From the NCBI GenBank assembly GCA_018830525.1, contig JAHJSH010000008.1, positions 1-53,722 on the forward strand: a DNA stretch of 53,722 nucleotides, in the 5' to 3' direction. The stretch comes from Nanobdellota archaeon (GTDB lineage Archaea; Nanobdellota; Nanobdellia; Pacearchaeales; GW2011-AR1). How positions within the stretch are numbered: position 1 is the first letter of the stretch; the number at the start of each line of letters is the position of its first letter. Made by a program: the position numbers and the translations under genes. The notes below the pieces were generated by a model. The model was not told where the DNA came from and did not search any database. It saw only the letters and a list, made by a program, of their open reading frames with translations. This document shows positions 1 through 53,722 of this stretch, piece by piece.

Positions 1-34
1 AATGTTGATTTATTAATAATTTTTACCCTCTTCA

Positions 35-57
35 TAACCTATCTAATAGATAGGTTA
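35..57. promoter_or_regulatory. Perfect inverted repeat, possible operator or transcript-end hairpin
   Basis: Two 10-base arms (TAACCTATCT and AGATAGGTTA) flank a three-base spacer. The repeat lies about 90 bases beyond the stop codon of the minus-strand phosphoesterase gene. It could be an operator for a gene beyond the left edge of the window or a stem at the end of the phosphoesterase transcript. The sequence does not decide between these. Confidence 0.45.
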
Positions 58-146
58 AGTATTTAAATCTTTTGGAGTAATTTAAAAGTAATTAATCCTG
101 TTCGGAGATACTGAACCGATTGATTCATATATCTGTGAGGGTAAAA

Positions 147-863
147 TTATGCATCCTTGAATTCTAACAAATAACTCTTATCATCAAAGACCGAATAACA
201 CCCCTCAACAAATGCCCCAACACTAGCGATATTTATATCATCTTTTTTCAAAACAATACTATCAATAGAAGAATTAATCTGTTTAATCTCTTCGGTATAG
301 TTCTTTTGGTTTGTAGAAAAAACAATTGGAAAATGGTCATGACCTCGAAACATAGTCCAATAATTATTTTTCTTCATTTCTCTAAAGTTACAAATGACTC
401 TTCGTTCACGAGTAAACCCAGAACCATTATCATAAAGGATTCTCCCCCAAACGTCGGAGGGAGATTCTTCAGACCGGATCCCCATAAGTGAACCATGAAC
501 ATAAACCGCCCGCTTATTTCCAACTCTTCGAATAACCTTCATTCCTTTTTTGATTCCCCTTCTATTATCTAAATTATCACGGATATATTTTCCTTCAAGA
601 GTATTTCCCCAAACATCCCAATACTCTTTCAATGGCCGCACCAAATTCGGAGAATAGACCTCATTCCCTAAACTCAAATCATAATCATGATTACCAATTA
701 AAATAATTTTATCCATTTTCAAATCCAAAATGTCTCTCAAAATCTTTGGCTCATCATAATCTCCAAGAAAAACTGCCCGCCCAATTTTCTTATCTTTAAC
801 AAGGGACTTAACTAGCGGAACTGGATTTCTCCCGTGAAAATCCGATGCAATAAATGTTTTCAT
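147..863 (-). CDS. Calcineurin-like metallophosphoesterase
   Basis: This 238-residue protein has the ordered metal-binding motifs of the calcineurin-like phosphoesterase fold: DFH (D8, H10), GDYD (D35), GNHD (N58, H59), a histidine in YVHGS (H123) and GHDH (H175, H177). It should be a two-metal cytoplasmic phosphohydrolase; the substrate cannot be read from the sequence. Its start codon overlaps the stop of the upstream CDP-alcohol phosphatidyltransferase gene by 4 bases, so the two are probably co-translated. A role in nucleotide or phospholipid-precursor hydrolysis would suit the neighbour, but this is inference. There is no signal peptide. Confidence 0.85.
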   Translation of the reverse strand: MKTFIASDFHGRNPVPLVKSLVKDKKIGRAVFLGDYDEPKILRDILDLKMDKIILIGNHDYDLSLGNEVYSPNLVRPLKEYWDVWGNTLEGKYIRDNLDNRRGIKKGMKVIRRVGNKRAVYVHGSLMGIRSEESPSDVWGRILYDNGSGFTRERRVICNFREMKKNNYWTMFRGHDHFPIVFSTNQKNYTEEIKQINSSIDSIVLKKDDINIASVGAFVEGCYSVFDDKSYLLEFKDA

Positions 864-1522
864 ATTAATCTTCTCCGATTCCGAATTCTTTTCGCAATAC
901 CAACAGCCCCAAGTGTCGCACTCGCAATCAATGCAGTTCCCAAAACTTTTCCGACATTATGTTCAAAAACTTCCGGAAGAGGGCCAGCGTGATTCCTATA
1001 AACTTCCAATCCCAAATATGATAATGCCGTTGCTGTTTGAATTCCAGTTTTAATTTTTCCATATCTATTCGCCCGAATCGTAGACTTCTTTTCAGCATCT
1101 TTCTTACAATTCTCAGGATAAACAACTGCCTTATAACCTTCTTCTAATTGATCAGTAAGATCTCCTCGAGATTTTTGAGAAATACCATCAACAACAAAAT
1201 TTGCCAACATAGTTATCGGCAGAAAATAATTTCCCATCATAAGTTCATTAACTGCCATATATCCTCCAATAACCCCATTCTTCACTTTATCCACCAACGG
1301 ATCTAATCGTGCCCCCTCCACTGTTTGCATATTCCATCTACGGGCAACAATTCCATCAATAGCATCGAGAAGATAACCCCCTCCAATCATTCCAATCCCA
1401 ACTAAATCAGTATAACTGCTCTGCATCAATCCCAGCCCAACGGCACTTAATGCAATAGAACTCGCAGTAATCCGATTAGGATGGCATACTTGTTTCAATT
1501 TATCTACGAGTTTCTTCCCCAT
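860..1522 (-). CDS. CDP-alcohol phosphatidyltransferase family membrane protein
   Basis: The protein carries the complete family signature D-x2-DG-x2-AR-x8-G-x3-D-x3-D, with metal-binding aspartates at residues 53, 56, 74 and 78. Hydrophobic segments before and after the motif fit an integral membrane enzyme. The family displaces CMP from a CDP-linked lipid using an alcohol, as in phosphatidylglycerol-phosphate or archaetidylinositol-phosphate synthesis. The alcohol used here cannot be told. At 220 residues it is close to normal family length, with a basic C-terminus (RIRNRRRLI). It is followed by the phosphoesterase gene with a 4-base overlap. Confidence 0.85.
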   Translation of the reverse strand: MGKKLVDKLKQVCHPNRITASSIALSAVGLGLMQSSYTDLVGIGMIGGGYLLDAIDGIVARRWNMQTVEGARLDPLVDKVKNGVIGGYMAVNELMMGNYFLPITMLANFVVDGISQKSRGDLTDQLEEGYKAVVYPENCKKDAEKKSTIRANRYGKIKTGIQTATALSYLGLEVYRNHAGPLPEVFEHNVGKVLGTALIASATLGAVGIAKRIRNRRRLI

Positions 1523-1556
1523 GATTTCTTTCCACCAATTTTTCCCAGAACTAGAG

Positions 1557-2843
1557 TTACTTCTTCATCTCAATTTTCTTTAATCCGCCCATATATCCCT
1601 GCAAAACTTTCGGGATCTTAATCGAACCATCTTTCAACTGATTATTTTCCATAACTGCAATCAATGCTCGGGGAGAAGCAACAACCGTGTTATTCAATGT
1701 ATGCGCAAAATAATTCCCTTGTCCTCCATTAATCCTAATTCCCATCCTCCGTGCCTGTGCATCTTCCATATTAGTACAACTTCCGACTTCAAAATATTTT
1801 TTCTGTCTAGGAGACCATGCTTCAATATCTGCCGATTTGGCCTTCAAATCTGCCAAATCTCCCGAGCAACACTCAAGTTTCCTAACAGGCACATCCAATT
1901 TTCTAAAAAATTCGGCAGTCCAATTTAACATTTTATCATACCATTTATAACTTTCTTCAGGCTCACAAACAACAATCATTTCTTGCTTTTCAAATTGATG
2001 AACTCTATATAACCCTCTTTCTTCAATCCCATGCGCCCCCCTTTCTTTTCTAAAGCAAGGAGAATAACTCGTCAATGTCTGAGGCAAATCTCCTTGTTTC
2101 AAAGTCTTATCCTTAAATAATGCAATCATAGAATGCTCGCTAGTCCCTATCATATACAAATCCTCCCCCCCAATTTTATACATCATCGCATCCATCTCTG
2201 CAAAACTCATAACTCCAGTAACCACATCTGCACGAATCATATATGGCGGGACCACATATTCAAATCCCTTCTCAATCATAAAATCTCTAGCATAGGTCAA
2301 AATAGCCGCATGTAATCTAGCAATATCGCCCCTCAAATAATAAAATCCTTGCCCAGAAGTTTTTCTTGAACTATCTAAATCAAGACCTCCAAGTTTCTCC
2401 GCTAATTCCGCATGATTAAAAATTTCATAAGTGGGAACCTTTGGATCTCCTATAACCTCTAATTCAACATTTTCAGTGTCATTCTTACCCAATGGAACAG
2501 ACTCATGAATAATCTGTGGAATTTTCATCATTATCTCCTTAACATCCTCAGCTAACTTTCCCGCCTTAGCCTCAATCTTCTCAATCTTCGCTGGAATCTC
2601 CTTAGCCTGTACAATTAAACCTTTAGCATCTGCCTTCTTCCCAGCCTTCATCAATTTATTAATCTCTTCAGAAATCTTATTTCTCTCCGCCCTTAAATCA
2701 TCAGTCTTCTTCTTTTCCTTTCTCCACTTAGCATCCAAATCAATGACTTTATCAACAAGTTCTAACCTACCATTCTGAAATTTCTTCTTAATATTCTCTT
2801 TCACTAGCTCCGGAGTCTCTCTGATGAGTTTTATGTCTATCAT
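1557..2843 (-). CDS. serS: Serine--tRNA ligase (class II)
   Basis: This is a full-length 428-residue SerRS. It opens with the usual MIDIKLIRETPELVKENI stretch and an antiparallel coiled-coil arm (about residues 25-110) that contacts the long variable arm of tRNA-Ser. The class II catalytic core follows, with motif 2 around CFRKERGAHG and motif 3 around HTLNNTVVASPRALIAVMEN. It is the common SerRS type rather than the rare zinc-dependent form of some methanogens. A TATA-like box (TTTAAATATA on the minus strand, about 2862-2872) lies about 20-30 bases upstream of the start, implying a short leader. Confidence 0.95.
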   Translation of the reverse strand: MIDIKLIRETPELVKENIKKKFQNGRLELVDKVIDLDAKWRKEKKKTDDLRAERNKISEEINKLMKAGKKADAKGLIVQAKEIPAKIEKIEAKAGKLAEDVKEIMMKIPQIIHESVPLGKNDTENVELEVIGDPKVPTYEIFNHAELAEKLGGLDLDSSRKTSGQGFYYLRGDIARLHAAILTYARDFMIEKGFEYVVPPYMIRADVVTGVMSFAEMDAMMYKIGGEDLYMIGTSEHSMIALFKDKTLKQGDLPQTLTSYSPCFRKERGAHGIEERGLYRVHQFEKQEMIVVCEPEESYKWYDKMLNWTAEFFRKLDVPVRKLECCSGDLADLKAKSADIEAWSPRQKKYFEVGSCTNMEDAQARRMGIRINGGQGNYFAHTLNNTVVASPRALIAVMENNQLKDGSIKIPKVLQGYMGGLKKIEMKK

Positions 2844-2982
2844 ATTCAGGTAACCCTAGGATTATATTTAAACTTATTCATTAAACTAACAGTCACTACT
2901 CCACAATTTTTTGTATCTACTGCTCATGGACGAATTTTTTGAGAAAGACTTATAAGCCATTCATGACTCAAATATATACATT

Positions 2983-2997
2983 GGAACATATAGTTCC
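2983..2997. promoter_or_regulatory. Inverted repeat GGAAC-N5-GTTCC, probable operator
   Basis: A perfect 5-base inverted repeat with a 5-base spacer lies just after a TATA-like box (AATATATAC, 2971-2979) and ends 11 bases before the ATG of the small winged-helix gene. It sits where the transcription start would be. A dimeric repressor bound here would block initiation, so autoregulation by the downstream winged-helix protein is plausible. Confidence 0.5.
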
Positions 2998-3008
2998 TAA
3001 AGATTACA

Positions 3009-3275
3009 ATGGGAGACAACTTTGATTTATTTTTCAGAAGAAAACCAGCTTTAATGCTGATAGCCTTAAAGAAAGTCTCACGAGCAAAGTATGGTTCTCA
3101 ATTAGCGAAGGAGGTTGATTGCACATATTCTCATGCCGTGAAAATTCTACAAAACCTCGAAGAACTAGGATTAGTAAGCTTCGAAAAGAAAGGCCGAATC
3201 AAAATAATCAAACTTACAAAAAAAGGAACTGATGTCGCAGAACATATCGAGGCGATCAGAAAATTAGTTGCTTAA
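3009..3275 (+). CDS. Small winged-helix DNA-binding protein (MarR/PadR-like)
   Basis: This 88-residue protein is one winged-helix domain. A helix pair (about residues 15-45) leads into the recognition helix, around SHAVKILQNLEELGLVSFEKK. A beta wing (GRIKIIKLTKKG) and a C-terminal helix follow. Proteins of this size in archaea usually act as dimeric transcription regulators. The inverted repeat between its TATA-like box and start codon is a likely target, and the adjacent divergent serS could also be affected. The effector and wider regulon are not visible. Confidence 0.75.
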   Translation: MGDNFDLFFRRKPALMLIALKKVSRAKYGSQLAKEVDCTYSHAVKILQNLEELGLVSFEKKGRIKIIKLTKKGTDVAEHIEAIRKLVA

Positions 3276-3278
3276 TTC

Positions 3279-3695
3279 TTAATCCAAATCCTTGATAAAA
3301 TTTACATAAGTTTCTTTCCTTTCATAACCGAACTTCCCAATTTTATCAGCGAGATAATTCACGCTCGCGAAAGTCTCAATAAAAGTCACCCCCCGATTTC
3401 TAACTCTTCGTTCAAATTCTCTTAGAAAAGCAGAACCAATCCCATTGTTCCTATATCCTTCCAAAACAGCAATTCCAGACAATTCTGCCCAATTTTCTTT
3501 CTTATTAACTTCACCAAACACGATTCCAATAATCTTCGAATTGTAGTCTGCAACAAGAAATATGCCTCCCTTGTTTTTTATAAGTCTTACAAGATATTCC
3601 TTAGAATATCCCCTCCCAAGTTCCTGAATCTCCAAAACTTCACCAATCAAGTTAATATCTTTCTTCCTAGCACTTCTTATCAACACTTTTTTCAT
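3279..3695 (-). CDS. GNAT-family N-acetyltransferase
   Basis: I take the ATG at 3695, giving 138 residues starting MKKVLIRSARKKDINLIGEV, because the longer reading frame extends far into the upstream gene without domain content. The fold shows the GNAT beta-strand LAEL-like pair (NWAELSGIAVLEGYRNNGIGSAF is split here into its parts): a strand ending in GIAV, then the acetyl-CoA pyrophosphate loop RNNGIGS. The C-terminal half (ETFASVNYLADKIGKFGY) matches the family. It overlaps the end of the upstream M23-like gene by 29 bases. The acetyl acceptor is unknown. Confidence 0.8.
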   Translation of the reverse strand: MKKVLIRSARKKDINLIGEVLEIQELGRGYSKEYLVRLIKNKGGIFLVADYNSKIIGIVFGEVNKKENWAELSGIAVLEGYRNNGIGSAFLREFERRVRNRGVTFIETFASVNYLADKIGKFGYERKETYVNFIKDLD

Positions 3696-4251
3696 ATGTA
3701 ATTTGCCTTGAGTTTCCAATTTCCCTCCATTTTTCTGAATCCCAAAGATATTTTGTAAATAACAAAACTTCGTTCTCGAATTGCAACGGGAGAAACCAAT
3801 AATCTTCGTTCCCTTTTCCAGTATATACCATTCTTTCAACATGAAGATGAGGACCCAAATGAGCCATCAAACCAGTGTAACCAGTCACAGCAATTGGCTG
3901 TCCTTTTTCAACGTTCTCACCTTCAGCAACGAGGCTACTATTAAATCCAAGATGCTCATATCCAGTATAAATCTCACGGCCATGGCAGATTTCTATCCGA
4001 TTCCCTCCCTCCCAATATCTAGAATTTCGAATATCTCCACACTCCGGGAAATCATTGCCTCCCCTTTTCGAGTCTTGTCTTATATAAATTACTCTTCCCG
4101 AAGCCATTGCTAATACTTCTGTCCCAATCGAGACAATAAAATCACAGGCATTTGCTAAAGCTTCAACCCCCCGGTGAGCGGGAGATTCAAATGGAGAAAA
4201 ACCCTCTAAATCATTCTCGTTTACCGGCCAACCATATAATTCAGTTTTCAT
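3667..4251 (-). CDS. M23/LytM-like metallopeptidase domain protein without signal peptide
   Basis: This 194-residue protein shows the LytM order of zinc ligands: H26 in AHRGVE, H100 in EHLGF, and HLH (H135, H137) in GPHLHVE. The usual HxxxD motif reads HxxxE here (E30). There is also extra sequence between this site and the beta core, so activity is uncertain. No signal peptide or membrane segment is visible, which is unusual for a family that normally cuts peptidoglycan outside the cell. Archaea lack murein, so the substrate may be another peptide. The downstream GNAT gene overlaps it by 29 bases. Confidence 0.7.
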   Translation of the reverse strand: MKTELYGWPVNENDLEGFSPFESPAHRGVEALANACDFIVSIGTEVLAMASGRVIYIRQDSKRGGNDFPECGDIRNSRYWEGGNRIEICHGREIYTGYEHLGFNSSLVAEGENVEKGQPIAVTGYTGLMAHLGPHLHVERMVYTGKGNEDYWFLPLQFENEVLLFTKYLWDSEKWREIGNSRQITYEKSVDKKC

Positions 4252-4324
4252 TCCAATTATAGTTTCAAAGACTAATACTTAAGATTTATTGTGGTCAGGT
4301 CTTTGCTTAATTAAAAATTAAAAA

Positions 4325-4399
4325 TGGCCTCGAGGGGATTTGAACCCCCGACACCTAGATTAAGAGTCTAGTGCTCTAACCAGGCTGAGCTACGAAGCC
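4325..4399 (-). tRNA. tRNA-Lys (anticodon CUU)
   Basis: On the minus strand the sequence folds into a full cloverleaf of 75 bases. The acceptor stem is GGCTTCG/CGAGGCC with discriminator A. The D arm is GCTC/GAGC. The anticodon stem CTAGA/TCTAG carries loop CTCTTAA, so the anticodon is CUU (lysine). The T arm is GGGGG/CCCCT around TTCAAAT. CCA is not encoded. No intron is present. Confidence 0.95.
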
Positions 4400-4403
4400 A
4401 TTA
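4388..4403 (-). repeat. tRNA 5'-end repeat, copy in the functional gene
   Basis: This is the 16-base segment covering the start of the tRNA-Lys gene and a few bases upstream. It recurs exactly at 4485-4500, about 97 bases away in the same orientation. Confidence 0.8.
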
Positions 4404-4484
4404 TGTATCTCTCAGACTGGTAACCAGGCCGAGATTATTTGAAATTGACTAAACATAACTTCTCAATTTTAAATGATTGAGTCA

Positions 4485-4500
4485 AGCTACGAAGCCATTA
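4485..4500 (-). repeat. tRNA 5'-end relic (second copy)
   Basis: An exact 16-base copy of the tRNA-Lys 5' end lies upstream of the gene. The sequence between the copies also contains a short tRNA-like piece (AACCAGGCCGAG at about 4425, resembling the D-arm region AACCAGGCTGAG). The rest of the cloverleaf is missing, so this is a fragment and not a second tRNA. It could be a leftover of an old integration or of an unequal duplication. Confidence 0.6.
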
Positions 4501-4537
4501 ATTAAACTGGGAGAATTTCATTTAAAAAAGTATCTAA

Positions 4538-4852
4538 TCAGTCATCAACCCTAACTGTATTCTTACACTTCACACACTTATAGAACTTAGATTCAGGCTC
4601 ATCTCCAGATCTCATTTGCCGAATCCAGAAATAAGATTTCTTGTGTTTACATTTCTTACAAACAAAATCTGTAATTGGATGAACTTCTCCCTCATCCTTC
4701 TCATTAACAACTGCAACAGCTACATGCTCCCGGACCTCTTCCTTCATCATCATATTAATTCTCCCCTTCGCCGTATAACTACATCTAGGACACCCCGCCT
4801 TCGTTTTTTTCATCATTAGAAGCGCACCACATTTAGGACAAAATTCCATCAA
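4538..4852 (-). CDS. tfs: Transcription factor S (TFIIS/Rpb9-like)
   Basis: This 104-residue protein has two zinc ribbons. The N-terminal one uses CPKC (C5, C8) and CPRC (C21, C24). The C-terminal one uses CKKC and CVKC. The C-terminal hairpin contains the acidic DE pair in RSGDEPES, the element that enters the polymerase secondary channel and stimulates cleavage of backtracked RNA. Archaeal TFS is a single-copy elongation factor of this size. The gene has its own promoter region opposite the tRNA. Confidence 0.92.
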   Translation of the reverse strand: MMEFCPKCGALLMMKKTKAGCPRCSYTAKGRINMMMKEEVREHVAVAVVNEKDEGEVHPITDFVCKKCKHKKSYFWIRQMRSGDEPESKFYKCVKCKNTVRVDD

Positions 4853-4885
4853 ATATGTTAATTGCCTCCATATATAAAACTTCCC

Positions 4886-5464
4886 CTAACAAAGCCCTTT
4901 TTCATTCGGAGATCGCCCAGATTCAAAGAAAATTAACTTCGCCCAACCAACAAAAGGAATTCTAAAAAGAGCTTTTCCGATAATCTGTTCTTCCATGATA
5001 TTCAATTCCGAAACCAACTGCTGTGAATTCGTCTTATAATTGTCTCCTTTTGTAGAATATGTTTCTCCAGTTTCAACAACCCGATGAATCAAAGGATTAG
5101 CAGCACCACCATGAAATATAATAACATCCCCGACTTCAATATTTTTTGCTCTAACAACAAAAATCAAATCTCCTTTCGCAAAACCATTAGGGAAATCCCA
5201 GCCTTTTGTGTCGCCAATATTTATCCCATATTGCCCATAAATCGGACTCGTAAATGTATTCTCAAAACCTGCATCTTGATGATACATTGAACAACTCTCG
5301 ACGATAACTATCGGCAAACTAGTCCCCGTAATCAATGATAATCCTGGAAAGAAAACAAATTTAATAACAATAAATGCAATAAGAAGAGTTACCGCAAACG
5401 AGGCCCAACTATCTTTTTTCAAAAATTTCCAAAACTTTTGCCAATATTCCGTTACCTTTTTCAT
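4886..5464 (-). CDS. Signal peptidase I (archaeal/ER type, S26B)
   Basis: A basic N-terminus is followed by a membrane segment (about residues 22-45). The catalytic serine is S59 in ESCSMYH. H127 in LIHRVVE takes the place of the lysine used by bacterial enzymes, and D141 lies in STKGDNY. This Ser/His/Asp arrangement is the archaeal and eukaryotic Sec11 form. The protein should cleave signal peptides at the outer face of the membrane, and the window encodes many likely substrates at 28-31 and 43-49 kb. Length (192 residues) is normal. Confidence 0.9.
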   Translation of the reverse strand: MKKVTEYWQKFWKFLKKDSWASFAVTLLIAFIVIKFVFFPGLSLITGTSLPIVIVESCSMYHQDAGFENTFTSPIYGQYGINIGDTKGWDFPNGFAKGDLIFVVRAKNIEVGDVIIFHGGAANPLIHRVVETGETYSTKGDNYKTNSQQLVSELNIMEEQIIGKALFRIPFVGWAKLIFFESGRSPNEKGLC

Positions 5465-5496
5465 ATTACCTTCAAGCGTTATGTGTTTATAAGATT

Positions 5497-5838
5497 TTAC
5501 AAATATCTAACAAATTTATTTTCCTTATCGACTAAAATATTCTTAGGAGAAATAGCTTCATCCGTCAATTCGAATCCCATAATGATTATTTCATCTCCAA
5601 TCTTAATTTTGTGAGCGGCCGCACCATTAATGCAAATTACTCCAGAATTTCTCTTTCCAACAATTACATAAGTTTCCAATCTTTCCCCATTAGTATTATC
5701 TACAATCAGAACTTTTTCATAAGGCCATAAACCAACTTTTTCAATTAAATCCTCGTCGATAGTTATACTCCCAACATAATTCAGATTTGCTTCGGTAACT
5801 CTTGCTTTATGAATCTTAGACCTCAAAACTTCCCTCAT
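5497..5838 (-). CDS. panD: Aspartate 1-decarboxylase (pyruvoyl-dependent)
   Basis: This 113-residue protein aligns over its whole length with PanD. The self-cleavage site is G23-S24 in YVGSITID, which yields the pyruvoyl group. Other family landmarks are KIHKA near the N-terminus, GERLETYVI and [18 protein letters not shown]. The enzyme makes beta-alanine from aspartate for pantothenate and coenzyme A. PanD is typical of bacteria, and many archaea use a different PLP-dependent decarboxylase, so transfer is likely. A TATA-like box (TTTATATAAG, minus strand) precedes the start. Confidence 0.93.
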
Positions 5839-5933
5839 CTTTATAAAAAATAACTAACTTATATAAACTTAAGGGGGGTTAGATTAATAACTGCTATAAT
5901 CCTCCCCTAACTAAGGAATCAGCTTGGAACCCA

Positions 5934-6419
5934 ATGATAAAAAAATTTAGAGACAAAATAAAAAAACATTTATCCGAAGTATTAGAACTAAAAACTTCTC
6001 CCCATTCAATAGCAATGGGATTCGCATTAGGAACTTTTATTGCAATTCTTCCCACCTTTGGATTAGGAGCTTTTATAGGATTATTTTTTATAATGATTTT
6101 CAAAAAGATAAGCAAGGTTTCAATGTTTATCTCCTTCGCAATATGGAATCCCCTAGTCTTGGCATTTCTAACGACGGTAGAATATGGAATCGGAGATTTA
6201 ATTTATTCAGATTTACCAATAATTTATTTTAAATTTGAAATTTTCAATAAGATTTTTCTATTCACTAGAAGAATCCTAATTGGGAGTATTGTTTTAGCAA
6301 CGACAATAAGTATAATTTGTTACATTCTAATTTGGTATTTTTCAAAGAAATACCAAAAAAAGAGATTTGGATCTGTGGGTGAAGAGTTATCTCAGGTAGG
6401 AGAAGTCCTAAAAATATAA
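5934..6419 (+). CDS. DUF2062 family membrane protein
   Basis: A short basic N-terminus leads into the DUF2062 signature SPHSIAMGFALGTFIAILPTFG (residues about 22-43, quoted here only as a motif spanning SPHS to PTFG). Three or four hydrophobic segments follow, and the C-terminus is charged. The family is a small polytopic membrane protein of unknown biochemical function, often near lipid or cell-envelope genes. The 161-residue length is usual. The gene runs in the same direction as the AbrB-like/Cdc48 pair but is separated from it by a promoter. Confidence 0.75.
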   Translation: MIKKFRDKIKKHLSEVLELKTSPHSIAMGFALGTFIAILPTFGLGAFIGLFFIMIFKKISKVSMFISFAIWNPLVLAFLTTVEYGIGDLIYSDLPIIYFKFEIFNKIFLFTRRILIGSIVLATTISIICYILIWYFSKKYQKKRFGSVGEELSQVGEVLKI

Positions 6420-6437
6420 TCCTCCAACTATAGAAAT

Positions 6438-6450
6438 CTTTATAAAGTAT
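6438..6450 (+). promoter_or_regulatory. TATA-like promoter for the AbrB-like/cdc48 operon
   Basis: An AT-rich TATA-like element (CTTTATAAAGTAT) lies about 35-45 bases upstream of the ATG at 6482. Transcription would start near 6465-6470. That makes the upstream ATG at 6455 unlikely to be used and supports the later start. Confidence 0.5.
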
Positions 6451-6481
6451 ATACATGTCCGTATATACAAGATGTATAACA

Positions 6482-6982
6482 ATGGAAGATATATTTGACC
6501 ACACAATTTTATGTAGCAAATGTAATAAAAAAATGAAACCGAGTCTTTTGACCAGAAATGGTTTTAATTTAAGGGCTATAAAATGTGAAGACTGCGGAAA
6601 ATCTCTAATTCATCCCGAAGATAAAAATGAATACGAAGAATTTATGAGATTAAAACAAAAAGAATATAATGTTAAAATGAGAATGGTTGGAAATTCCTAC
6701 GCAGTCTCTATCCCCCGAGAAATCGTAGATTTTATGCAAGACCAAGAGAATGTAATGAGTAACATGGTAAGATTATGTTTTGAAGAAGCTGGAAAAATCA
6801 GCCTAGATTTCGATTCAAACAACGAAGAACACAAATCACGAGTGGTAAGCTCTGAAGAAGTTCGAGTAGTAAAAAATGGAAAACCTGTTTATCATGTAAG
6901 AAAAGTTTCTGACTCAGCAAACCCCAAGAACAATCAAACAAGAATATTTAAAGCAAAAAAAGAAGAGGAAGAAGAATACTAA
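6482..6982 (+). CDS. Zinc-ribbon plus AbrB/SpoVT-like domain protein
   Basis: I start at 6482 (MEDIFDHTILCSKCNKKMK); a longer form from 6455 is possible. An N-terminal zinc ribbon has CSKC and CEDC pairs. The following segment, VKMRMVGNSYAVSIPREIVDF, is a swapped-hairpin AbrB-like motif. The tail is acidic (KKEEEEEY). The stop codon overlaps the ATG of cdc48 by one base (TAATG), so the two proteins are almost certainly made together. It may be a transcription regulator or a Cdc48 partner. The pairing is seen in the sequence; the functional link is inference. Confidence 0.75.
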   Translation: MEDIFDHTILCSKCNKKMKPSLLTRNGFNLRAIKCEDCGKSLIHPEDKNEYEEFMRLKQKEYNVKMRMVGNSYAVSIPREIVDFMQDQENVMSNMVRLCFEEAGKISLDFDSNNEEHKSRVVSSEEVRVVKNGKPVYHVRKVSDSANPKNNQTRIFKAKKEEEEEY

Positions 6983-9900
6983 TGGTAATTAAGAAAAAAG
7001 AAGAATCAAAAGGCGCAATCAAACTAAGAGTTGCTGAGGCAATGTCTGATGATGCTTATCGAGGAATTGTAAGGATCGATGAAGATTTGATGAGAGAATT
7101 TGGACTAGAGAGGGGAGATATTATTTCTATTAAGGGGACTAGAGAAACAAATGCTATTATTGATAAATCATATCCTGCAGATAGGGGGCAGGAAATTATT
7201 AGGATGGATGCAATTATCCGAAAGAATGCAAAAGCCGATATAGGAGAGTTAGTAATTATAAAACCTTCCCCAGAGTTAATAGAAGTAGAAGAAGTAACAA
7301 TTGTTCCTGCACAAAAAGGGATAAAAATTGAAATAAGGGGAAATCCAGATTCGATAAAAAATAGTCTTCTTGGGAGGGTCGTAAGAAAAGGGGATTTGTT
7401 GGTGCTTGGGGGGACAAGCAGGAGAAGAGATTTAATGTCAGACCCATTTGAAGATTTCCTAGGGGGAGGATTGGGAGAAATCTTTGGACAAATGGGTTTC
7501 GGATTTAATAATATGGGTGCATTTGGGGGGGGAGGAACCCAATTAAAGTTTTTAGTATCTGATACTTCCAAATCCGGGCCAGCAATAATTGGAGAAAATA
7601 CAAAAGTTAATTTTAAGGGAAATTATGAAGCTGATGTAGTAGAAAGTATTATGGAATCTGATGTAAAGAAAACTCTAGAAATTGCATATGAAGATATAGG
7701 TGGATTAAAAAATGAAATTGGAAAAATCAGAGAGATGGTAGAGATTCCTATGAAACATCCAGAAGTATTTGAAAGATTAGGAATTGAACCGCCAAAAGGA
7801 GTCTTACTTTATGGGCCTCCCGGAACTGGTAAAACCCTTTTAGCAAAGGCAGTTGCAGCTGAAACAGACGCACATTTTATTTTATTAAATGGTCCAGAAA
7901 TTATGTCTAAGTTTTACGGAGAATCAGAGAAAAAAATCCGAGAAATTTTCGACGAAGCAGAAAAGAATGCTCCGGCAATTATCTTCATTGATGAAATAGA
8001 TTCTATTGCTCCAAAAAGGGAAGATTCTGGAGGAGAAGTTGAAAGAAGAGTTGTTTCACAATTATTAACTATGATGGATGGACTTCAAGCACGAGGAAAA
8101 GTAGTTGTCATTGGAGCAACAAATCGTATTAATGTTCTAGACCCTGCACTAAGGAGACCTGGAAGATTCGATCGAGAGATAGAGGTTGGTGTTCCAGATA
8201 AGGAAGGCCGATTACAAATATTACAGATTCATCGTAGGAATATGCCCCTTTGTCATTGGGATTATTCAATTTGTGATATTAAATTAGATGAATATCTAGA
8301 TAAGATTCCTCTAGAAAATAAAGAAAAAATAATCGCTTCAGAAGATAAAATAAAAAAATTAAATCAAGAAAAAATTTCAAAAATAGATCTTATTAAAGGT
8401 CTAACTGAGAAATTTGAAACCTCTCAATCAGAAAAAGATTCCTTATCTCGAAAGCATTCTTCTCAAAAAAGGAAATTAATCCAGGCAATCAACGAATTAA
8501 ACTCCTTTAGGCAAGAGTCCGAAAATAAATGGACCGATAACCTTCTGATAAAACTAAGATTAAAACAAAATGAGGTATCTGAACAAAATTCTGCTATAAA
8601 GAAGCTTGAAGAAGATATAAATAAAACTATGAATTCCTTAAAAAAATCACAAAAAGAATTAGAATCTCTAGATGAAAAAATAGAACATATTTCTAATGAG
8701 AAAAAATCTCTAGATGAAAAAATAATCAAGTTAAAAGAGGATATCCTGACACTAAAAAAAGTAAAAAATAAAAGAGAAAGTTTTTCACCAGAAAGAAGAA
8801 AAGAACTTTCAGAAGCAATGCGAATAAAATCCCATAGATTGAATATCCTCGGGAAAAATGACCCCCGTGCGGAGATGATTGAAGATGCTAAACGAAAAGA
8901 TCAAATGGAATATTCTACACTCATCGAGGATCTCGAGAATGCCCTCGGTAAAAAAATATATGGACAATTTCAAAGGGATGTTAATGATAGTTCAGTTGAA
9001 GTTATGTTGGGAATTCTCGCAGGAAGAACACATGGTTTTGTAGGTGCGGATATTTCTGCACTGACTAAGGAAGCCGCTATGAATGTACTGAAGAGAAAAT
9101 TACCAAATCTTGAGGTTGATGAAGAAAAGATATCTGAGGAAAAGCTTAAAGATCTAATTATTACTGAAGAAGATTTTAATGCTTCTCTGAGAGTTGTAAA
9201 ACCTTCAGCAATGCGAGAAGTTTTGGTTGAAGCTCCTAATGTGGGTTGGGAAGACATTGGGGGGCTAAAAGAAATAAAGCAAGATCTCCAAGAAGCAGTT
9301 GAATGGCCCCTAAAACATCCAGATTCATTTACAAAAATGGGTATTAGACCTCCAAAAGGAATTCTTCTTTATGGACCTCCTGGAACCGGAAAAACCCTAT
9401 TAGCCAAAGCAGTAGCCAATGAATCCGAAGCAAACTTCATACAAATCAAGGGCCCTGAATTACTAAGTATGTGGGTTGGTAAATCCGAAGAAGGAGTCCG
9501 AAAGATTTTTGAAAAAGCTAGGCAAGTTTCACCTTGTATTATCTTCTTTGATGAAATAGATTCAATTGCGAATAGGAGGGGGGGAGGAATAGATGGTGGA
9601 TCGAGAGTAACAGAAAATGTTCTTAATCAACTATTAGCCGAGATGGATGGAATCGAAGATTTAACAAATGTAATTGTAATTGGAGCAACAAACCGTCCAG
9701 ATATCCTAGACCCTGCGTTAATGCGTCCCGGAAGATTTGATAGAATAGTCTATGTTCCAGTTCCAGAGAAGGATGGAAGACTCCAAATATTAAAAATTCA
9801 TACGGAGGGAATGCCACTTGCCGAATCTGTATCTCTAAATAAGTTAGCAGAAGAAACCGAAGGTTACACTGGAGCAGACATCGAATCTCTAGTAAGAGAA

Positions 9901-10110
9901 GCCGCAATGCTCGCGCTTCGAGAAGTTTGGGCAAATAATGAAGATATTGAAACAAAGAAAGTTACGAATAAACATTTAGAAAAAGCAATGGAAAAAGTCT
10001 TGCCTTCAGTCTCAAAGAATGATCAACAGAGATATAAATTAGTAGAATCCAAGTATCTTAGAAGTGCCAAAGCCGCATTGAATGATTCAAGTAGAACTTA
10101 TGCTGGATAG
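6982..10110 (+). CDS. cdc48: Cdc48/p97-type double AAA+ ATPase with a long coiled-coil insertion
   Basis: The N-domain (residues 1-145) is the double-psi barrel type. It is followed by an unusual glycine-rich segment (about 155-186). D1 has Walker A GPPGTGK (278-284), Walker B IIFIDEID (333-340) and arginine-finger region RRPGRFD. D2 has GPPGTGK (798-804) and IIFFDEID (853-860). Between IHRRNMPL (about 416-423) and [19 protein letters not shown] (from 680), about 255 residues rich in K, E, L and S are inserted into the D1 small helical subdomain; most of this is predicted coiled coil. Typical archaeal Cdc48 is about 730-810 residues, this one 1042. It should unfold ubiquitin-like-tagged or other proteins for the proteasome. 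No HbYX tail is present. Confidence 0.95.
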
Positions 10111-10228
10111 GGATAGTAGGGAGAAGTTATGCTAGGTAGTAGTAAACCCAAGAGTTTACGATAGCAATAAATCTTATTTATGACAATAACTTTCGTGGGC
10201 TCGAGTTATTTGGGGGTTTGAGGGCAAT

Positions 10229-10240
10229 AACTTTTTATAG
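10229..10240 (+). promoter_or_regulatory. TATA-like promoter of the caspase-like module
   Basis: The sequence AACTTTTTATAG lies about 25 bases before the first ATG at 10261, the spacing expected for a leaderless archaeal transcript. It is the only clear promoter before the three overlapping genes, so they should form one transcript. Confidence 0.5.
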
Positions 10241-10260
10241 TCTTTTCGATTATATTAATT

Positions 10261-10449
10261 ATGGAAAAAGAAAGGGCTATATTTCTAAACGCATATGCAA
10301 ATGTACCGGAACCCCTTAGAAAAGATACTATCGTTTTGATCGAAAAAGAACCATACTCTTGGGAAACAGCATATTTTGAAATAAAAAAAGAAACAGAACT
10401 GGGCAAGAAGATTTTAAAAACTCTAAAACAGATGGAGATATTAGGATGA
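10261..10449 (+). CDS. Small helical protein, first gene of the caspase-like module
   Basis: This 62-residue protein contains the recognisable stretch AYANVPEPLRKDTIVLIE and then EPYSWETAYFEIKKETELG. I associate this pattern with small uncharacterised proteins found beside other small proteins in prokaryotic accessory loci, but I cannot name a described family. It has no signal peptide or membrane segment. Its stop overlaps the start of the next gene by 4 bases (ATGA). It may be an adaptor, inhibitor or sensor for the peptidase two genes downstream; that role is inferred only from the coupling. Confidence 0.65.
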   Translation: MEKERAIFLNAYANVPEPLRKDTIVLIEKEPYSWETAYFEIKKETELGKKILKTLKQMEILG

Positions 10450-10685
10450 GAGAAAAGAGATATTCCAAGGAAATAGAAGAGTTAGTTATCGCAAGGATAG
10501 AATCTCAACTACCTAATGAATTAAAACTTTTTGTAGGTAATGGACAGAGCTTTAGCAAGGCTCAAATGATAGAACACATAAAAGAAGGTGGTGTTATTGG
10601 CACTTCACTCGTTGATTCCCAAATGTCTTTTTTAAAAGCGGTGGCGAGTGGGGCTTTTATTAGTGCCATTAATACTGTTCAATGA
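10446..10685 (+). CDS. Small protein, second gene of the caspase-like module
   Basis: This 79-residue protein has a charged N-terminus (MREKRYSKEIEELVIARIES) and the segment NGQSFSKAQMIEHIKEGGVIG. A C-terminal helix (SQMSFLKAVASGAFISAI) completes it. No catalytic motif is visible. Start and stop each overlap the neighbouring gene by 4 bases, so its synthesis is tied to both the first small protein and the caspase-like protein. This makes a toxin-antitoxin or regulator-protease arrangement plausible. The function is unknown. Confidence 0.65.
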   Translation: MREKRYSKEIEELVIARIESQLPNELKLFVGNGQSFSKAQMIEHIKEGGVIGTSLVDSQMSFLKAVASGAFISAINTVQ

Positions 10686-11332
10686 AAAGAGGAATGATTA
10701 TTTCTTGTCCGGATTATGATGATGTTACCAAGGCTTTTTTAGATTTTTCTCAGGAGATTAAAGATCTAGCGAAACATAAATCTTTACTCTTGAAAGAGTT
10801 AAACGGGGAGAATGCCAATGCCATTGAATTTGGCAAGGTTCTTTCAAAATTAGATTATTCATTTGTTTGTATTAATGGGCATGGGGATGAGAAATCTGTT
10901 GCTGGAAATAAAAGTGAAATAATTCTTTCTGAAGAGATTAATCTAAAAGAATATGGTAAAAGAATTTGTTATTGCAGATCCTGCGAGAGCGGAAAAATAC
11001 TTGGAGCAAAGCTAACTGAAAACGGAGGATCATTTATTGGATACTCTCAACCCTTTGAGTTTTACATTGATGAGAAAAACATTGCGAACCCATTAAGGGA
11101 CAGAACAGCAAGTCTTTTTCTTAGTCCATCTAACATTATTCCAATGACTTTAATCAAAGGTAAAACTGTTAATGAAGCAAATGAAAGAGGAAAAATGGCA
11201 ATCTTAAAGAGTATAAAGAAAGTGATAAATGAAGAAAATGCAGACTTGATGATTGCAGTTGCTCTGTGGAAGAATTACAATAGCCAGATAGTTCATGGTA
11301 AAAAAGACATCACAATTTCTTCAGAGTTTTAA
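10682..11332 (+). CDS. Caspase/CHAT-like cysteine peptidase (clan CD)
   Basis: The 216-residue protein has the two catalytic sites of the caspase-haemoglobinase fold. H67 lies in FVCINGHGDE after a hydrophobic strand. C101 lies in CYCRSCESGKILGAKL, followed by GGSFIGYS. The His-to-Cys spacing (34 residues) and the SCESG box match CHAT-type peptidases. It is a single-domain protein with no fused sensor, so the two small co-translated proteins are the natural candidates for control. It should cut proteins inside the cell. Whether this is defence, regulated cell death or processing of a specific target cannot be told. Confidence 0.75.
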   Translation: MKRGMIISCPDYDDVTKAFLDFSQEIKDLAKHKSLLLKELNGENANAIEFGKVLSKLDYSFVCINGHGDEKSVAGNKSEIILSEEINLKEYGKRICYCRSCESGKILGAKLTENGGSFIGYSQPFEFYIDEKNIANPLRDRTASLFLSPSNIIPMTLIKGKTVNEANERGKMAILKSIKKVINEENADLMIAVALWKNYNSQIVHGKKDITISSEF

Positions 11333-11366
11333 TAAGATTTATAATTAATCTAAACATGCTAACTTT

Positions 11367-12032
11367 ATGCGAATAGCAGATATGCCTAAACAGAATAGGC
11401 CTAGAGAAAGATTTCTTAAACATGGCCCAGAAGTCCTAAGCGACTCTGAACTTTTTGCAATTCTTCTAAGAATTGGGACAATTAATGAAAACGTCATTGA
11501 CATGTCCAATAGATTAATCAACGAACATGGAATAAACAAACTCTTCGACTGTTCTCTAAAAGAACTTCAACAAATAAAAGGAATCGGTCCCGCCAAAGCA
11601 ATGCAACTCCTAACTATAAACGAAATCAGCAAACGAAGAATCTCTTCACTTACTCAATCAAAAAAGATAACCTGTGCAGAAGACGTCTTCAATCACTTCC
11701 ACCAAAAACTCAAAGACAAAAAAGAAGAACATTTCTATATCCTAATGCTCAACACCCAGAACAATATCATCGGGGAACAACTAATATCTAAAGGAATCCT
11801 AGACGCCTCAATCATTCATCCAAGAGAAGTCTTTCGCCCCGCAATTCGAAACGCCTCCAGTAAAATAATCTTAGTCCATAATCATCCAAGTGGAGATCCG
11901 ACTCCAAGCAGTGAAGATTTAGATATAACTGAAAAGCTCACAAGTACTGGAGATGAGATTGGAATAAGCGTATTGGACAGTATTATTGTGGGTGATGGGA
12001 AGTGGTGGAATTGGAAGGAGAAAGGAGAATAG
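11367..12032 (+). CDS. radC: RadC-like JAB/MPN+ domain protein
   Basis: This full-length 221-residue RadC has an N-terminal helix-hairpin-helix region (KGIGPAKAMQLL, about residues 71-82). The JAMM metal site follows: E154 in HPREVF, then HNHPSGDPTPSSED (H171, H173, D184). Despite the name, a DNA-repair role for the family is not established, and it is frequently linked to mobile islands. The last 59 coding bases (11958-12016 plus the tail) recur as relics at 14613 and 17339. The C-terminal sequence now in use may have arrived with an inserted segment. Confidence 0.92.
   Translation: MRIADMPKQNRPRERFLKHGPEVLSDSELFAILLRIGTINENVIDMSNRLINEHGINKLFDCSLKELQQIKGIGPAKAMQLLTINEISKRRISSLTQSKKITCAEDVFNHFHQKLKDKKEEHFYILMLNTQNNIIGEQLISKGILDASIIHPREVFRPAIRNASSKIILVHNHPSGDPTPSSEDLDITEKLTSTGDEIGISVLDSIIVGDGKWWNWKEKGE
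11958..12016 (+). repeat. radC 3'-end repeat, copy 1 (functional)
   Basis: This is the in-gene copy of the repeated radC end. Bases 11985-12016 are identical to 14640-14671 (32 of 32). The preceding 27 bases differ at 7 positions, nearly all third codon positions, so the two copies come from diverged alleles of the same gene. Confidence 0.9.
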
Positions 12033-12035
12033 AAA

Positions 12036-12245
12036 TTAATCCAGATTACAGTAAACCAATTTTCCTTTTAGCCTATTCTTTTCTTGAAGAAAATGTTTCT
12101 TGCAAAGATAACACCAATAATGCTCTTTATCTTCTTCTCCAAGATTAGGATAAACCTCCCTGTAAGCCAAATTTTTACATGTTTCGGAATAATCACATAA
12201 CAGTCTCTTTTTGTAGTTTACAATTTTATATTTTATTTTACCCAT
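12036..12245 (-). CDS. Small Cys/His-rich protein, possible zinc finger
   Basis: This 69-residue protein contains C-x5-C (LCDYSETCKN) and then WCYLCKKHF. Together these could bind one zinc ion. No known family is recognised. It begins inside the end of the 60-residue gene upstream (8-base overlap) and ends just beyond the convergent radC stop. The two small genes probably form one transcript. Confidence 0.55.
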   Translation of the reverse strand: MGKIKYKIVNYKKRLLCDYSETCKNLAYREVYPNLGEEDKEHYWCYLCKKHFLQEKNRLKGKLVYCNLD

Positions 12246-12420
12246 TTTTGATTTTGATTAATCGTTTTTCTAAAATATCATCTTCAGTTTGCCAAGTATT
12301 AAAATCATCACTTACAATTCCTAAATTGATAAGGAGTTGCCCAAATCTCTGGTCAGCGTTGTTTATCCAAATCTCTTCTATTAATTTCAGTATCCTCTTT
12401 ATCCTATTTTTGTCCCTCAT
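12238..12420 (-). CDS. Small mobile-element-type protein
   Basis: The 60-residue sequence starts MRDKNRIKRILKLIEEIW and contains NADQRFGQLLINLG and EDDILEKRL. This layout (R-x-x-RI...IW-x-N-x-D-x-R-x-GQLL...EDD) is one I recognise from short uncharacterised proteins on phages and mobile islands. The biochemical function is unknown. It is transcribed with the Cys/His-rich gene that overlaps its end. Confidence 0.6.
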   Translation of the reverse strand: MRDKNRIKRILKLIEEIWINNADQRFGQLLINLGIVSDDFNTWQTEDDILEKRLIKIKNG

Positions 12421-12659
12421 TTTTTTACTTCTTTTAATTCGCCTTTTTAGGCCTGTAGGTTTTTAATTTTTCTTAATAAATGGTTAATAGAAAAGAAAAA
12501 AATTAGATAATGAGCTTTAATCTTTGAGCCTTGAAGTCTAATCTTTAAAGATAATCTCTAAAGCACCACAGCCCATCACAAAAGTTCATTTTAAATTACT
12601 TTAAAGGTAATTATTCTAATCCTCCCCAGTTCTATTAACCAGTATCTAGCTAGATAATA

Positions 12660-13118
12660 TTATTCTGAAAGTTTAGTATTCCAATTAGTCATTTGCAATT
12701 TATTATCTAAAATTCCTTTTTCTATTTCTAATTTCTCAATTTCATCTTCAATTTCCGATTCACTTATTTGAGCAATAAGACGCTTTGTATCTTTTTCCAA
12801 ATACCAGGAGCTTCTTTTCCTTTCAAATAAGTTGCTTAAACTGGAAAGTTTGCTCCTTATATCCCCCACTTTTATTATTGCTTCGGAAATTGTTATTGAA
12901 TCCCCCGAAAGCTTGGTGTTAAGATTTGTTTTTTCTATTTTAATCTTTAATTTTCTTATATCTTCTATTTTAGAATCAATTTCATTAGTCAGTTTTTTAG
13001 TATCAAATTCAGGTTTTGTACCTTCTTCAAAATAAATATTTTCTTTTCTCAGGCTTATCAGTCTGACTAATTTGCTTTTTTCTTTTTTCAATAAACTTAA
13101 TGCTTCTCCCAGATTCAT
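12660..13118 (-). CDS. DIP1984-like coiled-coil protein
   Basis: The 152-residue protein begins MNLGEALSLLKKEKSKLVRL. It contains two related repeats ending in NLNTKLSG and NWNTKLSE, with SITISEAI between them. These features match the DIP1984 family, an all-helical protein of unknown function often on mobile DNA. The 240 bases between its end and the next minus-strand gene hold no gene that I can support. A TATA-like sequence lies in the divergent spacer before the Bro-N-like gene. Confidence 0.65.
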   Translation of the reverse strand: MNLGEALSLLKKEKSKLVRLISLRKENIYFEEGTKPEFDTKKLTNEIDSKIEDIRKLKIKIEKTNLNTKLSGDSITISEAIIKVGDIRSKLSSLSNLFERKRSSWYLEKDTKRLIAQISESEIEDEIEKLEIEKGILDNKLQMTNWNTKLSE

Positions 13119-13217
13119 TGTTTAAAGATGAATATTATATGATTTAAATAATTAGTACGTAAGTTTTTACACCCACAAAAACTTACACAAAACTTTAAAT
13201 TATCAATTATCTAGGTT

Positions 13218-14114
13218 ATGTTTATGGTAGAAGAAAAAGAGCAGAACAAAGATACACACATAGCAATTTTTAATAAAAAGTCTATAAGAAGAAAAGTCGT
13301 AAATAATAAGTGGTTTTTTTCTGTTGTTGATGTTGTTGGGGCTTTGACTGAAAGTGAGAATCCTCGTAATTACTGGAATATGTTAAAATCTAGGGAAAAA
13401 GAATCATCGGGAATTGAGTTGTACACAATTTGTGTACAACTGAAATTAATGTCTGCAGACGGCAAAGAATACGAAACAGATTGTGCCGATACCGAAGGAA
13501 TTTTCAGAATAATCCAATCTATCCCATCTAAAAAAGCAGAACCTTTCAAAAGGTGGCTTGCAAGAGTTGGCTATGAAAGGGTGCAAGAGATAGAAAATCC
13601 AGAACTTGCTCAAGAAAGGATGAAGAAAATCTATGAACTAAAGGGATATTCTAAAGATTGGGTTGATAAAAGATTAAGAGGAATTTCAGTAAGACAAGAC
13701 TTAACAGATGAATGGAAAAAAAAGGGAATCGAAGAGGATATGGAATTTGCTATTTTAACTAATGAGATAAGCAAAGCTGCATTTGGAAAAACAGTTGAAG
13801 AATATAAAAAATTTAAAAATATTAATAAAGAAAATCTTAGAGACCATATGACTGATTTAGAACTAATCTTCTCTATGCTTGGAGAAGCTTCAACAGCAGA
13901 AATAGAAAGAGTTCAAAATCCTCAAGAATTTGATGAACACTTAGAAGTTTCAAAAAAAGGTGGCACAATTGCGAAAAATGCTAGACTTGAATTAGAAAAT
14001 GAAACAGGAGAAGATGTAATCCTTAGTGAAAATTATTTAACTCAAACAGAAAAAGAAGCTAAAGAAAAGAGAAGAAAGAAAAAAAGATTAGTAAAACATC
14101 CATTGTTAACTTAA
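13218..14114 (+). CDS. Bro-N domain, DinD-like antirepressor-type protein
   Basis: The N-terminal 110 residues form a Bro-N domain: IAIFNKKSIRRKVVNNKWFF, VVDVVGALTES, then RIIQSIPSKKAEPFKRWLA. The C-terminal part (ELKGYSKDWVDKRLRGI ... LRDHMTDLELIFSMLGEAS) matches the DinD/antirepressor group. In bacteria such proteins are DNA-damage induced or phage regulators. Here it is the longest gene of accessory segment I. The tail is basic (KEKRRKKKRLVKH). The start may be the ATG at 13218 or 13224; a TATA-like sequence (CTTTAAATTA) lies about 25 bases upstream. Confidence 0.85.
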   Translation: MFMVEEKEQNKDTHIAIFNKKSIRRKVVNNKWFFSVVDVVGALTESENPRNYWNMLKSREKESSGIELYTICVQLKLMSADGKEYETDCADTEGIFRIIQSIPSKKAEPFKRWLARVGYERVQEIENPELAQERMKKIYELKGYSKDWVDKRLRGISVRQDLTDEWKKKGIEEDMEFAILTNEISKAAFGKTVEEYKKFKNINKENLRDHMTDLELIFSMLGEASTAEIERVQNPQEFDEHLEVSKKGGTIAKNARLELENETGEDVILSENYLTQTEKEAKEKRRKKKRLVKHPLLT

Positions 14115-14128
14115 ACCCCCCATTTTTA

Positions 14129-14350
14129 TCATTTTCCTATTTTATCCCCATCAGGATAAGTTATTATCATCTTTCTTCCTTCCCCATCTTCAACAAGATA
14201 GGAGTAAAGAATCTGGCCTTTTTCCATGCAACAACCCTCAACAACCAGTTTATTTATTGAAATATAAGCAGTAGCCCTTTTCATAATAATTTTGCTTTTC
14301 CATCCAATTCCTAAATTCTTTATTTTACATTCATAACCTATTTTTTTCAT
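14129..14350 (-). CDS. Hypothetical protein, 73 residues
   Basis: No family is recognised. The sequence looks like a small beta-rich protein, alternating hydrophobic and charged residues (TAYISINKLVVEG, GQILYSYLVED) and ending PDGDKIGK. There is no signal peptide or membrane segment. It is convergent with the Bro-N-like gene and lies within accessory segment I. Confidence 0.45.
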   Translation of the reverse strand: MKKIGYECKIKNLGIGWKSKIIMKRATAYISINKLVVEGCCMEKGQILYSYLVEDGEGRKMIITYPDGDKIGK

Positions 14351-14406
14351 ATCGCTTTTTATAATACTTTTAGGTGCCTCAAATATTTAAACCTTGTGGT
14401 GCCTAA

Positions 14407-14414
14407 ATTTATAT
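14407..14414 (+). promoter_or_regulatory. TATA-like box of the small AbrB gene
   Basis: TTTATATA lies about 24 bases before the ATG at 14437, the spacing of a leaderless archaeal promoter. Confidence 0.45.
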
Positions 14415-14436
14415 ACATAATAATCTTAATAAAATC

Positions 14437-14622
14437 ATGAAATTGCAAAAAAGATTTTTAAGAAAATATAAGGATAAAGACTATTACAAATGTGTTATTA
14501 ATATCCCTCCGATGATAATAAAAGAAGCAAATCTAGACTATGGACAAGAACTTGAAATAGCAGTAGAAAAAGGCAGGATTATACTGAAGAAAAAAGAAAA
14601 TAAAAGCAAGAAATTGGAATAA
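14437..14622 (+). CDS. Small AbrB/SpoVT-like DNA-binding protein
   Basis: The 61-residue protein has the AbrB pattern: strands around YYKCVINIPPMIIKEANLDYG, then QELEIAVEKGRIILKKK. Such proteins are dimeric DNA-binding antitoxins or regulators. Its last codons (TTG GAA TAA) are formed by the first bases of the radC relic at 14613, so the C-terminus appears to have been set by the junction. No toxin gene sits next to it. Confidence 0.65.
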   Translation: MKLQKRFLRKYKDKDYYKCVINIPPMIIKEANLDYGQELEIAVEKGRIILKKKENKSKKLE

Positions 14623-14671
14623 GTGTGCTAGATAGTGTGATTGTGGGTGATGGGAAGTGGTGGAATTGGAA
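14613..14671 (+). repeat. radC 3'-end relic, copy 2
   Basis: This stretch aligns without gaps to 11958-12016 at an offset of 2655 bases. The relic still reads GISVLDSVIVGDGKWWNWK in the radC frame, after which radC similarity ends. The rest of radC is absent, so it is a displaced 3' end. Differences from copy 1 are mostly silent. Confidence 0.9.
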
Positions 14672-14687
14672 AGAAAAATGTTAATCT

Positions 14688-14801
14688 TCATATAATAGGT
14701 TCTTTAATTTCTACAACAGATCTCCCAACAGTTCCATCTGTAAATCTCGGAGTATCCCCATCAAGCCACTTTCCTATTCTTTTCTTTTTCCAAGCTACCA
14801 T
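14688..14801 (-). pseudogene. Fragment resembling a nuclease (SNase-like) N-terminus
   Basis: A 37-codon frame reads MVAWKKKRIGKWLDGDTPRF, then TDGTVGRSVVEIKEPII. The WLDGDTPRFTDGT part resembles the DGDT active-site start of small staphylococcal-nuclease-like proteins such as the one at 16683. The region with the catalytic RLA...APE segment is missing. It is best read as a remnant of an internally deleted gene. It begins right beside the second radC relic. Confidence 0.4.
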
Positions 14802-14838
14802 TTTATTAGTTTTTCTACGATTTCAATACTTTTAAAAC

Positions 14839-14883
14839 TTTCTATACTTATATTTAGAAACGTTTTGTTAAATAGTATAGAAA
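14839..14883. promoter_or_regulatory. Long-spaced inverted repeat upstream of the wHTH-PIN operon
   Basis: The arms TTTCTATACT (14839-14848) and AGTATAGAAA (14874-14883) are perfect complements separated by 25 bases. A related direct repeat, AGAAACGTTT and AGAAACATTT, overlaps them. The TATA-like ATTTATAAAT follows at about 14885. This looks like an operator set for the winged-helix protein encoded downstream. Confidence 0.5.
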
Positions 14884-14926
14884 CATTTATAAATCTATTT
14901 TTTGTCCTAATATTATGAAAAAAAGT

Positions 14927-14934
14927 GGGGTGAT
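14927..14934 (+). promoter_or_regulatory. Strong Shine-Dalgarno site of the wHTH gene
   Basis: GGGGTGAT matches the 16S anti-SD complement closely and ends 5 bases before the ATG at 14940. Most genes in the window have no such site. A 12-codon frame from the ATG at 14915 runs through it and overlaps the gene start; it may be chance. Confidence 0.55.
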
Positions 14935-14939
14935 TCCTT

Positions 14940-16004
14940 ATGGTAATTAAACAAAATAGAAAATCTTCTCAACAAATAAAAGAGGAGATATTATCTCAAT
15001 TAGAATTACAGCCCCTTTCTGTTGAACAACTTAGAAAAAATATTAAAGATTCTAACTGGTCAACAGTAAATAAATATCTCGAAGAATTAAAAGAAGATGC
15101 ACGAGTAAGAGAAATTGTTTCAACTGACAAGATTAAGATTTATCAAAAAATTATGGGGGATACTTATTTTGATTTACCTATAACGGAAAACCAGAGAAAA
15201 AAGTTCCATTCTTTATTCGCAATGATCTTTGCCGAATACAAAAAAAGAAATAAAATGCCAACAAAAACGTCCGTTGCCAAATGCGCGGTTCATGTTATTG
15301 ACAATGAGAAAGCAGAGCTAAAAGATCTCCCTATCGTTTGGTATCTATATGGGATGGTGCCCCTAATGGCTGTAGAAACAACTACTGAATATTCAGAAGG
15401 TTTTATATTAGAAAAGAGAAAAGAAATTCAAAAGATAATTATAGAATTTGTGGATGAGAACGGGGAGAAAAGATCTAGTCAAATTCAAAAAGAACAGCAC
15501 AAAAGATATAATGAAGAAACCTATGTTTTATCTGATGAAATTTTCGAAATTTTAAATAAACCTGAATTTGATAACAAAGAAATTCTTTCTTTACTTAGTA
15601 AATTTTTTATCGCATGCCCTGTTGATCAAGAATTTTTAGAAATATTTGATTTAACCAATAGCGTCATTGCAATTATTCAGAAAATGGATTTGATGAATCT
15701 GAGTTTACAACAGTATAGAAAAGAAATATTATTAGCGTTTGATTCACTTTGGAAATTTATAGCTTTATACAAACTTTATAAAAGCAGAACAGAAGGGATA
15801 AAACCCATGAAAAAAGAAATAATATTAAATTTCTATCTTGGCGGAGCTATTGGGGAAAGAAAAAGGGGCATAGGAGAATCCTTATCTGAACTTAATTCAA
15901 TTTACTTCAACAAGTTAGCTGATTTTGATGTTGATAAAATAGAACTCTCTGAAGATGTAAAAGAAATTAGGAAAATTATGGAAAATTGGACAGGAGAAGA
16001 TTAA
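14940..16004 (+). CDS. Winged-helix N-terminal protein, partner of a PIN-domain protein
   Basis: The first 75 residues form a helix-turn-helix or winged-helix domain (QIKEEILSQLELQPLSVEQL, then NWSTVNKYLEELKEDARVRE). The remaining 280 residues are mostly helical and not recognised; they contain CPVDQEFLEIFD and IGERKRGIGESLSELNS. The gene is followed after one base by a PIN-domain gene, so they form one operon, probably autoregulated through the inverted repeat upstream. A DNA-binding antitoxin-like or regulator role is likely. At 354 residues it is much larger than ordinary VapB antitoxins. Confidence 0.65.
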   Translation: MVIKQNRKSSQQIKEEILSQLELQPLSVEQLRKNIKDSNWSTVNKYLEELKEDARVREIVSTDKIKIYQKIMGDTYFDLPITENQRKKFHSLFAMIFAEYKKRNKMPTKTSVAKCAVHVIDNEKAELKDLPIVWYLYGMVPLMAVETTTEYSEGFILEKRKEIQKIIIEFVDENGEKRSSQIQKEQHKRYNEETYVLSDEIFEILNKPEFDNKEILSLLSKFFIACPVDQEFLEIFDLTNSVIAIIQKMDLMNLSLQQYRKEILLAFDSLWKFIALYKLYKSRTEGIKPMKKEIILNFYLGGAIGERKRGIGESLSELNSIYFNKLADFDVDKIELSEDVKEIRKIMENWTGED

Positions 16005-16005
16005 G

Positions 16006-16650
16006 ATGGGAAAAGATAATTTTTTAGATACAAATATTATTTTTCATTATTCTAATTACACAGACACCGCTAGTAAAATTATAGAAAAGTGTTATTTTTT
16101 TGTTAAAAATAAATCTGGGAGATTTATCCTATGTTGGGCTGTTTTAAAAGAACTCGAAGAAATTACAAAAAAAAGGGCTAGGTTCCATAAGGCGATTATA
16201 GAAAAAATTAAAGATACAACCTATTCCATTGAAGATAGTCCACTTATCTCCTTTAGAGATATACCATTCGCTAAACAGATTTATGAAAAATATAAAAATA
16301 AATCCAAAGAAGAAATAGAAAAACTTTTTCAAATTGAAAGAAATTCCTCGGAGTTGAAAATAAAAAAATTCATTCAATTTTCCATTGATGAACGAGGAAT
16401 CTCCTTGAATCAAATTGATGGAGAATTGATTAATAAAATTCATAACATAATACCAAACCATGCAGATTGTAAAATTCTTGCAAGTGCCTTACAATTACAA
16501 AAAGATAGAGAACTTTTTTTGTTTGTAACCGCAGACGGGAAAGATTTAGATCCTAATGGATACGAATTCTTGAAAGGGCAATTCGAAATAAATTATTCAA
16601 AAGAAAACTGGAAGTTTCCAGAATTATTGAATTTAGTTTATACCAACTAA
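16006..16650 (+). CDS. PIN-domain ribonuclease-like protein
   Basis: The 214-residue protein carries the PIN acidic set: D8 in NFLDTNII, E49 in VLKELEEI, D154 in NHADCKILASAL and D177 in FVTADGKDLDPN. This predicts a Mg-dependent endoribonuclease of the VapC type. It is longer than VapC (about 130-140 residues) because of a charged helical insertion (about residues 90-135). It directly follows the wHTH gene, which points to a toxin-antitoxin-like or RNA-cleaving defence pair. Confidence 0.75.
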   Translation: MGKDNFLDTNIIFHYSNYTDTASKIIEKCYFFVKNKSGRFILCWAVLKELEEITKKRARFHKAIIEKIKDTTYSIEDSPLISFRDIPFAKQIYEKYKNKSKEEIEKLFQIERNSSELKIKKFIQFSIDERGISLNQIDGELINKIHNIIPNHADCKILASALQLQKDRELFLFVTADGKDLDPNGYEFLKGQFEINYSKENWKFPELLNLVYTN

Positions 16651-16682
16651 TCTTATTTATACAACCCCCCCATCACATTTCC

Positions 16683-16934
16683 ATGACAATGAGAAGAACA
16701 GTTAAGCGAGTCATAGATGGAGATACATTCCAGACCTACCGAAAGGTAAATGGAAGTAATTACATAAGACTCGCAGGTGTTAATGCTCCAGAGAAACATC
16801 AATTTGGCGGAGCCCAAGCAACAAACAGGCTAAAGCATAAAATCCAAGGAAAGACAGTTACATTACAACCCGTTGGAAGAAGTTACGGAAGAATTGTGGC
16901 GAGAGTTAGGGCAAACAGGAAGTTAGTGAGATGA
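16683..16934 (+). CDS. Small staphylococcal-nuclease-like protein
   Basis: This 83-residue protein has VIDGDTF (D14), IRLAGVNAPE (R29, E37) and YGRIVARV (R70). These match the catalytic positions of thermonuclease. It ends earlier than typical family members, so it is a minimal or shortened version. No signal peptide is seen. The stop overlaps the start of the next gene by 4 bases. It should cleave phosphodiester bonds in DNA or RNA; the role within the accessory segment is unknown. Confidence 0.75.
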   Translation: MTMRRTVKRVIDGDTFQTYRKVNGSNYIRLAGVNAPEKHQFGGAQATNRLKHKIQGKTVTLQPVGRSYGRIVARVRANRKLVR

Positions 16935-17167
16935 TGGAAGAACGAAAAACAGAAGAGATTGAAACGGATAAATGGAAGATTTTGTTTAAACAACCCAATG
17001 ATCAACCCTTTGATGAGGGTTATATAGAATTAATTTTTAGACTAAAATCTGATCAAACAGGCGTTAGAACAATAAGCCCGGAAGATTTAGAGCAACTCAA
17101 AAAAGATATGGAAGATTTAGGAAAGTGGAGAAAATTCAGAGAATTAAAGAAGGACTTAGAAAATTAA
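16931..17167 (+). CDS. Hypothetical acidic protein, 78 residues
   Basis: The gene overlaps the nuclease-like gene by 4 bases and is likely translated with it. The sequence is charged and probably alpha/beta (WKILFKQPNDQPFDEGYIEL, then helical SPEDLEQLKKDMEDLGKW). It could be an inhibitor or partner of the nuclease by analogy with other small paired genes, but no homologue is recognised. Confidence 0.5.
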   Translation: MMEERKTEEIETDKWKILFKQPNDQPFDEGYIELIFRLKSDQTGVRTISPEDLEQLKKDMEDLGKWRKFRELKKDLEN

Positions 17168-17168
17168 G

Positions 17169-17336
17169 ATGCCCGGTAATGTTCATAATACAAATACTCT
17201 TTCAGGTCCGGCAATGGCCGTCTTAGCAGGGGTTATCTTAACAATAGGTCCTTGGTTTACACCAATAGGATTCTTTTCAAAATTAATTATTGCAATCTTT
17301 GGAATTGTCCTTATAGCCGTTGGAGTAAATAGATAA
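17169..17336 (+). CDS. Small two-helix membrane protein, 55 residues
   Basis: The frame starts one base after the preceding stop and reads MPGNVHNTNTLSGPAMAVLA, followed by GVILTIGPWFTPIG and KLIIAIFGIVLIAVGVNR. Two hydrophobic segments are separated by a short polar turn. It is the last gene of accessory segment II and stops just before the third radC relic. Confidence 0.5.
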   Translation: MPGNVHNTNTLSGPAMAVLAGVILTIGPWFTPIGFFSKLIIAIFGIVLIAVGVNR

Positions 17337-17338
17337 AA

Positions 17339-17392
17339 GTGCTGGATAGTGTGACTGTTGGGGGATAGGGATTTTGGAGTGGGAAGAATTAA
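17339..17392 (+). repeat. radC 3'-end relic, copy 3 (degenerate)
   Basis: The bases read VLDSVTVGG, a stop, then GFWSGKN in the radC frame, against VLDSVIVGDGKWWNWK in copy 2. The match at DNA level is clear over GTGCT-GATAGTGTGA but decays afterwards. It is the oldest-looking copy and ends 3 bases before the stop of hsdR. Confidence 0.7.
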
Positions 17393-17394
17393 TA

Positions 17395-19698
17395 TTAATT
17401 TTTAGCAATAGCATAAAGGTGTTTTTGAAATCCTATAAATGTATCTTTAATCATTCTTACTCCGCCAAGCGTCTTCGTAGCGTCTGCAACTTCATTATAC
17501 TTAAGTTTCAATAAAGCAGGGAGTTTTTCTTGATCAAGTTCTTCTACTCCAGACTCAATGTATTTGGATAAAACAAACTCTAAAAATTCTTTTTGTCTAT
17601 CATCTAAATCTTCAAGAATTTGTTCTTGTGCCTTTGCAACCCTTTCTTCCCTGCTTATTGGTTTTATCGCAAAAGAAATATATTCTAATACATCAAACAA
17701 ATCACTATTATCAGCGCCCACTAACTTTTGTAAGTTCTTTAATTCCTCTATACCATAACCTGCACTCGCAAGTCTTAATAAGAACTCTTTTCTCGTTAAA
17801 GGACTTTCCCAAATTCTTCTTAATTGTTCTTCGTTTTTGAAAAATTTAGGAAGATCTCCAAACATTTTTTTCAAGAATTCTTCTGAAGATATAGGTTTTC
17901 CATCTGGAGACCAAAAAGAAGTAGTAGCCATATGCTGTATTTCTCTAGCCTTCCCATCGGATAATTTAATTTTTAATTTTACCTTCTTCTCTTTTTCAGG
18001 ATATTCTGCTTGAGATTCTTTGACTTTCAATATTTTATCTTTTTTCATCAAGATTATTGGTTCAATAGGTTCACCATCCCATTCAGAATCACTAAAATTT
18101 TTATAAGCATCTACAAAATCATAAATTGTAAAAAAATATTTTTCATCAAATAATCTTGTTCCACGACCAATAATTTGTTTAAATTCAATCATAGAATTTA
18201 TTGGCCTCATTAATATAATATTTCTTATGTTTTTTGCGTCAACTCCTGTAGAAAGTTTTTGTGAAGTTGTTAGAATTGTAGGTATTGTTTTTTCATTATC
18301 TTGAAATTCTTCTAAATATTGTTCTCCTTGTGCACCGTCATTTGCAGTAACCCTCACGCAATAGTTAGGTTCCTTACTTTTCTTATGTTGATTTATTAAA
18401 TCTCTTACTGCAGCTGCATGATCTTGAGTTGAACAAAAAACTATAGACTTTTCGTTTTGATTTATTTCTGACATAAAAATTTTAACCCTTTTTTCTTCTC
18501 TTTCTTTAATCTCAATTATCTTATTAAAATCTGTTTCTTCGTAAATTTTTCCTTCTTCAACTTCTCCTTCAATAATTTCGTCATCAGAAGTATATACATA
18601 ATCGTCCATTGTAGTCTTAATTCTTCTAACTTTGAAAGGTGTTAAAAAACCATCATTAATTCCTTCTTTCAAAGAATACTCATAAAGAGGTTTTCCAAAA
18701 TATTTGTAAGTATCTGCATTTTCTTTTCTTTTAGGTGTTGCAGTTAAACCTATTTGAAATGCAGGAGAAAAATATTCCATAATCGCCCTCCAATTCCCTT
18801 CATCATTTGCTCCACCCCTATGACATTCATCAATTATAATTAAATCAAAATAATCTTTAGGATATTGTCCAAAATAAGGAGTATTATCCTTTCCACTCAT
18901 AAAAGTTTGAAATATTGTAAAAAAGATACTTCCATTTTTAGGAACTTTTCCTGTTTTCTTTATTTGACTTGGTTTTATCCTTACTAAAGCATCTTCAGGA
19001 AATGCTGAAAAAGCATTAAAGGCCTGATTAGCTAGAAAGTTTCTGTCTGTTAAAAATAATATTCTCGGTTGCCTTTTTCCATCTTTTTTTAAATTCCATC
19101 TTGAATAAAATAATTTCCAGGCTATTTCAAAAGCAATAACTGTCTTTCCTGTTCCTGTTGCAAGAGTTAAGAGTATCCTATTTTTGTCTTCTGCTATTGC
19201 ATCCAGTGTTTTATTTATTGCTATTTCTTGAAAAAACCTAGGTTCATATTTCCCCACAGCAATTATTGAATTAAATTTCTCTTTCCATTCATCGTGTTTT
19301 GAAAAGGTTTTAGTATATAATTCTTCAGGGGTTGGAAATGAATCAACATCTTTTTCTTTTCCAGTCTTTAAACAGATTTGATAAATTTCTTTTCCATTTG
19401 TAGAAAAGGCTGTATCTAAATTTAATTTTAAGGCATATTCTTTTGCCTGCATAACTCCTTCAGAAACGCTTAGATCTTCACTTTTTGCTTCAATAACTGC
19501 TAATTTTCTCCCTTTATATTCTAAAATATAATCTGCAAATTTAGGTTGCCTTTTTCTTCCTTGTCCTTCAATCTTTCCAGGAGCAATAGGGTATTCGCAA
19601 ATAACTTTAATGTTTTGATTAGAAGTATCCCATCCAGCTTCAGCTAATTTTGGATCAATTAAATCCTTTCTTGTTTGTGCTTCCTTTATTGTTGGCAT
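17395..19698 (-). CDS. hsdR: Type I restriction enzyme, R subunit (EcoEI-like HsdR)
   Basis: I start at 19698 (MPTIKEAQTRKDLIDPKLAE), 2 bases after the preceding stop, because a longer frame would lie inside the upstream gene. The N-terminal PD-(D/E)XK nuclease has D56, E70 and K72 (FADYILEY...IEAK). The SF2 motor has TGTGKT (about 181-186), IIDECHRGG and LTATPKRK. The C-terminus is the EcoEI type. With HsdM and HsdS it cleaves DNA lacking the host methylation after translocation. Length (767 residues) is normal. It is the last gene of the restriction operon. Confidence 0.93.
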   Translation of the reverse strand: MPTIKEAQTRKDLIDPKLAEAGWDTSNQNIKVICEYPIAPGKIEGQGRKRQPKFADYILEYKGRKLAVIEAKSEDLSVSEGVMQAKEYALKLNLDTAFSTNGKEIYQICLKTGKEKDVDSFPTPEELYTKTFSKHDEWKEKFNSIIAVGKYEPRFFQEIAINKTLDAIAEDKNRILLTLATGTGKTVIAFEIAWKLFYSRWNLKKDGKRQPRILFLTDRNFLANQAFNAFSAFPEDALVRIKPSQIKKTGKVPKNGSIFFTIFQTFMSGKDNTPYFGQYPKDYFDLIIIDECHRGGANDEGNWRAIMEYFSPAFQIGLTATPKRKENADTYKYFGKPLYEYSLKEGINDGFLTPFKVRRIKTTMDDYVYTSDDEIIEGEVEEGKIYEETDFNKIIEIKEREEKRVKIFMSEINQNEKSIVFCSTQDHAAAVRDLINQHKKSKEPNYCVRVTANDGAQGEQYLEEFQDNEKTIPTILTTSQKLSTGVDAKNIRNIILMRPINSMIEFKQIIGRGTRLFDEKYFFTIYDFVDAYKNFSDSEWDGEPIEPIILMKKDKILKVKESQAEYPEKEKKVKLKIKLSDGKAREIQHMATTSFWSPDGKPISSEEFLKKMFGDLPKFFKNEEQLRRIWESPLTRKEFLLRLASAGYGIEELKNLQKLVGADNSDLFDVLEYISFAIKPISREERVAKAQEQILEDLDDRQKEFLEFVLSKYIESGVEELDQEKLPALLKLKYNEVADATKTLGGVRMIKDTFIGFQKHLYAIAKN

Positions 19699-19699
19699 T

Positions 19700-21097
19700 T
19701 TATTTTGAGTAATATTTTTGTTTTGGATTGTTTGGATTATCTGGAATTGTAAGAAGTAATAATCCCTTATCAAGTAATGGTTTTAAGAGGTTTAGTCTAA
19801 AATATTCTCGGTCTTTTATGCCAATAGAAGTTTGTATCTCTTCCCTTGATTTTGGATTTTTACAAAACTCTAATATTGCTTTTTCTCTGTCAGCTTGCGG
19901 GGTAGCTTGCGGGGTAGCTTGCGGGGTAGCTTTTTCATTCAAGGGTATTATTACTTTGAAAATATCTTCTTCTATTAATTTTGGGGAACTATTTGAATAT
20001 AATTTAGTGTATTTTTCAAGATTTCTAACTCCTGAACCTAATTCATCTGCATTTCCAATTTCTTTGAAAAAATTAGCAATTACTGGATTTTTTGGATACG
20101 GAGAAAAATTATTTGAATTTATTACTCCATGTCCATGTGGCTTATTCGCATTTTCTGCATAAATTCTATTTTTTTCAATTATTATTTTTGCAGGATATGG
20201 ATTTAGATATTCCCTATGAATTAAAGTGTTTGAGGCTATCTCTCTTAATATTTTATCTCTTATACTTATCCTTTGTGTTCCTTCTAGATAGAAGGGATCT
20301 GATAAATGTTTTTGTCCAAATGCTATTATTCTTTCATAACTTTCTATAAGATTTGTTCTAACGTCATCTCTGTCATCATATCTATCAAGATTAATTCTTC
20401 GGAGTATTAAATCAGTTTTATGATGTGGAAGAGCTGAAAAGATTGTTTCATCTTTTCCAAAAAGTAAGATTCCTGCTAAAGTAATTCCTTCTTTATTTGT
20501 TTGATAATCTTTTGTGTATAATTTTGCACTTTTTAGTAATTCAATATTTGTTAGATTTTTCCAAGGATGATTTGAGTTTTGATTTACGGCCAAAATTCTT
20601 GCTTTGTTTATCAGGTCTTTTCTTAAATCAGTTATTTTACAATAAGGAAATACTTTATTTTCAGTGTAAATTGCTTGTTTATTAAGATATAAAGAAGTAA
20701 CCAATGTATTGTTATTTGTTATGTCTAAATCTCCATCCTCATTTCTATCATATATTTTGTTATTGCATTTATGCACTTGCGAACTTCTTGGAATATAAAT
20801 ATATAAAATTTGTTTTTTATTTATTTCTACTTGTTCTATTGACAAATATACTGAGGGTGAAATTTTTTGTGGGTTGTTTATTGTTGTTACGAAATCCTTT
20901 TTTACTTGTTGTATATTTTCCACACCTTTTATTTTTCCTTTATCATCTACACCTAAAAGAAGTTCTCCCCCATTTCTATTTAAGAAAGCACAAACAGTTG
21001 GATAAACTTCTTTAGTTATATTTTGTTTGCACTCTTTAAATTCAATTGTGATTCCTTCGCCTTTCTTGATTATGTTTTTGATTTTAGTTTTAATCAT
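19700..21097 (-). CDS. AlbA_2 (Schlafen-type) domain protein, COG2865-like
   Basis: The N-terminal domain EFKECKQN...CAFLNRNGGELLLGVDDKGKIKG is the AlbA_2 domain. It is followed by the COG2865 central region (ASNTLIHREY, ELGSGVRNLEKY) and a C-terminal winged helix. The linker contains ATPQATPQATPQ, encoded by three 12-base repeats at 19893-19928; such TPQ repeats are common in this family. Its start overlaps the end of hsdS by 8 bases. These proteins often accompany type I restriction loci, but their biochemical role is unclear. AlbA_2 domains can bind or cleave RNA. Confidence 0.8.
   Translation of the reverse strand: MIKTKIKNIIKKGEGITIEFKECKQNITKEVYPTVCAFLNRNGGELLLGVDDKGKIKGVENIQQVKKDFVTTINNPQKISPSVYLSIEQVEINKKQILYIYIPRSSQVHKCNNKIYDRNEDGDLDITNNNTLVTSLYLNKQAIYTENKVFPYCKITDLRKDLINKARILAVNQNSNHPWKNLTNIELLKSAKLYTKDYQTNKEGITLAGILLFGKDETIFSALPHHKTDLILRRINLDRYDDRDDVRTNLIESYERIIAFGQKHLSDPFYLEGTQRISIRDKILREIASNTLIHREYLNPYPAKIIIEKNRIYAENANKPHGHGVINSNNFSPYPKNPVIANFFKEIGNADELGSGVRNLEKYTKLYSNSSPKLIEEDIFKVIIPLNEKATPQATPQATPQADREKAILEFCKNPKSREEIQTSIGIKDREYFRLNLLKPLLDKGLLLLTIPDNPNNPKQKYYSK
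19893..19928 (-). repeat. Three tandem 12-base repeats within the AlbA_2 gene
   Basis: Three copies of GCTTGCGGGGTA encode the ATPQ linker repeats. Copy number could vary between strains without a frameshift because the unit is a multiple of three. Confidence 0.9.
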
Positions 21098-22214
21098 TTA
21101 ATTCTCCACTAAAAGCTTTTTGTAACATAGATTTTTTAAGCTCATCAAGGTCTTTAATCTTTTGTTTATAGATAGTTTCAAGTTCTTTTATTTCTTTCGA
21201 AAGGGAGTCTAGTTTTGAGACGATGAGGGTTTGTTCTGACAATGATGGAACTATTAAATTAATATTTTCAATTTGTGATTTATTAATTGAATTAAAAACC
21301 GCACCAGTATTTCCTGTAATGCTTTTTTCGTGCTTTAGAAGATGGTAAAATAAAAATTCTCTGTCAATCTTTTTCTCACCACGAATAGCAGCTAAACCTC
21401 TTCCAATACATATTTTTTGGGTTGAGAAATTAATTGGTCCAACAGGAGCTCTAACCGACATAAGAATATCTCCTTTCTCTGCTTCTTTTGTAATCCTTGT
21501 AGTCCAAGTATTTGGCTTTCCAAGATATTTCAACCCGTATTCTTTTTTACCTTGGTAAAACGGCAGTCCTTCTCCATTTTTATTATAATATTTTCCCTCT
21601 GGAGATTGTCCTGCAATAACCCCGCAAACTTCTCCTAACTTCTTCTCTTCCCAATCTTTCTTAGGATTCGAGAAAACTTCTTCTAAATAGGATCCAAATA
21701 ATTCTTTTGCATTTTTCAAATTCTTTTCTGCATTTTCTTTTGATTTAGAAATTGATTCAAATGTTTTGTCGAGAATTTTTACTATTTGTTTTTGGGTTGG
21801 GAGTGAGGGGATGGGGATTTCTTCCTTTGAATAATCCTTAAAGTAAATGTGAGGAATTGCTGCACCACAAGAATATTTTTTAAAATCAATCCCTAAAAGA
21901 AAATAATATAGAAAGTTTATATTAACTTCATTACTTGGGATAAGATATTGTAAAGTTCCAATGACTGAAGATTTTTCTTTTTGTAAATTTATTCTTCCAA
22001 CTCCTGCCCCGTCTTTTATTATGGAAATATAAGGTTTATCTTGATGGTAAAAATCTACTTTTTTTAAAAACCCCTTTGCTCCATAAATAGAATATTCTCC
22101 TTCATTATCTTTAATTTTATTCAGAGATATATTGGAAGAACCTTTTTCGCAAACTTTTCCGAGTGTTTTTGTTTGCCATTCTTTTGTTAGTTGTTTAGTT
22201 TTTTGGTTTGTCAT
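21090..22214 (-). CDS. hsdS: Type I restriction specificity subunit (HsdS)
   Basis: The 374-residue protein has two target-recognition domains, each followed by a long spacer helix. The first runs to about residue 185 (ending PIPSLPTQKQIVKILDKTFE). The second starts with WEEKKLGEVCGVIAGQSPEG and ends LIVPSLSEQTLIVSKLDSLS. This is the usual two-half arrangement recognising a split DNA sequence. The start overlaps the end of the HEPN-like gene by 20 bases. Confidence 0.9.
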   Translation of the reverse strand: MTNQKTKQLTKEWQTKTLGKVCEKGSSNISLNKIKDNEGEYSIYGAKGFLKKVDFYHQDKPYISIIKDGAGVGRINLQKEKSSVIGTLQYLIPSNEVNINFLYYFLLGIDFKKYSCGAAIPHIYFKDYSKEEIPIPSLPTQKQIVKILDKTFESISKSKENAEKNLKNAKELFGSYLEEVFSNPKKDWEEKKLGEVCGVIAGQSPEGKYYNKNGEGLPFYQGKKEYGLKYLGKPNTWTTRITKEAEKGDILMSVRAPVGPINFSTQKICIGRGLAAIRGEKKIDREFLFYHLLKHEKSITGNTGAVFNSINKSQIENINLIVPSLSEQTLIVSKLDSLSKEIKELETIYKQKIKDLDELKKSMLQKAFSGELND

Positions 22215-22953
22215 TTTGCTTTTTCAGTTTATATAATGCATAAACAATATATCCGAATTGGGCAGTTGCCATGCTGTATGCCCAAGATTCCCAATTTTCC
22301 AATTTAATTAACTGTGCTTTATGAATGATTTTGTGTCTAAGAAGAATCATTCTTTTGAGTGTATTAAACATTTTTATAAATTCATCCTCTTCTTTTGGCA
22401 AGGCAAAATCTGCTCCAAAACTATCTACAATAAATTTTACTACATTCTTTTCTATATTCTGGGATGTTTTCTTTTTAGGAATATTCCCCCTCTTTATTTT
22501 TAATAAATTAAAATTTCTGGTTTTAGGAGGAATTAGTTTATAATTCTCATCTAAATTTAAGGATTTAAGTAAAACTATAATATCTTTTATATTTTGAAAG
22601 TTCATTTCTTCAGCCAATATCTCAGATAGTTTTATCTTATTTTTATTTATTTCTTCTAAATCTGTTAAATCAAATTTTAAAGATTTAAATTTTTTAAATT
22701 TCCGTAATTCCTTTAAAGAAATAATGTTTTTATCTATCGCTATTTTAAAGATTTCTTCTAAAAAGAATTCTAAACAAGATACTAAAAAAACGATATATTG
22801 AATTCTTGACTGATATTGGTCTTTTTTAGAAAATTTTCTAATCATAATTTCTCTTTCCAAATACCACGAATCACTTATTCTTTTTTCAAATATCTTAAGG
22901 GAATCACCCTTCTTAGACAAATTCCTATTTTCTAAAATTCTATTTAGTTTCAT
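22195..22953 (-). CDS. HEPN-like protein within the restriction operon
   Basis: The protein is nearly all helical (252 residues). A helix around YIVFLVSCLEFFLEEIFKIA and the C-terminal LLRHKIIHKAQ contain the R-x4-H signature (R206, H211) of HEPN ribonucleases. This placement resembles RiboL-PSP-HEPN or MAE_28990-like HEPN proteins; I cannot choose between them. The gene overlaps hsdS by 20 bases and follows the DUF3800 gene, so it is part of the hsd transcript. It could be an RNA-cutting back-up toxin if restriction is inhibited; this is inference. Confidence 0.65.
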   Translation of the reverse strand: MKLNRILENRNLSKKGDSLKIFEKRISDSWYLEREIMIRKFSKKDQYQSRIQYIVFLVSCLEFFLEEIFKIAIDKNIISLKELRKFKKFKSLKFDLTDLEEINKNKIKLSEILAEEMNFQNIKDIIVLLKSLNLDENYKLIPPKTRNFNLLKIKRGNIPKKKTSQNIEKNVVKFIVDSFGADFALPKEEDEFIKMFNTLKRMILLRHKIIHKAQLIKLENWESWAYSMATAQFGYIVYALYKLKKQNDKPKN

Positions 22954-22983
22954 TTAGCTTCTCCAAGCTTTTTGGTTTCCCAA

Positions 22984-23754
22984 TTAGTTTTCATTGTTTA
23001 TCTCAATTAATTTATTTACAAATTCTTGATGTTTTGCATCCCACATAATAATTTGAGGATTATTTAGAAAAGCTTTCTCTAACCCATTATTCAAACTAAA
23101 GTTAGAAATTATCTTTTTTTCAAATTCATTAAAAGGAGTTCCCTTTTCAATTTGAGATAAAATTTTTTTCAAATTTCCTGCTAAAATATCTGCAAATTGA
23201 ATCCCTATCTCTTTTCCACTATTATGAATAATCTTTAACTTAAATTTTTCTGCTTTAAACTCATCAAACATTTTAGTCCAATCATTATTTTGGCACTGAG
23301 GCGAATCAACCATAAAAATTAATGTTTTATCTATGTATTCTTCTTTAAAATTTTTTAAAGAGTTTGAGATATGATAGTATTCATATATGTTTAGAAAAAT
23401 TGAATTTTTCAAAGTATTTAATATATTATTCTTAATGTTCTTGTTATTTATAACAAAGGAAGGGTTTTCTTGAGATTCAACATCAGTAATTAAATCAAAT
23501 TTTCTTTCTTTAAAATCTTGGCTAAATGTCAGCGTAAAATAAACTTTAAAATCCAAGTCACAAAAAAGAGAATAGTCGTGAGTCTCCTTAAATTTAAGTT
23601 CAGAATCTTTGTCATTTAATTTTTTAAAAAGTTCTATTCTACCTTTCAATTTAATATATTCTGTTTCAGAAAATAGAACCCATGAACGAATATAAAAACC
23701 TTCATTATTCCAATGTCCTGTTTCATCAGAAAAAACATAGTACAATTCACCCAT
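22984..23754 (-). CDS. DUF3800 protein within the restriction operon
   Basis: The N-terminus YYVFSDETGHW (D10, E11) and the C-terminal IGIQFADILAGNLKK are the signature ends of DUF3800, a predicted RNase H-like fold often found in defence and mobile loci. The middle carries FMVDSPQCQ. It starts 2 bases after hsdM stops. The gene is not part of a standard type I system. A nuclease or nucleic-acid-binding role is predicted from the fold only. Confidence 0.75.
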   Translation of the reverse strand: MGELYYVFSDETGHWNNEGFYIRSWVLFSETEYIKLKGRIELFKKLNDKDSELKFKETHDYSLFCDLDFKVYFTLTFSQDFKERKFDLITDVESQENPSFVINNKNIKNNILNTLKNSIFLNIYEYYHISNSLKNFKEEYIDKTLIFMVDSPQCQNNDWTKMFDEFKAEKFKLKIIHNSGKEIGIQFADILAGNLKKILSQIEKGTPFNEFEKKIISNFSLNNGLEKAFLNNPQIIMWDAKHQEFVNKLIEINNEN

Positions 23755-23756
23755 CC

Positions 23757-25208
23757 CTAGACCCCTCCCCTCAACCTCGCCAAAATCTCCCCACTCTCCC
23801 TATCCAATTCCCCCATCTCCTCAATAATCTCATTCGGCTCCCTCAAAACAAAATCATCTTTTTTATTTGGGTTTTTTACAGATAAATCATAAGTTTCAGA
23901 ATCAAGATCATTAACATTTATTTTCCATGAGTTTTCAGAATCTTTTTTTGTTTTTTGTAATTTAACAAATTCTTCTAAATCCTTTTCACTTAATGGATTT
24001 GTTTTTCCTAAGTTCCTATCAAGATTTAATTGATAATACCAAATATCTTTTGTGGGTTTTCCTTTTTCAAAAAATAAAACAACTGTCTTTACCCCTGCTC
24101 CTGAAAAAACTCCTCCAGGTAAATCTAAAATTGTATGTAAATTACAAGATTCTAATAAATGTTTTCTTAGAGAGCATGAAGCATTATCTGTATTTGATAA
24201 GAAGGTATTTTTAATAACAATTCCTGCTCTTCCTCCAGCTTTCAAAGTTTTAATAAAATGTTGTAAAAATAAAAATGCTGTTTCGCCTGTTTTTATTGGA
24301 AAGTTTTGTTGAACCTCTGCTCTTTCTTTTCCTCCAAAAGGGGGATTGGTTAAAACTACATTAAACCTGTCTTTTTCTTGAATATCTCTGATATTTTCTG
24401 AAAGAGTATTAGTATGAACAATATTTGGAGATTCAATACCGTGTAGAATCATATTCATTATTCCTATAATATAAGCTATGCCTTTTTTCTCCTTACCGTA
24501 AAAAGTCTTCTTTTGTAAAATTTCATCTGCCTTTGTTGATCTATCTTCTTTTTTCATATGTTCAAAGGCTTCAACTAGAAAACCAGCTGAACCAACTGCA
24601 CCATCATAAACTTTTTCTCCAATTTCAGGATTAACAATTTTAACAATGGTTTTAATTAGAGGTCTAGGTGTATAATATTCTCCACCATTTCTTCCAGCAT
24701 TCCCCATATTCTGAATTTTACTTTCATATAAATGAGACATCTCGTGTTTTTCTTCACTTGTTTGAAATTTTAATTGATCTATTAAATTAATAACTTCTCT
24801 TAGATTGTATCCACTTTCAATAGTATTTCTTAATTCTCCAAAAATCTCTCCAATTTTATATTCAATGGTATCAGGACTTTCAGCACTTAATTTAAATTTT
24901 TTGAGATAGAGAAATAATTTATTATTTACAAAATCTCTTAAATCATCACCAGTTAATGCTTTATGATGATCTAAATTCCCATTTTCATCTTTTTGGACTG
25001 CCCATGTTTCCCAACTAAATTCTTTAGAAAGTATTCTTTTGTAAGGCTTCCCAGAAAGTTCTGCAGAAACTTCTTTATCTCTCTCAAAATCATCTAGATA
25101 CTTTAAAAAAAGAATCCAAGAAGTCTGTTGGACATAGTCTAGCTCACTACCACAGCCTGCATCTTTCCATAAGATATCATCAATTCTTTTAAATATTTGT
25201 TCAAACAT
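23757..25208 (-). CDS. hsdM: Type I restriction DNA methyltransferase (HsdM)
   Basis: The N-terminal helical domain (FEQIFKRIDDILWKDAGCGS) is followed by the Rossmann methyltransferase. Motif I reads YDGAVGSAGFL (about 201-211), where many enzymes have DPACGTGG; this variant is common among HsdM. Motif IV is NPPFGG (288-293). The enzyme methylates adenine in the HsdS target. It is the first gene of the six-gene operon and has an AT-rich promoter region between 25208 and 25248. Confidence 0.93.
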   Translation of the reverse strand: MFEQIFKRIDDILWKDAGCGSELDYVQQTSWILFLKYLDDFERDKEVSAELSGKPYKRILSKEFSWETWAVQKDENGNLDHHKALTGDDLRDFVNNKLFLYLKKFKLSAESPDTIEYKIGEIFGELRNTIESGYNLREVINLIDQLKFQTSEEKHEMSHLYESKIQNMGNAGRNGGEYYTPRPLIKTIVKIVNPEIGEKVYDGAVGSAGFLVEAFEHMKKEDRSTKADEILQKKTFYGKEKKGIAYIIGIMNMILHGIESPNIVHTNTLSENIRDIQEKDRFNVVLTNPPFGGKERAEVQQNFPIKTGETAFLFLQHFIKTLKAGGRAGIVIKNTFLSNTDNASCSLRKHLLESCNLHTILDLPGGVFSGAGVKTVVLFFEKGKPTKDIWYYQLNLDRNLGKTNPLSEKDLEEFVKLQKTKKDSENSWKINVNDLDSETYDLSVKNPNKKDDFVLREPNEIIEEMGELDRESGEILARLRGGV

Positions 25209-25247
25209 TTTTATTATATTTATCCTTAATTTAGTGTCTATAAAAGG

Positions 25248-26435
25248 TTACTCTTCCCCCACATCCTTACGTTTACTTAATGATAATCTATAATCCTGAA
25301 TAATATCAACCATCTTTTTTAATTCTTCGTCAATATCTCCACTAATAATCTTACTATTTAATCTTGGATAACAAACCATAGAAAGTTCTTCATACAATCC
25401 TTTATCTTTCATTAACTGAATAAACTTTTCTTTATTCTCGCCTTCTGGAAGAACTATTTTATCAAACTCTTTAACAGAACATTTTTTATTTGAACCATAA
25501 ACAATATCAACCCCAAACTGCTTTGCATAAGTAATTAATTTATCTCTAAATTCTTCATCTTGTTTTTTTAATTCTGAAAGTTTTGTTTTTATTTCAGAAA
25601 ATTCATCTACTAGCATTACTCCTTCATCTTCTTTAAATTCTTTGATGGTTTCAATCTTTTCAAGCTCTGCCTCATGCTTAAAACTCGGACACATTTCCTT
25701 ATAGATACAATAATTACAAAGACCACTTTGTTTTCTAGGAAATTCTGTCGCAGATTCAACTTCCTTAATTCTATCACAAACATCTTTCTGCAATTTCTCC
25801 AACTGCTCATCACTCCTCTCCGAAACTGCCTCTTTATTGAAAGCCAACATATGCCAGACCAACTTAACAGATTTTGCATCCTTGAATTTATCTTTAACCC
25901 AGATAGAATAAAGGGCTAATTGCCTATCTGCATCGGCTTCTTCTTGATCTTTCATTCTAGCATTAGTCTTATAATCACAAACATAATAATTCCCTTCATC
26001 ATCACATGCCAACTTATCAATTCTAACATGCCACTGATTCCCATCTGGCAAGGTCATCCTATCTGTCGTTTCCAACCCCAAAATCGTCAATTGGTCAAAC
26101 GGCTTATACTTTTCATAATAGTCTGAAATAAATTTCATCCCCATTTTCCGATAATTCTCAGAAGTCAACCCTTGGTCCGCCTTGACAACCAAAATATCCT
26201 CAGAATATTCTTTTTCCCAGAGGTCTTTATAGAATTTTAGAAGTGTTGCTTTAGATACTAGTTTTTTGAATTTCTTATCCTTGTAAAGCTTCTCGAGAGT
26301 CTGGTGAACCATGTCCCCCATAAAACATTCAATCGTGGTTGGAACATCTACCTTAATTTTATCAATGTAACGCAGTTTATACTGATAAGGACAATTCTCA
26401 AAACACGAGACACGAGAGTGCGAGTACGTTGCCAT
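25248..26435 (-). CDS. PD-(D/E)XK nuclease with Fe-S cluster motif (RecB/Cas4-like)
   Basis: Conserved nuclease positions are H44 in GDMVHQTLEKLY, D140 in VRIDKLA, D154 and K156 in VCDYKTN, and RQLALYS. Cysteines C15 and C240, C243, C249 (CNYCIYKEMC) match the Fe-S cluster of AddB/Cas4-type exonucleases. There are no cas genes around it. The C-terminal 140 residues are helical. The next gene on the same strand upstream is recJ, suggesting a role in DNA end processing or repair. Confidence 0.85.
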   Translation of the reverse strand: MATYSHSRVSCFENCPYQYKLRYIDKIKVDVPTTIECFMGDMVHQTLEKLYKDKKFKKLVSKATLLKFYKDLWEKEYSEDILVVKADQGLTSENYRKMGMKFISDYYEKYKPFDQLTILGLETTDRMTLPDGNQWHVRIDKLACDDEGNYYVCDYKTNARMKDQEEADADRQLALYSIWVKDKFKDAKSVKLVWHMLAFNKEAVSERSDEQLEKLQKDVCDRIKEVESATEFPRKQSGLCNYCIYKEMCPSFKHEAELEKIETIKEFKEDEGVMLVDEFSEIKTKLSELKKQDEEFRDKLITYAKQFGVDIVYGSNKKCSVKEFDKIVLPEGENKEKFIQLMKDKGLYEELSMVCYPRLNSKIISGDIDEELKKMVDIIQDYRLSLSKRKDVGEE

Positions 26436-26489
26436 AATTTAACCCCGAAAACGACCTATAAAAAATTATCTAATCGCCCTCTTAAAATC

Positions 26490-28193
26490 TCATCCAAATT
26501 GGATATCCTTCAATCCAAGCTGAAGGCTCACATCCCCATTCCATTCATTGATCTCTGGAAAATATGCGATGTTTATATTTCCATTATTTTTTATCACGTC
26601 TTCCTTGAATGAACTCATCCCAAAACCAATAGCCTCAATGTCTTCTGCAGTACTATCTTCGACATATAATTTCAAATGTTTTTCTTTCAATATTTTTGGC
26701 TCATCCATTAATCTAAGATTATTGGTACTAAATGTTGGTCTTGGGTTGCCCATGCCATATGGAAATAGTTGGTGTACCTCTTCAATAAGCTTAAAGTTAA
26801 TCTGATCCAAATTCAATCTTGCATCAATATTCAAGTGGGGAATTAAATCTTGTTTAGTAAGTTTATCTTTTGAATAATCATTAATCTCTTTACGAAGACC
26901 TTCAATATTTTCTTCTTTTATATCTAATCCTGCCGCCTGGCTGTGTCCTCCGTAATTTTCCATCCATTTTTTTGAAGAATTCATGGCATTAAGTAGGTGG
27001 AAATTAGGTATACTTCTTCCAGACCCATGACCCATCCCTTTTTTGTCTATTGTAATTAATATTGTTGGCCTATAATATTTTTCAATTATCTTTGAGGCGA
27101 CAATACCTATTACCCCCCTATGCCATCCCTTTTCAGACAAGATAATACAGTTATCTTTTTCCAGATCAATTTCTTTTTCTATCTTTTTGACGGCTTGATC
27201 AAAAGTCTCTTGTTGAATATATTGACGTTCAATATTCTGTTTATTTAATTTTTCAGCTATATCCTTTGCCTCCTGAATCGATTCGGTATCAAATAATTGC
27301 ATCACTTTATCTGCAGATTCTAGTCTCCCAGAAGAATTTATTCGTGGACCTAACCTGAACGATATATGTCCCGAGTTAATCTCTTTATCATTAAGATCTG
27401 AAACTTCAATTAAGGCTTTTAATCCTAAATTCTTTGTATGAGTTAATTCTCTTAACCCATTTTTTACAATTATCCTATTCTCTCCATCTAAGGGGACCAT
27501 ATCTGCTACAGTACCAAGACAAACGAAATCCAATAATGAAAATACATTAAAATCGGAATCAAATTCCTTGATTAATGCTTGGATAAATTTGAAAACTACA
27601 CCCACTGCAGCTAATTTTTTGTAAGGGTATTTGCAACCCTTTTGTTTTGGATCTATTACTGAGATAGCTTTCGGTATCTCTCCAATCTGTTCATGATGAT
27701 CAATGATTATAACATCAATTCCATTCTCATTTGCATAATCTACTTGATCATTCGCAGTAATCCCGCAATCTACTGTAATTATAAGATCTATTCCATCTTC
27801 CTTTGCTTTATCGATGGCCTTTTTGTTAAGCCCATATCCCTCAGTTAATCTATTTGGAAAATAATAAGACACATCCCCATTAAGTATTCTAATAACTTTG
27901 GTTAATATGGTGGTGCTAGTTACTCCATCAACATCAAAATCTCCAAAAATCAAAATTTTTTCTTTTGATTCTATCGCATTTTTTACTCTTTTAATTCCTT
28001 TTACCATTCCTTTCAATAAGTTTGAATCATGTAAATCTTTTAGGTCACATTTAAGGAATTTTTCTGCTTCCTCAGGATCTACAATACCCCTATTTGTTAA
28101 TAAATTGGCGACAATTGGAGAGACTCCCAATTTCTTAATTAATTTATTTGCACTTTTTTCATTGTTTTCAATATAGTTCCATAATTTTTCCAT
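26490..28193 (-). CDS. recJ: Single-stranded-DNA exonuclease RecJ
   Basis: The 567-residue protein matches full-length bacterial-type RecJ. The DHH motifs are DFDVDG (D85, D87, D89), TVDCGIT and DHHE (D165, H166, H167). The DHHA1 domain has GRSIPNFHLL and GGHSQAAG. It degrades single-stranded DNA from the 5' end in recombination and repair. Archaea usually have shorter RecJ-like/GAN proteins, so this bacterial form suggests transfer or DPANN-specific usage. Confidence 0.9.
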   Translation of the reverse strand: MEKLWNYIENNEKSANKLIKKLGVSPIVANLLTNRGIVDPEEAEKFLKCDLKDLHDSNLLKGMVKGIKRVKNAIESKEKILIFGDFDVDGVTSTTILTKVIRILNGDVSYYFPNRLTEGYGLNKKAIDKAKEDGIDLIITVDCGITANDQVDYANENGIDVIIIDHHEQIGEIPKAISVIDPKQKGCKYPYKKLAAVGVVFKFIQALIKEFDSDFNVFSLLDFVCLGTVADMVPLDGENRIIVKNGLRELTHTKNLGLKALIEVSDLNDKEINSGHISFRLGPRINSSGRLESADKVMQLFDTESIQEAKDIAEKLNKQNIERQYIQQETFDQAVKKIEKEIDLEKDNCIILSEKGWHRGVIGIVASKIIEKYYRPTILITIDKKGMGHGSGRSIPNFHLLNAMNSSKKWMENYGGHSQAAGLDIKEENIEGLRKEINDYSKDKLTKQDLIPHLNIDARLNLDQINFKLIEEVHQLFPYGMGNPRPTFSTNNLRLMDEPKILKEKHLKLYVEDSTAEDIEAIGFGMSSFKEDVIKNNGNINIAYFPEINEWNGDVSLQLGLKDIQFG

Positions 28194-28272
28194 ATTATCT
28201 ATTGCTTTCAGAAACTATAAAAATCTTCCCCAACCCCCCACCACCAACAATAACAAAACTTATTCCCCATTT

Positions 28273-28866
28273 TTATTCTATAGGTTTAAAACTATTTACA
28301 AAAACATTATAGACTGCATAATAATCGCAGGTATCTACTGGACAAGAGTAGGTTATTGTATAAATATTACCATACTTTATTCCAAAGAACTGAACGAAAT
28401 CTCGTTTAACCCCCTCAGAAGTTCCTGTAAACTTAATCTCCTTTCCAATCAAATATTCTCCTTCTTTATCAATATTCTCAGTTAATTCAATGTCTGGCAT
28501 TGTTTGTTTTGAATTTTCAATTCCTGCATCTAAGAGCCACTCTAAAGTATAATTATTATCTACTCCCAGATAACTTGTACTGACAAAGATAAACTCTGCA
28601 TTTATATCTTCTTTATCCTCATTAGGGGGAAGATAAACAAAAGAACTATATCCTACTGAAGCGCCTTCAAGCTCCTGCCAATCTGCTTTTATTATTGCTC
28701 TAAAATTTTTGTGGATACTAGTTATTTGTTCTCCGACATAATCAGTTTGATTTTCAGACGCAAGAGAATCATTTGAATTATTATCTCCACTAAAGCAAAA
28801 ATATCCAACCACACCTAGAATAATCACTATAATAATCCCTGATATCACCCACAAATTTCTTTTCAT
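28273..28866 (-). CDS. Membrane-anchored extracytoplasmic protein, PsbP-like
   Basis: A signal anchor (residues 6-24) precedes an acidic linker (SGDNNSNDSLASENQ) and a roughly 150-residue beta-rich domain. The domain ends VYNVFVNSFKPIE, typical of PsbP/DUF1795-like folds, and contains a cysteine pair (SCPVDTC). It would be exposed on the outer face of the membrane. Function is unknown. Confidence 0.55.
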   Translation of the reverse strand: MKRNLWVISGIIIVIILGVVGYFCFSGDNNSNDSLASENQTDYVGEQITSIHKNFRAIIKADWQELEGASVGYSSFVYLPPNEDKEDINAEFIFVSTSYLGVDNNYTLEWLLDAGIENSKQTMPDIELTENIDKEGEYLIGKEIKFTGTSEGVKRDFVQFFGIKYGNIYTITYSCPVDTCDYYAVYNVFVNSFKPIE

Positions 28867-28983
28867 AAGAACGTCAATAGAAATATATATTTAAACATTC
28901 CCCCATTATCTCATAACTGTTATTGTTACAGTTGTCATTGGTATTCTTGTCGAGTTAATCTCCGACCTATTCAATATTCAATT

Positions 28984-29034
28984 GGATTTTCTCAAAGTCC
29001 CTTCTCCCGAACAAGGAGCATCAACAAGAACCTT
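28984..29034 (-). pseudogene. Relic of an NSUN-type methyltransferase gene (motif IV fragment)
   Basis: The minus strand reads KVLVDAPCSGEGTLRKS, the catalytic motif IV region of the NOL1/NOP2/Sun family. At DNA level 43 of 51 bases match 35051-35101 in the complete gene at 34691, and differences are mostly at third codon positions. No other part of such a gene is found nearby. The last four codons of the adjacent secreted-protein gene lie inside this fragment in another frame. Confidence 0.7.
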
Positions 29035-30898
29035 CATCAACTCTATCCCCATAAGGAGAAACACAAATCTTTCCAGGAATCCATTCATAACTTACTTCCC
29101 CATCTATTGTTTTTCTACAACAAATTTCCACCATTTCCATAATCCTCTCACAAGCTTCATCATCATATGCTCCCTGTGCTACACATTCCGCTGGAACACC
29201 CCCCTCAACTGAACCCCAACTCTCAGGATCCTCTTCATCCAATACTTCTTGCCCTAATGAAAGACAAACATCATTATCCACAACTTCTCCTTTTATATTT
29301 CCTGGATCTAGACAATCCTCTTCAGAATCCCAATGATGTCTTGTTTCCCCATCTTTTGTTTTTTTACAACAGATTGACCCATCTCCACCACCACTATCAT
29401 CAGTTACTGGTCCAGCATCTACACTCATATCATTTGTAACAACTACATTTCCATCACCATCCGTCACAACATTTCCATCACCATCTACAACAACCCCGCC
29501 AACTCCTCCAGGCCCTGTTCCCATAGCATAAGTTATATTTTGAATCTGATTTCGAATCTGATTCATTCCTTTTTTCATTTCTTGATATCCTGGATCTATT
29601 ACCCATTCATTATTCTCCATCATCCAGCCACTTCTAATCTCCATTGGTACATTTCCATTAACATCCATTGTGCCGTTAGCATAAGTCCCAGGTGCATATT
29701 GTCTTGACTTATTTTCAAACTCTTCAATTACATTATCAATTTGATTTCCGATAAGATAATTTATCAAACCATCTGCATTCCAAACGATAGTAACCTTTCC
29801 ACATTTTTCTTCTAAAAATACACCTTCTTCATCAAAACATTGAGGAATAGATTCTTGCATTGTCGGAACTGAAGGTTCCATAGTTCCGTTAGTAGCTTTT
29901 ATCTTCCCCCTTTGCCAACCAATCCAATTCCCCTGCGCATCCCAATCCAACCCATCTTCTTTTAAGGCGGCATATTTTTCACACTCAGGTTTATCATTAT
30001 CATTCCAACACTCTTCCGGGACACCATCTGAATGTTCTAAATTATACTCTATTAAATCTCGTCTTTCTTCAAATGAACCCATTAAATAATCCGGGATAAA
30101 ACTCCTCGCAAAACCATCTCCTGGAGAAGGCATCATAGCTTCTAATTCGCCACAAGAGGTTTCATCTTCCTTATATTCACACTTAACAGCTAAGGTAACC
30201 ATCTTCTCACATTTTGCCCTCTCATCATCATCAAGACTAGCCTCGCAATTACAAGTTCCAGGGTCATCTATACAACTTCGAATCTCTAACATCAATCTAA
30301 TAAACGATTCTTCCTGAAGCTTCTTCAATTTTTTCAAATCTTTTTCAAGCCCGGGGATAGCAGTTTCAGGATTACATTCTTCATCTCCCAACATCAAAGC
30401 AAAATCTTCATTAGCAAGTTTTACACAATATTCATAAGTTTTTTCAGTAAGCACGGCGGTCAATTGCGTTTTTTCTTCTTCTAAAAGATAGTCATCAAAT
30501 TCATCTGGCAAATCATCCTCATTGTTAATCTTCGCGGTAACATCTCCAACACTTGTTTTAATCTCCTCCGAAGTATCTAAAGAAACTTTTTCTTGCACAA
30601 GCTGAAGTCTTTTCTTCGCCCTTTCCAAATTTTTAACCGCGGAATCTTCCTTTTGATTTTGAACATTACTAATCGCAGAGTATACTTCTTTTTCCCTAAT
30701 CTCTAAAGCCAATCTAACCTTATTATCTTCACCAGAAAAAAACATTTTAACATTATCTGTAAATCTACCCCACCCCGAATAAGTTTGATATTGTTCTTGA
30801 GATTCTGTTTGTTCTTGAGTCTGCTCTTCAGCTGAAACTATCAGAGAACATAATAGCACACCTACAATTAAAGAGACCATAATCAACCCCTTTTTCAT
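29021..30898 (-). CDS. Large secreted cysteine-containing protein
   Basis: A signal peptide (residues 1-23, MKKGLIMVSLIVGVLLCSLI...SAEE) starts this 625-residue protein. The N-terminal half is helical and acidic. The C-terminal part contains a glycine/aspartate repeat (GDGNVV repeated) and two related cysteine units: ICCKKTKDGETRHHW...DCLDPG and ICCRKTIDGEVSYEW...ICVSPY. The last codons overlap an NSUN gene relic, so the C-terminus may not be original. No family is recognised. It is probably an extracellular or cell-surface protein of this lineage. Confidence 0.6.
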   Translation of the reverse strand: MKKGLIMVSLIVGVLLCSLIVSAEEQTQEQTESQEQYQTYSGWGRFTDNVKMFFSGEDNKVRLALEIREKEVYSAISNVQNQKEDSAVKNLERAKKRLQLVQEKVSLDTSEEIKTSVGDVTAKINNEDDLPDEFDDYLLEEEKTQLTAVLTEKTYEYCVKLANEDFALMLGDEECNPETAIPGLEKDLKKLKKLQEESFIRLMLEIRSCIDDPGTCNCEASLDDDERAKCEKMVTLAVKCEYKEDETSCGELEAMMPSPGDGFARSFIPDYLMGSFEERRDLIEYNLEHSDGVPEECWNDNDKPECEKYAALKEDGLDWDAQGNWIGWQRGKIKATNGTMEPSVPTMQESIPQCFDEEGVFLEEKCGKVTIVWNADGLINYLIGNQIDNVIEEFENKSRQYAPGTYANGTMDVNGNVPMEIRSGWMMENNEWVIDPGYQEMKKGMNQIRNQIQNITYAMGTGPGGVGGVVVDGDGNVVTDGDGNVVVTNDMSVDAGPVTDDSGGGDGSICCKKTKDGETRHHWDSEEDCLDPGNIKGEVVDNDVCLSLGQEVLDEEDPESWGSVEGGVPAECVAQGAYDDEACERIMEMVEICCRKTIDGEVSYEWIPGKICVSPYGDRVDEGSC

Positions 30899-31000
30899 AT
30901 AATCCCTAAGAAAAATATATATATAAATGTTATGTAATTAATTTAGAAATATTTAGTTAAGTTTAAAATATCCACCCTCTTATTATTTCTATCAAAAAGA

Positions 31001-31702
31001 GTGAATATGAAAGACCAAAAACAAATTAAAACTATTGGCATGGGTTCCTTAGGAAAATTATTTGGATGGATTCTAGGAATCATTTTTATTTTATTAGGAC
31101 TTCTCCTTTTATATAGGGGATTTGAAAGTGGACTTATTGGAAAATTAGTTTTACCTTCAATCTTATTTATTTTATCAGGGTTTATCCTTTTACCTGTTTT
31201 TAATTTAGTTTTAATAAAAACTTTTAAAATTCAATTTTCGGGATGGGTAAGATTAATTATTTTCATTTTATTAATCATCTTTGCAATCATCTTAACTTCT
31301 ATGGCTGTAGATCCTATCGTCGCACAAAATATGGATAATCAAGGGAACTTTAAGGAGTCTGTAGATGAAAATTCTCCAGAGGCTATAAAACAAATAAACG
31401 CAAGTATATCTGATATTATTTTTAAGGATAATCTCTTATCTTTTAATGTGATAGTTGAAAATAACGGGAATGTAAAAGTATCTTTCCAAATAATTGGAAT
31501 TATTTTTAAGGATTCCCAAGACAAGGAAGTTTATGCTGTTAATACTAGCAATGAAGAGATAGTTAATCTTTCTCCAGGGAGAACATCTACTGCTAAAGTT
31601 AAAGTAGAAAACTGGAATGCAGGAGATTATACAGTCTCTGCGAATATCTTAGATTTAAGTGGAAATATTCTAGCAAATACTGAAAGACAATTTTATGTTT
31701 AA
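31001..31702 (+). CDS. Membrane protein with C-terminal Ig-like (CARDB-type) domain
   Basis: Three hydrophobic segments (about residues 15-38, 48-72 and 78-100) are followed by an extracytoplasmic domain of about 125 residues. Its pattern (LLSFNVIVENNGNVKVSF ... LSPGRTSTAKVKVENWNAGDY) is that of CARDB/Ig-like beta-sandwich domains. It may be a cell-surface adhesion or structural protein. The start may be the ATG at 31001 or 31007. Confidence 0.55.
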   Translation: MNMKDQKQIKTIGMGSLGKLFGWILGIIFILLGLLLLYRGFESGLIGKLVLPSILFILSGFILLPVFNLVLIKTFKIQFSGWVRLIIFILLIIFAIILTSMAVDPIVAQNMDNQGNFKESVDENSPEAIKQINASISDIIFKDNLLSFNVIVENNGNVKVSFQIIGIIFKDSQDKEVYAVNTSNEEIVNLSPGRTSTAKVKVENWNAGDYTVSANILDLSGNILANTERQFYV

Positions 31703-31734
31703 GTTTATAAAAATTAGTTCTTAATTTTATTTTT

Positions 31735-31803
31735 TTAAGCAGTCATCCTCTTCACTTTCCCATCAGCAACAACATCCCTTAATCTATTCCTTAGTTGTAT
31801 TAA
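31735..31803 (-). other. Possible gene-end fragment
   Basis: Past the MetAP stop, on the same strand but in another frame, the sequence reads LRNRLRDVVADGKVKRMTA and a stop, without a start codon. It looks like the C-terminus of a basic, perhaps winged-helix protein. It may be another relic like the radC and NSUN fragments, or chance. I cannot identify a source gene in the window. Confidence 0.25.
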
Positions 31804-32695
31804 TTATTTTTCCGTCGTAGCTTAAGAAAGTATTTTCAGCCTGACTAACCGGCGCCTTGCTCTTCTCAATCAACAACGGATATTCATGGATAATTCCTTG
31901 CCTAACTAACATCCCTAAAACAAACTTCAGTTTCCCAAAATTCTCTTTCTCCAACCACCTCAAACAAAAAGGCCGAGTCTTATATTTCTCCTTAATAAAT
32001 TTCAAAACTTCTCGCGCATCCCTATCCCTAACTGCTCCATCAGACTGCAAAACATAAATTCCTCCCGGATTCCCTTCATAAATATCCCCAACACCTGTCG
32101 TAACAAAGGGCTCAATCGCAAAAGCCATATCGTTTAGCTTCTTATGATTCTCATTCCTATAATTAGAAATCGTCAAACCAGCATGAATCATATTCTGTGC
32201 CAAGGCATGCCCCGATAAACTCTTAATAATTGCAAATCTCGTACCATTTTCCTTGTCCCATTTCTCCAAAGTATCCTGTGCAACATCCCCGATCTCACGA
32301 ACTTCCATGCCAGGATTAATTATCTCAGTAATATTTTCCAAAATCTTTTCATTCAATTCAATCATATCCTTATGCTCGCCATCCGAGGTCAAATCAACCG
32401 AGAAAGCAGTATCTGCAATGAATCCATCAACAGCAACTCCAATATCAATTTTCAAAATCCCTTCCGCGACCGTTTCATCATTCTTAGTCGGAGTATAATG
32501 TGCAGCAATTTCATTCAACGACAAATTCACCGGGAACGCAGGCTCTCCACCCAGCTTTTCAATCATCGCATCAACCGCCTCAGCAATATCAATCAATTTT
32601 GTCCCAGGCTCAACCATCGCCTTAACTAATTTCTTGACCTCCTTAGCAATCTCTCCAGCCTTAATATAAGATTCAATTTCATTGGTATCCATCAT
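31784..32695 (-). CDS. map: Methionine aminopeptidase (type II)
   Basis: I use the ATG pair at 32695/32692 (MMDTNEIESYIKAGEIAKEV); the longer frame lies within the preceding gene. The pita-bread fold metal and substrate residues are seen in AAHYTP, KIDIGVAVDGFIADTAFSVD, SLSGHALAQNMIHAG and FAIEPFVTTG. This is the archaeal/eukaryotic type II enzyme with an inserted helical subdomain. It removes the initiator methionine. It is the last gene of the NSUN operon, overlapping the upstream gene by 17 bases. Confidence 0.9.
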   Translation of the reverse strand: MMDTNEIESYIKAGEIAKEVKKLVKAMVEPGTKLIDIAEAVDAMIEKLGGEPAFPVNLSLNEIAAHYTPTKNDETVAEGILKIDIGVAVDGFIADTAFSVDLTSDGEHKDMIELNEKILENITEIINPGMEVREIGDVAQDTLEKWDKENGTRFAIIKSLSGHALAQNMIHAGLTISNYRNENHKKLNDMAFAIEPFVTTGVGDIYEGNPGGIYVLQSDGAVRDRDAREVLKFIKEKYKTRPFCLRWLEKENFGKLKFVLGMLVRQGIIHEYPLLIEKSKAPVSQAENTFLSYDGKIINTTKE

Positions 32696-33611
32696 TCGCA
32701 AAATTCCTCCCAGTTTTATCAAAGGATATAAGAGTTTTATATATTGCCCTTGCCGCTTTTTCACCCTGCGCTCTAAATATCTTCTCCCGCCGCTTATATT
32801 TAGCAATTCCTATCTTCTTTTCATTTTTCGGCATATCTTCGATACTACTATCTAATCCTGGAACAAAGTAAGCTACCGCGACATAGTCACGTTTTTTCAA
32901 TTTTTCTGAGATAAAAACTAACTCTCCCCCCTCATATTCCATGCTTATTCTCTTTCCACGATTCATAGCCTTCAAAAATTTCTCATTCTCCTTAAGGGTT
33001 CTCTCGAGAGAATAACCTGAACGAACCATCTTCTCAAAAGTTTTAGTCTCATAAATAAAATCTCCCTTGTGATAAACCATCAGAGGAACCCTATCAATCC
33101 TTTCATACCCCCCAACTACCCCAACAATTTCTGAAAGATGACCTTTCTTAAGTTCTTCAATTTCTTCTCTGCTCCCATCCCTCTCCCCCCGTAGCGTCTT
33201 AGCAACCCTAATCGCAGCACTCTTAACCCACAGAGGTTCTTTGTAATCTTTTCGCAAAATTCTATTCCCGGTAAGTATCTCCACAACTGCTTCTTCTCTC
33301 GCACGTTTAACTTCTCTCGCAGCTTCAATCACTGGAGGAATAGCCTTCTTATAATAATCTCTTTCCCTTTTAATTTTCTCAGTGATTTCTTTATGAAGAG
33401 CGATATCTTTTTCCAATTCTCCAACTTTAAGCTCCAGTTCTTCAACCCACCTTCCTTTTTTCTCGGCCTCTTTTTCTGCTATATCTTTCTGGCTATAAAA
33501 GAAACTTACCATTTCCCCATGAATCTTTAGCCTAGCTACTTCTTTTTTCTTCTGCCTAACTAACTCTTTCTTTTTTTTATCACTTTTCGGCAGATATTTC
33601 CAAATATTCAT
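32679..33611 (-). CDS. Unknown coiled-coil protein
   Basis: The N-terminal 115 residues are strongly charged and predicted coiled coil (KKKEVARLKIHGEMVSFF ... EKIKRERDYYKKA). The C-terminal 180 residues look globular, with short strands (VPLMVYHKGDFIYETKTFEK, GELVFISEKLKKRDYVAVAY). No family is recognised; the layout resembles a coiled-coil sensor. The gene is in the NSUN-NTase-PUA-MetAP operon, so a ribosome- or RNA-related role is possible. Confidence 0.55.
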   Translation of the reverse strand: MNIWKYLPKSDKKKKELVRQKKKEVARLKIHGEMVSFFYSQKDIAEKEAEKKGRWVEELELKVGELEKDIALHKEITEKIKRERDYYKKAIPPVIEAAREVKRAREEAVVEILTGNRILRKDYKEPLWVKSAAIRVAKTLRGERDGSREEIEELKKGHLSEIVGVVGGYERIDRVPLMVYHKGDFIYETKTFEKMVRSGYSLERTLKENEKFLKAMNRGKRISMEYEGGELVFISEKLKKRDYVAVAYFVPGLDSSIEDMPKNEKKIGIAKYKRREKIFRAQGEKAARAIYKTLISFDKTGRNFANDGYQ

Positions 33612-33651
33612 AAAGAGACCACAAAAATGCCTTATTTATGTATTTCTACAC

Positions 33652-34146
33652 TCAAATCGTCTGAGATTTACGTCTTCTTTCCTTAGGCAAGAAACCAAAT
33701 AAAGTCTTTCCACCATCACCTATTTTCCCAACCCCGACAAAATCATCCCCACTTTTAACCGAAACAAAACCTTCCTTAACTTCAACCTGCCCTTCATTAA
33801 CCTCAATATCCTTTCCCTTAAACCAATCTTCTTCCTGAGCCTCATTCAGTTCCAAAACTCTTTCAGTCAATTGCTCCTTCCAAACATGCATTCCATCTAA
33901 ACTTAAACGAACTTCTCGTACCCCATTTCGATTCACCATATCTTTCCCAACATAAAGCCCAATTCCTTCAATCGGCAACAATCTCCAAATTTCCATAATC
34001 TCTTCGTTAGATAAATTCCCTGAGTATGCCCGAATTCTTTCCTTTCCCGACCGAATCAATAATTGCGGAATCTTCTTCATCCCAAGATCTTCAAGCCCGG
34101 CTATAAATTTCTTCTTCTTTGCTCGGTCGAGGATGGAGATTTTCAT
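33652..34146 (-). CDS. PUA-domain protein, probable NSUN partner
   Basis: The 164-residue protein has a small N-terminal domain, then KGKDIEVNEGQVEVKEGFVSVKSGDDFVGVGKIG and FGFLPKERRRKS. That is a PUA-like RNA-binding fold near its C-terminus. In many archaea such a domain is adjacent or fused to NOP2/Sun methyltransferases. It overlaps the nucleotidyltransferase gene by 4 bases. It could deliver RNA substrate to the methyltransferase two genes upstream. Confidence 0.65.
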   Translation of the reverse strand: MKISILDRAKKKKFIAGLEDLGMKKIPQLLIRSGKERIRAYSGNLSNEEIMEIWRLLPIEGIGLYVGKDMVNRNGVREVRLSLDGMHVWKEQLTERVLELNEAQEEDWFKGKDIEVNEGQVEVKEGFVSVKSGDDFVGVGKIGDGGKTLFGFLPKERRRKSQTI

Positions 34147-34694
34147 CTTCTAGCCCTCGCAGCATATTTATCATTCATTTTTTTGAATCTTCTTTGTCTG
34201 CAAACTTTTATTTTCTTACATTTAAGTTCAATCTTATCAATTATTTTATTCAACTTTCTATTTTTGTCAGGATATCTTTCACTATGCCCTTTTCGATAAA
34301 GCAAGAGAAATTCATTTGGAACAATCCTAAATTTAAAATTATTTATTTCACCATAGTTTTTATATTTAAAAATAGAAGAAGATAAATAATCAATTGTCCT
34401 ATTACTTCTAACCTGATAGACATCTCCGACAATTCTTATCAATCTAACATCCACCTCAAAACTATTTTTATGATAAACAATTTTTCTCCCAATAAATTTT
34501 TTATGATAACCCATTTTATCAAAAATCTCATTTAATAAAATCAAATCTTTTTCAAAACAAACCAAATCCAAATCTTTTGCTTTCCATTCTTCGCCAAGTC
34601 CTTTATAACAAAATCCCCCAAAGACATAATATTTCAATTTTCTTTTATTAAATTGAGAAATTACTTTTTGAAATTCCTTAAATTGTATTTTCAT
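34143..34694 (-). CDS. Nucleotidyltransferase-fold protein
   Basis: The sequence YYVFGGFCYKG (G26, G27), KDLDLVC (D41, D43) and SFEVDVRLI (D82) gives a full set of nucleotidyltransferase residues. The C-terminal half is basic (KCKKIKVCRQRRFKK). It sits between the NSUN methyltransferase and the PUA gene with 4-base overlaps on both sides. It resembles stand-alone NTases of toxin-antitoxin or tRNA-modifying type, but the operon suggests an RNA-linked role. Substrate unknown. Confidence 0.65.
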   Translation of the reverse strand: MKIQFKEFQKVISQFNKRKLKYYVFGGFCYKGLGEEWKAKDLDLVCFEKDLILLNEIFDKMGYHKKFIGRKIVYHKNSFEVDVRLIRIVGDVYQVRSNRTIDYLSSSIFKYKNYGEINNFKFRIVPNEFLLLYRKGHSERYPDKNRKLNKIIDKIELKCKKIKVCRQRRFKKMNDKYAARARR

Positions 34695-35698
34695 GCTTCA
34701 CACCCCTTCTCACTTTTCTTGACAATCTTCGCAACGAAAAACCCATCAGTATCATTGTCCTGCGGATATAACCTCAAACATTTCTTAACTTCATCAGAAA
34801 GTTTTTCACCCCCCCATTCAGTTACACCACAATGAAATTTCAATGGCAAAGTCAACTTCTCAACTTCAACATCAAAATTCTCAATCAAATAATTAACAAT
34901 CATCTCATCTTCTTCCGGAGCCAAAGTACAAGTCGAATAAATCATCTCGCCGCCAACCTTCAAAATCTTCAAAGCCGCAATAGCTAACTGTTTCTGAACG
35001 GCAGCAATTTTCTTAATCATATTAACATTCCATATCTCAAATGTCCTCGGAGATTTTCTCAAAGTTCCTTCACCCGAGCATGGCGCATCAACAAGAATTT
35101 TATCAAAACGCATCTGCGATTTTTTCAATAACCTCTCACAAAGTGCAACTCCTTCCTTTCGTGTAACAATTGTGTTCATGACCCCGCATCTTTCCAAGTT
35201 AGAACTTAGTATACCAATTCTCCCCATACTAACTTCATTAGCCATAATCGTCCCAGTATTTTCCATCATCGCCGCAGCTTGAGTCGTCTTACTCCCCGGG
35301 CTCGCACACAAATCTAGAATAATCTCGCCCGGCTTCGGCTGTAATGCCAACATCGGCAACATCGAACTAATCTCCTGAACATAATAATAACCGAGCAAAT
35401 GTTCTTTCGTCTTTCCAATCTCCCCAGGATTCAACTTCGATTCAATAACCATCACTTCTGGAAACTCCTCAAACGGTTGCTTAATCTTCCAACCATAATC
35501 CTCAAGCCGTTTCTTCAAATCATCAACACTAATCTTTAACGTATTAACTCTAATGGAAGTCGGCGTCTTAGTATACGAAATATCAAAGAACTTCTTCGCA
35601 TCAGCCTTGCCAAGCAAAGCTTCCATCCGCGCCACAAAACCTTCCTTCGGAGGGAACTTCTCTTTCAAATACTCTGAATAATTCTTACGCTCATCCAT
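34691..35698 (-). CDS. NOL1/NOP2/Sun-family RNA m5C methyltransferase
   Basis: Motif I CASPGSKTTQ (131-140) binds S-adenosylmethionine. Motif IV DAPCSGEGT contains C207, and motif VI STCTLAPEE contains the nucleophile C257. This two-cysteine arrangement is diagnostic for the family, which methylates cytosine in rRNA or tRNA. At 335 residues it lacks the fused PUA domain, which may be supplied by the protein two genes downstream. It is the first gene of a five-gene minus-strand operon. Confidence 0.92.
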   Translation of the reverse strand: MDERKNYSEYLKEKFPPKEGFVARMEALLGKADAKKFFDISYTKTPTSIRVNTLKISVDDLKKRLEDYGWKIKQPFEEFPEVMVIESKLNPGEIGKTKEHLLGYYYVQEISSMLPMLALQPKPGEIILDLCASPGSKTTQAAAMMENTGTIMANEVSMGRIGILSSNLERCGVMNTIVTRKEGVALCERLLKKSQMRFDKILVDAPCSGEGTLRKSPRTFEIWNVNMIKKIAAVQKQLAIAALKILKVGGEMIYSTCTLAPEEDEMIVNYLIENFDVEVEKLTLPLKFHCGVTEWGGEKLSDEVKKCLRLYPQDNDTDGFFVAKIVKKSEKGCEA

Positions 35699-35800
35699 AA
35701 AATAAAGAGAATTCCTCGCTATAAAAAGCTAATCAATCAAGTAATGCTCGGATCCGGTTGTGTTTAATTTAGAAATCAAAAATCTATGCTTTTTATCACC

Positions 35801-35815
35801 TATAAATATTTATAC
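35801..35815 (+). promoter_or_regulatory. TATA-like promoter of the small zinc-ribbon gene
   Basis: TATAAATATTTATAC lies about 22-36 bases upstream of the ATG at 35837, as in leaderless or short-leader archaeal genes. Confidence 0.5.
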
Positions 35816-35836
35816 CTTCATTAATTTACAAAATTT

Positions 35837-36043
35837 ATGGTTGATAAAAAAGAATCATTAGAAAAAAAAGTTGCAACAAGAGAACATATTGTAACAGACC
35901 AAGGAAACGGGGGTTCTTTTTGTAGCCACTGTAATTATAATTTAGGCTCTGATCCTTCTAGACATTATAGAAAATGTCCGGGATGTGATTACAGATTAAT
36001 TGAAGGTGGAGTTTATATTGGTCAGGGCGGATCTGATTTTTGA
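35837..36043 (+). CDS. Small zinc-ribbon protein
   Basis: The 68-residue protein contains CSHC and CPGC pairs (FCSHCNYNLG and KCPGCDYRLIEGG) able to hold one zinc ion. The N-terminus is lysine/glutamate rich. No further domains are present. It is a plausible small nucleic-acid- or protein-binding factor. It is transcribed alone, diverging from the NSUN operon. Confidence 0.6.
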   Translation: MVDKKESLEKKVATREHIVTDQGNGGSFCSHCNYNLGSDPSRHYRKCPGCDYRLIEGGVYIGQGGSDF

Positions 36044-36053
36044 TTTCTAAACT

Positions 36054-36072
36054 CAAAATCCTTCGGATTTTG
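36054..36072. terminator. Perfect hairpin after the zinc-ribbon gene
   Basis: CAAAATCC and GGATTTTG form an 8-base stem around a TTC loop, starting 10 bases after the stop codon. It could stabilise or end the transcript. There is no clear U-run directly after it, so an archaeal terminator is only one explanation; a repeat fragment is another. Confidence 0.4.
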
Positions 36073-36173
36073 TCCCATCTCGCTCTGCCCTCTAGGGAAT
36101 ATAACAGCAATTAAAACATTCGTCCTACTCATCTTAATTCTGAAGAACTAGTTTTAATCGCAAACGTTAAACA

Positions 36174-36974
36174 TCAATTAAACTTCCTCATCAAATCATA
36201 ATAAACCAACGCTTCATCCGAGACATGCTGTGATTTAAGATTTTCTAAGTAGTATTCTAATTGCTCCAATCTCTTCTCTCCAACCATAACCCTCCGAGCT
36301 AATCCCAAGAGTGGAGGATACGGAACCGAATTCCCTTCTACCATGATAACCGGAATTTTAAGAGCATAACTAACACCCATATAAAATAATCCTTTGGGGT
36401 CATGTTCTCCATCAAAGTTTGCAATGATTAAATCAACTTGGTCATGAACCGCTTCAAAATAATCAGGGTCTGGATCAAGTAAGGAATTTTTCTTTTTTAG
36501 AGTAATTCTCCCAACAAGGCCACTAAATTTTTCCAAATTTCCCGCGAACAAAACACTCCGATAAGGCTCACGAGATTTAGTCCTATCCCTAGATTTCATT
36601 CGCTCACCTCTTTCCCATTTAGAATTATTCAAAAAATCTGTTGCTTCGCTAAAGTTTTCAAAATTATAATCTGAAACTTTAGAGATAATATCCTCACTCG
36701 GAAAATTTTCATCTACAGAAATTATAAAATTTCCCCTAGCCCAAGAAGCCCCCAGTTCGGCATAAGACATCGTCCCTACCCGTTTTCCCTTAGGCGTATA
36801 AATCAAAGAAACTGGACAGTTCATCGCAGAAGCCATATCATCCGTTACAAGTCGAGCAATCGAACTCTGGCTATGATTTCGAGGGTCATCAAATTCAAAA
36901 TTTTTTGAAAGTTTCCCATGAAGCTCATTTCGCCATCCCGAGAAATTCCCAATAGTATAAACCTTAGTCTTCAT
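36174..36974 (-). CDS. Tandem nucleoside 2-deoxyribosyltransferase-like protein
   Basis: Two Rossmann-like halves are visible. The first has KVYTIGNFSGWRNEL, FDDPRNHSQ and YAELGASWARGNFIISVDEN. The second has YRSVLFAGNLEKF, DLIIANFDGEHDPKGLFYMG and GVSYALKIPVIMVEGN. The asparagine/aspartate and glutamate positions fit nucleoside deoxyribosyltransferase or related N-glycoside-cleaving proteins. Proteins of this fold act in nucleotide salvage or as NAD-consuming effectors. The substrate cannot be told. Confidence 0.65.
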   Translation of the reverse strand: MKTKVYTIGNFSGWRNELHGKLSKNFEFDDPRNHSQSSIARLVTDDMASAMNCPVSLIYTPKGKRVGTMSYAELGASWARGNFIISVDENFPSEDIISKVSDYNFENFSEATDFLNNSKWERGERMKSRDRTKSREPYRSVLFAGNLEKFSGLVGRITLKKKNSLLDPDPDYFEAVHDQVDLIIANFDGEHDPKGLFYMGVSYALKIPVIMVEGNSVPYPPLLGLARRVMVGEKRLEQLEYYLENLKSQHVSDEALVYYDLMRKFN

Positions 36975-37019
36975 AAAATATTTATTTCTTCAAGCTTTTT
37001 AAATAAATATGAGATTAAC

Positions 37020-37616
37020 TTAATGCTTCTTCCTAATAAACCAAAGCGGGAAAACAATGTCACTTATACAGCATGGAATAAAAACACACAAAAACACAAT
37101 CAAAGAAAAAATCAAAATAATCCAAGCATTAATATTAATACTAAAAGCTAATAAATAAAATAGGCTTGCAAAAATTGACAAGAAAACATGAACCGAATGG
37201 CTAACTTTAAACAAATTCCATTTCATCCCGATAGCCGCTCCAGCCAATGCAACACCCAAAATCAAAAATGGTTTTTCTATAATTGGCAAATGAAAATGAG
37301 TATGTAAAGAAAATAAATTTCCAGCAATCCACGGTAAAATAATATCGCTCAAACTCCCAATCAAAATAGCTCCAACAATACCAATAAAGATACATTTCAA
37401 AAAAGACTTATTATATTTCCAATAAATTGCAGAAGTCGCCATCGCCGAAACCAAAACATGTGCAGGATGCATAATCTCAAAAAGACTCTCCGACGGGACA
37501 TTCCCTAACAAATAAAAAATAGCGACCAAAACACCTGCAGCCAAACTTGCAGTTAGCGTGAATGGCAAATGATGCCAGAGTTCTTTCCAAATTGTATTAC
37601 CTTTACTAAATTTCAT
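37020..37616 (-). CDS. Six-helix membrane protein of unknown function
   Basis: The 198-residue protein has about six membrane helices. Conserved-looking polar residues lie at helix ends: HLPFT, MHPAHVLVSAMATS, LSDIILPWIAG and HTHFHLPIIEKP. The clustered histidines could bind a metal, but no transporter family is recognised. It stands alone between the PolB and deoxyribosyltransferase-like genes. Confidence 0.5.
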   Translation of the reverse strand: MKFSKGNTIWKELWHHLPFTLTASLAAGVLVAIFYLLGNVPSESLFEIMHPAHVLVSAMATSAIYWKYNKSFLKCIFIGIVGAILIGSLSDIILPWIAGNLFSLHTHFHLPIIEKPFLILGVALAGAAIGMKWNLFKVSHSVHVFLSIFASLFYLLAFSININAWIILIFSLIVFLCVFIPCCISDIVFPLWFIRKKH

Positions 37617-37655
37617 GAAAACAATAGTTTATTATAATTTATAACTTTATCGCAA

Positions 37656-40166
37656 CTAAAACAACTTCTCCTGTTTTTCACCCTCAGCAATTTCCCTCAC
37701 ATTAACATCAAACACATCAAAAATATTTTCAACAGCAGGCAAAATTTGATTATTCAAATAATACTCAATATCATACTTTGCTTTCTCATCAGGCAAGAAA
37801 ACTCTATCCCCCACCCTTTTCCCTTTTCCCTCCCCGATAAAATATTCAATTAACATTCCTGGACTAACCGAAATTTCTTGAGCTTCCATTTTCTTGGCCG
37901 CAACAACATGAGGTCCTTCATTAAGATATTCATTTATGGGTTGACGCAATTGTGTTCGAATCATCAGGTCATCAAGATTAACATTCCTATTTTTCAAATC
38001 CGCAAGAACCTTCCTCAAAAGTTTCAAAGCATCCTTATATGGTTCATCATTAGGCTCACCAGAGTCATCCCTTGGGGACAAAATCTTCGCCAAAACCTCA
38101 CTCTGCAAATTCCGAGTCAACTTACACCAATCTCTACGAACCGTTTCAAATCCCCTAATTTTAATTTTACCTTTTTCATCAACTAAAGCATATTTCTTCT
38201 TTGCCCCCCTATCCGTCGTCCTTTTAGAAACAAACAATCCTCGAGAATAAAAGTCCTCCAAATCCAACTCCATAATCCCTGGAAGTTTAGAATTAATTTT
38301 CTTCAAAAAATCAAGAACTTGCTTCTTACTTTTGCTTCCCTGCAAAAATGCAATAGAATCTGTATCTGAATAAATAATCTTGTAACCTTCCTTTTCAATT
38401 GTGTTAATCGTATCGTGAGTAAATTTCCTAACAAATGCGAGAGTTGAGGCTGCAGCTTCACGAGAATAATACCTCGCCCCAAAAAATCCCTGATAACCAA
38501 AACTAGCATTTGCCAGTAATTTATATGCGTTACTCCTAGCCTTAGTCATAGCATTCTTATCCCGATTATATTCTTCCTTATACTTTTTTCTTTTTTCAAC
38601 AACTTCCGATAACAATTTTCCAAAAAATCCCTCTTTCTTTTCAAAATAAAATTTTCCTTTCTTACCATCCAAAACAAACTCCGGCGACTCAAAAAATCCT
38701 TTTCCACCCTTTTCACTAAGAGTAGATTTTGAGATATTAAATGAAACAATTATACTCGCATGCATACTTGTAAAATCAAACATCACCAAATTTTCATAAA
38801 GCCCGGGTGAAGGTTCAAAAACAAAAGCTCCTTCAAACTTTCCTTTTGCTTTCCTTTCACTAATTTCATTATACATTGGACGCTTTTCAGCAATCTCGTC
38901 AAATCTATCTAAGTTATGTAAAATATGATTCTCAACATGCGAAGACATTCGATCACGAGTAACCTCAAACAAGGGCTCTTTCACAATTTTACAAAACTCG
39001 AGCATGTCCGGCCAAAGTTTCTCCGCAAGTTTGTAAGTAACTATCGCATCTTGCAAATTATACGAAAAAAAATCTTGCCAATCACTATTAGTCATATTAG
39101 GCAACCGAGCAAAATCAAAATCTTCTTTCTTCTCACCAACAAGTTCACCCGCAACTTCATTAAGAGATAAAGTTTCAGATTGCAAATATTGAGAAAAAAC
39201 AGCGTCGACAAATCTAAATAAATCTACATGAACAATTCCATTAATCTTTCCTGAAGGAATTCTCCCACGAGTAAAAGTCGGACCACGACCATCAATCCCC
39301 AACCCCAATTTAACTTTATTCTTCTGAGAAGCCGCTTTCAGGTAAGGAAGATCAAATCCATCAGAAAAATATCCTGTCAAAATATCTGGGTCATAGTCAT
39401 TAACATATTCAACGAACTTTTCAATCATCTCCCCCTCATCCTTAAAACATTCTACATAATCTTGAGCCTTGTCACAATTTTTCCAAGTCAAAACTTTCTT
39501 AATTCCCTCGCCATAAAGTGAAATCATCAAAACATCTCCCTTTCCAAGTTCAGTATCGTCAGTTTCAATATCATAAGCTAAAATCTTTGGCTCAAACTCT
39601 TGTTCTTTCTCCAACTTAGAAATTTTCTTAGCCCCAACACAAATCTCAACACCTGCTTGCAGGTTCTCGTGCCCTGAAAGGGTATCAAATGCATCGGCAA
39701 TTCCTCCAAAATCTTCTATTCCTAAAATATTTCCTTCGACAGAATGCCATGTCAACGGTTCAACACCTTTTTCTTTTATGTATTTACTAATAATCGGAAT
39801 ATCATATTCTCTCCGAGCTTCAATTTCATCCATATCTCCAATCTCCGAAGCGATGTCATGTGCATCCTTATGATTTGTCACGAAAACCCGAATCGCCTTT
39901 ACATCTTTTCCAAGGAATTTCTTATCAATAACTTCCGTCCGTAAAACTTTACTCGTACGAGAAGATTTACTAACTTCAATACCCTTAATTTTCTTGATAA
40001 CCTTGTCAGGCTTAGCCCCTTTCTTCAAAATCACATAAAAATTAGGTTCATATGAGTCAACTACACAAACCTTCCTCCCCTTTTCATTCCGTCCAATCAA
40101 TCGAACATAGTTCCTACCATCAAAATCAAAATAGTCATAATCGACTGGGACGAATTCAAACTTCAT
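37656..40166 (-). CDS. polB: Family B DNA polymerase, proofreading domain intact, variant motif A
   Basis: This 836-residue polymerase has Exo I (D199, E201 in YDIETDD), Exo II (DYDPDILTGYFSDGFDLPY) and Exo III (YNLQD). The palm motifs are motif A VMFDFTSMHASIIVSFN (D464), motif B KLLANASFGYQG and motif C IYSDTDS. In motif A the usual SLYPS is SMHAS: the steric-gate tyrosine that excludes ribonucleotides is H469. No intein is present. It should be the main or repair replicase. It is not split, as it is in some DPANN. Confidence 0.95.
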   Translation of the reverse strand: MKFEFVPVDYDYFDFDGRNYVRLIGRNEKGRKVCVVDSYEPNFYVILKKGAKPDKVIKKIKGIEVSKSSRTSKVLRTEVIDKKFLGKDVKAIRVFVTNHKDAHDIASEIGDMDEIEARREYDIPIISKYIKEKGVEPLTWHSVEGNILGIEDFGGIADAFDTLSGHENLQAGVEICVGAKKISKLEKEQEFEPKILAYDIETDDTELGKGDVLMISLYGEGIKKVLTWKNCDKAQDYVECFKDEGEMIEKFVEYVNDYDPDILTGYFSDGFDLPYLKAASQKNKVKLGLGIDGRGPTFTRGRIPSGKINGIVHVDLFRFVDAVFSQYLQSETLSLNEVAGELVGEKKEDFDFARLPNMTNSDWQDFFSYNLQDAIVTYKLAEKLWPDMLEFCKIVKEPLFEVTRDRMSSHVENHILHNLDRFDEIAEKRPMYNEISERKAKGKFEGAFVFEPSPGLYENLVMFDFTSMHASIIVSFNISKSTLSEKGGKGFFESPEFVLDGKKGKFYFEKKEGFFGKLLSEVVEKRKKYKEEYNRDKNAMTKARSNAYKLLANASFGYQGFFGARYYSREAAASTLAFVRKFTHDTINTIEKEGYKIIYSDTDSIAFLQGSKSKKQVLDFLKKINSKLPGIMELDLEDFYSRGLFVSKRTTDRGAKKKYALVDEKGKIKIRGFETVRRDWCKLTRNLQSEVLAKILSPRDDSGEPNDEPYKDALKLLRKVLADLKNRNVNLDDLMIRTQLRQPINEYLNEGPHVVAAKKMEAQEISVSPGMLIEYFIGEGKGKRVGDRVFLPDEKAKYDIEYYLNNQILPAVENIFDVFDVNVREIAEGEKQEKLF

Positions 40167-40245
40167 ATTTATCTAAATTTATCGAGACTTATATGTTTTT
40201 CTAGAGCAGTATTGTAACCACTATATAGATACAACGAACAAAAGA

Positions 40246-40254
40246 TTTATAAAT
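40246..40254 (+). promoter_or_regulatory. TATA-like promoter of the 54-residue gene
   Basis: TTTATAAAT lies about 20-28 bases before the ATG at 40274, implying a leaderless transcript that covers this gene and the next. Confidence 0.5.
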
Positions 40255-40273
40255 CCAGACCCTCTAAATTTCT

Positions 40274-40438
40274 ATGGGAGATTGCATAGCAAAATATAAT
40301 CTTAATTCTAATAGTCCTCCCTATCACCTAGAAGACTTAATCCCAAAAGGTTACTCTCCAACACAAACTCAATCAAATTATTCAGCACGTATGAATAACA
40401 TGGCCTATTCAGGAATTAACAGGAGCACAATTTTCTAA
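40274..40438 (+). CDS. Small protein, 54 residues, coupled to the next gene
   Basis: The frame reads MGDCIAKYNLNSNSPPYHLE, then DLIPKGYSPTQTQSNYSARM and ends GINRSTIF. Its stop overlaps the ATG of the next gene by one base (TAATG). The coupling and the well-placed TATA box support a real gene despite its length. It has no hydrophobic segment; function unknown. Confidence 0.5.
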   Translation: MGDCIAKYNLNSNSPPYHLEDLIPKGYSPTQTQSNYSARMNNMAYSGINRSTIF

Positions 40439-40818
40439 TGGCAAAAAAATCTCAAAGACCTTCAGTAAAAATAAATACCTATGAACAAGCAAGCAGGATT
40501 CTTAACGGATACCATGAGTCTAGGGAGTATCTACAATCACTCATTGGACATTTTGTCCCTAATGGGGGTCTAATTGTTGATTGTTCTGATATGAAAAATC
40601 TAAAATATCATGGAAGAACAATTCAGGGAGTAGCCAAAAAAATATTAGAATCCAGCGAATTAATGAAGAAGATAAAATCCCTCCCCACAATTGAAGACGA
40701 AGTCGAAAGAGAACTCTTCGATGAAAGAATTTGCATACAACTGGAAGGACGACCGCTCTCGAGCAACTATCTACTTTATTTAACTAGACAATATCACAAG
40801 GCCAAGGGTAACCAATAA
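40438..40818 (+). CDS. Hypothetical protein, 126 residues
   Basis: A basic N-terminus (MAKKSQRPSVKINTYEQAS) and an otherwise alpha/beta composition (GGLIVDCSDMKNLKYHGRT, ERELFDERICIQLEGRP) are visible. No family is recognised. It is translated in step with the 54-residue protein upstream and is followed by fen1 after 30 bases, so it may be co-expressed with DNA replication functions. Confidence 0.55.
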   Translation: MAKKSQRPSVKINTYEQASRILNGYHESREYLQSLIGHFVPNGGLIVDCSDMKNLKYHGRTIQGVAKKILESSELMKKIKSLPTIEDEVERELFDERICIQLEGRPLSSNYLLYLTRQYHKAKGNQ

Positions 40819-40848
40819 TCTTATTAATTTCTTTAACATTCACATAAC

Positions 40849-41880
40849 ATGGGAGTTCAGATATCAGAAATAATTCCACGTAAGGAGATCGAAATAAAAG
40901 ATCTAAAAGGAAAAATCGTAGCGATAGATGCGTTCAACACACTTTATCAATTTCTCACAACGATTCGGCAACCAGACGGGACACCGTTAATGGATAACGA
41001 GGGAAGAATAACCTCTCATCTCTCAGGACTTTTCTACCGAAACATAAATCTCCTCCAGGAAGGATTAAAGCCAGTCTACGTATTTGATGGAAAACCCCCC
41101 GAATTGAAACAGCAAGAAATAGAAAGGCGAAAAGAAGCGAAGCGAATGGCAGAACAAAGGTATGAAACTGCGAAATCTTCTGAAGATACAAAAGGTATGG
41201 GAAAATATGCAGGGCGTTTCGTGAAAATTACTGATGAGATAATTGAAGAAAGCAAAAAACTTCTTGAAGCAATGGGAATCCCTGTAATCCAATCTCCTGG
41301 AGAAGGCGAAGCTGAAGCCGCAGTTCTTGCAAGGGCTGGAAAAGTTTGGGCAGCAGCTTCTCAAGATTATGATGCATTACTTTATGGAACTCCTTTTCTT
41401 GTAAGAAACTTAACTCTCGCACGAAGAAGAAAAACCTCTGCCGGAATCTACATAGATGTTAATCCCGAATTAATCGAATTCCAAGATGTATTAAACAAAT
41501 TACAGATAGAAAAAGATCAATTAATCTGTCTGGCAATCCTGGTCGGTACAGATTATAATCCTGGCGGAGTAAAAGGGCTAGGACAAAAACGAGCATTAGA
41601 AATTGTTCAAAAATACAAGTATCCAGTAGAAATTTTCAAACATGTCCAAGAACACGAAAAATACGATTTCGTCTTTGATTGGCAGGAAGTATTCAAACAG
41701 TTCCATGAATACGAAGTTTCCCCCTCTTCTGAAATAGAGTTTAAGGAAGTCAATGAAGGAAAAGTAAAAGAGATTCTTCTATCACATGAATTCTCCGAAA
41801 GCAGAATAGATTCCGGATTACAAAAACTAAGGCAAATCGAAGAGTCAAAAAAACAAAAAGGTCTAAACGAGTTTTTTTAA
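40849..41880 (+). CDS. fen: Flap endonuclease 1
   Basis: The 343-residue protein has the XPG N domain (AIDAFNTLYQFL, D27; YVFDGKPPELK) and the I domain (SPGEGEAEAAVLA; ASQDYDALLYG). The helix-hairpin-helix is LVGTDYNPGGVKGLGQKRAL. It ends in a PCNA-binding box (QKGLNEFF). It removes 5' flaps in Okazaki fragment maturation. The last 31 coding bases recur diverged at 42085-42115. Length is normal. Confidence 0.95.
   Translation: MGVQISEIIPRKEIEIKDLKGKIVAIDAFNTLYQFLTTIRQPDGTPLMDNEGRITSHLSGLFYRNINLLQEGLKPVYVFDGKPPELKQQEIERRKEAKRMAEQRYETAKSSEDTKGMGKYAGRFVKITDEIIEESKKLLEAMGIPVIQSPGEGEAEAAVLARAGKVWAAASQDYDALLYGTPFLVRNLTLARRRKTSAGIYIDVNPELIEFQDVLNKLQIEKDQLICLAILVGTDYNPGGVKGLGQKRALEIVQKYKYPVEIFKHVQEHEKYDFVFDWQEVFKQFHEYEVSPSSEIEFKEVNEGKVKEILLSHEFSESRIDSGLQKLRQIEESKKQKGLNEFF
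41850..41880 (+). repeat. fen1 3'-end repeat, functional copy
   Basis: This 31-base segment encodes KQKGLNEFF and the stop of FEN1. A diverged second copy ends at 42115. Confidence 0.8.
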
Positions 41881-42084
41881 GTATCTCGTGAAGTTTGAAA
41901 ATCTTCCGAGCAGGTGTCCTTTGGACGGATCGGAAAAAGATTTTAGAATCCAAACGAGCCTATATTTAATGCGAAGCATTAGAATCCGTTTTCTGATTTG
42001 CCTTCGTGAGAAGGTACTTGCTTCAGCGCCAGGAAACCTTGCCCGAAGGGTACTTGCCTCAGCGCGTTACAAAAAAAAGAGCCT
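41881..42084. other. Hairpin-rich segment between two fen1 ends
   Basis: This 204-base stretch contains several perfect short hairpins: GTCC-TTT-GGAC (41916-41926), TAATGC-GAA-GCATTA (41967-41981) and CCTTC-GTGA-GAAGG (42001-42014). It also has two 19/20-base direct repeats around GGTACTTGCTTCAGCGC (42011-42029 and 42046-42065) and a repeat of TTAGAATCC. An open frame from 41888 runs through it into the fen1 relic, but its composition does not look like a protein gene. It shares hairpin units with the right end of the window. Confidence 0.6.
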
Positions 42085-42115
42085 AAAACAAAAAGGTTTA
42101 AGTGAATTTTTCTAA
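42085..42115 (+). repeat. fen1 3'-end relic
   Basis: The segment encodes KQKGLSEFF and a stop, matching the FEN1 PCNA-binding tail with 26 of 31 bases identical to 41850-41880. It is probably a displaced or duplicated end of fen1. It overlaps the stop of the exchanger gene on the other strand by 4 bases. Confidence 0.75.
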
Positions 42116-43146
42116 CCCCTCCAAATTAGGAATGCAATATATAAGATATACATCAATAAAAATACCATCCCATCCTTTCTACTCAAGCCATGCTTTTTAC
42201 CGGTGAACATAAATATGAATAACATTAGTGTGGCGAAAAACATTATTGCTACATCAACATAAATTCCTGCAGGAATTGCAAGCGGACTAACTAATGCGGC
42301 GATACCCAAAACCCCGCAAATATTAAAGATAACACTTCCAATTGCATTACCTACGGCTAGATCAACTTTACTTCTAGCCGCTGCAAAGATACAAACTATA
42401 AATTCTGGGAGGGTCGTTCCAATAGAAATTATCGTAGCCGAAATAAGAAATTGACTTAATCCCAACTGGATTGCCGCATATACCGCACCTTCGACAACCC
42501 ATTTCCCCCCGAGATAAATTCCTATAAAACCAAAGACTAGTTTCAAATAAGTTTTCCAATTAACATCCTCAACATCAGATTCCAACTCTATAGTCTTATG
42601 TCTGCGACTACGGATAATCTTTGGTATGCTCGTAAATAACCCGAAATCTAAGATTATACCTTTTGGTTTTACCGGCTCGGATTTTGATATCTGTATTAAA
42701 GAATAAATAAAGATTACAAGAAGAGCGAGAAGAATAATTCCCTCAGTGTAACCCCATTCTAACTTCTGCACTCCAAACAAACTTCCACTAGTGAATATAT
42801 AAACTACAAAACAAGCAAGCAAAGCAAATGGAATCTGCTTCCAAATTGTTTCTATTTTTAGACTTACTCGAGTAATAATCGCCGTCACACCCAATATCAA
42901 AAGAATATTTGCAATATTACTTCCAATAACATTACCAAATACTATATCTCCTGCACCCTTCAGTGAAGAAAATATTCCGACCATAAGTTCCGGAAGACTA
43001 GTGCCAAAAGCAACAACAGTTAACCCTATAACTAAAGTAGAAATTCCAAGTTTCTTAGCAATTGAAGAAGAACTATCTACGACCAAATCTGCACCTTTCA
43101 TCAAAAATAATATCCCCAAGGCAAAAAGGATATACGTTATCACCAT
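42112..43146 (-). CDS. Na+/Ca2+ exchanger family protein (CaCA, YrbG-like)
   Basis: Ten or so membrane helices contain the two inverted alpha repeats. The first is VAFGTSLPELMVGIFSSLKG with GNVIGSNIANILLILG. The second is ISIGTTLPEFIVCIFAAARS with GNAIGSVIFNICGVLG. The acidic residues in the two LPE motifs bind calcium. A cytoplasmic loop carries charged residues (RSRRHKTIELESDVEDV). It should export Ca2+ against Na+ or H+. Length (344 residues) is normal for prokaryotic members. Confidence 0.92.
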   Translation of the reverse strand: MVITYILFALGILFLMKGADLVVDSSSSIAKKLGISTLVIGLTVVAFGTSLPELMVGIFSSLKGAGDIVFGNVIGSNIANILLILGVTAIITRVSLKIETIWKQIPFALLACFVVYIFTSGSLFGVQKLEWGYTEGIILLALLVIFIYSLIQISKSEPVKPKGIILDFGLFTSIPKIIRSRRHKTIELESDVEDVNWKTYLKLVFGFIGIYLGGKWVVEGAVYAAIQLGLSQFLISATIISIGTTLPEFIVCIFAAARSKVDLAVGNAIGSVIFNICGVLGIAALVSPLAIPAGIYVDVAIMFFATLMLFIFMFTGKKHGLSRKDGMVFLLMYILYIAFLIWRG

Positions 43147-43179
43147 AAATTTAAATAGAATAACGAATATAAAAAACCT

Positions 43180-43263
43180 ATGGTAGTAACTAATTTAAAG
43201 GAGATGAAGCCTCAAAACCTTAGCTCACCAGAGCTACCTACTAGGTGGGTCTTAGGCCAATGA
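43180..43263 (+). CDS. Possible 27-codon leader peptide
   Basis: A frame from ATG 43180 reads MVVTNLKEMKPQNLSSPELP and ends TRWVLGQ. Its TGA overlaps the ATG of the next gene by 4 bases. The DNA also contains the perfect stem TAGCTC-ACCA-GAGCTA and other complementary pieces. It may be a regulatory leader or a structured untranslated region; I cannot choose. Confidence 0.3.
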   Translation: MVVTNLKEMKPQNLSSPELPTRWVLGQ

Positions 43264-43499
43264 TAATCGGATTACTACTCGCAATAGCAGTATCAGTTTC
43301 AGTTGCATCTCTTGGAATAATTCTCATGGGAATGTCTGGGGCACTTCGAGAAAATCTCGCAACAGGAGCGGTGATCGGAGCCGGGGGTGTAATCTCTTAC
43401 GCAACAATCACACTAACAGTTTCACTAATCGCAATATTTTTCTTAGCATTAATTCTCAAAAATAATGCCCAAAAAGATATAATTAAAAGTCTCCAGTAG
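43260..43499 (+). CDS. Small two-helix membrane protein, 79 residues
   Basis: I use the ATG at 43260; a GTG start at 43245 would add five residues but lies in the structured leader. Two hydrophobic segments (MIIGLLLAIAVSVSVASLG and SYATITLTVSLIAIFFLALIL) flank a polar loop (GALRENLATGAVIGAGG). The C-terminus is basic. Its end overlaps the end of the convergent membrane protein gene by 17 bases. Function unknown. Confidence 0.55.
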   Translation: MIIGLLLAIAVSVSVASLGIILMGMSGALRENLATGAVIGAGGVISYATITLTVSLIAIFFLALILKNNAQKDIIKSLQ

Positions 43500-44220
43500 C
43501 ACCTTTTACTATAGTCTCCAAAACTTCTTCATTTCCCTTAGTTTTTTCAGCCCTTTTCTTTTCTTTTCTTTTCTTAATCGCCTGCCCGATAGCAATTAAA
43601 ATTTGTCTACAAACAACTATCCCTGCAAAACCTCCAATCACAATCAAAACAATTATGATGACTGCGATAGCAAGTCCCCATGGTAAGATATAGTTCCATA
43701 AAATTCCTAATAAGTCTAAAAGAAACTTAGCCAGTAAAACAAAAACTTTTGTAACAAGAAGTGTTGCAAAAACCCCAAATCCAAAAACATTAGACCAATG
43801 CGTCTCGAAAAACATCAAATCAACCTTCGCCCCAAGAACCTCAAAAATATCTAAGATTGCATTTCCATTAAAAACTAAGATGACTAAAAAGAGCAGAATA
43901 AGATAAAGGTTAATCGCGAATAACCAAGAAAGCGCGGGGACCATTCCGAAAATCGCACTCAACCAAGACGCATTATCCTCCAACCACAAATTAATATTAT
44001 CAATTCTTTGTTCAGCCTTACTTACAAAGGGTTTATATTTTTCAGGTTCAAATTCCCCTTCATCATTTAACGGAGAATAAGTATCAATAGTTTCCTCCAA
44101 ATTTTCAACATCTGCCCCATCAATTCCCAAGTCAGGAGCATCCGCTACAATAACTACTGATAACATTAGAGAAACGAGCAACAAACCAATTAAAAATTTA
44201 CTTTTCATCTGAACCTTCAA
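43483..44220 (-). CDS. Signal-peptide-bearing polytopic membrane protein
   Basis: A signal peptide (about residues 8-26, ending VVIVADAPD) precedes an acidic extracytoplasmic stretch of about 60 residues. Four membrane helices follow, then a basic cytoplasmic tail (KKRKEKKRAEKTKGNEE). The start may also be the methionine at 44208. It follows the nucleotidyltransferase-HEPN pair with a short overlap. It shares general architecture, but not sequence, with the proteins at 45240, 45852, 47599 and 48431. Confidence 0.6.
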   Translation of the reverse strand: MKVQMKSKFLIGLLLVSLMLSVVIVADAPDLGIDGADVENLEETIDTYSPLNDEGEFEPEKYKPFVSKAEQRIDNINLWLEDNASWLSAIFGMVPALSWLFAINLYLILLFLVILVFNGNAILDIFEVLGAKVDLMFFETHWSNVFGFGVFATLLVTKVFVLLAKFLLDLLGILWNYILPWGLAIAVIIIVLIVIGGFAGIVVCRQILIAIGQAIKKRKEKKRAEKTKGNEEVLETIVKGATGDF

Positions 44221-44614
44221 TTTTGTTATTTAATTCTTTTTCTATTTTTTCAATTATCTCATTAAATTTCTTCTGATTATTCACCAAATAATTATCTCCA
44301 AATTCTTCGCCATAATAAAGACTGCCATTTCTCCTCTGTCTCAAATCGTCTAAAAAAAATAAAAAAGATTCATCGAGATTAACTAAATTAACTGTCATCT
44401 CAATTAATTCCTTATGGGCATATTTCCCGACAAACTTAAATCCTCTTGACAAACAAAGGGCCGTAGCCAACTCTTTTATAATCTCATAATAATTCTCGCA
44501 TATCACTGTAGAATAAATTTTATTTTTGTAAGTTTCCACAAATTTTTTTCGAGATTCAATTATTTTAATTATCGAACGAGCCTTTTCTAAGTCCGGTTGT
44601 ACTTTTATCTTCAT
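44198..44614 (-). CDS. HEPN-like protein of an MNT-HEPN pair
   Basis: The protein is all helical (138 residues), and LDDLRQRRNGSLYYGEEF sits in the position of the HEPN motif. R95 and N96 are present, but the usual histidine is tyrosine (Y100/Y101), so RNase activity is doubtful. It overlaps the upstream nucleotidyltransferase gene by 4 bases. The pair resembles type VII (HepT-MntA) toxin-antitoxin systems. Confidence 0.65.
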   Translation of the reverse strand: MKIKVQPDLEKARSIIKIIESRKKFVETYKNKIYSTVICENYYEIIKELATALCLSRGFKFVGKYAHKELIEMTVNLVNLDESFLFFLDDLRQRRNGSLYYGEEFGDNYLVNNQKKFNEIIEKIEKELNNKIEGSDEK

Positions 44615-45135
44615 ATTAAAATTTTTAAGTAACCTCTCATTACTATCCCATTAATTAAGTTATTTTTTAATTCTTTTGGAATTTTATTAAGTTCATTCAC
44701 CATCAAATGAATCTCCTTTCCGAAAATCCTTTCATATTTCGAAAGGTCGAGGTCACATTTTTTACCAATCGCAAATAAATCAATATCAGATTCTTCCGTA
44801 GCATCCCCCTTAAAATAACCGCCATAAAAAACAATTGCTTCCGGAGAAACATTTTTCCAGATAAAATCAATTAATCCTGAAGCGAATAATTCATATTGGG
44901 TAGAAAGCCTCATATAAAATTTAAAATTTTCCGAATCCCTATTTGCAATATAAATCGGATTGCCCCTAACCTCTATTACCTCCACAATTCCCTTCTCGCC
45001 AAATTCCAAAAGATATTTTTTAACCGAAGGTGCACTAATCCCCACCTTCCGAGAAAGTTCCCTAAGACCAAACTCTGAAGTAGGAAAATCCAGAAAAACC
45101 TTCAACACCTTATATCTGTTATTTTTTTGTAACAT
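44611..45135 (-). CDS. Winged-helix fused to MNT-type nucleotidyltransferase
   Basis: Residues 1-65 form a winged helix (LRELSRKVGISAPSVKKYLL). The rest is a minimal nucleotidyltransferase with FYGGYFKGDATEESDIDLF (G105/G106, D117, D119). The usual GS is GG. In known pairs the MNT protein adenylylates the HEPN toxin to silence it; here the added DNA-binding domain would allow self-control of transcription. It is the first gene of the operon. Confidence 0.75.
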   Translation of the reverse strand: MLQKNNRYKVLKVFLDFPTSEFGLRELSRKVGISAPSVKKYLLEFGEKGIVEVIEVRGNPIYIANRDSENFKFYMRLSTQYELFASGLIDFIWKNVSPEAIVFYGGYFKGDATEESDIDLFAIGKKCDLDLSKYERIFGKEIHLMVNELNKIPKELKNNLINGIVMRGYLKILI

Positions 45136-45239
45136 CTGTTATTTGTTTATAACTCCTGTAATAATATATTAACAACTGTTTATAAACATTTACATTGAGA
45201 ACAAGGAAAGTATTTAAACATCCCAGGCCACATACTTAC

Positions 45240-45809
45240 ATGAAAAAGAGATTCATTACATTATTTCTATTAATCCTATTAGTCAGCCCACTAGTCTTGG
45301 CCACAGAAGAAACTTCAGAAGCTTCTAATGGAGAAACGGCAGATGGAGAAGTTGAAGACGTCTATCAAAACAGGGCAGGGATCCCTGCATTCACTTTCCT
45401 ATTCTCAGAATTTCCCGGGTTTTATCTAAAACTTTCTTGGGCAGAATTCGCAGTCTATCTCATGGCTTCTGCCTTCCTCTTTGTCGGAGCTTTAGAAATT
45501 CTAAGTTACACTGCATTCGAGAGCGGGTGGGTAAAGGCATTAATTGCCGCAGGTCTTTTAGTAATCACAATAATAACTGGGGCTATTTCAAAACTTACAA
45601 ATATGTTTTTCAATATTTTAGACAATTTCAAAATAATTGCTTGGGCGACAGTAATTTTAATAATTATTCTTTTGCTAGCACATCCGATCTTCAATGCAAT
45701 CAAAAAGAACAAAAGATTGTCAAAGGCTGAAGAACTCGGAATAGCTGCTGGAGCCACATTAAGGGGATTAAAGAAAACCGCTGAAACGGCCGCTAAAACT
45801 TCTAATTAA
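45240..45809 (+). CDS. Signal-peptide membrane protein, paralogue of the next gene
   Basis: I start at 45240 (MKKRFITLFLLILLVSPLVL), which gives a clean signal peptide; an upstream ATG at 45195 would bury it. An acidic outside segment is followed by three membrane helices. LSWAEFAVYLMASAFLFVGA and LSYTAFESGWVKALIA match VTWADFIVAMAIILMIFAAT and LGFTAFEKDWVKYLIA in the convergent gene at 45852. The tail is basic/alanine rich (RGLKKTAETAAKTSN). Family unknown. Confidence 0.6.
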   Translation: MKKRFITLFLLILLVSPLVLATEETSEASNGETADGEVEDVYQNRAGIPAFTFLFSEFPGFYLKLSWAEFAVYLMASAFLFVGALEILSYTAFESGWVKALIAAGLLVITIITGAISKLTNMFFNILDNFKIIAWATVILIIILLLAHPIFNAIKKNKRLSKAEELGIAAGATLRGLKKTAETAAKTSN

Positions 45810-45851
45810 AAAAAAGAAAAATCTCTTAAAATAAAAGAGATTAAATTAAAA

Positions 45852-46439
45852 TTATTTTTTCTTCCCCGCAGCTTTCTGAGCAGAATCAGCTACTCCGCCT
45901 AATCCTTCGACCGCTACATCCACTTTTGCAAAACCACCCTTAGCTTCCTCAGCGGTGGTTTTTGCCGCCCAAACTTTTCTTTTTGATTTTAAAAATGATC
46001 CTAAAAAGAAGAATACTGCTGCCGCGACAATAGAAAAAGTCGTAGCCATAAGAACAGACCCTCCTGCGAGCTTCATCATTCCAACTGCAAACTTACCAAC
46101 TCCCCCAGTAACTCCAAAGACTACTGCAACAGCTCCAGCAATTAAATATTTAACCCAATCTTTCTCAAAAGCTGTAAAACCAAGAATATCAAACGTAGCA
46201 GCAAAAATCATTAATATAATTGCCATAGCAACAATGAAGTCTGCCCAAGTTACACCAAGTCCAAAGAACTTAACCGTAGAAAATAACCAAGCGGGATTTT
46301 CTATTGCGGCATTTACTCCCGCAGTATCTTCACTTGAGGTGATTGTCCATGTTACTGCACTAACAACCTGTAATGCAAACATGAAAACGAACATAAACAT
46401 AACGCTAAGCGCTAAAATTCTTTTCGTATTTTTATTCAT
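45852..46439 (-). CDS. Signal-peptide membrane protein, paralogue of the previous gene
   Basis: A signal peptide (to about VVSAVTW) precedes about four membrane helices and an alanine/lysine-rich tail. The WADF...FTAFEKDWVKYLI region is shared with the gene at 45240, so the two are paralogues in convergent orientation. Homologues outside this kind of archaeon are not recognised by me. A surface or channel-like complex is possible. Confidence 0.6.
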   Translation of the reverse strand: MNKNTKRILALSVMFMFVFMFALQVVSAVTWTITSSEDTAGVNAAIENPAWLFSTVKFFGLGVTWADFIVAMAIILMIFAATFDILGFTAFEKDWVKYLIAGAVAVVFGVTGGVGKFAVGMMKLAGGSVLMATTFSIVAAAVFFFLGSFLKSKRKVWAAKTTAEEAKGGFAKVDVAVEGLGGVADSAQKAAGKKK

Positions 46440-46562
46440 AATTTATACCTCCTTTCAACCATTTTTTTAACAATGATTAGACAATCCAATCATACAATAC
46501 ACAAGAACAACTCACTTATAAAGATTTCCAACAAACTTCATCGAGAGAAAGTAACACTAACT

Positions 46563-46751
46563 TTATTGCTTATCCAACATTTTCTCTTTCTGTTCCTTCA
46601 CTTTCTTCAAATTCTCAATCTCAAATCCATAATATTCCTCTAACTCAATCTCACCATCATCTCTCACTTTAGCCAATTTCCCTTCATGAATCACAATTTG
46701 TTTTTCTAAAGATTCAATTCCTTTAGAAAGTCGTTTCTTTCTATTTACCAT
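46563..46751 (-). CDS. Small coiled-coil protein, partner of the nucleotidyltransferase
   Basis: I start at the internal methionine at 46751 (MVNRKKRLSKGIESLEKQIV). This 62-residue protein is a charged coiled coil. It overlaps the end of the upstream AbrB-NTase gene by 11 bases. Size and position suit a small partner (antitoxin or toxin) of that protein. No family is recognised. Confidence 0.5.
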   Translation of the reverse strand: MVNRKKRLSKGIESLEKQIVIHEGKLAKVRDDGEIELEEYYGFEIENLKKVKEQKEKMLDKQ

Positions 46752-47514
46752 AATTCTTAATACTCTCCTCCACTGAAGAAAATAATTTTTCAACTACCAA
46801 GATTCTAATTTTAGTATCAACCTTTTTCCGATTTTTAATCTTCTCATAGATCTTATAAAGCTCTCCAAACTCTTCCCCTCCAATCTCCTTATTAAACTTA
46901 GCAAAAAAATCTTTCTTTCTATAAACCTTATTCGAAATTAAACAATCCACCAAGAACAACCCCCTTAGTCTTAACATTAATGAATAAACAACTTCGGGAG
47001 AAGAAAGAATTCCTCCAATCTCCCCATCTAAATCAATTATCTTTCTATCAATCTTAAGGATACTTTTTGTTTCATCAATAAATCTCCTAAAAGATTTCTT
47101 ATCAAATTTCTTTGAAAACTCTCCAATCAGCGACTTATTAAAAATTGCCTTAGATTCTGCAATCCTCGGATAAATCATAAGCGGATTTTTTTCGATAGTC
47201 TTCTCAATAGACTGGAGAGAATAAATTTCAATATGATATTTATCGGATACTATACTCTTCCTAAGGCCCTCTGAAATCGCAATAACATCTACGTCAGAAT
47301 CTTCCGTTTGTTCATTCCGTGCATAACTCCCCACAAGATAAACCCCCAGAATCGAAGGAAGATAATCACTAAGCAATCCAAGGACATCCCCACTAATATT
47401 CAACGGCTTTCTAATCAATTCTACCCTAGCAACTCCGCCAACCCAATCTTTAGGCAAAATTACTCCCGCACTATTTCCTACCCTAACAATGGTCTTAATC
47501 AGCTCCTGTTTCAT
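46741..47514 (-). CDS. AbrB-like plus nucleotidyltransferase protein
   Basis: The first 25 residues (KTIVRVGNSAGVILPKDWV) form an AbrB-like DNA-binding hairpin. Next comes a nucleotidyltransferase with LVGSYARNEQTEDSDVDV (G62, S63, D74, D76). The C-terminal 120 residues are helical and HEPN-like in size (VVYSLMLRLRGLFLVDCLIS), but without a clear R-x4-6-H motif. The domain order suggests a fused version of a MNT-HEPN module with its own DNA-binding part. Confidence 0.65.
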   Translation of the reverse strand: MKQELIKTIVRVGNSAGVILPKDWVGGVARVELIRKPLNISGDVLGLLSDYLPSILGVYLVGSYARNEQTEDSDVDVIAISEGLRKSIVSDKYHIEIYSLQSIEKTIEKNPLMIYPRIAESKAIFNKSLIGEFSKKFDKKSFRRFIDETKSILKIDRKIIDLDGEIGGILSSPEVVYSLMLRLRGLFLVDCLISNKVYRKKDFFAKFNKEIGGEEFGELYKIYEKIKNRKKVDTKIRILVVEKLFSSVEESIKNYGK

Positions 47515-47598
47515 GTTATAACAATGTTATAACACTATATAAAGGTTCCCAAGAGCTCCAAGACAGGATCTAACAAACTTCATAGAGAGAAAGTAGCA

Positions 47599-48396
47599 CT
47601 AATTTTTCATAATCGTTTCAATTTGCTTATTCAATCTTTTCTGTATCTTCTTATACCTTGCCTCAGTCATATAACCATCCCTATAATTTTCATTAAGTTC
47701 TTTCAATTGTTTCCGAACTAAAATAATAAGATCTTCACGACTATTTACATCCAATTCTTTCATCTGCTGCTTTATAATCGCTCTCCGAATCGTCCCATCA
47801 AATAATAAGAATATCAGGGCTGCAATCGCACTCATCATATAAATCCAAGACATCTGCCCAAGTTCGTCATATCGTGAAGCCCAAAGACCGACAAACACTA
47901 CAATATAAAAAATCCAAAGCATTTTTCTAACTGTAGCACTATCGCTAAAACTTTCTACAAAAAAGAAATATATTAGTATCGGAAGAACCGCGGTCAACGC
48001 AACTCCCAGAACGGAATATGGCAACAACATAGTTTGAATCAAATCACTTTCAGTAAGGAAACGCGTAGCCAAAAGAGAAATCGAAATAGTGATAACCCAA
48101 ATCACCATCTTATTCTCTTTAAAAACATCCATCCGAGAAATTATAACATAAAGAAGCGCAACCAGAATAAATAGGAACATAATTCTCTCAAACATATAAT
48201 CCCCATAACCTCCAAGGATAATCGAGAATAATGGATAAAACATTTCTTGTACAGTATCAATTAACTGCTCCATCCCATAACCAAGATTATCTCCAAGATT
48301 ATTTCCATAATAACCACCACCCCAATAAGATTGTGCAACCACAAGTGTAGTAGAAAACATCAACAACAAGACTAATATCGGAAATAATTTTTTCAT
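47599..48396 (-). CDS. Signal-peptide five-helix membrane protein A
   Basis: A signal peptide (to about TTLVVAQSYW) is followed by a glycine/tyrosine-rich segment (WGGGYYGNNLGDNLGYG). About five membrane helices and a long charged C-terminal coiled coil follow (IILVRKQLKELNENYRDG). The segment LLPYSVLGVALTAVLPILIYF is shared with LPYSALGVALTAGLPFVIYF in the next gene, as is the order of domains. The two are paralogues. Function unknown. Confidence 0.6.
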   Translation of the reverse strand: MKKLFPILVLLLMFSTTLVVAQSYWGGGYYGNNLGDNLGYGMEQLIDTVQEMFYPLFSIILGGYGDYMFERIMFLFILVALLYVIISRMDVFKENKMVIWVITISISLLATRFLTESDLIQTMLLPYSVLGVALTAVLPILIYFFFVESFSDSATVRKMLWIFYIVVFVGLWASRYDELGQMSWIYMMSAIAALIFLLFDGTIRRAIIKQQMKELDVNSREDLIILVRKQLKELNENYRDGYMTEARYKKIQKRLNKQIETIMKN

Positions 48397-48430
48397 ATTT
48401 AATAGAGATATCAGAACTTTATAAGTTTAT

Positions 48431-49243
48431 TTATGGAAGTTTTGCAATTTCTTTTTCCAATCTATCCATGTGAGTTTGTGCATTCTTAATCTTAGCTGCA
48501 GTCTCTCCCCGAGAAATTAACTTAGATTTTAAATCTCTTGCCTCATCTAAATCATCCAAAAGTCTATGCTTTCTTTCCAAGTCCTTATAACTCATTTGCC
48601 CCTCTATATTAATTTTGTTAATTATCCTTTGAATTGTTTTATCAAATAACAATACAGCTAAACCAAGTCCTGCAGTTGCTAGGTAAATCCAAGCAAATGG
48701 TCCGATAGCTCCTCCAATAGAACCTGCTTCTACTGCTTTATCACCAGACCTCATAATCCAAAGCGCAACAAAAATAACAATGAAGAACGCCCAAGAAAGT
48801 TTCCTCATGGTTCTATTAAAATCCTTAACCACCAGGAAATAGATTACAAATGGGAGACCTGCAGTTAAAGCAACACCTAATGCTGAATAAGGTAATATTA
48901 TAGTATTAACCACGCTCGCATTTCCAATCCACCTAATTGATAAAAGTGATATAGCAATAGCAACAGTCCATAATGACCACTCATTTTCCGAAAAGAAAGA
49001 TATTTTATTCAATGCCATCCAAACAATAGAAAAGATAATTATTACCAATAAAATTTTCGCTAAAAACAATTCAGGAGAATCACTGTTCTCTCCAGTAACA
49101 AACTCTAAAGCGGGTTTAACCACATCATAAGCACTCGTCATCCCTTTCTTAACACTTTCTGCAACAGCACCAGCACTAACAAAACTCGCCAACATAGAAA
49201 ACATCAATAACCCTAAAATAAAAACACCGAACAATTTTTTCAT
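48431..49243 (-). CDS. Signal-peptide five-helix membrane protein B
   Basis: Like its neighbour it has a signal peptide (to about SFVSAGAVAES), an outside helical stretch, and membrane helices including AISLLSIRWIG and LPYSALGVALTAGLPF. A cytoplasmic coiled coil (KDLERKHRLLDDLDEAR) ends it. Both genes have the same orientation and a 34-base spacer, so they form a duplicated pair. They may build a shared hetero-oligomer. Confidence 0.6.
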   Translation of the reverse strand: MKKLFGVFILGLLMFSMLASFVSAGAVAESVKKGMTSAYDVVKPALEFVTGENSDSPELFLAKILLVIIIFSIVWMALNKISFFSENEWSLWTVAIAISLLSIRWIGNASVVNTIILPYSALGVALTAGLPFVIYFLVVKDFNRTMRKLSWAFFIVIFVALWIMRSGDKAVEAGSIGGAIGPFAWIYLATAGLGLAVLLFDKTIQRIINKINIEGQMSYKDLERKHRLLDDLDEARDLKSKLISRGETAAKIKNAQTHMDRLEKEIAKLP

Positions 49244-49275
49244 ATTATTTCAACACATCCTTTATTTATAAACAT

Positions 49276-49545
49276 TTATCCTCTTTGGTATCCAACAATT
49301 TTTCTATTTTTGCCAGTACCTTCATAGATGGGAACTTCTTCTTGGGCCTGTTTTTTCTTCTTTCCAAATCCAGTTTCACTTAGAGAGATAACTACTCCTA
49401 CAATGATTCCAATTACTCCGACTGCAGTAATAGTTCCTTGAGGAATAGTTTTAAAAATCGCCCAATCAAGTTGGAACAAACCAAAGCTTAGCGCCATGAC
49501 TACAAGACCCGCAATAGAAACAATATAACCAATCTCTTTTTTCAT
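49276..49545 (-). CDS. Small two-helix membrane protein with cytoplasmic tail
   Basis: I start at 49545 (MKKEIGYIVSIAGLVVMALS), which gives a clean first helix. Two membrane helices are followed by a basic/acidic tail (KKKKQAQEEVPIYEGTGKNRKIVGYQRG). The tail sequence is a compact, conserved-looking motif, but no family is recognised. Confidence 0.5.
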   Translation of the reverse strand: MKKEIGYIVSIAGLVVMALSFGLFQLDWAIFKTIPQGTITAVGVIGIIVGVVISLSETGFGKKKKQAQEEVPIYEGTGKNRKIVGYQRG

Positions 49546-49645
49546 AAGATATAAAGTAATCAATTATTTAAAAAGGTTGCCTCTCTAAGGAGATACGCTA
49601 GCAGTACCTCAAAAAGTATATAAACAAGGACATCCACTAATTTAC

Positions 49646-49834
49646 ATGAATAAAATAATCGGAATTTTGTTAGGACTGGTATTTCTTATAGTGCCAATCT
49701 ATGTATGGATTGATGGCGGATATTGGGGATTCGGCGATGCAGCATTAATTTTCCTTAAGGGGGGATTTATGTGGTTCGTTCTTATGGTTGGTGCGGTTTC
49801 TCTACTTGCCGGACTTAGCAGTCTAAAAAACTAA
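49646..49834 (+). CDS. Small two-helix membrane protein, 62 residues
   Basis: Two hydrophobic segments (IIGILLGLVFLIVPIYVWI and FMWFVLMVGAVSLLAGL) flank a glycine-rich turn (DGGYWGFGDAA). It is encoded opposite to the preceding membrane protein and just before nreA. Function unknown. Confidence 0.5.
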   Translation: MNKIIGILLGLVFLIVPIYVWIDGGYWGFGDAALIFLKGGFMWFVLMVGAVSLLAGLSSLKN

Positions 49835-49875
49835 ATCCCTATAATCAATTTAAACCCAAACCCATTTAGCCTTAC

Positions 49876-51102
49876 ATGGAAAGTTTATGCATTCACTGTA
49901 AAGGAAAAGGACTCTGTGGAAAACACTGTTACATCTTAGATAGGTTCATAGATAACGCGCCAAAACCAAAACTTCATTTCTCCGGGAAATCCGCTCCAGA
50001 ACTTTTCGTCGGACGAATCGGGTATCCGTTTGTAAACTCTGGAATCCTGGCTCCCCAAGACAACGATAACATATCGAACTTTGCAACAGCCGAGGAATGG
50101 TCCGCAAATAATTTCTCCATAGAAAATGTTCTCCGACTCAGAGGGCAATTAATTTACGGAAGAGCAAAAACAAACATCAAATCAAATGAGGGGCCAGCAG
50201 GGTCATCCCTTGGGGACAGAATAAAGCAAGTAACTCAAGAACTCGCCCTTTCTTCGAAACCAGTCTCAACCGAATTCTTTCTCAAGAAAAAACCAACACT
50301 AGAATTCACCTCTGATTCAGTTTTCCGCCCGATGACAAACCCCGCCCCAATAAAAAAAGTAATCCTCGAAGAAAATCCTAAAGTAGAAAAAAAAGTCGAT
50401 TACCTGACTTCAGACTACGACGTCAAAGCAACGATCGCACTCCAAGAACTCTATAATTCAAACATCAAAGTCGACCATTTGCAAAAACTTCTTTCAATCG
50501 GATTGCTCGGAGTAAAAATTTCCAGAAAAATGGTCCCAACAAGATGGAGCATCACAGCGACAGATGACACAATTTCAAAACAACAATTAGAAAAGATAAG
50601 ATACTTCTCGGAGATAAATCAAATAACTCTATTCTCCGGGAACTTCGTCGGAAACTACATTGAGGCCCTTCTTCTTCCTGGGAGATTTTCATTTGAGGCA
50701 ATCGAAGCTTGGCAAGGAGAAAGCACATATAACATGGAACATTATACTCAATTCAGTCAGGATTATGAAGGATTCTTCGGACGAAAAACTTATGCGTCAA
50801 ATATCACTGGCGGATACTATGCAATGCGACTCCCATTAACTGAATATCTAACCAAGGTCCAAAAGCAAGCAACAGTTTTCATCTTCAGAGAAATCCGCCC
50901 AGAATATTACGCTCCACTTGGGGTGGGGATCGTCCGAGAAACCGCAAGACGGACTTTCACAAATCCTCCAAAAAATTTCGACACTATTGAAGACGCACTT
51001 AAGGATATCCAAACAAGACTTCAAACTCCCATAGAAACAATCAAAGAAAAATCTTGGACACTCCACGAATACAATAAACAAAAGTCTCTAAATGATTTCT
51101 AG
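49876..51102 (+). CDS. nreA: Archaeal DNA repair protein NreA
   Basis: An N-terminal cysteine cluster (CIHCKGKGLCGKHC) is followed by the two Nre domains (PELFVGRIGYPFVNSGILAP; FIFREIRPEYYAPLGVGIVRE). The C-terminus KQKSLNDF resembles a PCNA-interacting box, with one terminal aromatic residue instead of two. The family interacts with PCNA in archaea and aids repair. Its stop overlaps the end of the opposite small membrane protein gene by 4 bases. Length (408) is normal. Confidence 0.9.
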   Translation: MESLCIHCKGKGLCGKHCYILDRFIDNAPKPKLHFSGKSAPELFVGRIGYPFVNSGILAPQDNDNISNFATAEEWSANNFSIENVLRLRGQLIYGRAKTNIKSNEGPAGSSLGDRIKQVTQELALSSKPVSTEFFLKKKPTLEFTSDSVFRPMTNPAPIKKVILEENPKVEKKVDYLTSDYDVKATIALQELYNSNIKVDHLQKLLSIGLLGVKISRKMVPTRWSITATDDTISKQQLEKIRYFSEINQITLFSGNFVGNYIEALLLPGRFSFEAIEAWQGESTYNMEHYTQFSQDYEGFFGRKTYASNITGGYYAMRLPLTEYLTKVQKQATVFIFREIRPEYYAPLGVGIVRETARRTFTNPPKNFDTIEDALKDIQTRLQTPIETIKEKSWTLHEYNKQKSLNDF

Positions 51103-51347
51103 CCATCCCTTGCACGCGCGATAATACTATCTACAACAATCGCCCCAATTATTATAACCATTAAAGTAGTCAATGTTCCTAAAACAACTCCTGAAGTAAC
51201 AGCACTCCGAATAGCCTGAGCAGATTCAAGTTCCGGAACTTCTACAATTGCTGGGAGAAAAAACCGAGTAAGCACAAATGCCAACAGCCAAACTATCACT
51301 ATAACAAATACAATCCAAATCAACTTTCTTCTTGTAACATCCCTCAT
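51099..51347 (-). CDS. Small two-helix membrane protein, 82 residues
   Basis: A basic N-terminus (MRDVTRRKL) leads to a membrane helix, an outside loop (FFLPAIVEVPELESAQ) and a second helix (TLTTLMVIIIGAIVVDSII). No family is recognised. It is convergent with nreA. Confidence 0.5.
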   Translation of the reverse strand: MRDVTRRKLIWIVFVIVIVWLLAFVLTRFFLPAIVEVPELESAQAIRSAVTSGVVLGTLTTLMVIIIGAIVVDSIIARARDG

Positions 51348-51390
51348 AGAAACACGTATTCAACCAGATATAAAAACCTTGCTACCTCAA

Positions 51391-51969
51391 TCACGTTAGG
51401 CCTATGAGAATGCCCTCAATAATCCCCGCAACTAACAAAAGAGGAAATATTACAAATACAAAAAATCTCAAACCTTCCCGAAAATTATACTTCAACTTCT
51501 TTCCAATATCTTTACCAAATAAATCAGTTCCAATCTTCATCCCGATTCCAACCGAGAAAAGAATCGCAGGCAATTCAAAAATACCGTGCGGGACCAACTG
51601 CCACAAAACCCCAATCCCATTTCTAACTGCTGATTCCCGAATAACAAATCCCAAAAGATAACCATTCAAAACGATCGTAATCAACGGAAGAATTCCAAAA
51701 CCAATCCCAGTGATAATTGCAAAAAAACTCGCCTTCAAATTATTAAAAAATATAAAAGCGATAATCTCCAAGGTCCCTTTCCCCTCCAAGGATAAAACTA
51801 ATTTCTCAATCCATTCAAAAATTTCCTGCCTAAAAAAGAACGGATAAATAAACCCTATAAAAAATAATAACATTAAAATCCCAAATGCGAAAACAACATG
51901 CCACTTAGACTCATTCAAAAATTTCCAACATGCCGAATAATTCTTAACAAAAAAACTCACCTTCTTCAT
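51391..51969 (-). CDS. SpoIIM-like (DUF95) membrane protein
   Basis: The family pattern is present: FFNNLKASFFAIITGIGFGI followed by LPLITIVLNGYLLGF and VPHGIFELPAIL. About five membrane helices are visible. Archaeal members are common but poorly understood; in bacteria the family relates to spore engulfment proteins. The start overlaps the end of the rhomboid gene by 4 bases, so they are one operon. Confidence 0.8.
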   Translation of the reverse strand: MKKVSFFVKNYSACWKFLNESKWHVVFAFGILMLLFFIGFIYPFFFRQEIFEWIEKLVLSLEGKGTLEIIAFIFFNNLKASFFAIITGIGFGILPLITIVLNGYLLGFVIRESAVRNGIGVLWQLVPHGIFELPAILFSVGIGMKIGTDLFGKDIGKKLKYNFREGLRFFVFVIFPLLLVAGIIEGILIGLT

Positions 51970-52712
51970 CGAGTAAAATATTTACTGATCATTTTAGTTT
52001 TTCTAGGATACTTTTTCCTCAAATAGAAACCATAACCGACACCTATAAGAAGTCCTCCCAAATGCGCAGTGTTCCCAATTGGAAGTCCAAAACTTAATGA
52101 GAGTGCCCAAAACCCAAACATCAACAAACCAATTGCCCCCCACATCGGCATAGGAATTATAAAGAAGACTAAAACTGGAAGTCTTGGCGTTAAAACTGCA
52201 AGTAATCCTCCGAGTGCCATGATTGCCCCACTAGCACCAACTGCGTACATCAAAGGACTTCCAACAATCTTCGCACCGAGAGGACTATTTCCAAATATCC
52301 CTGCAAGAACAACAAAAAATATCCCTGCAAAAAGCCCCCCAATAATATACAACCACAAGAATCTTTTTTTACCTATCAATTTCTCAACAAAATTTCCAAT
52401 GAACATCAATGAAATCATATTCACAAATAAGTGCGCAAATCCTCCATGCATAAACATACTCGTAACAAATGTCCAAATTGCCCCACCGGCCAAAATAACT
52501 GAAGGAGTCAACGCAATAAATCTACAGGAAGTCTGACTACAATCTGGATTACTTAATGCCCCCAAACTAATAGCTATTATAAAAAAAGCAACATTTACCA
52601 CAATAATTATTCCAGTATAACTCGATAAAAATCCTGGCTTTCTCATAGGAACATGTCTTCTAACAACTCCTTCATGCCTACCCTCGAATTTATCTTCAAA
52701 CCATTTAGCCAT
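51966..52712 (-). CDS. Rhomboid-family intramembrane serine protease
   Basis: Six membrane helices carry HLFVNMISLM (N98), the nucleophile S161 in GASGA and the base H217 in NTAHLGGLLIG. These are the complete rhomboid catalytic residues. A charged cytoplasmic N-terminus (WFEDKFEGRHEGVVRRH) precedes the core. It should cut membrane helices of other proteins. The SpoIIM-like gene overlaps its end; the TFE-like gene lies just upstream. Confidence 0.9.
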   Translation of the reverse strand: MAKWFEDKFEGRHEGVVRRHVPMRKPGFLSSYTGIIIVVNVAFFIIAISLGALSNPDCSQTSCRFIALTPSVILAGGAIWTFVTSMFMHGGFAHLFVNMISLMFIGNFVEKLIGKKRFLWLYIIGGLFAGIFFVVLAGIFGNSPLGAKIVGSPLMYAVGASGAIMALGGLLAVLTPRLPVLVFFIIPMPMWGAIGLLMFGFWALSLSFGLPIGNTAHLGGLLIGVGYGFYLRKKYPRKTKMISKYFTR

Positions 52713-52714
52713 TG

Positions 52715-53569
52715 CTATTTTTTCCTAGAAAGTTTTTTCTTTAATCTACTAGCAAAACTAGTTTTCTTCTTCACAACCTTCTTCTTCACAACCTTCTTCT
52801 TCACAACCTTCTTCTTCACAACCTTCTTCTTCACAACCTTCTTCTTCACAACTTTCTTCTTCACAACCTTCTTCTTCACAACCTTCTTCTTCACAATTTC
52901 TTTTTTCTTTTTGCCTTCAGCTTTTGCTTTAACTATTGCAACATTCTTTCGAGCGGTAGCTCTAGCAGCCTTAAGGATTACTTTTTTCGCAGCATCTTCC
53001 TTCTCACTCTTCTTATCTGAACGAACTCTCTTCTTTCTATCCTTCTCCCTAATTGTCTCAAGCTCCCCCCGAATCAACTCCAATTCTTTTTCCGTCCGAG
53101 TAACTTTCGCCTTTGTATCCCTAATCGGCCCGCTGTTGTCAGACAACTCATAAACTTCCGCACATTCTTCACAACTAAACCCATGTTCAAGCGCCTTCTC
53201 CTCGCCAACTTCAATCCCACACGGTTTACAAACATAAAATCTCCTCGTCTCACGGCTACCCAAAACCCCATTCAAATTCTCAATCTTCTTAATCAATGCT
53301 TGTTCTAATTTAACCAAACACTTCTCCGTTTTCAAAGTCCAATAATAAATATACCATCCCTTTCTCTTATCTTTTTTACGAATAAACGAAACAAGCCCGT
53401 CGGCAGACAACTTATACAAAATATTCCGGACCTGGTTTATCGTCAGCTCCATTTTTTTCGCAATCAAAAATTCATTAACATCTTTCTTACCAAATAAAAT
53501 ATCAACTATTCGTCCAGTATTAAGACCGGCCATTTCCTCGACGAGATCATGTAGAAGTTTAACTTGCAT
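52715..53569 (-). CDS. TFE-alpha-like transcription factor with a long Lys/Val repeat tail
   Basis: Residues 1-100 form the TFE winged helix (MAGLNTGRIVDILFGKKDVN...YKLSADGLVSF). A zinc ribbon follows (FYVCKPCGIEV, CEECAEVYEL; C114, C117, C133, C136). That is the full archaeal TFE. After about residue 150 there is a coiled coil and then about 100 extra residues, ending in eight KKKVV units and RLKKKLSRKK. Typical TFE is about 160-190 residues. The tail is highly basic and would bind nucleic acid or acidic proteins. Confidence 0.85.
   Translation of the reverse strand: MQVKLLHDLVEEMAGLNTGRIVDILFGKKDVNEFLIAKKMELTINQVRNILYKLSADGLVSFIRKKDKRKGWYIYYWTLKTEKCLVKLEQALIKKIENLNGVLGSRETRRFYVCKPCGIEVGEEKALEHGFSCEECAEVYELSDNSGPIRDTKAKVTRTEKELELIRGELETIREKDRKKRVRSDKKSEKEDAAKKVILKAARATARKNVAIVKAKAEGKKKKEIVKKKVVKKKVVKKKVVKKKVVKKKVVKKKVVKKKVVKKKVVKKKTSFASRLKKKLSRKK
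52764..52898 (-). repeat. 15-base tandem repeat (nine units) encoding the TFE tail
   Basis: Nine units of TTCTTCTTCACAACC lie end to end; the sixth has one changed base and the last ends in TT. The unit is a multiple of three, so copy changes keep the frame. Near-identity of the units suggests recent expansion. Confidence 0.95.
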
Positions 53570-53628
53570 ACCCCATCAAAATAATTTTCATTTAAATACC
53601 TTTCCACTATCTCTTGTATAATTCGGAA

Positions 53629-53722
53629 AGGTTCTCGCCTGTGAAACAGGTTCTCGTACCTGTACATCTGTCCAAAGGACTTCAGTGAGCGAAGCGAGTC
53701 GGCACCTTTCTAAGACATCTGT
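53629..53722. other. Hairpin-rich repeat region at the right edge
   Basis: Upstream of the TFE-like gene there are hairpins CCTGT-GAA-ACAGG (53638-53650), ACAGGT-N6-ACCTGT (53646-53663) and GTCC-AAA-GGAC (53670-53680). There is also a direct repeat AGGTTCTCG, a repeat of ACATCTGT and a GCGAAGC mini-hairpin (about 53689-53695). The first two hairpins overlap and exclude each other. GTCC-N3-GGAC and GCGAAGC also occur in the segment behind fen1. The region runs out of the window. Confidence 0.5.

Follow-up and report, generated by a model that had tools for sequence, protein, structure and literature searches.

A compact three-gene module of DPANN archaea encoding a predicted clan CD cysteine peptidase and two small partner proteins

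Caspase-like enzymes of prokaryotes are known chiefly from bacteria, in most cases as larger proteins with several domains. A locus in the 963-kb draft genome of a Nanobdellota archaeon raises the question of how such an enzyme might be controlled when it is encoded as a short single chain behind two very small genes. We analysed a stretch of 53,722 nucleotides from this genome (contig JAHJSH010000008.1; hereafter, the window), in which three open reading frames follow one another on the + strand: gene 1 (10261..10449), encoding a small protein of 62 residues, the first partner; gene 2 (10446..10685), encoding a small protein of 79 residues, the middle partner; and gene 3 (10682..11332), encoding a predicted cysteine peptidase of 216 residues. 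A preliminary description had reported these sizes, overlaps of 4 bases, and a peptidase with H67 within NGHGDE and C101 within SCESG, all of which we confirmed in the sequence. Both junctions are ATGA overlaps (10446-10449 and 10682-10685), and the codons of the predicted catalytic residues, read in the frame that opens at 10682, lie on the same strand at 10880..10882 (His67) and 10982..10984 (Cys101).

The exact 4-base overlap is common, not universal: it was found at the first junction in 38 of 56 loci and at the second in 19 of 56, with most of the other junctions within a few bases of it. A TTTTTATA-type stretch at approximately 10231..10237 (+), some 25-30 nt before gene 1, is a probable TATA box. 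Among 56 loci, 33 had a TATA-like box 21-40 nt ahead of gene 1, compared with 5-9 in bins farther away, an enrichment that fits a promoter belonging to the module itself.

Sequence and predicted fold together identify the gene 3 product with confidence as a clan CD (caspase-type) cysteine peptidase. Its AlphaFold2 model, built from a nine-sequence alignment, reached a pLDDT of 90.3 and a pTM of 0.89. When this model was compared with the PDB by Foldseek, the SAVED-CHAT protease 8tl0 was the best match (E 2.5e-5), gingipain R followed at E 3.6e-5 (TMq 0.63), and SAVED-CHAT, gingipain R, legumain and caspase-4 were all returned at a probability of 1.00. In clan CD the catalytic dyad consists of a His and then a Cys, each at the C-terminal end of its strand, the two strands corresponding to caspase beta3 and beta4 (PMC4357240). 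The peptidase has this order and placement within a caspase-type alpha/beta fold, since H67 and C101 directly follow predicted strands 59-65 and 95-99. H67, G68, C101 and D140 were invariant in all 78 full-length relatives. The assignment to a caspase/CHAT-like peptidase was thus borne out by AlphaFold2 and Foldseek. Another acidic residue, D13, sits just before helix 1 and was kept in 75 of the 78; by analogy with MALT1 Asp365 and RgpB Asp163, helix 1 residues that bind the arginine at P1 (PMC4357240), it suggests cleavage after Arg or Lys. Because the confident model covers all 216 residues, the peptidase carries no fused sensor or repeat domain, in agreement with the preliminary description.

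None of the three module families reached a curated Pfam or NCBIfam cut-off or gave a convincing PADLOC or PHROGs match. In Pfam, the only match to the peptidase was Peptidase_C13 (E 0.024, 14.6 bits, below the cut-off of 22.8), and neither CHAT (PF12770) nor Peptidase_C14 was matched by any of 31 family members. Searches of the peptidase against NCBIfam, PADLOC, PHROGs and PDB sequences returned nothing useful; we rejected the PDB sequence-search matches as chance and the Pfam Dad4 and Peptidase_C13 matches as falling under their curated cut-offs. No PADLOC defence model was matched, at E values up to 10, by eight proteins taken from the window and from three further loci.

The module peptidase has the fold of the clan CD families (caspase C14, legumain C13, gingipain C25 and CHAT), with the dyad in the same order and likewise placed where two core strands end, but it passes no curated profile, its 216-residue chain lacks a prodomain, a sensor and a repeat domain, and it comes with two separate partners. 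Prokaryotic metacaspases and orthocaspases likewise have the His/Cys dyad and the caspase fold, whereas the module peptidase lacks a Peptidase_C14 match; a 2012 survey counted five archaeal metacaspases, in Euryarchaeota only (PMC3501461). The SAVED-CHAT and TPR-CHAT (Craspase) proteases, the former providing the best structural match, are also caspase-like proteases in small operons with partners (PMC10952713). The module differs from these in having no SAVED or TPR domain, no Cas7-11 and no constant CRISPR partner; type III-E Craspase combines TPR-CHAT with Cas7-11, whereas here the whole chain is peptidase and no Cas gene is a constant neighbour. Canu (CanABC) is, like the module, a compact three-gene operon, whose caspase-family protease is produced in complex with a partner (PMC12799240). 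It links the caspase to a gated nuclease, whereas the module has neither a nuclease nor an Ig-like domain, no nuclease was constant near 50 loci, and its partners are two small probable paralogues.

The preliminary description took joint occurrence of the three genes in other genomes as a test of the module, and this held. After removal of duplicates, gene 1, gene 2 and the peptidase gene were found together, in the same order and on the same strand, in all 89 distinct loci with readable flanks, the only exceptions being broken copies. Such linkage is far beyond chance. An independent search of a home-phylum sample with the gene 1 profile gave 45 strong places, 43 of them directly before a peptidase match; the two without an intact peptidase were decay products in one genome (G356). 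At one (L091:2081-2314) gene 1 is an orphan, and at the other (L092:6335-6730) a deletion has fused it to the C-terminal part of the peptidase without the active site. In one group of close relatives, dN/dS was about 0.04-0.08 for all three genes. Two further copies were broken. In locus L096 (1220-1543) gene 1 is truncated while the gene 2 and peptidase frames are open, which would mean that restraint does not require gene 1 in every case; it may be dispensable at this locus, unless the assembly is in error. A genome of the Omnitrophota phylum (G473, locus L136) holds a peptidase gene that has degenerated, with a stop in frame, and beside which no small partners could be recognised; this suggests loss of the module in that lineage.

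The two small proteins belong to new families and are probably related to each other. Neither family (33 members each) had a Pfam match above the cut-off, including any EAD or death-like domain, and gene 1 had no family in Pfam, NCBIfam, PADLOC or PHROGs. The gene 2 protein was modelled from 33 sequences at a pLDDT of 88.8, with helices predicted at 8-21, 38-47, 50-68 and 70-76 and a hairpin at 27-37; no PDB fold resembled it (best E 1.6). Comparison of the gene 1 and gene 2 profiles gave a P value of 1.7e-4 with 33 sequences each and, with 89 each, an E value of 1.7e-5 (score 27.3, probability 78%) over 39 columns that comprise the hairpin and the next two helices. As this score is far above the maximum from 60 column-shuffled profiles (14.2) and that from a reversed profile (13.2), the two proteins are probably paralogues. 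The likely paralogy, and a middle protein with no PDB fold match, are new here. A nucleotidyltransferase-like protein of 223-224 aa (L093:834-1505 and L094:577-1251) also matched the gene 1 profile; the match is short and confined to the core motif, and we took it as chance or very remote similarity rather than a fusion. Nor did we count covariation between gene 2 and the peptidase as evidence of coupling: mutual information placed 21 such pairs in the top 50, compared with a mean of 12.6 and a maximum of 22 in tree simulations, which is not beyond chance, and no top score was unusual.

Surveys of other genomes showed that the module is patchy. Naming phyla by the record titles of the seed loci, we found the peptidase in 47 of 371 genomes of the home phylum, Nanobdellota (two weak), 20 of 196 of the phylum of the Micrarchaeota locus (one weak) and 18 of 156 of that of the Aenigmatarchaeota locus, as well as in 6 of 237 genomes of Omnitrophota, which are bacteria. 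The module is therefore present in about 10-13% of the sampled genomes of the three archaeal groups and in a few Omnitrophota. Titles of matching loci also include Woesearchaeota, Pacearchaeota and Nanoarchaeota. A survey of closer kin found the peptidase in 9 of 90 genomes, one of them a chance match, and a scan of GTDB contigs found 20 loci; one candidate (L009) was discarded as a chance match inside an open frame of 825 aa. The module did not occur in 15 other genomes of the same genus, which are incomplete, and some genomes carried two or three copies.

The peptidase tree mixes phyla, with 13 label changes where the minimum is 3 and random labels give 26; together with the patchy distribution, this indicates that the module is mobile and moves horizontally. 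Four Omnitrophota peptidases form one clade (100/100) within a larger supported group that is otherwise archaeal, the bootstrap support being not fully settled, which is consistent with transfer from archaea to bacteria. A bacterial host for these copies is credible, although the genomes are MAGs: the two contigs titled Omnitrophota match each other at 97-99.6% along much of one of them (L053), and L052 additionally has a Bro-N-type gene among other non-core genes. Neither tblastn against phages and plasmids nor two scans of viral contigs returned a module match.

The neighbours of the module, across loci, were housekeeping genes, nucleotidyltransferase/HEPN pairs, Bro-N, Cas1, Cas4 and integrases, and no constant fourth gene emerged among the neighbours of 50 loci. 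Genes for nucleotidyltransferase, HEPN and Bro-N proteins had about 3 times the density in the flanks that they had in control windows, a comparison biased by the fact that the seeds were taken from the flanks. The flanks matched 182 PADLOC models and the controls 172, no large excess. The defence role suggested in the preliminary description thus gains mild support from the flank gene content, which points to a mobile, defence-type setting, and none from the PADLOC count.

How, then, might the peptidase be controlled, and to what end? Our preferred reading, held tentatively and at somewhat less than even weight, is that the three genes form a conflict module of DPANN archaea that is self-contained and moves horizontally, and in which small partners restrain the peptidase. 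The clan CD protease would be made with no prodomain or sensor, and both small partners would be translated just ahead of it from one message. Most likely they would bind the peptidase and either keep it inactive or gate the active site, doing in trans what a prodomain or inhibitory segment does within other clan CD enzymes. Infection or another stress would remove or alter a small partner and release the protease, which would cleave cellular or viral proteins until growth stops or the cell dies; the population might be protected, or the module kept in place (defence or addiction). We infer trans inhibitors or gates because the module has no other regulatory domain, and the inhibitor role draws support from clan CD itself, whose members are commonly inhibited by their own prodomains or loops (PMC4357240). 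It is plausible that the peptidase is under the control of the small proteins. The clan CD fold and dyad, the linkage, the patchiness, the mixing of phyla on the tree, multiple copies, decay, the module's own TATA-like box, the denser nucleotidyltransferase, HEPN and Bro-N genes in the flanks and the Cas1, Cas4 and integrase neighbours all speak for a conflict module; against it stand the truncated gene 1 in L096, covariation within chance, the PADLOC counts, and the lack of a viral, phage or plasmid match.

We place the module among the caspase-like conflict systems of prokaryotes, a class already known. That it represents an undescribed class of caspase-like death or defence switch, with a minimal clan CD protease and two paralogous trans restrainers of 60-80 residues and of new fold, present in about a tenth of DPANN genomes and transferred to Omnitrophota, is a bolder proposal that we consider possible but doubtful. 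The open-licence literature yielded no earlier description of the three-gene module or of one with two such small partners, as the preliminary description had supposed. A 2026 survey of archaeal immunity, in which neither caspases nor proteases are mentioned, reports that DPANN have few CRISPR and restriction systems and are enriched in compact systems (PMC12988326). If the restraint reading is true, a compact three-gene version across DPANN archaea would equip these reduced symbionts with a regulated protease and would show how little suffices to control a caspase-type enzyme. The module defines three protein families absent from the libraries searched and, at about 1.1 kb with no fused sensor, would be easily testable in a heterologous host.

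The main rival, which we consider unlikely, assigns the small proteins the opposite role: one or both would be substrates or pro-effectors, and the peptidase, once some signal had activated it, would cleave the first or middle protein to free an active fragment. Its models are Craspase, which cleaves Csx30, and Canu, whose caspase activates its nuclease; in bacteria, caspase-like defence enzymes are often encoded in one operon with a dedicated substrate (PMC10952713, PMC12799240), and the linkage seen here is strict enough for an enzyme-substrate pair. However, each small protein is a short single domain in which no effector domain can be recognised, a pair of paralogous substrates would be out of the ordinary, and both small genes precede the enzyme, which is usual for restraining partners.

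Toxin-antitoxin systems have a small antitoxin gene beside the toxin gene, usually upstream and cotranscribed. The module resembles them in its layout, and in layout only, as two small genes lie directly upstream of the peptidase in all 89 loci; short overlaps, mobility, decay, several copies per genome and toxin-antitoxin-like genes nearby add to the likeness. A pure addiction element, with a protease toxin and small antitoxins serving only their own maintenance and no defence role, is nevertheless a reading to which we give little weight. The module has a protease where such systems have their usual toxins, no DNA-binding antitoxin domain was recognised in its two probable paralogues, gene 1 was found as an orphan only once, and neither plasmids nor phages gave a match.

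A housekeeping regulatory or protein-quality protease linked to Cdc48 is highly improbable. This idea goes back to the preliminary description, which drew it from the position of the module beside cdc48 (6982-10110 in the window, product 1042 aa), and the strong purifying selection would suit it. The module, however, is patchy even inside the genus, and the Cdc48 orthologues of 13 genomes of the same genus and one of the same family are followed by other, differing genes, never by the module; the cdc48 neighbour is thus incidental, and with module neighbours also varying across the 50 loci the protein-quality role was not upheld. Equally improbable is an effector delivered by a symbiont into a host or competitor: the archaeal carriers are DPANN, cultivated members of which are described as ectosymbionts of archaea (PMC11291902), but the peptidase begins with its first core strand, leaving no space for a signal peptide, no secretion genes recur near the 50 loci, and the module is present in Omnitrophota too.

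Two observations concern the surroundings of the module. The Cdc48 homologue of the window contains a coiled-coil-like insert of about 240 residues (8230-8952) in the C-terminal part of its first AAA domain; the orthologues in the related genomes searched are about 770 aa long and lack the insert, with only one weak match in 40. On the other side, a radC gene directly follows the module (11367-12032) with a Bro-N-type gene nearby (13218-14114), an arrangement also present at locus L099. A minority of loci show the RadC/Bro-N pairing again, and it has the appearance of an accessory region held in common.
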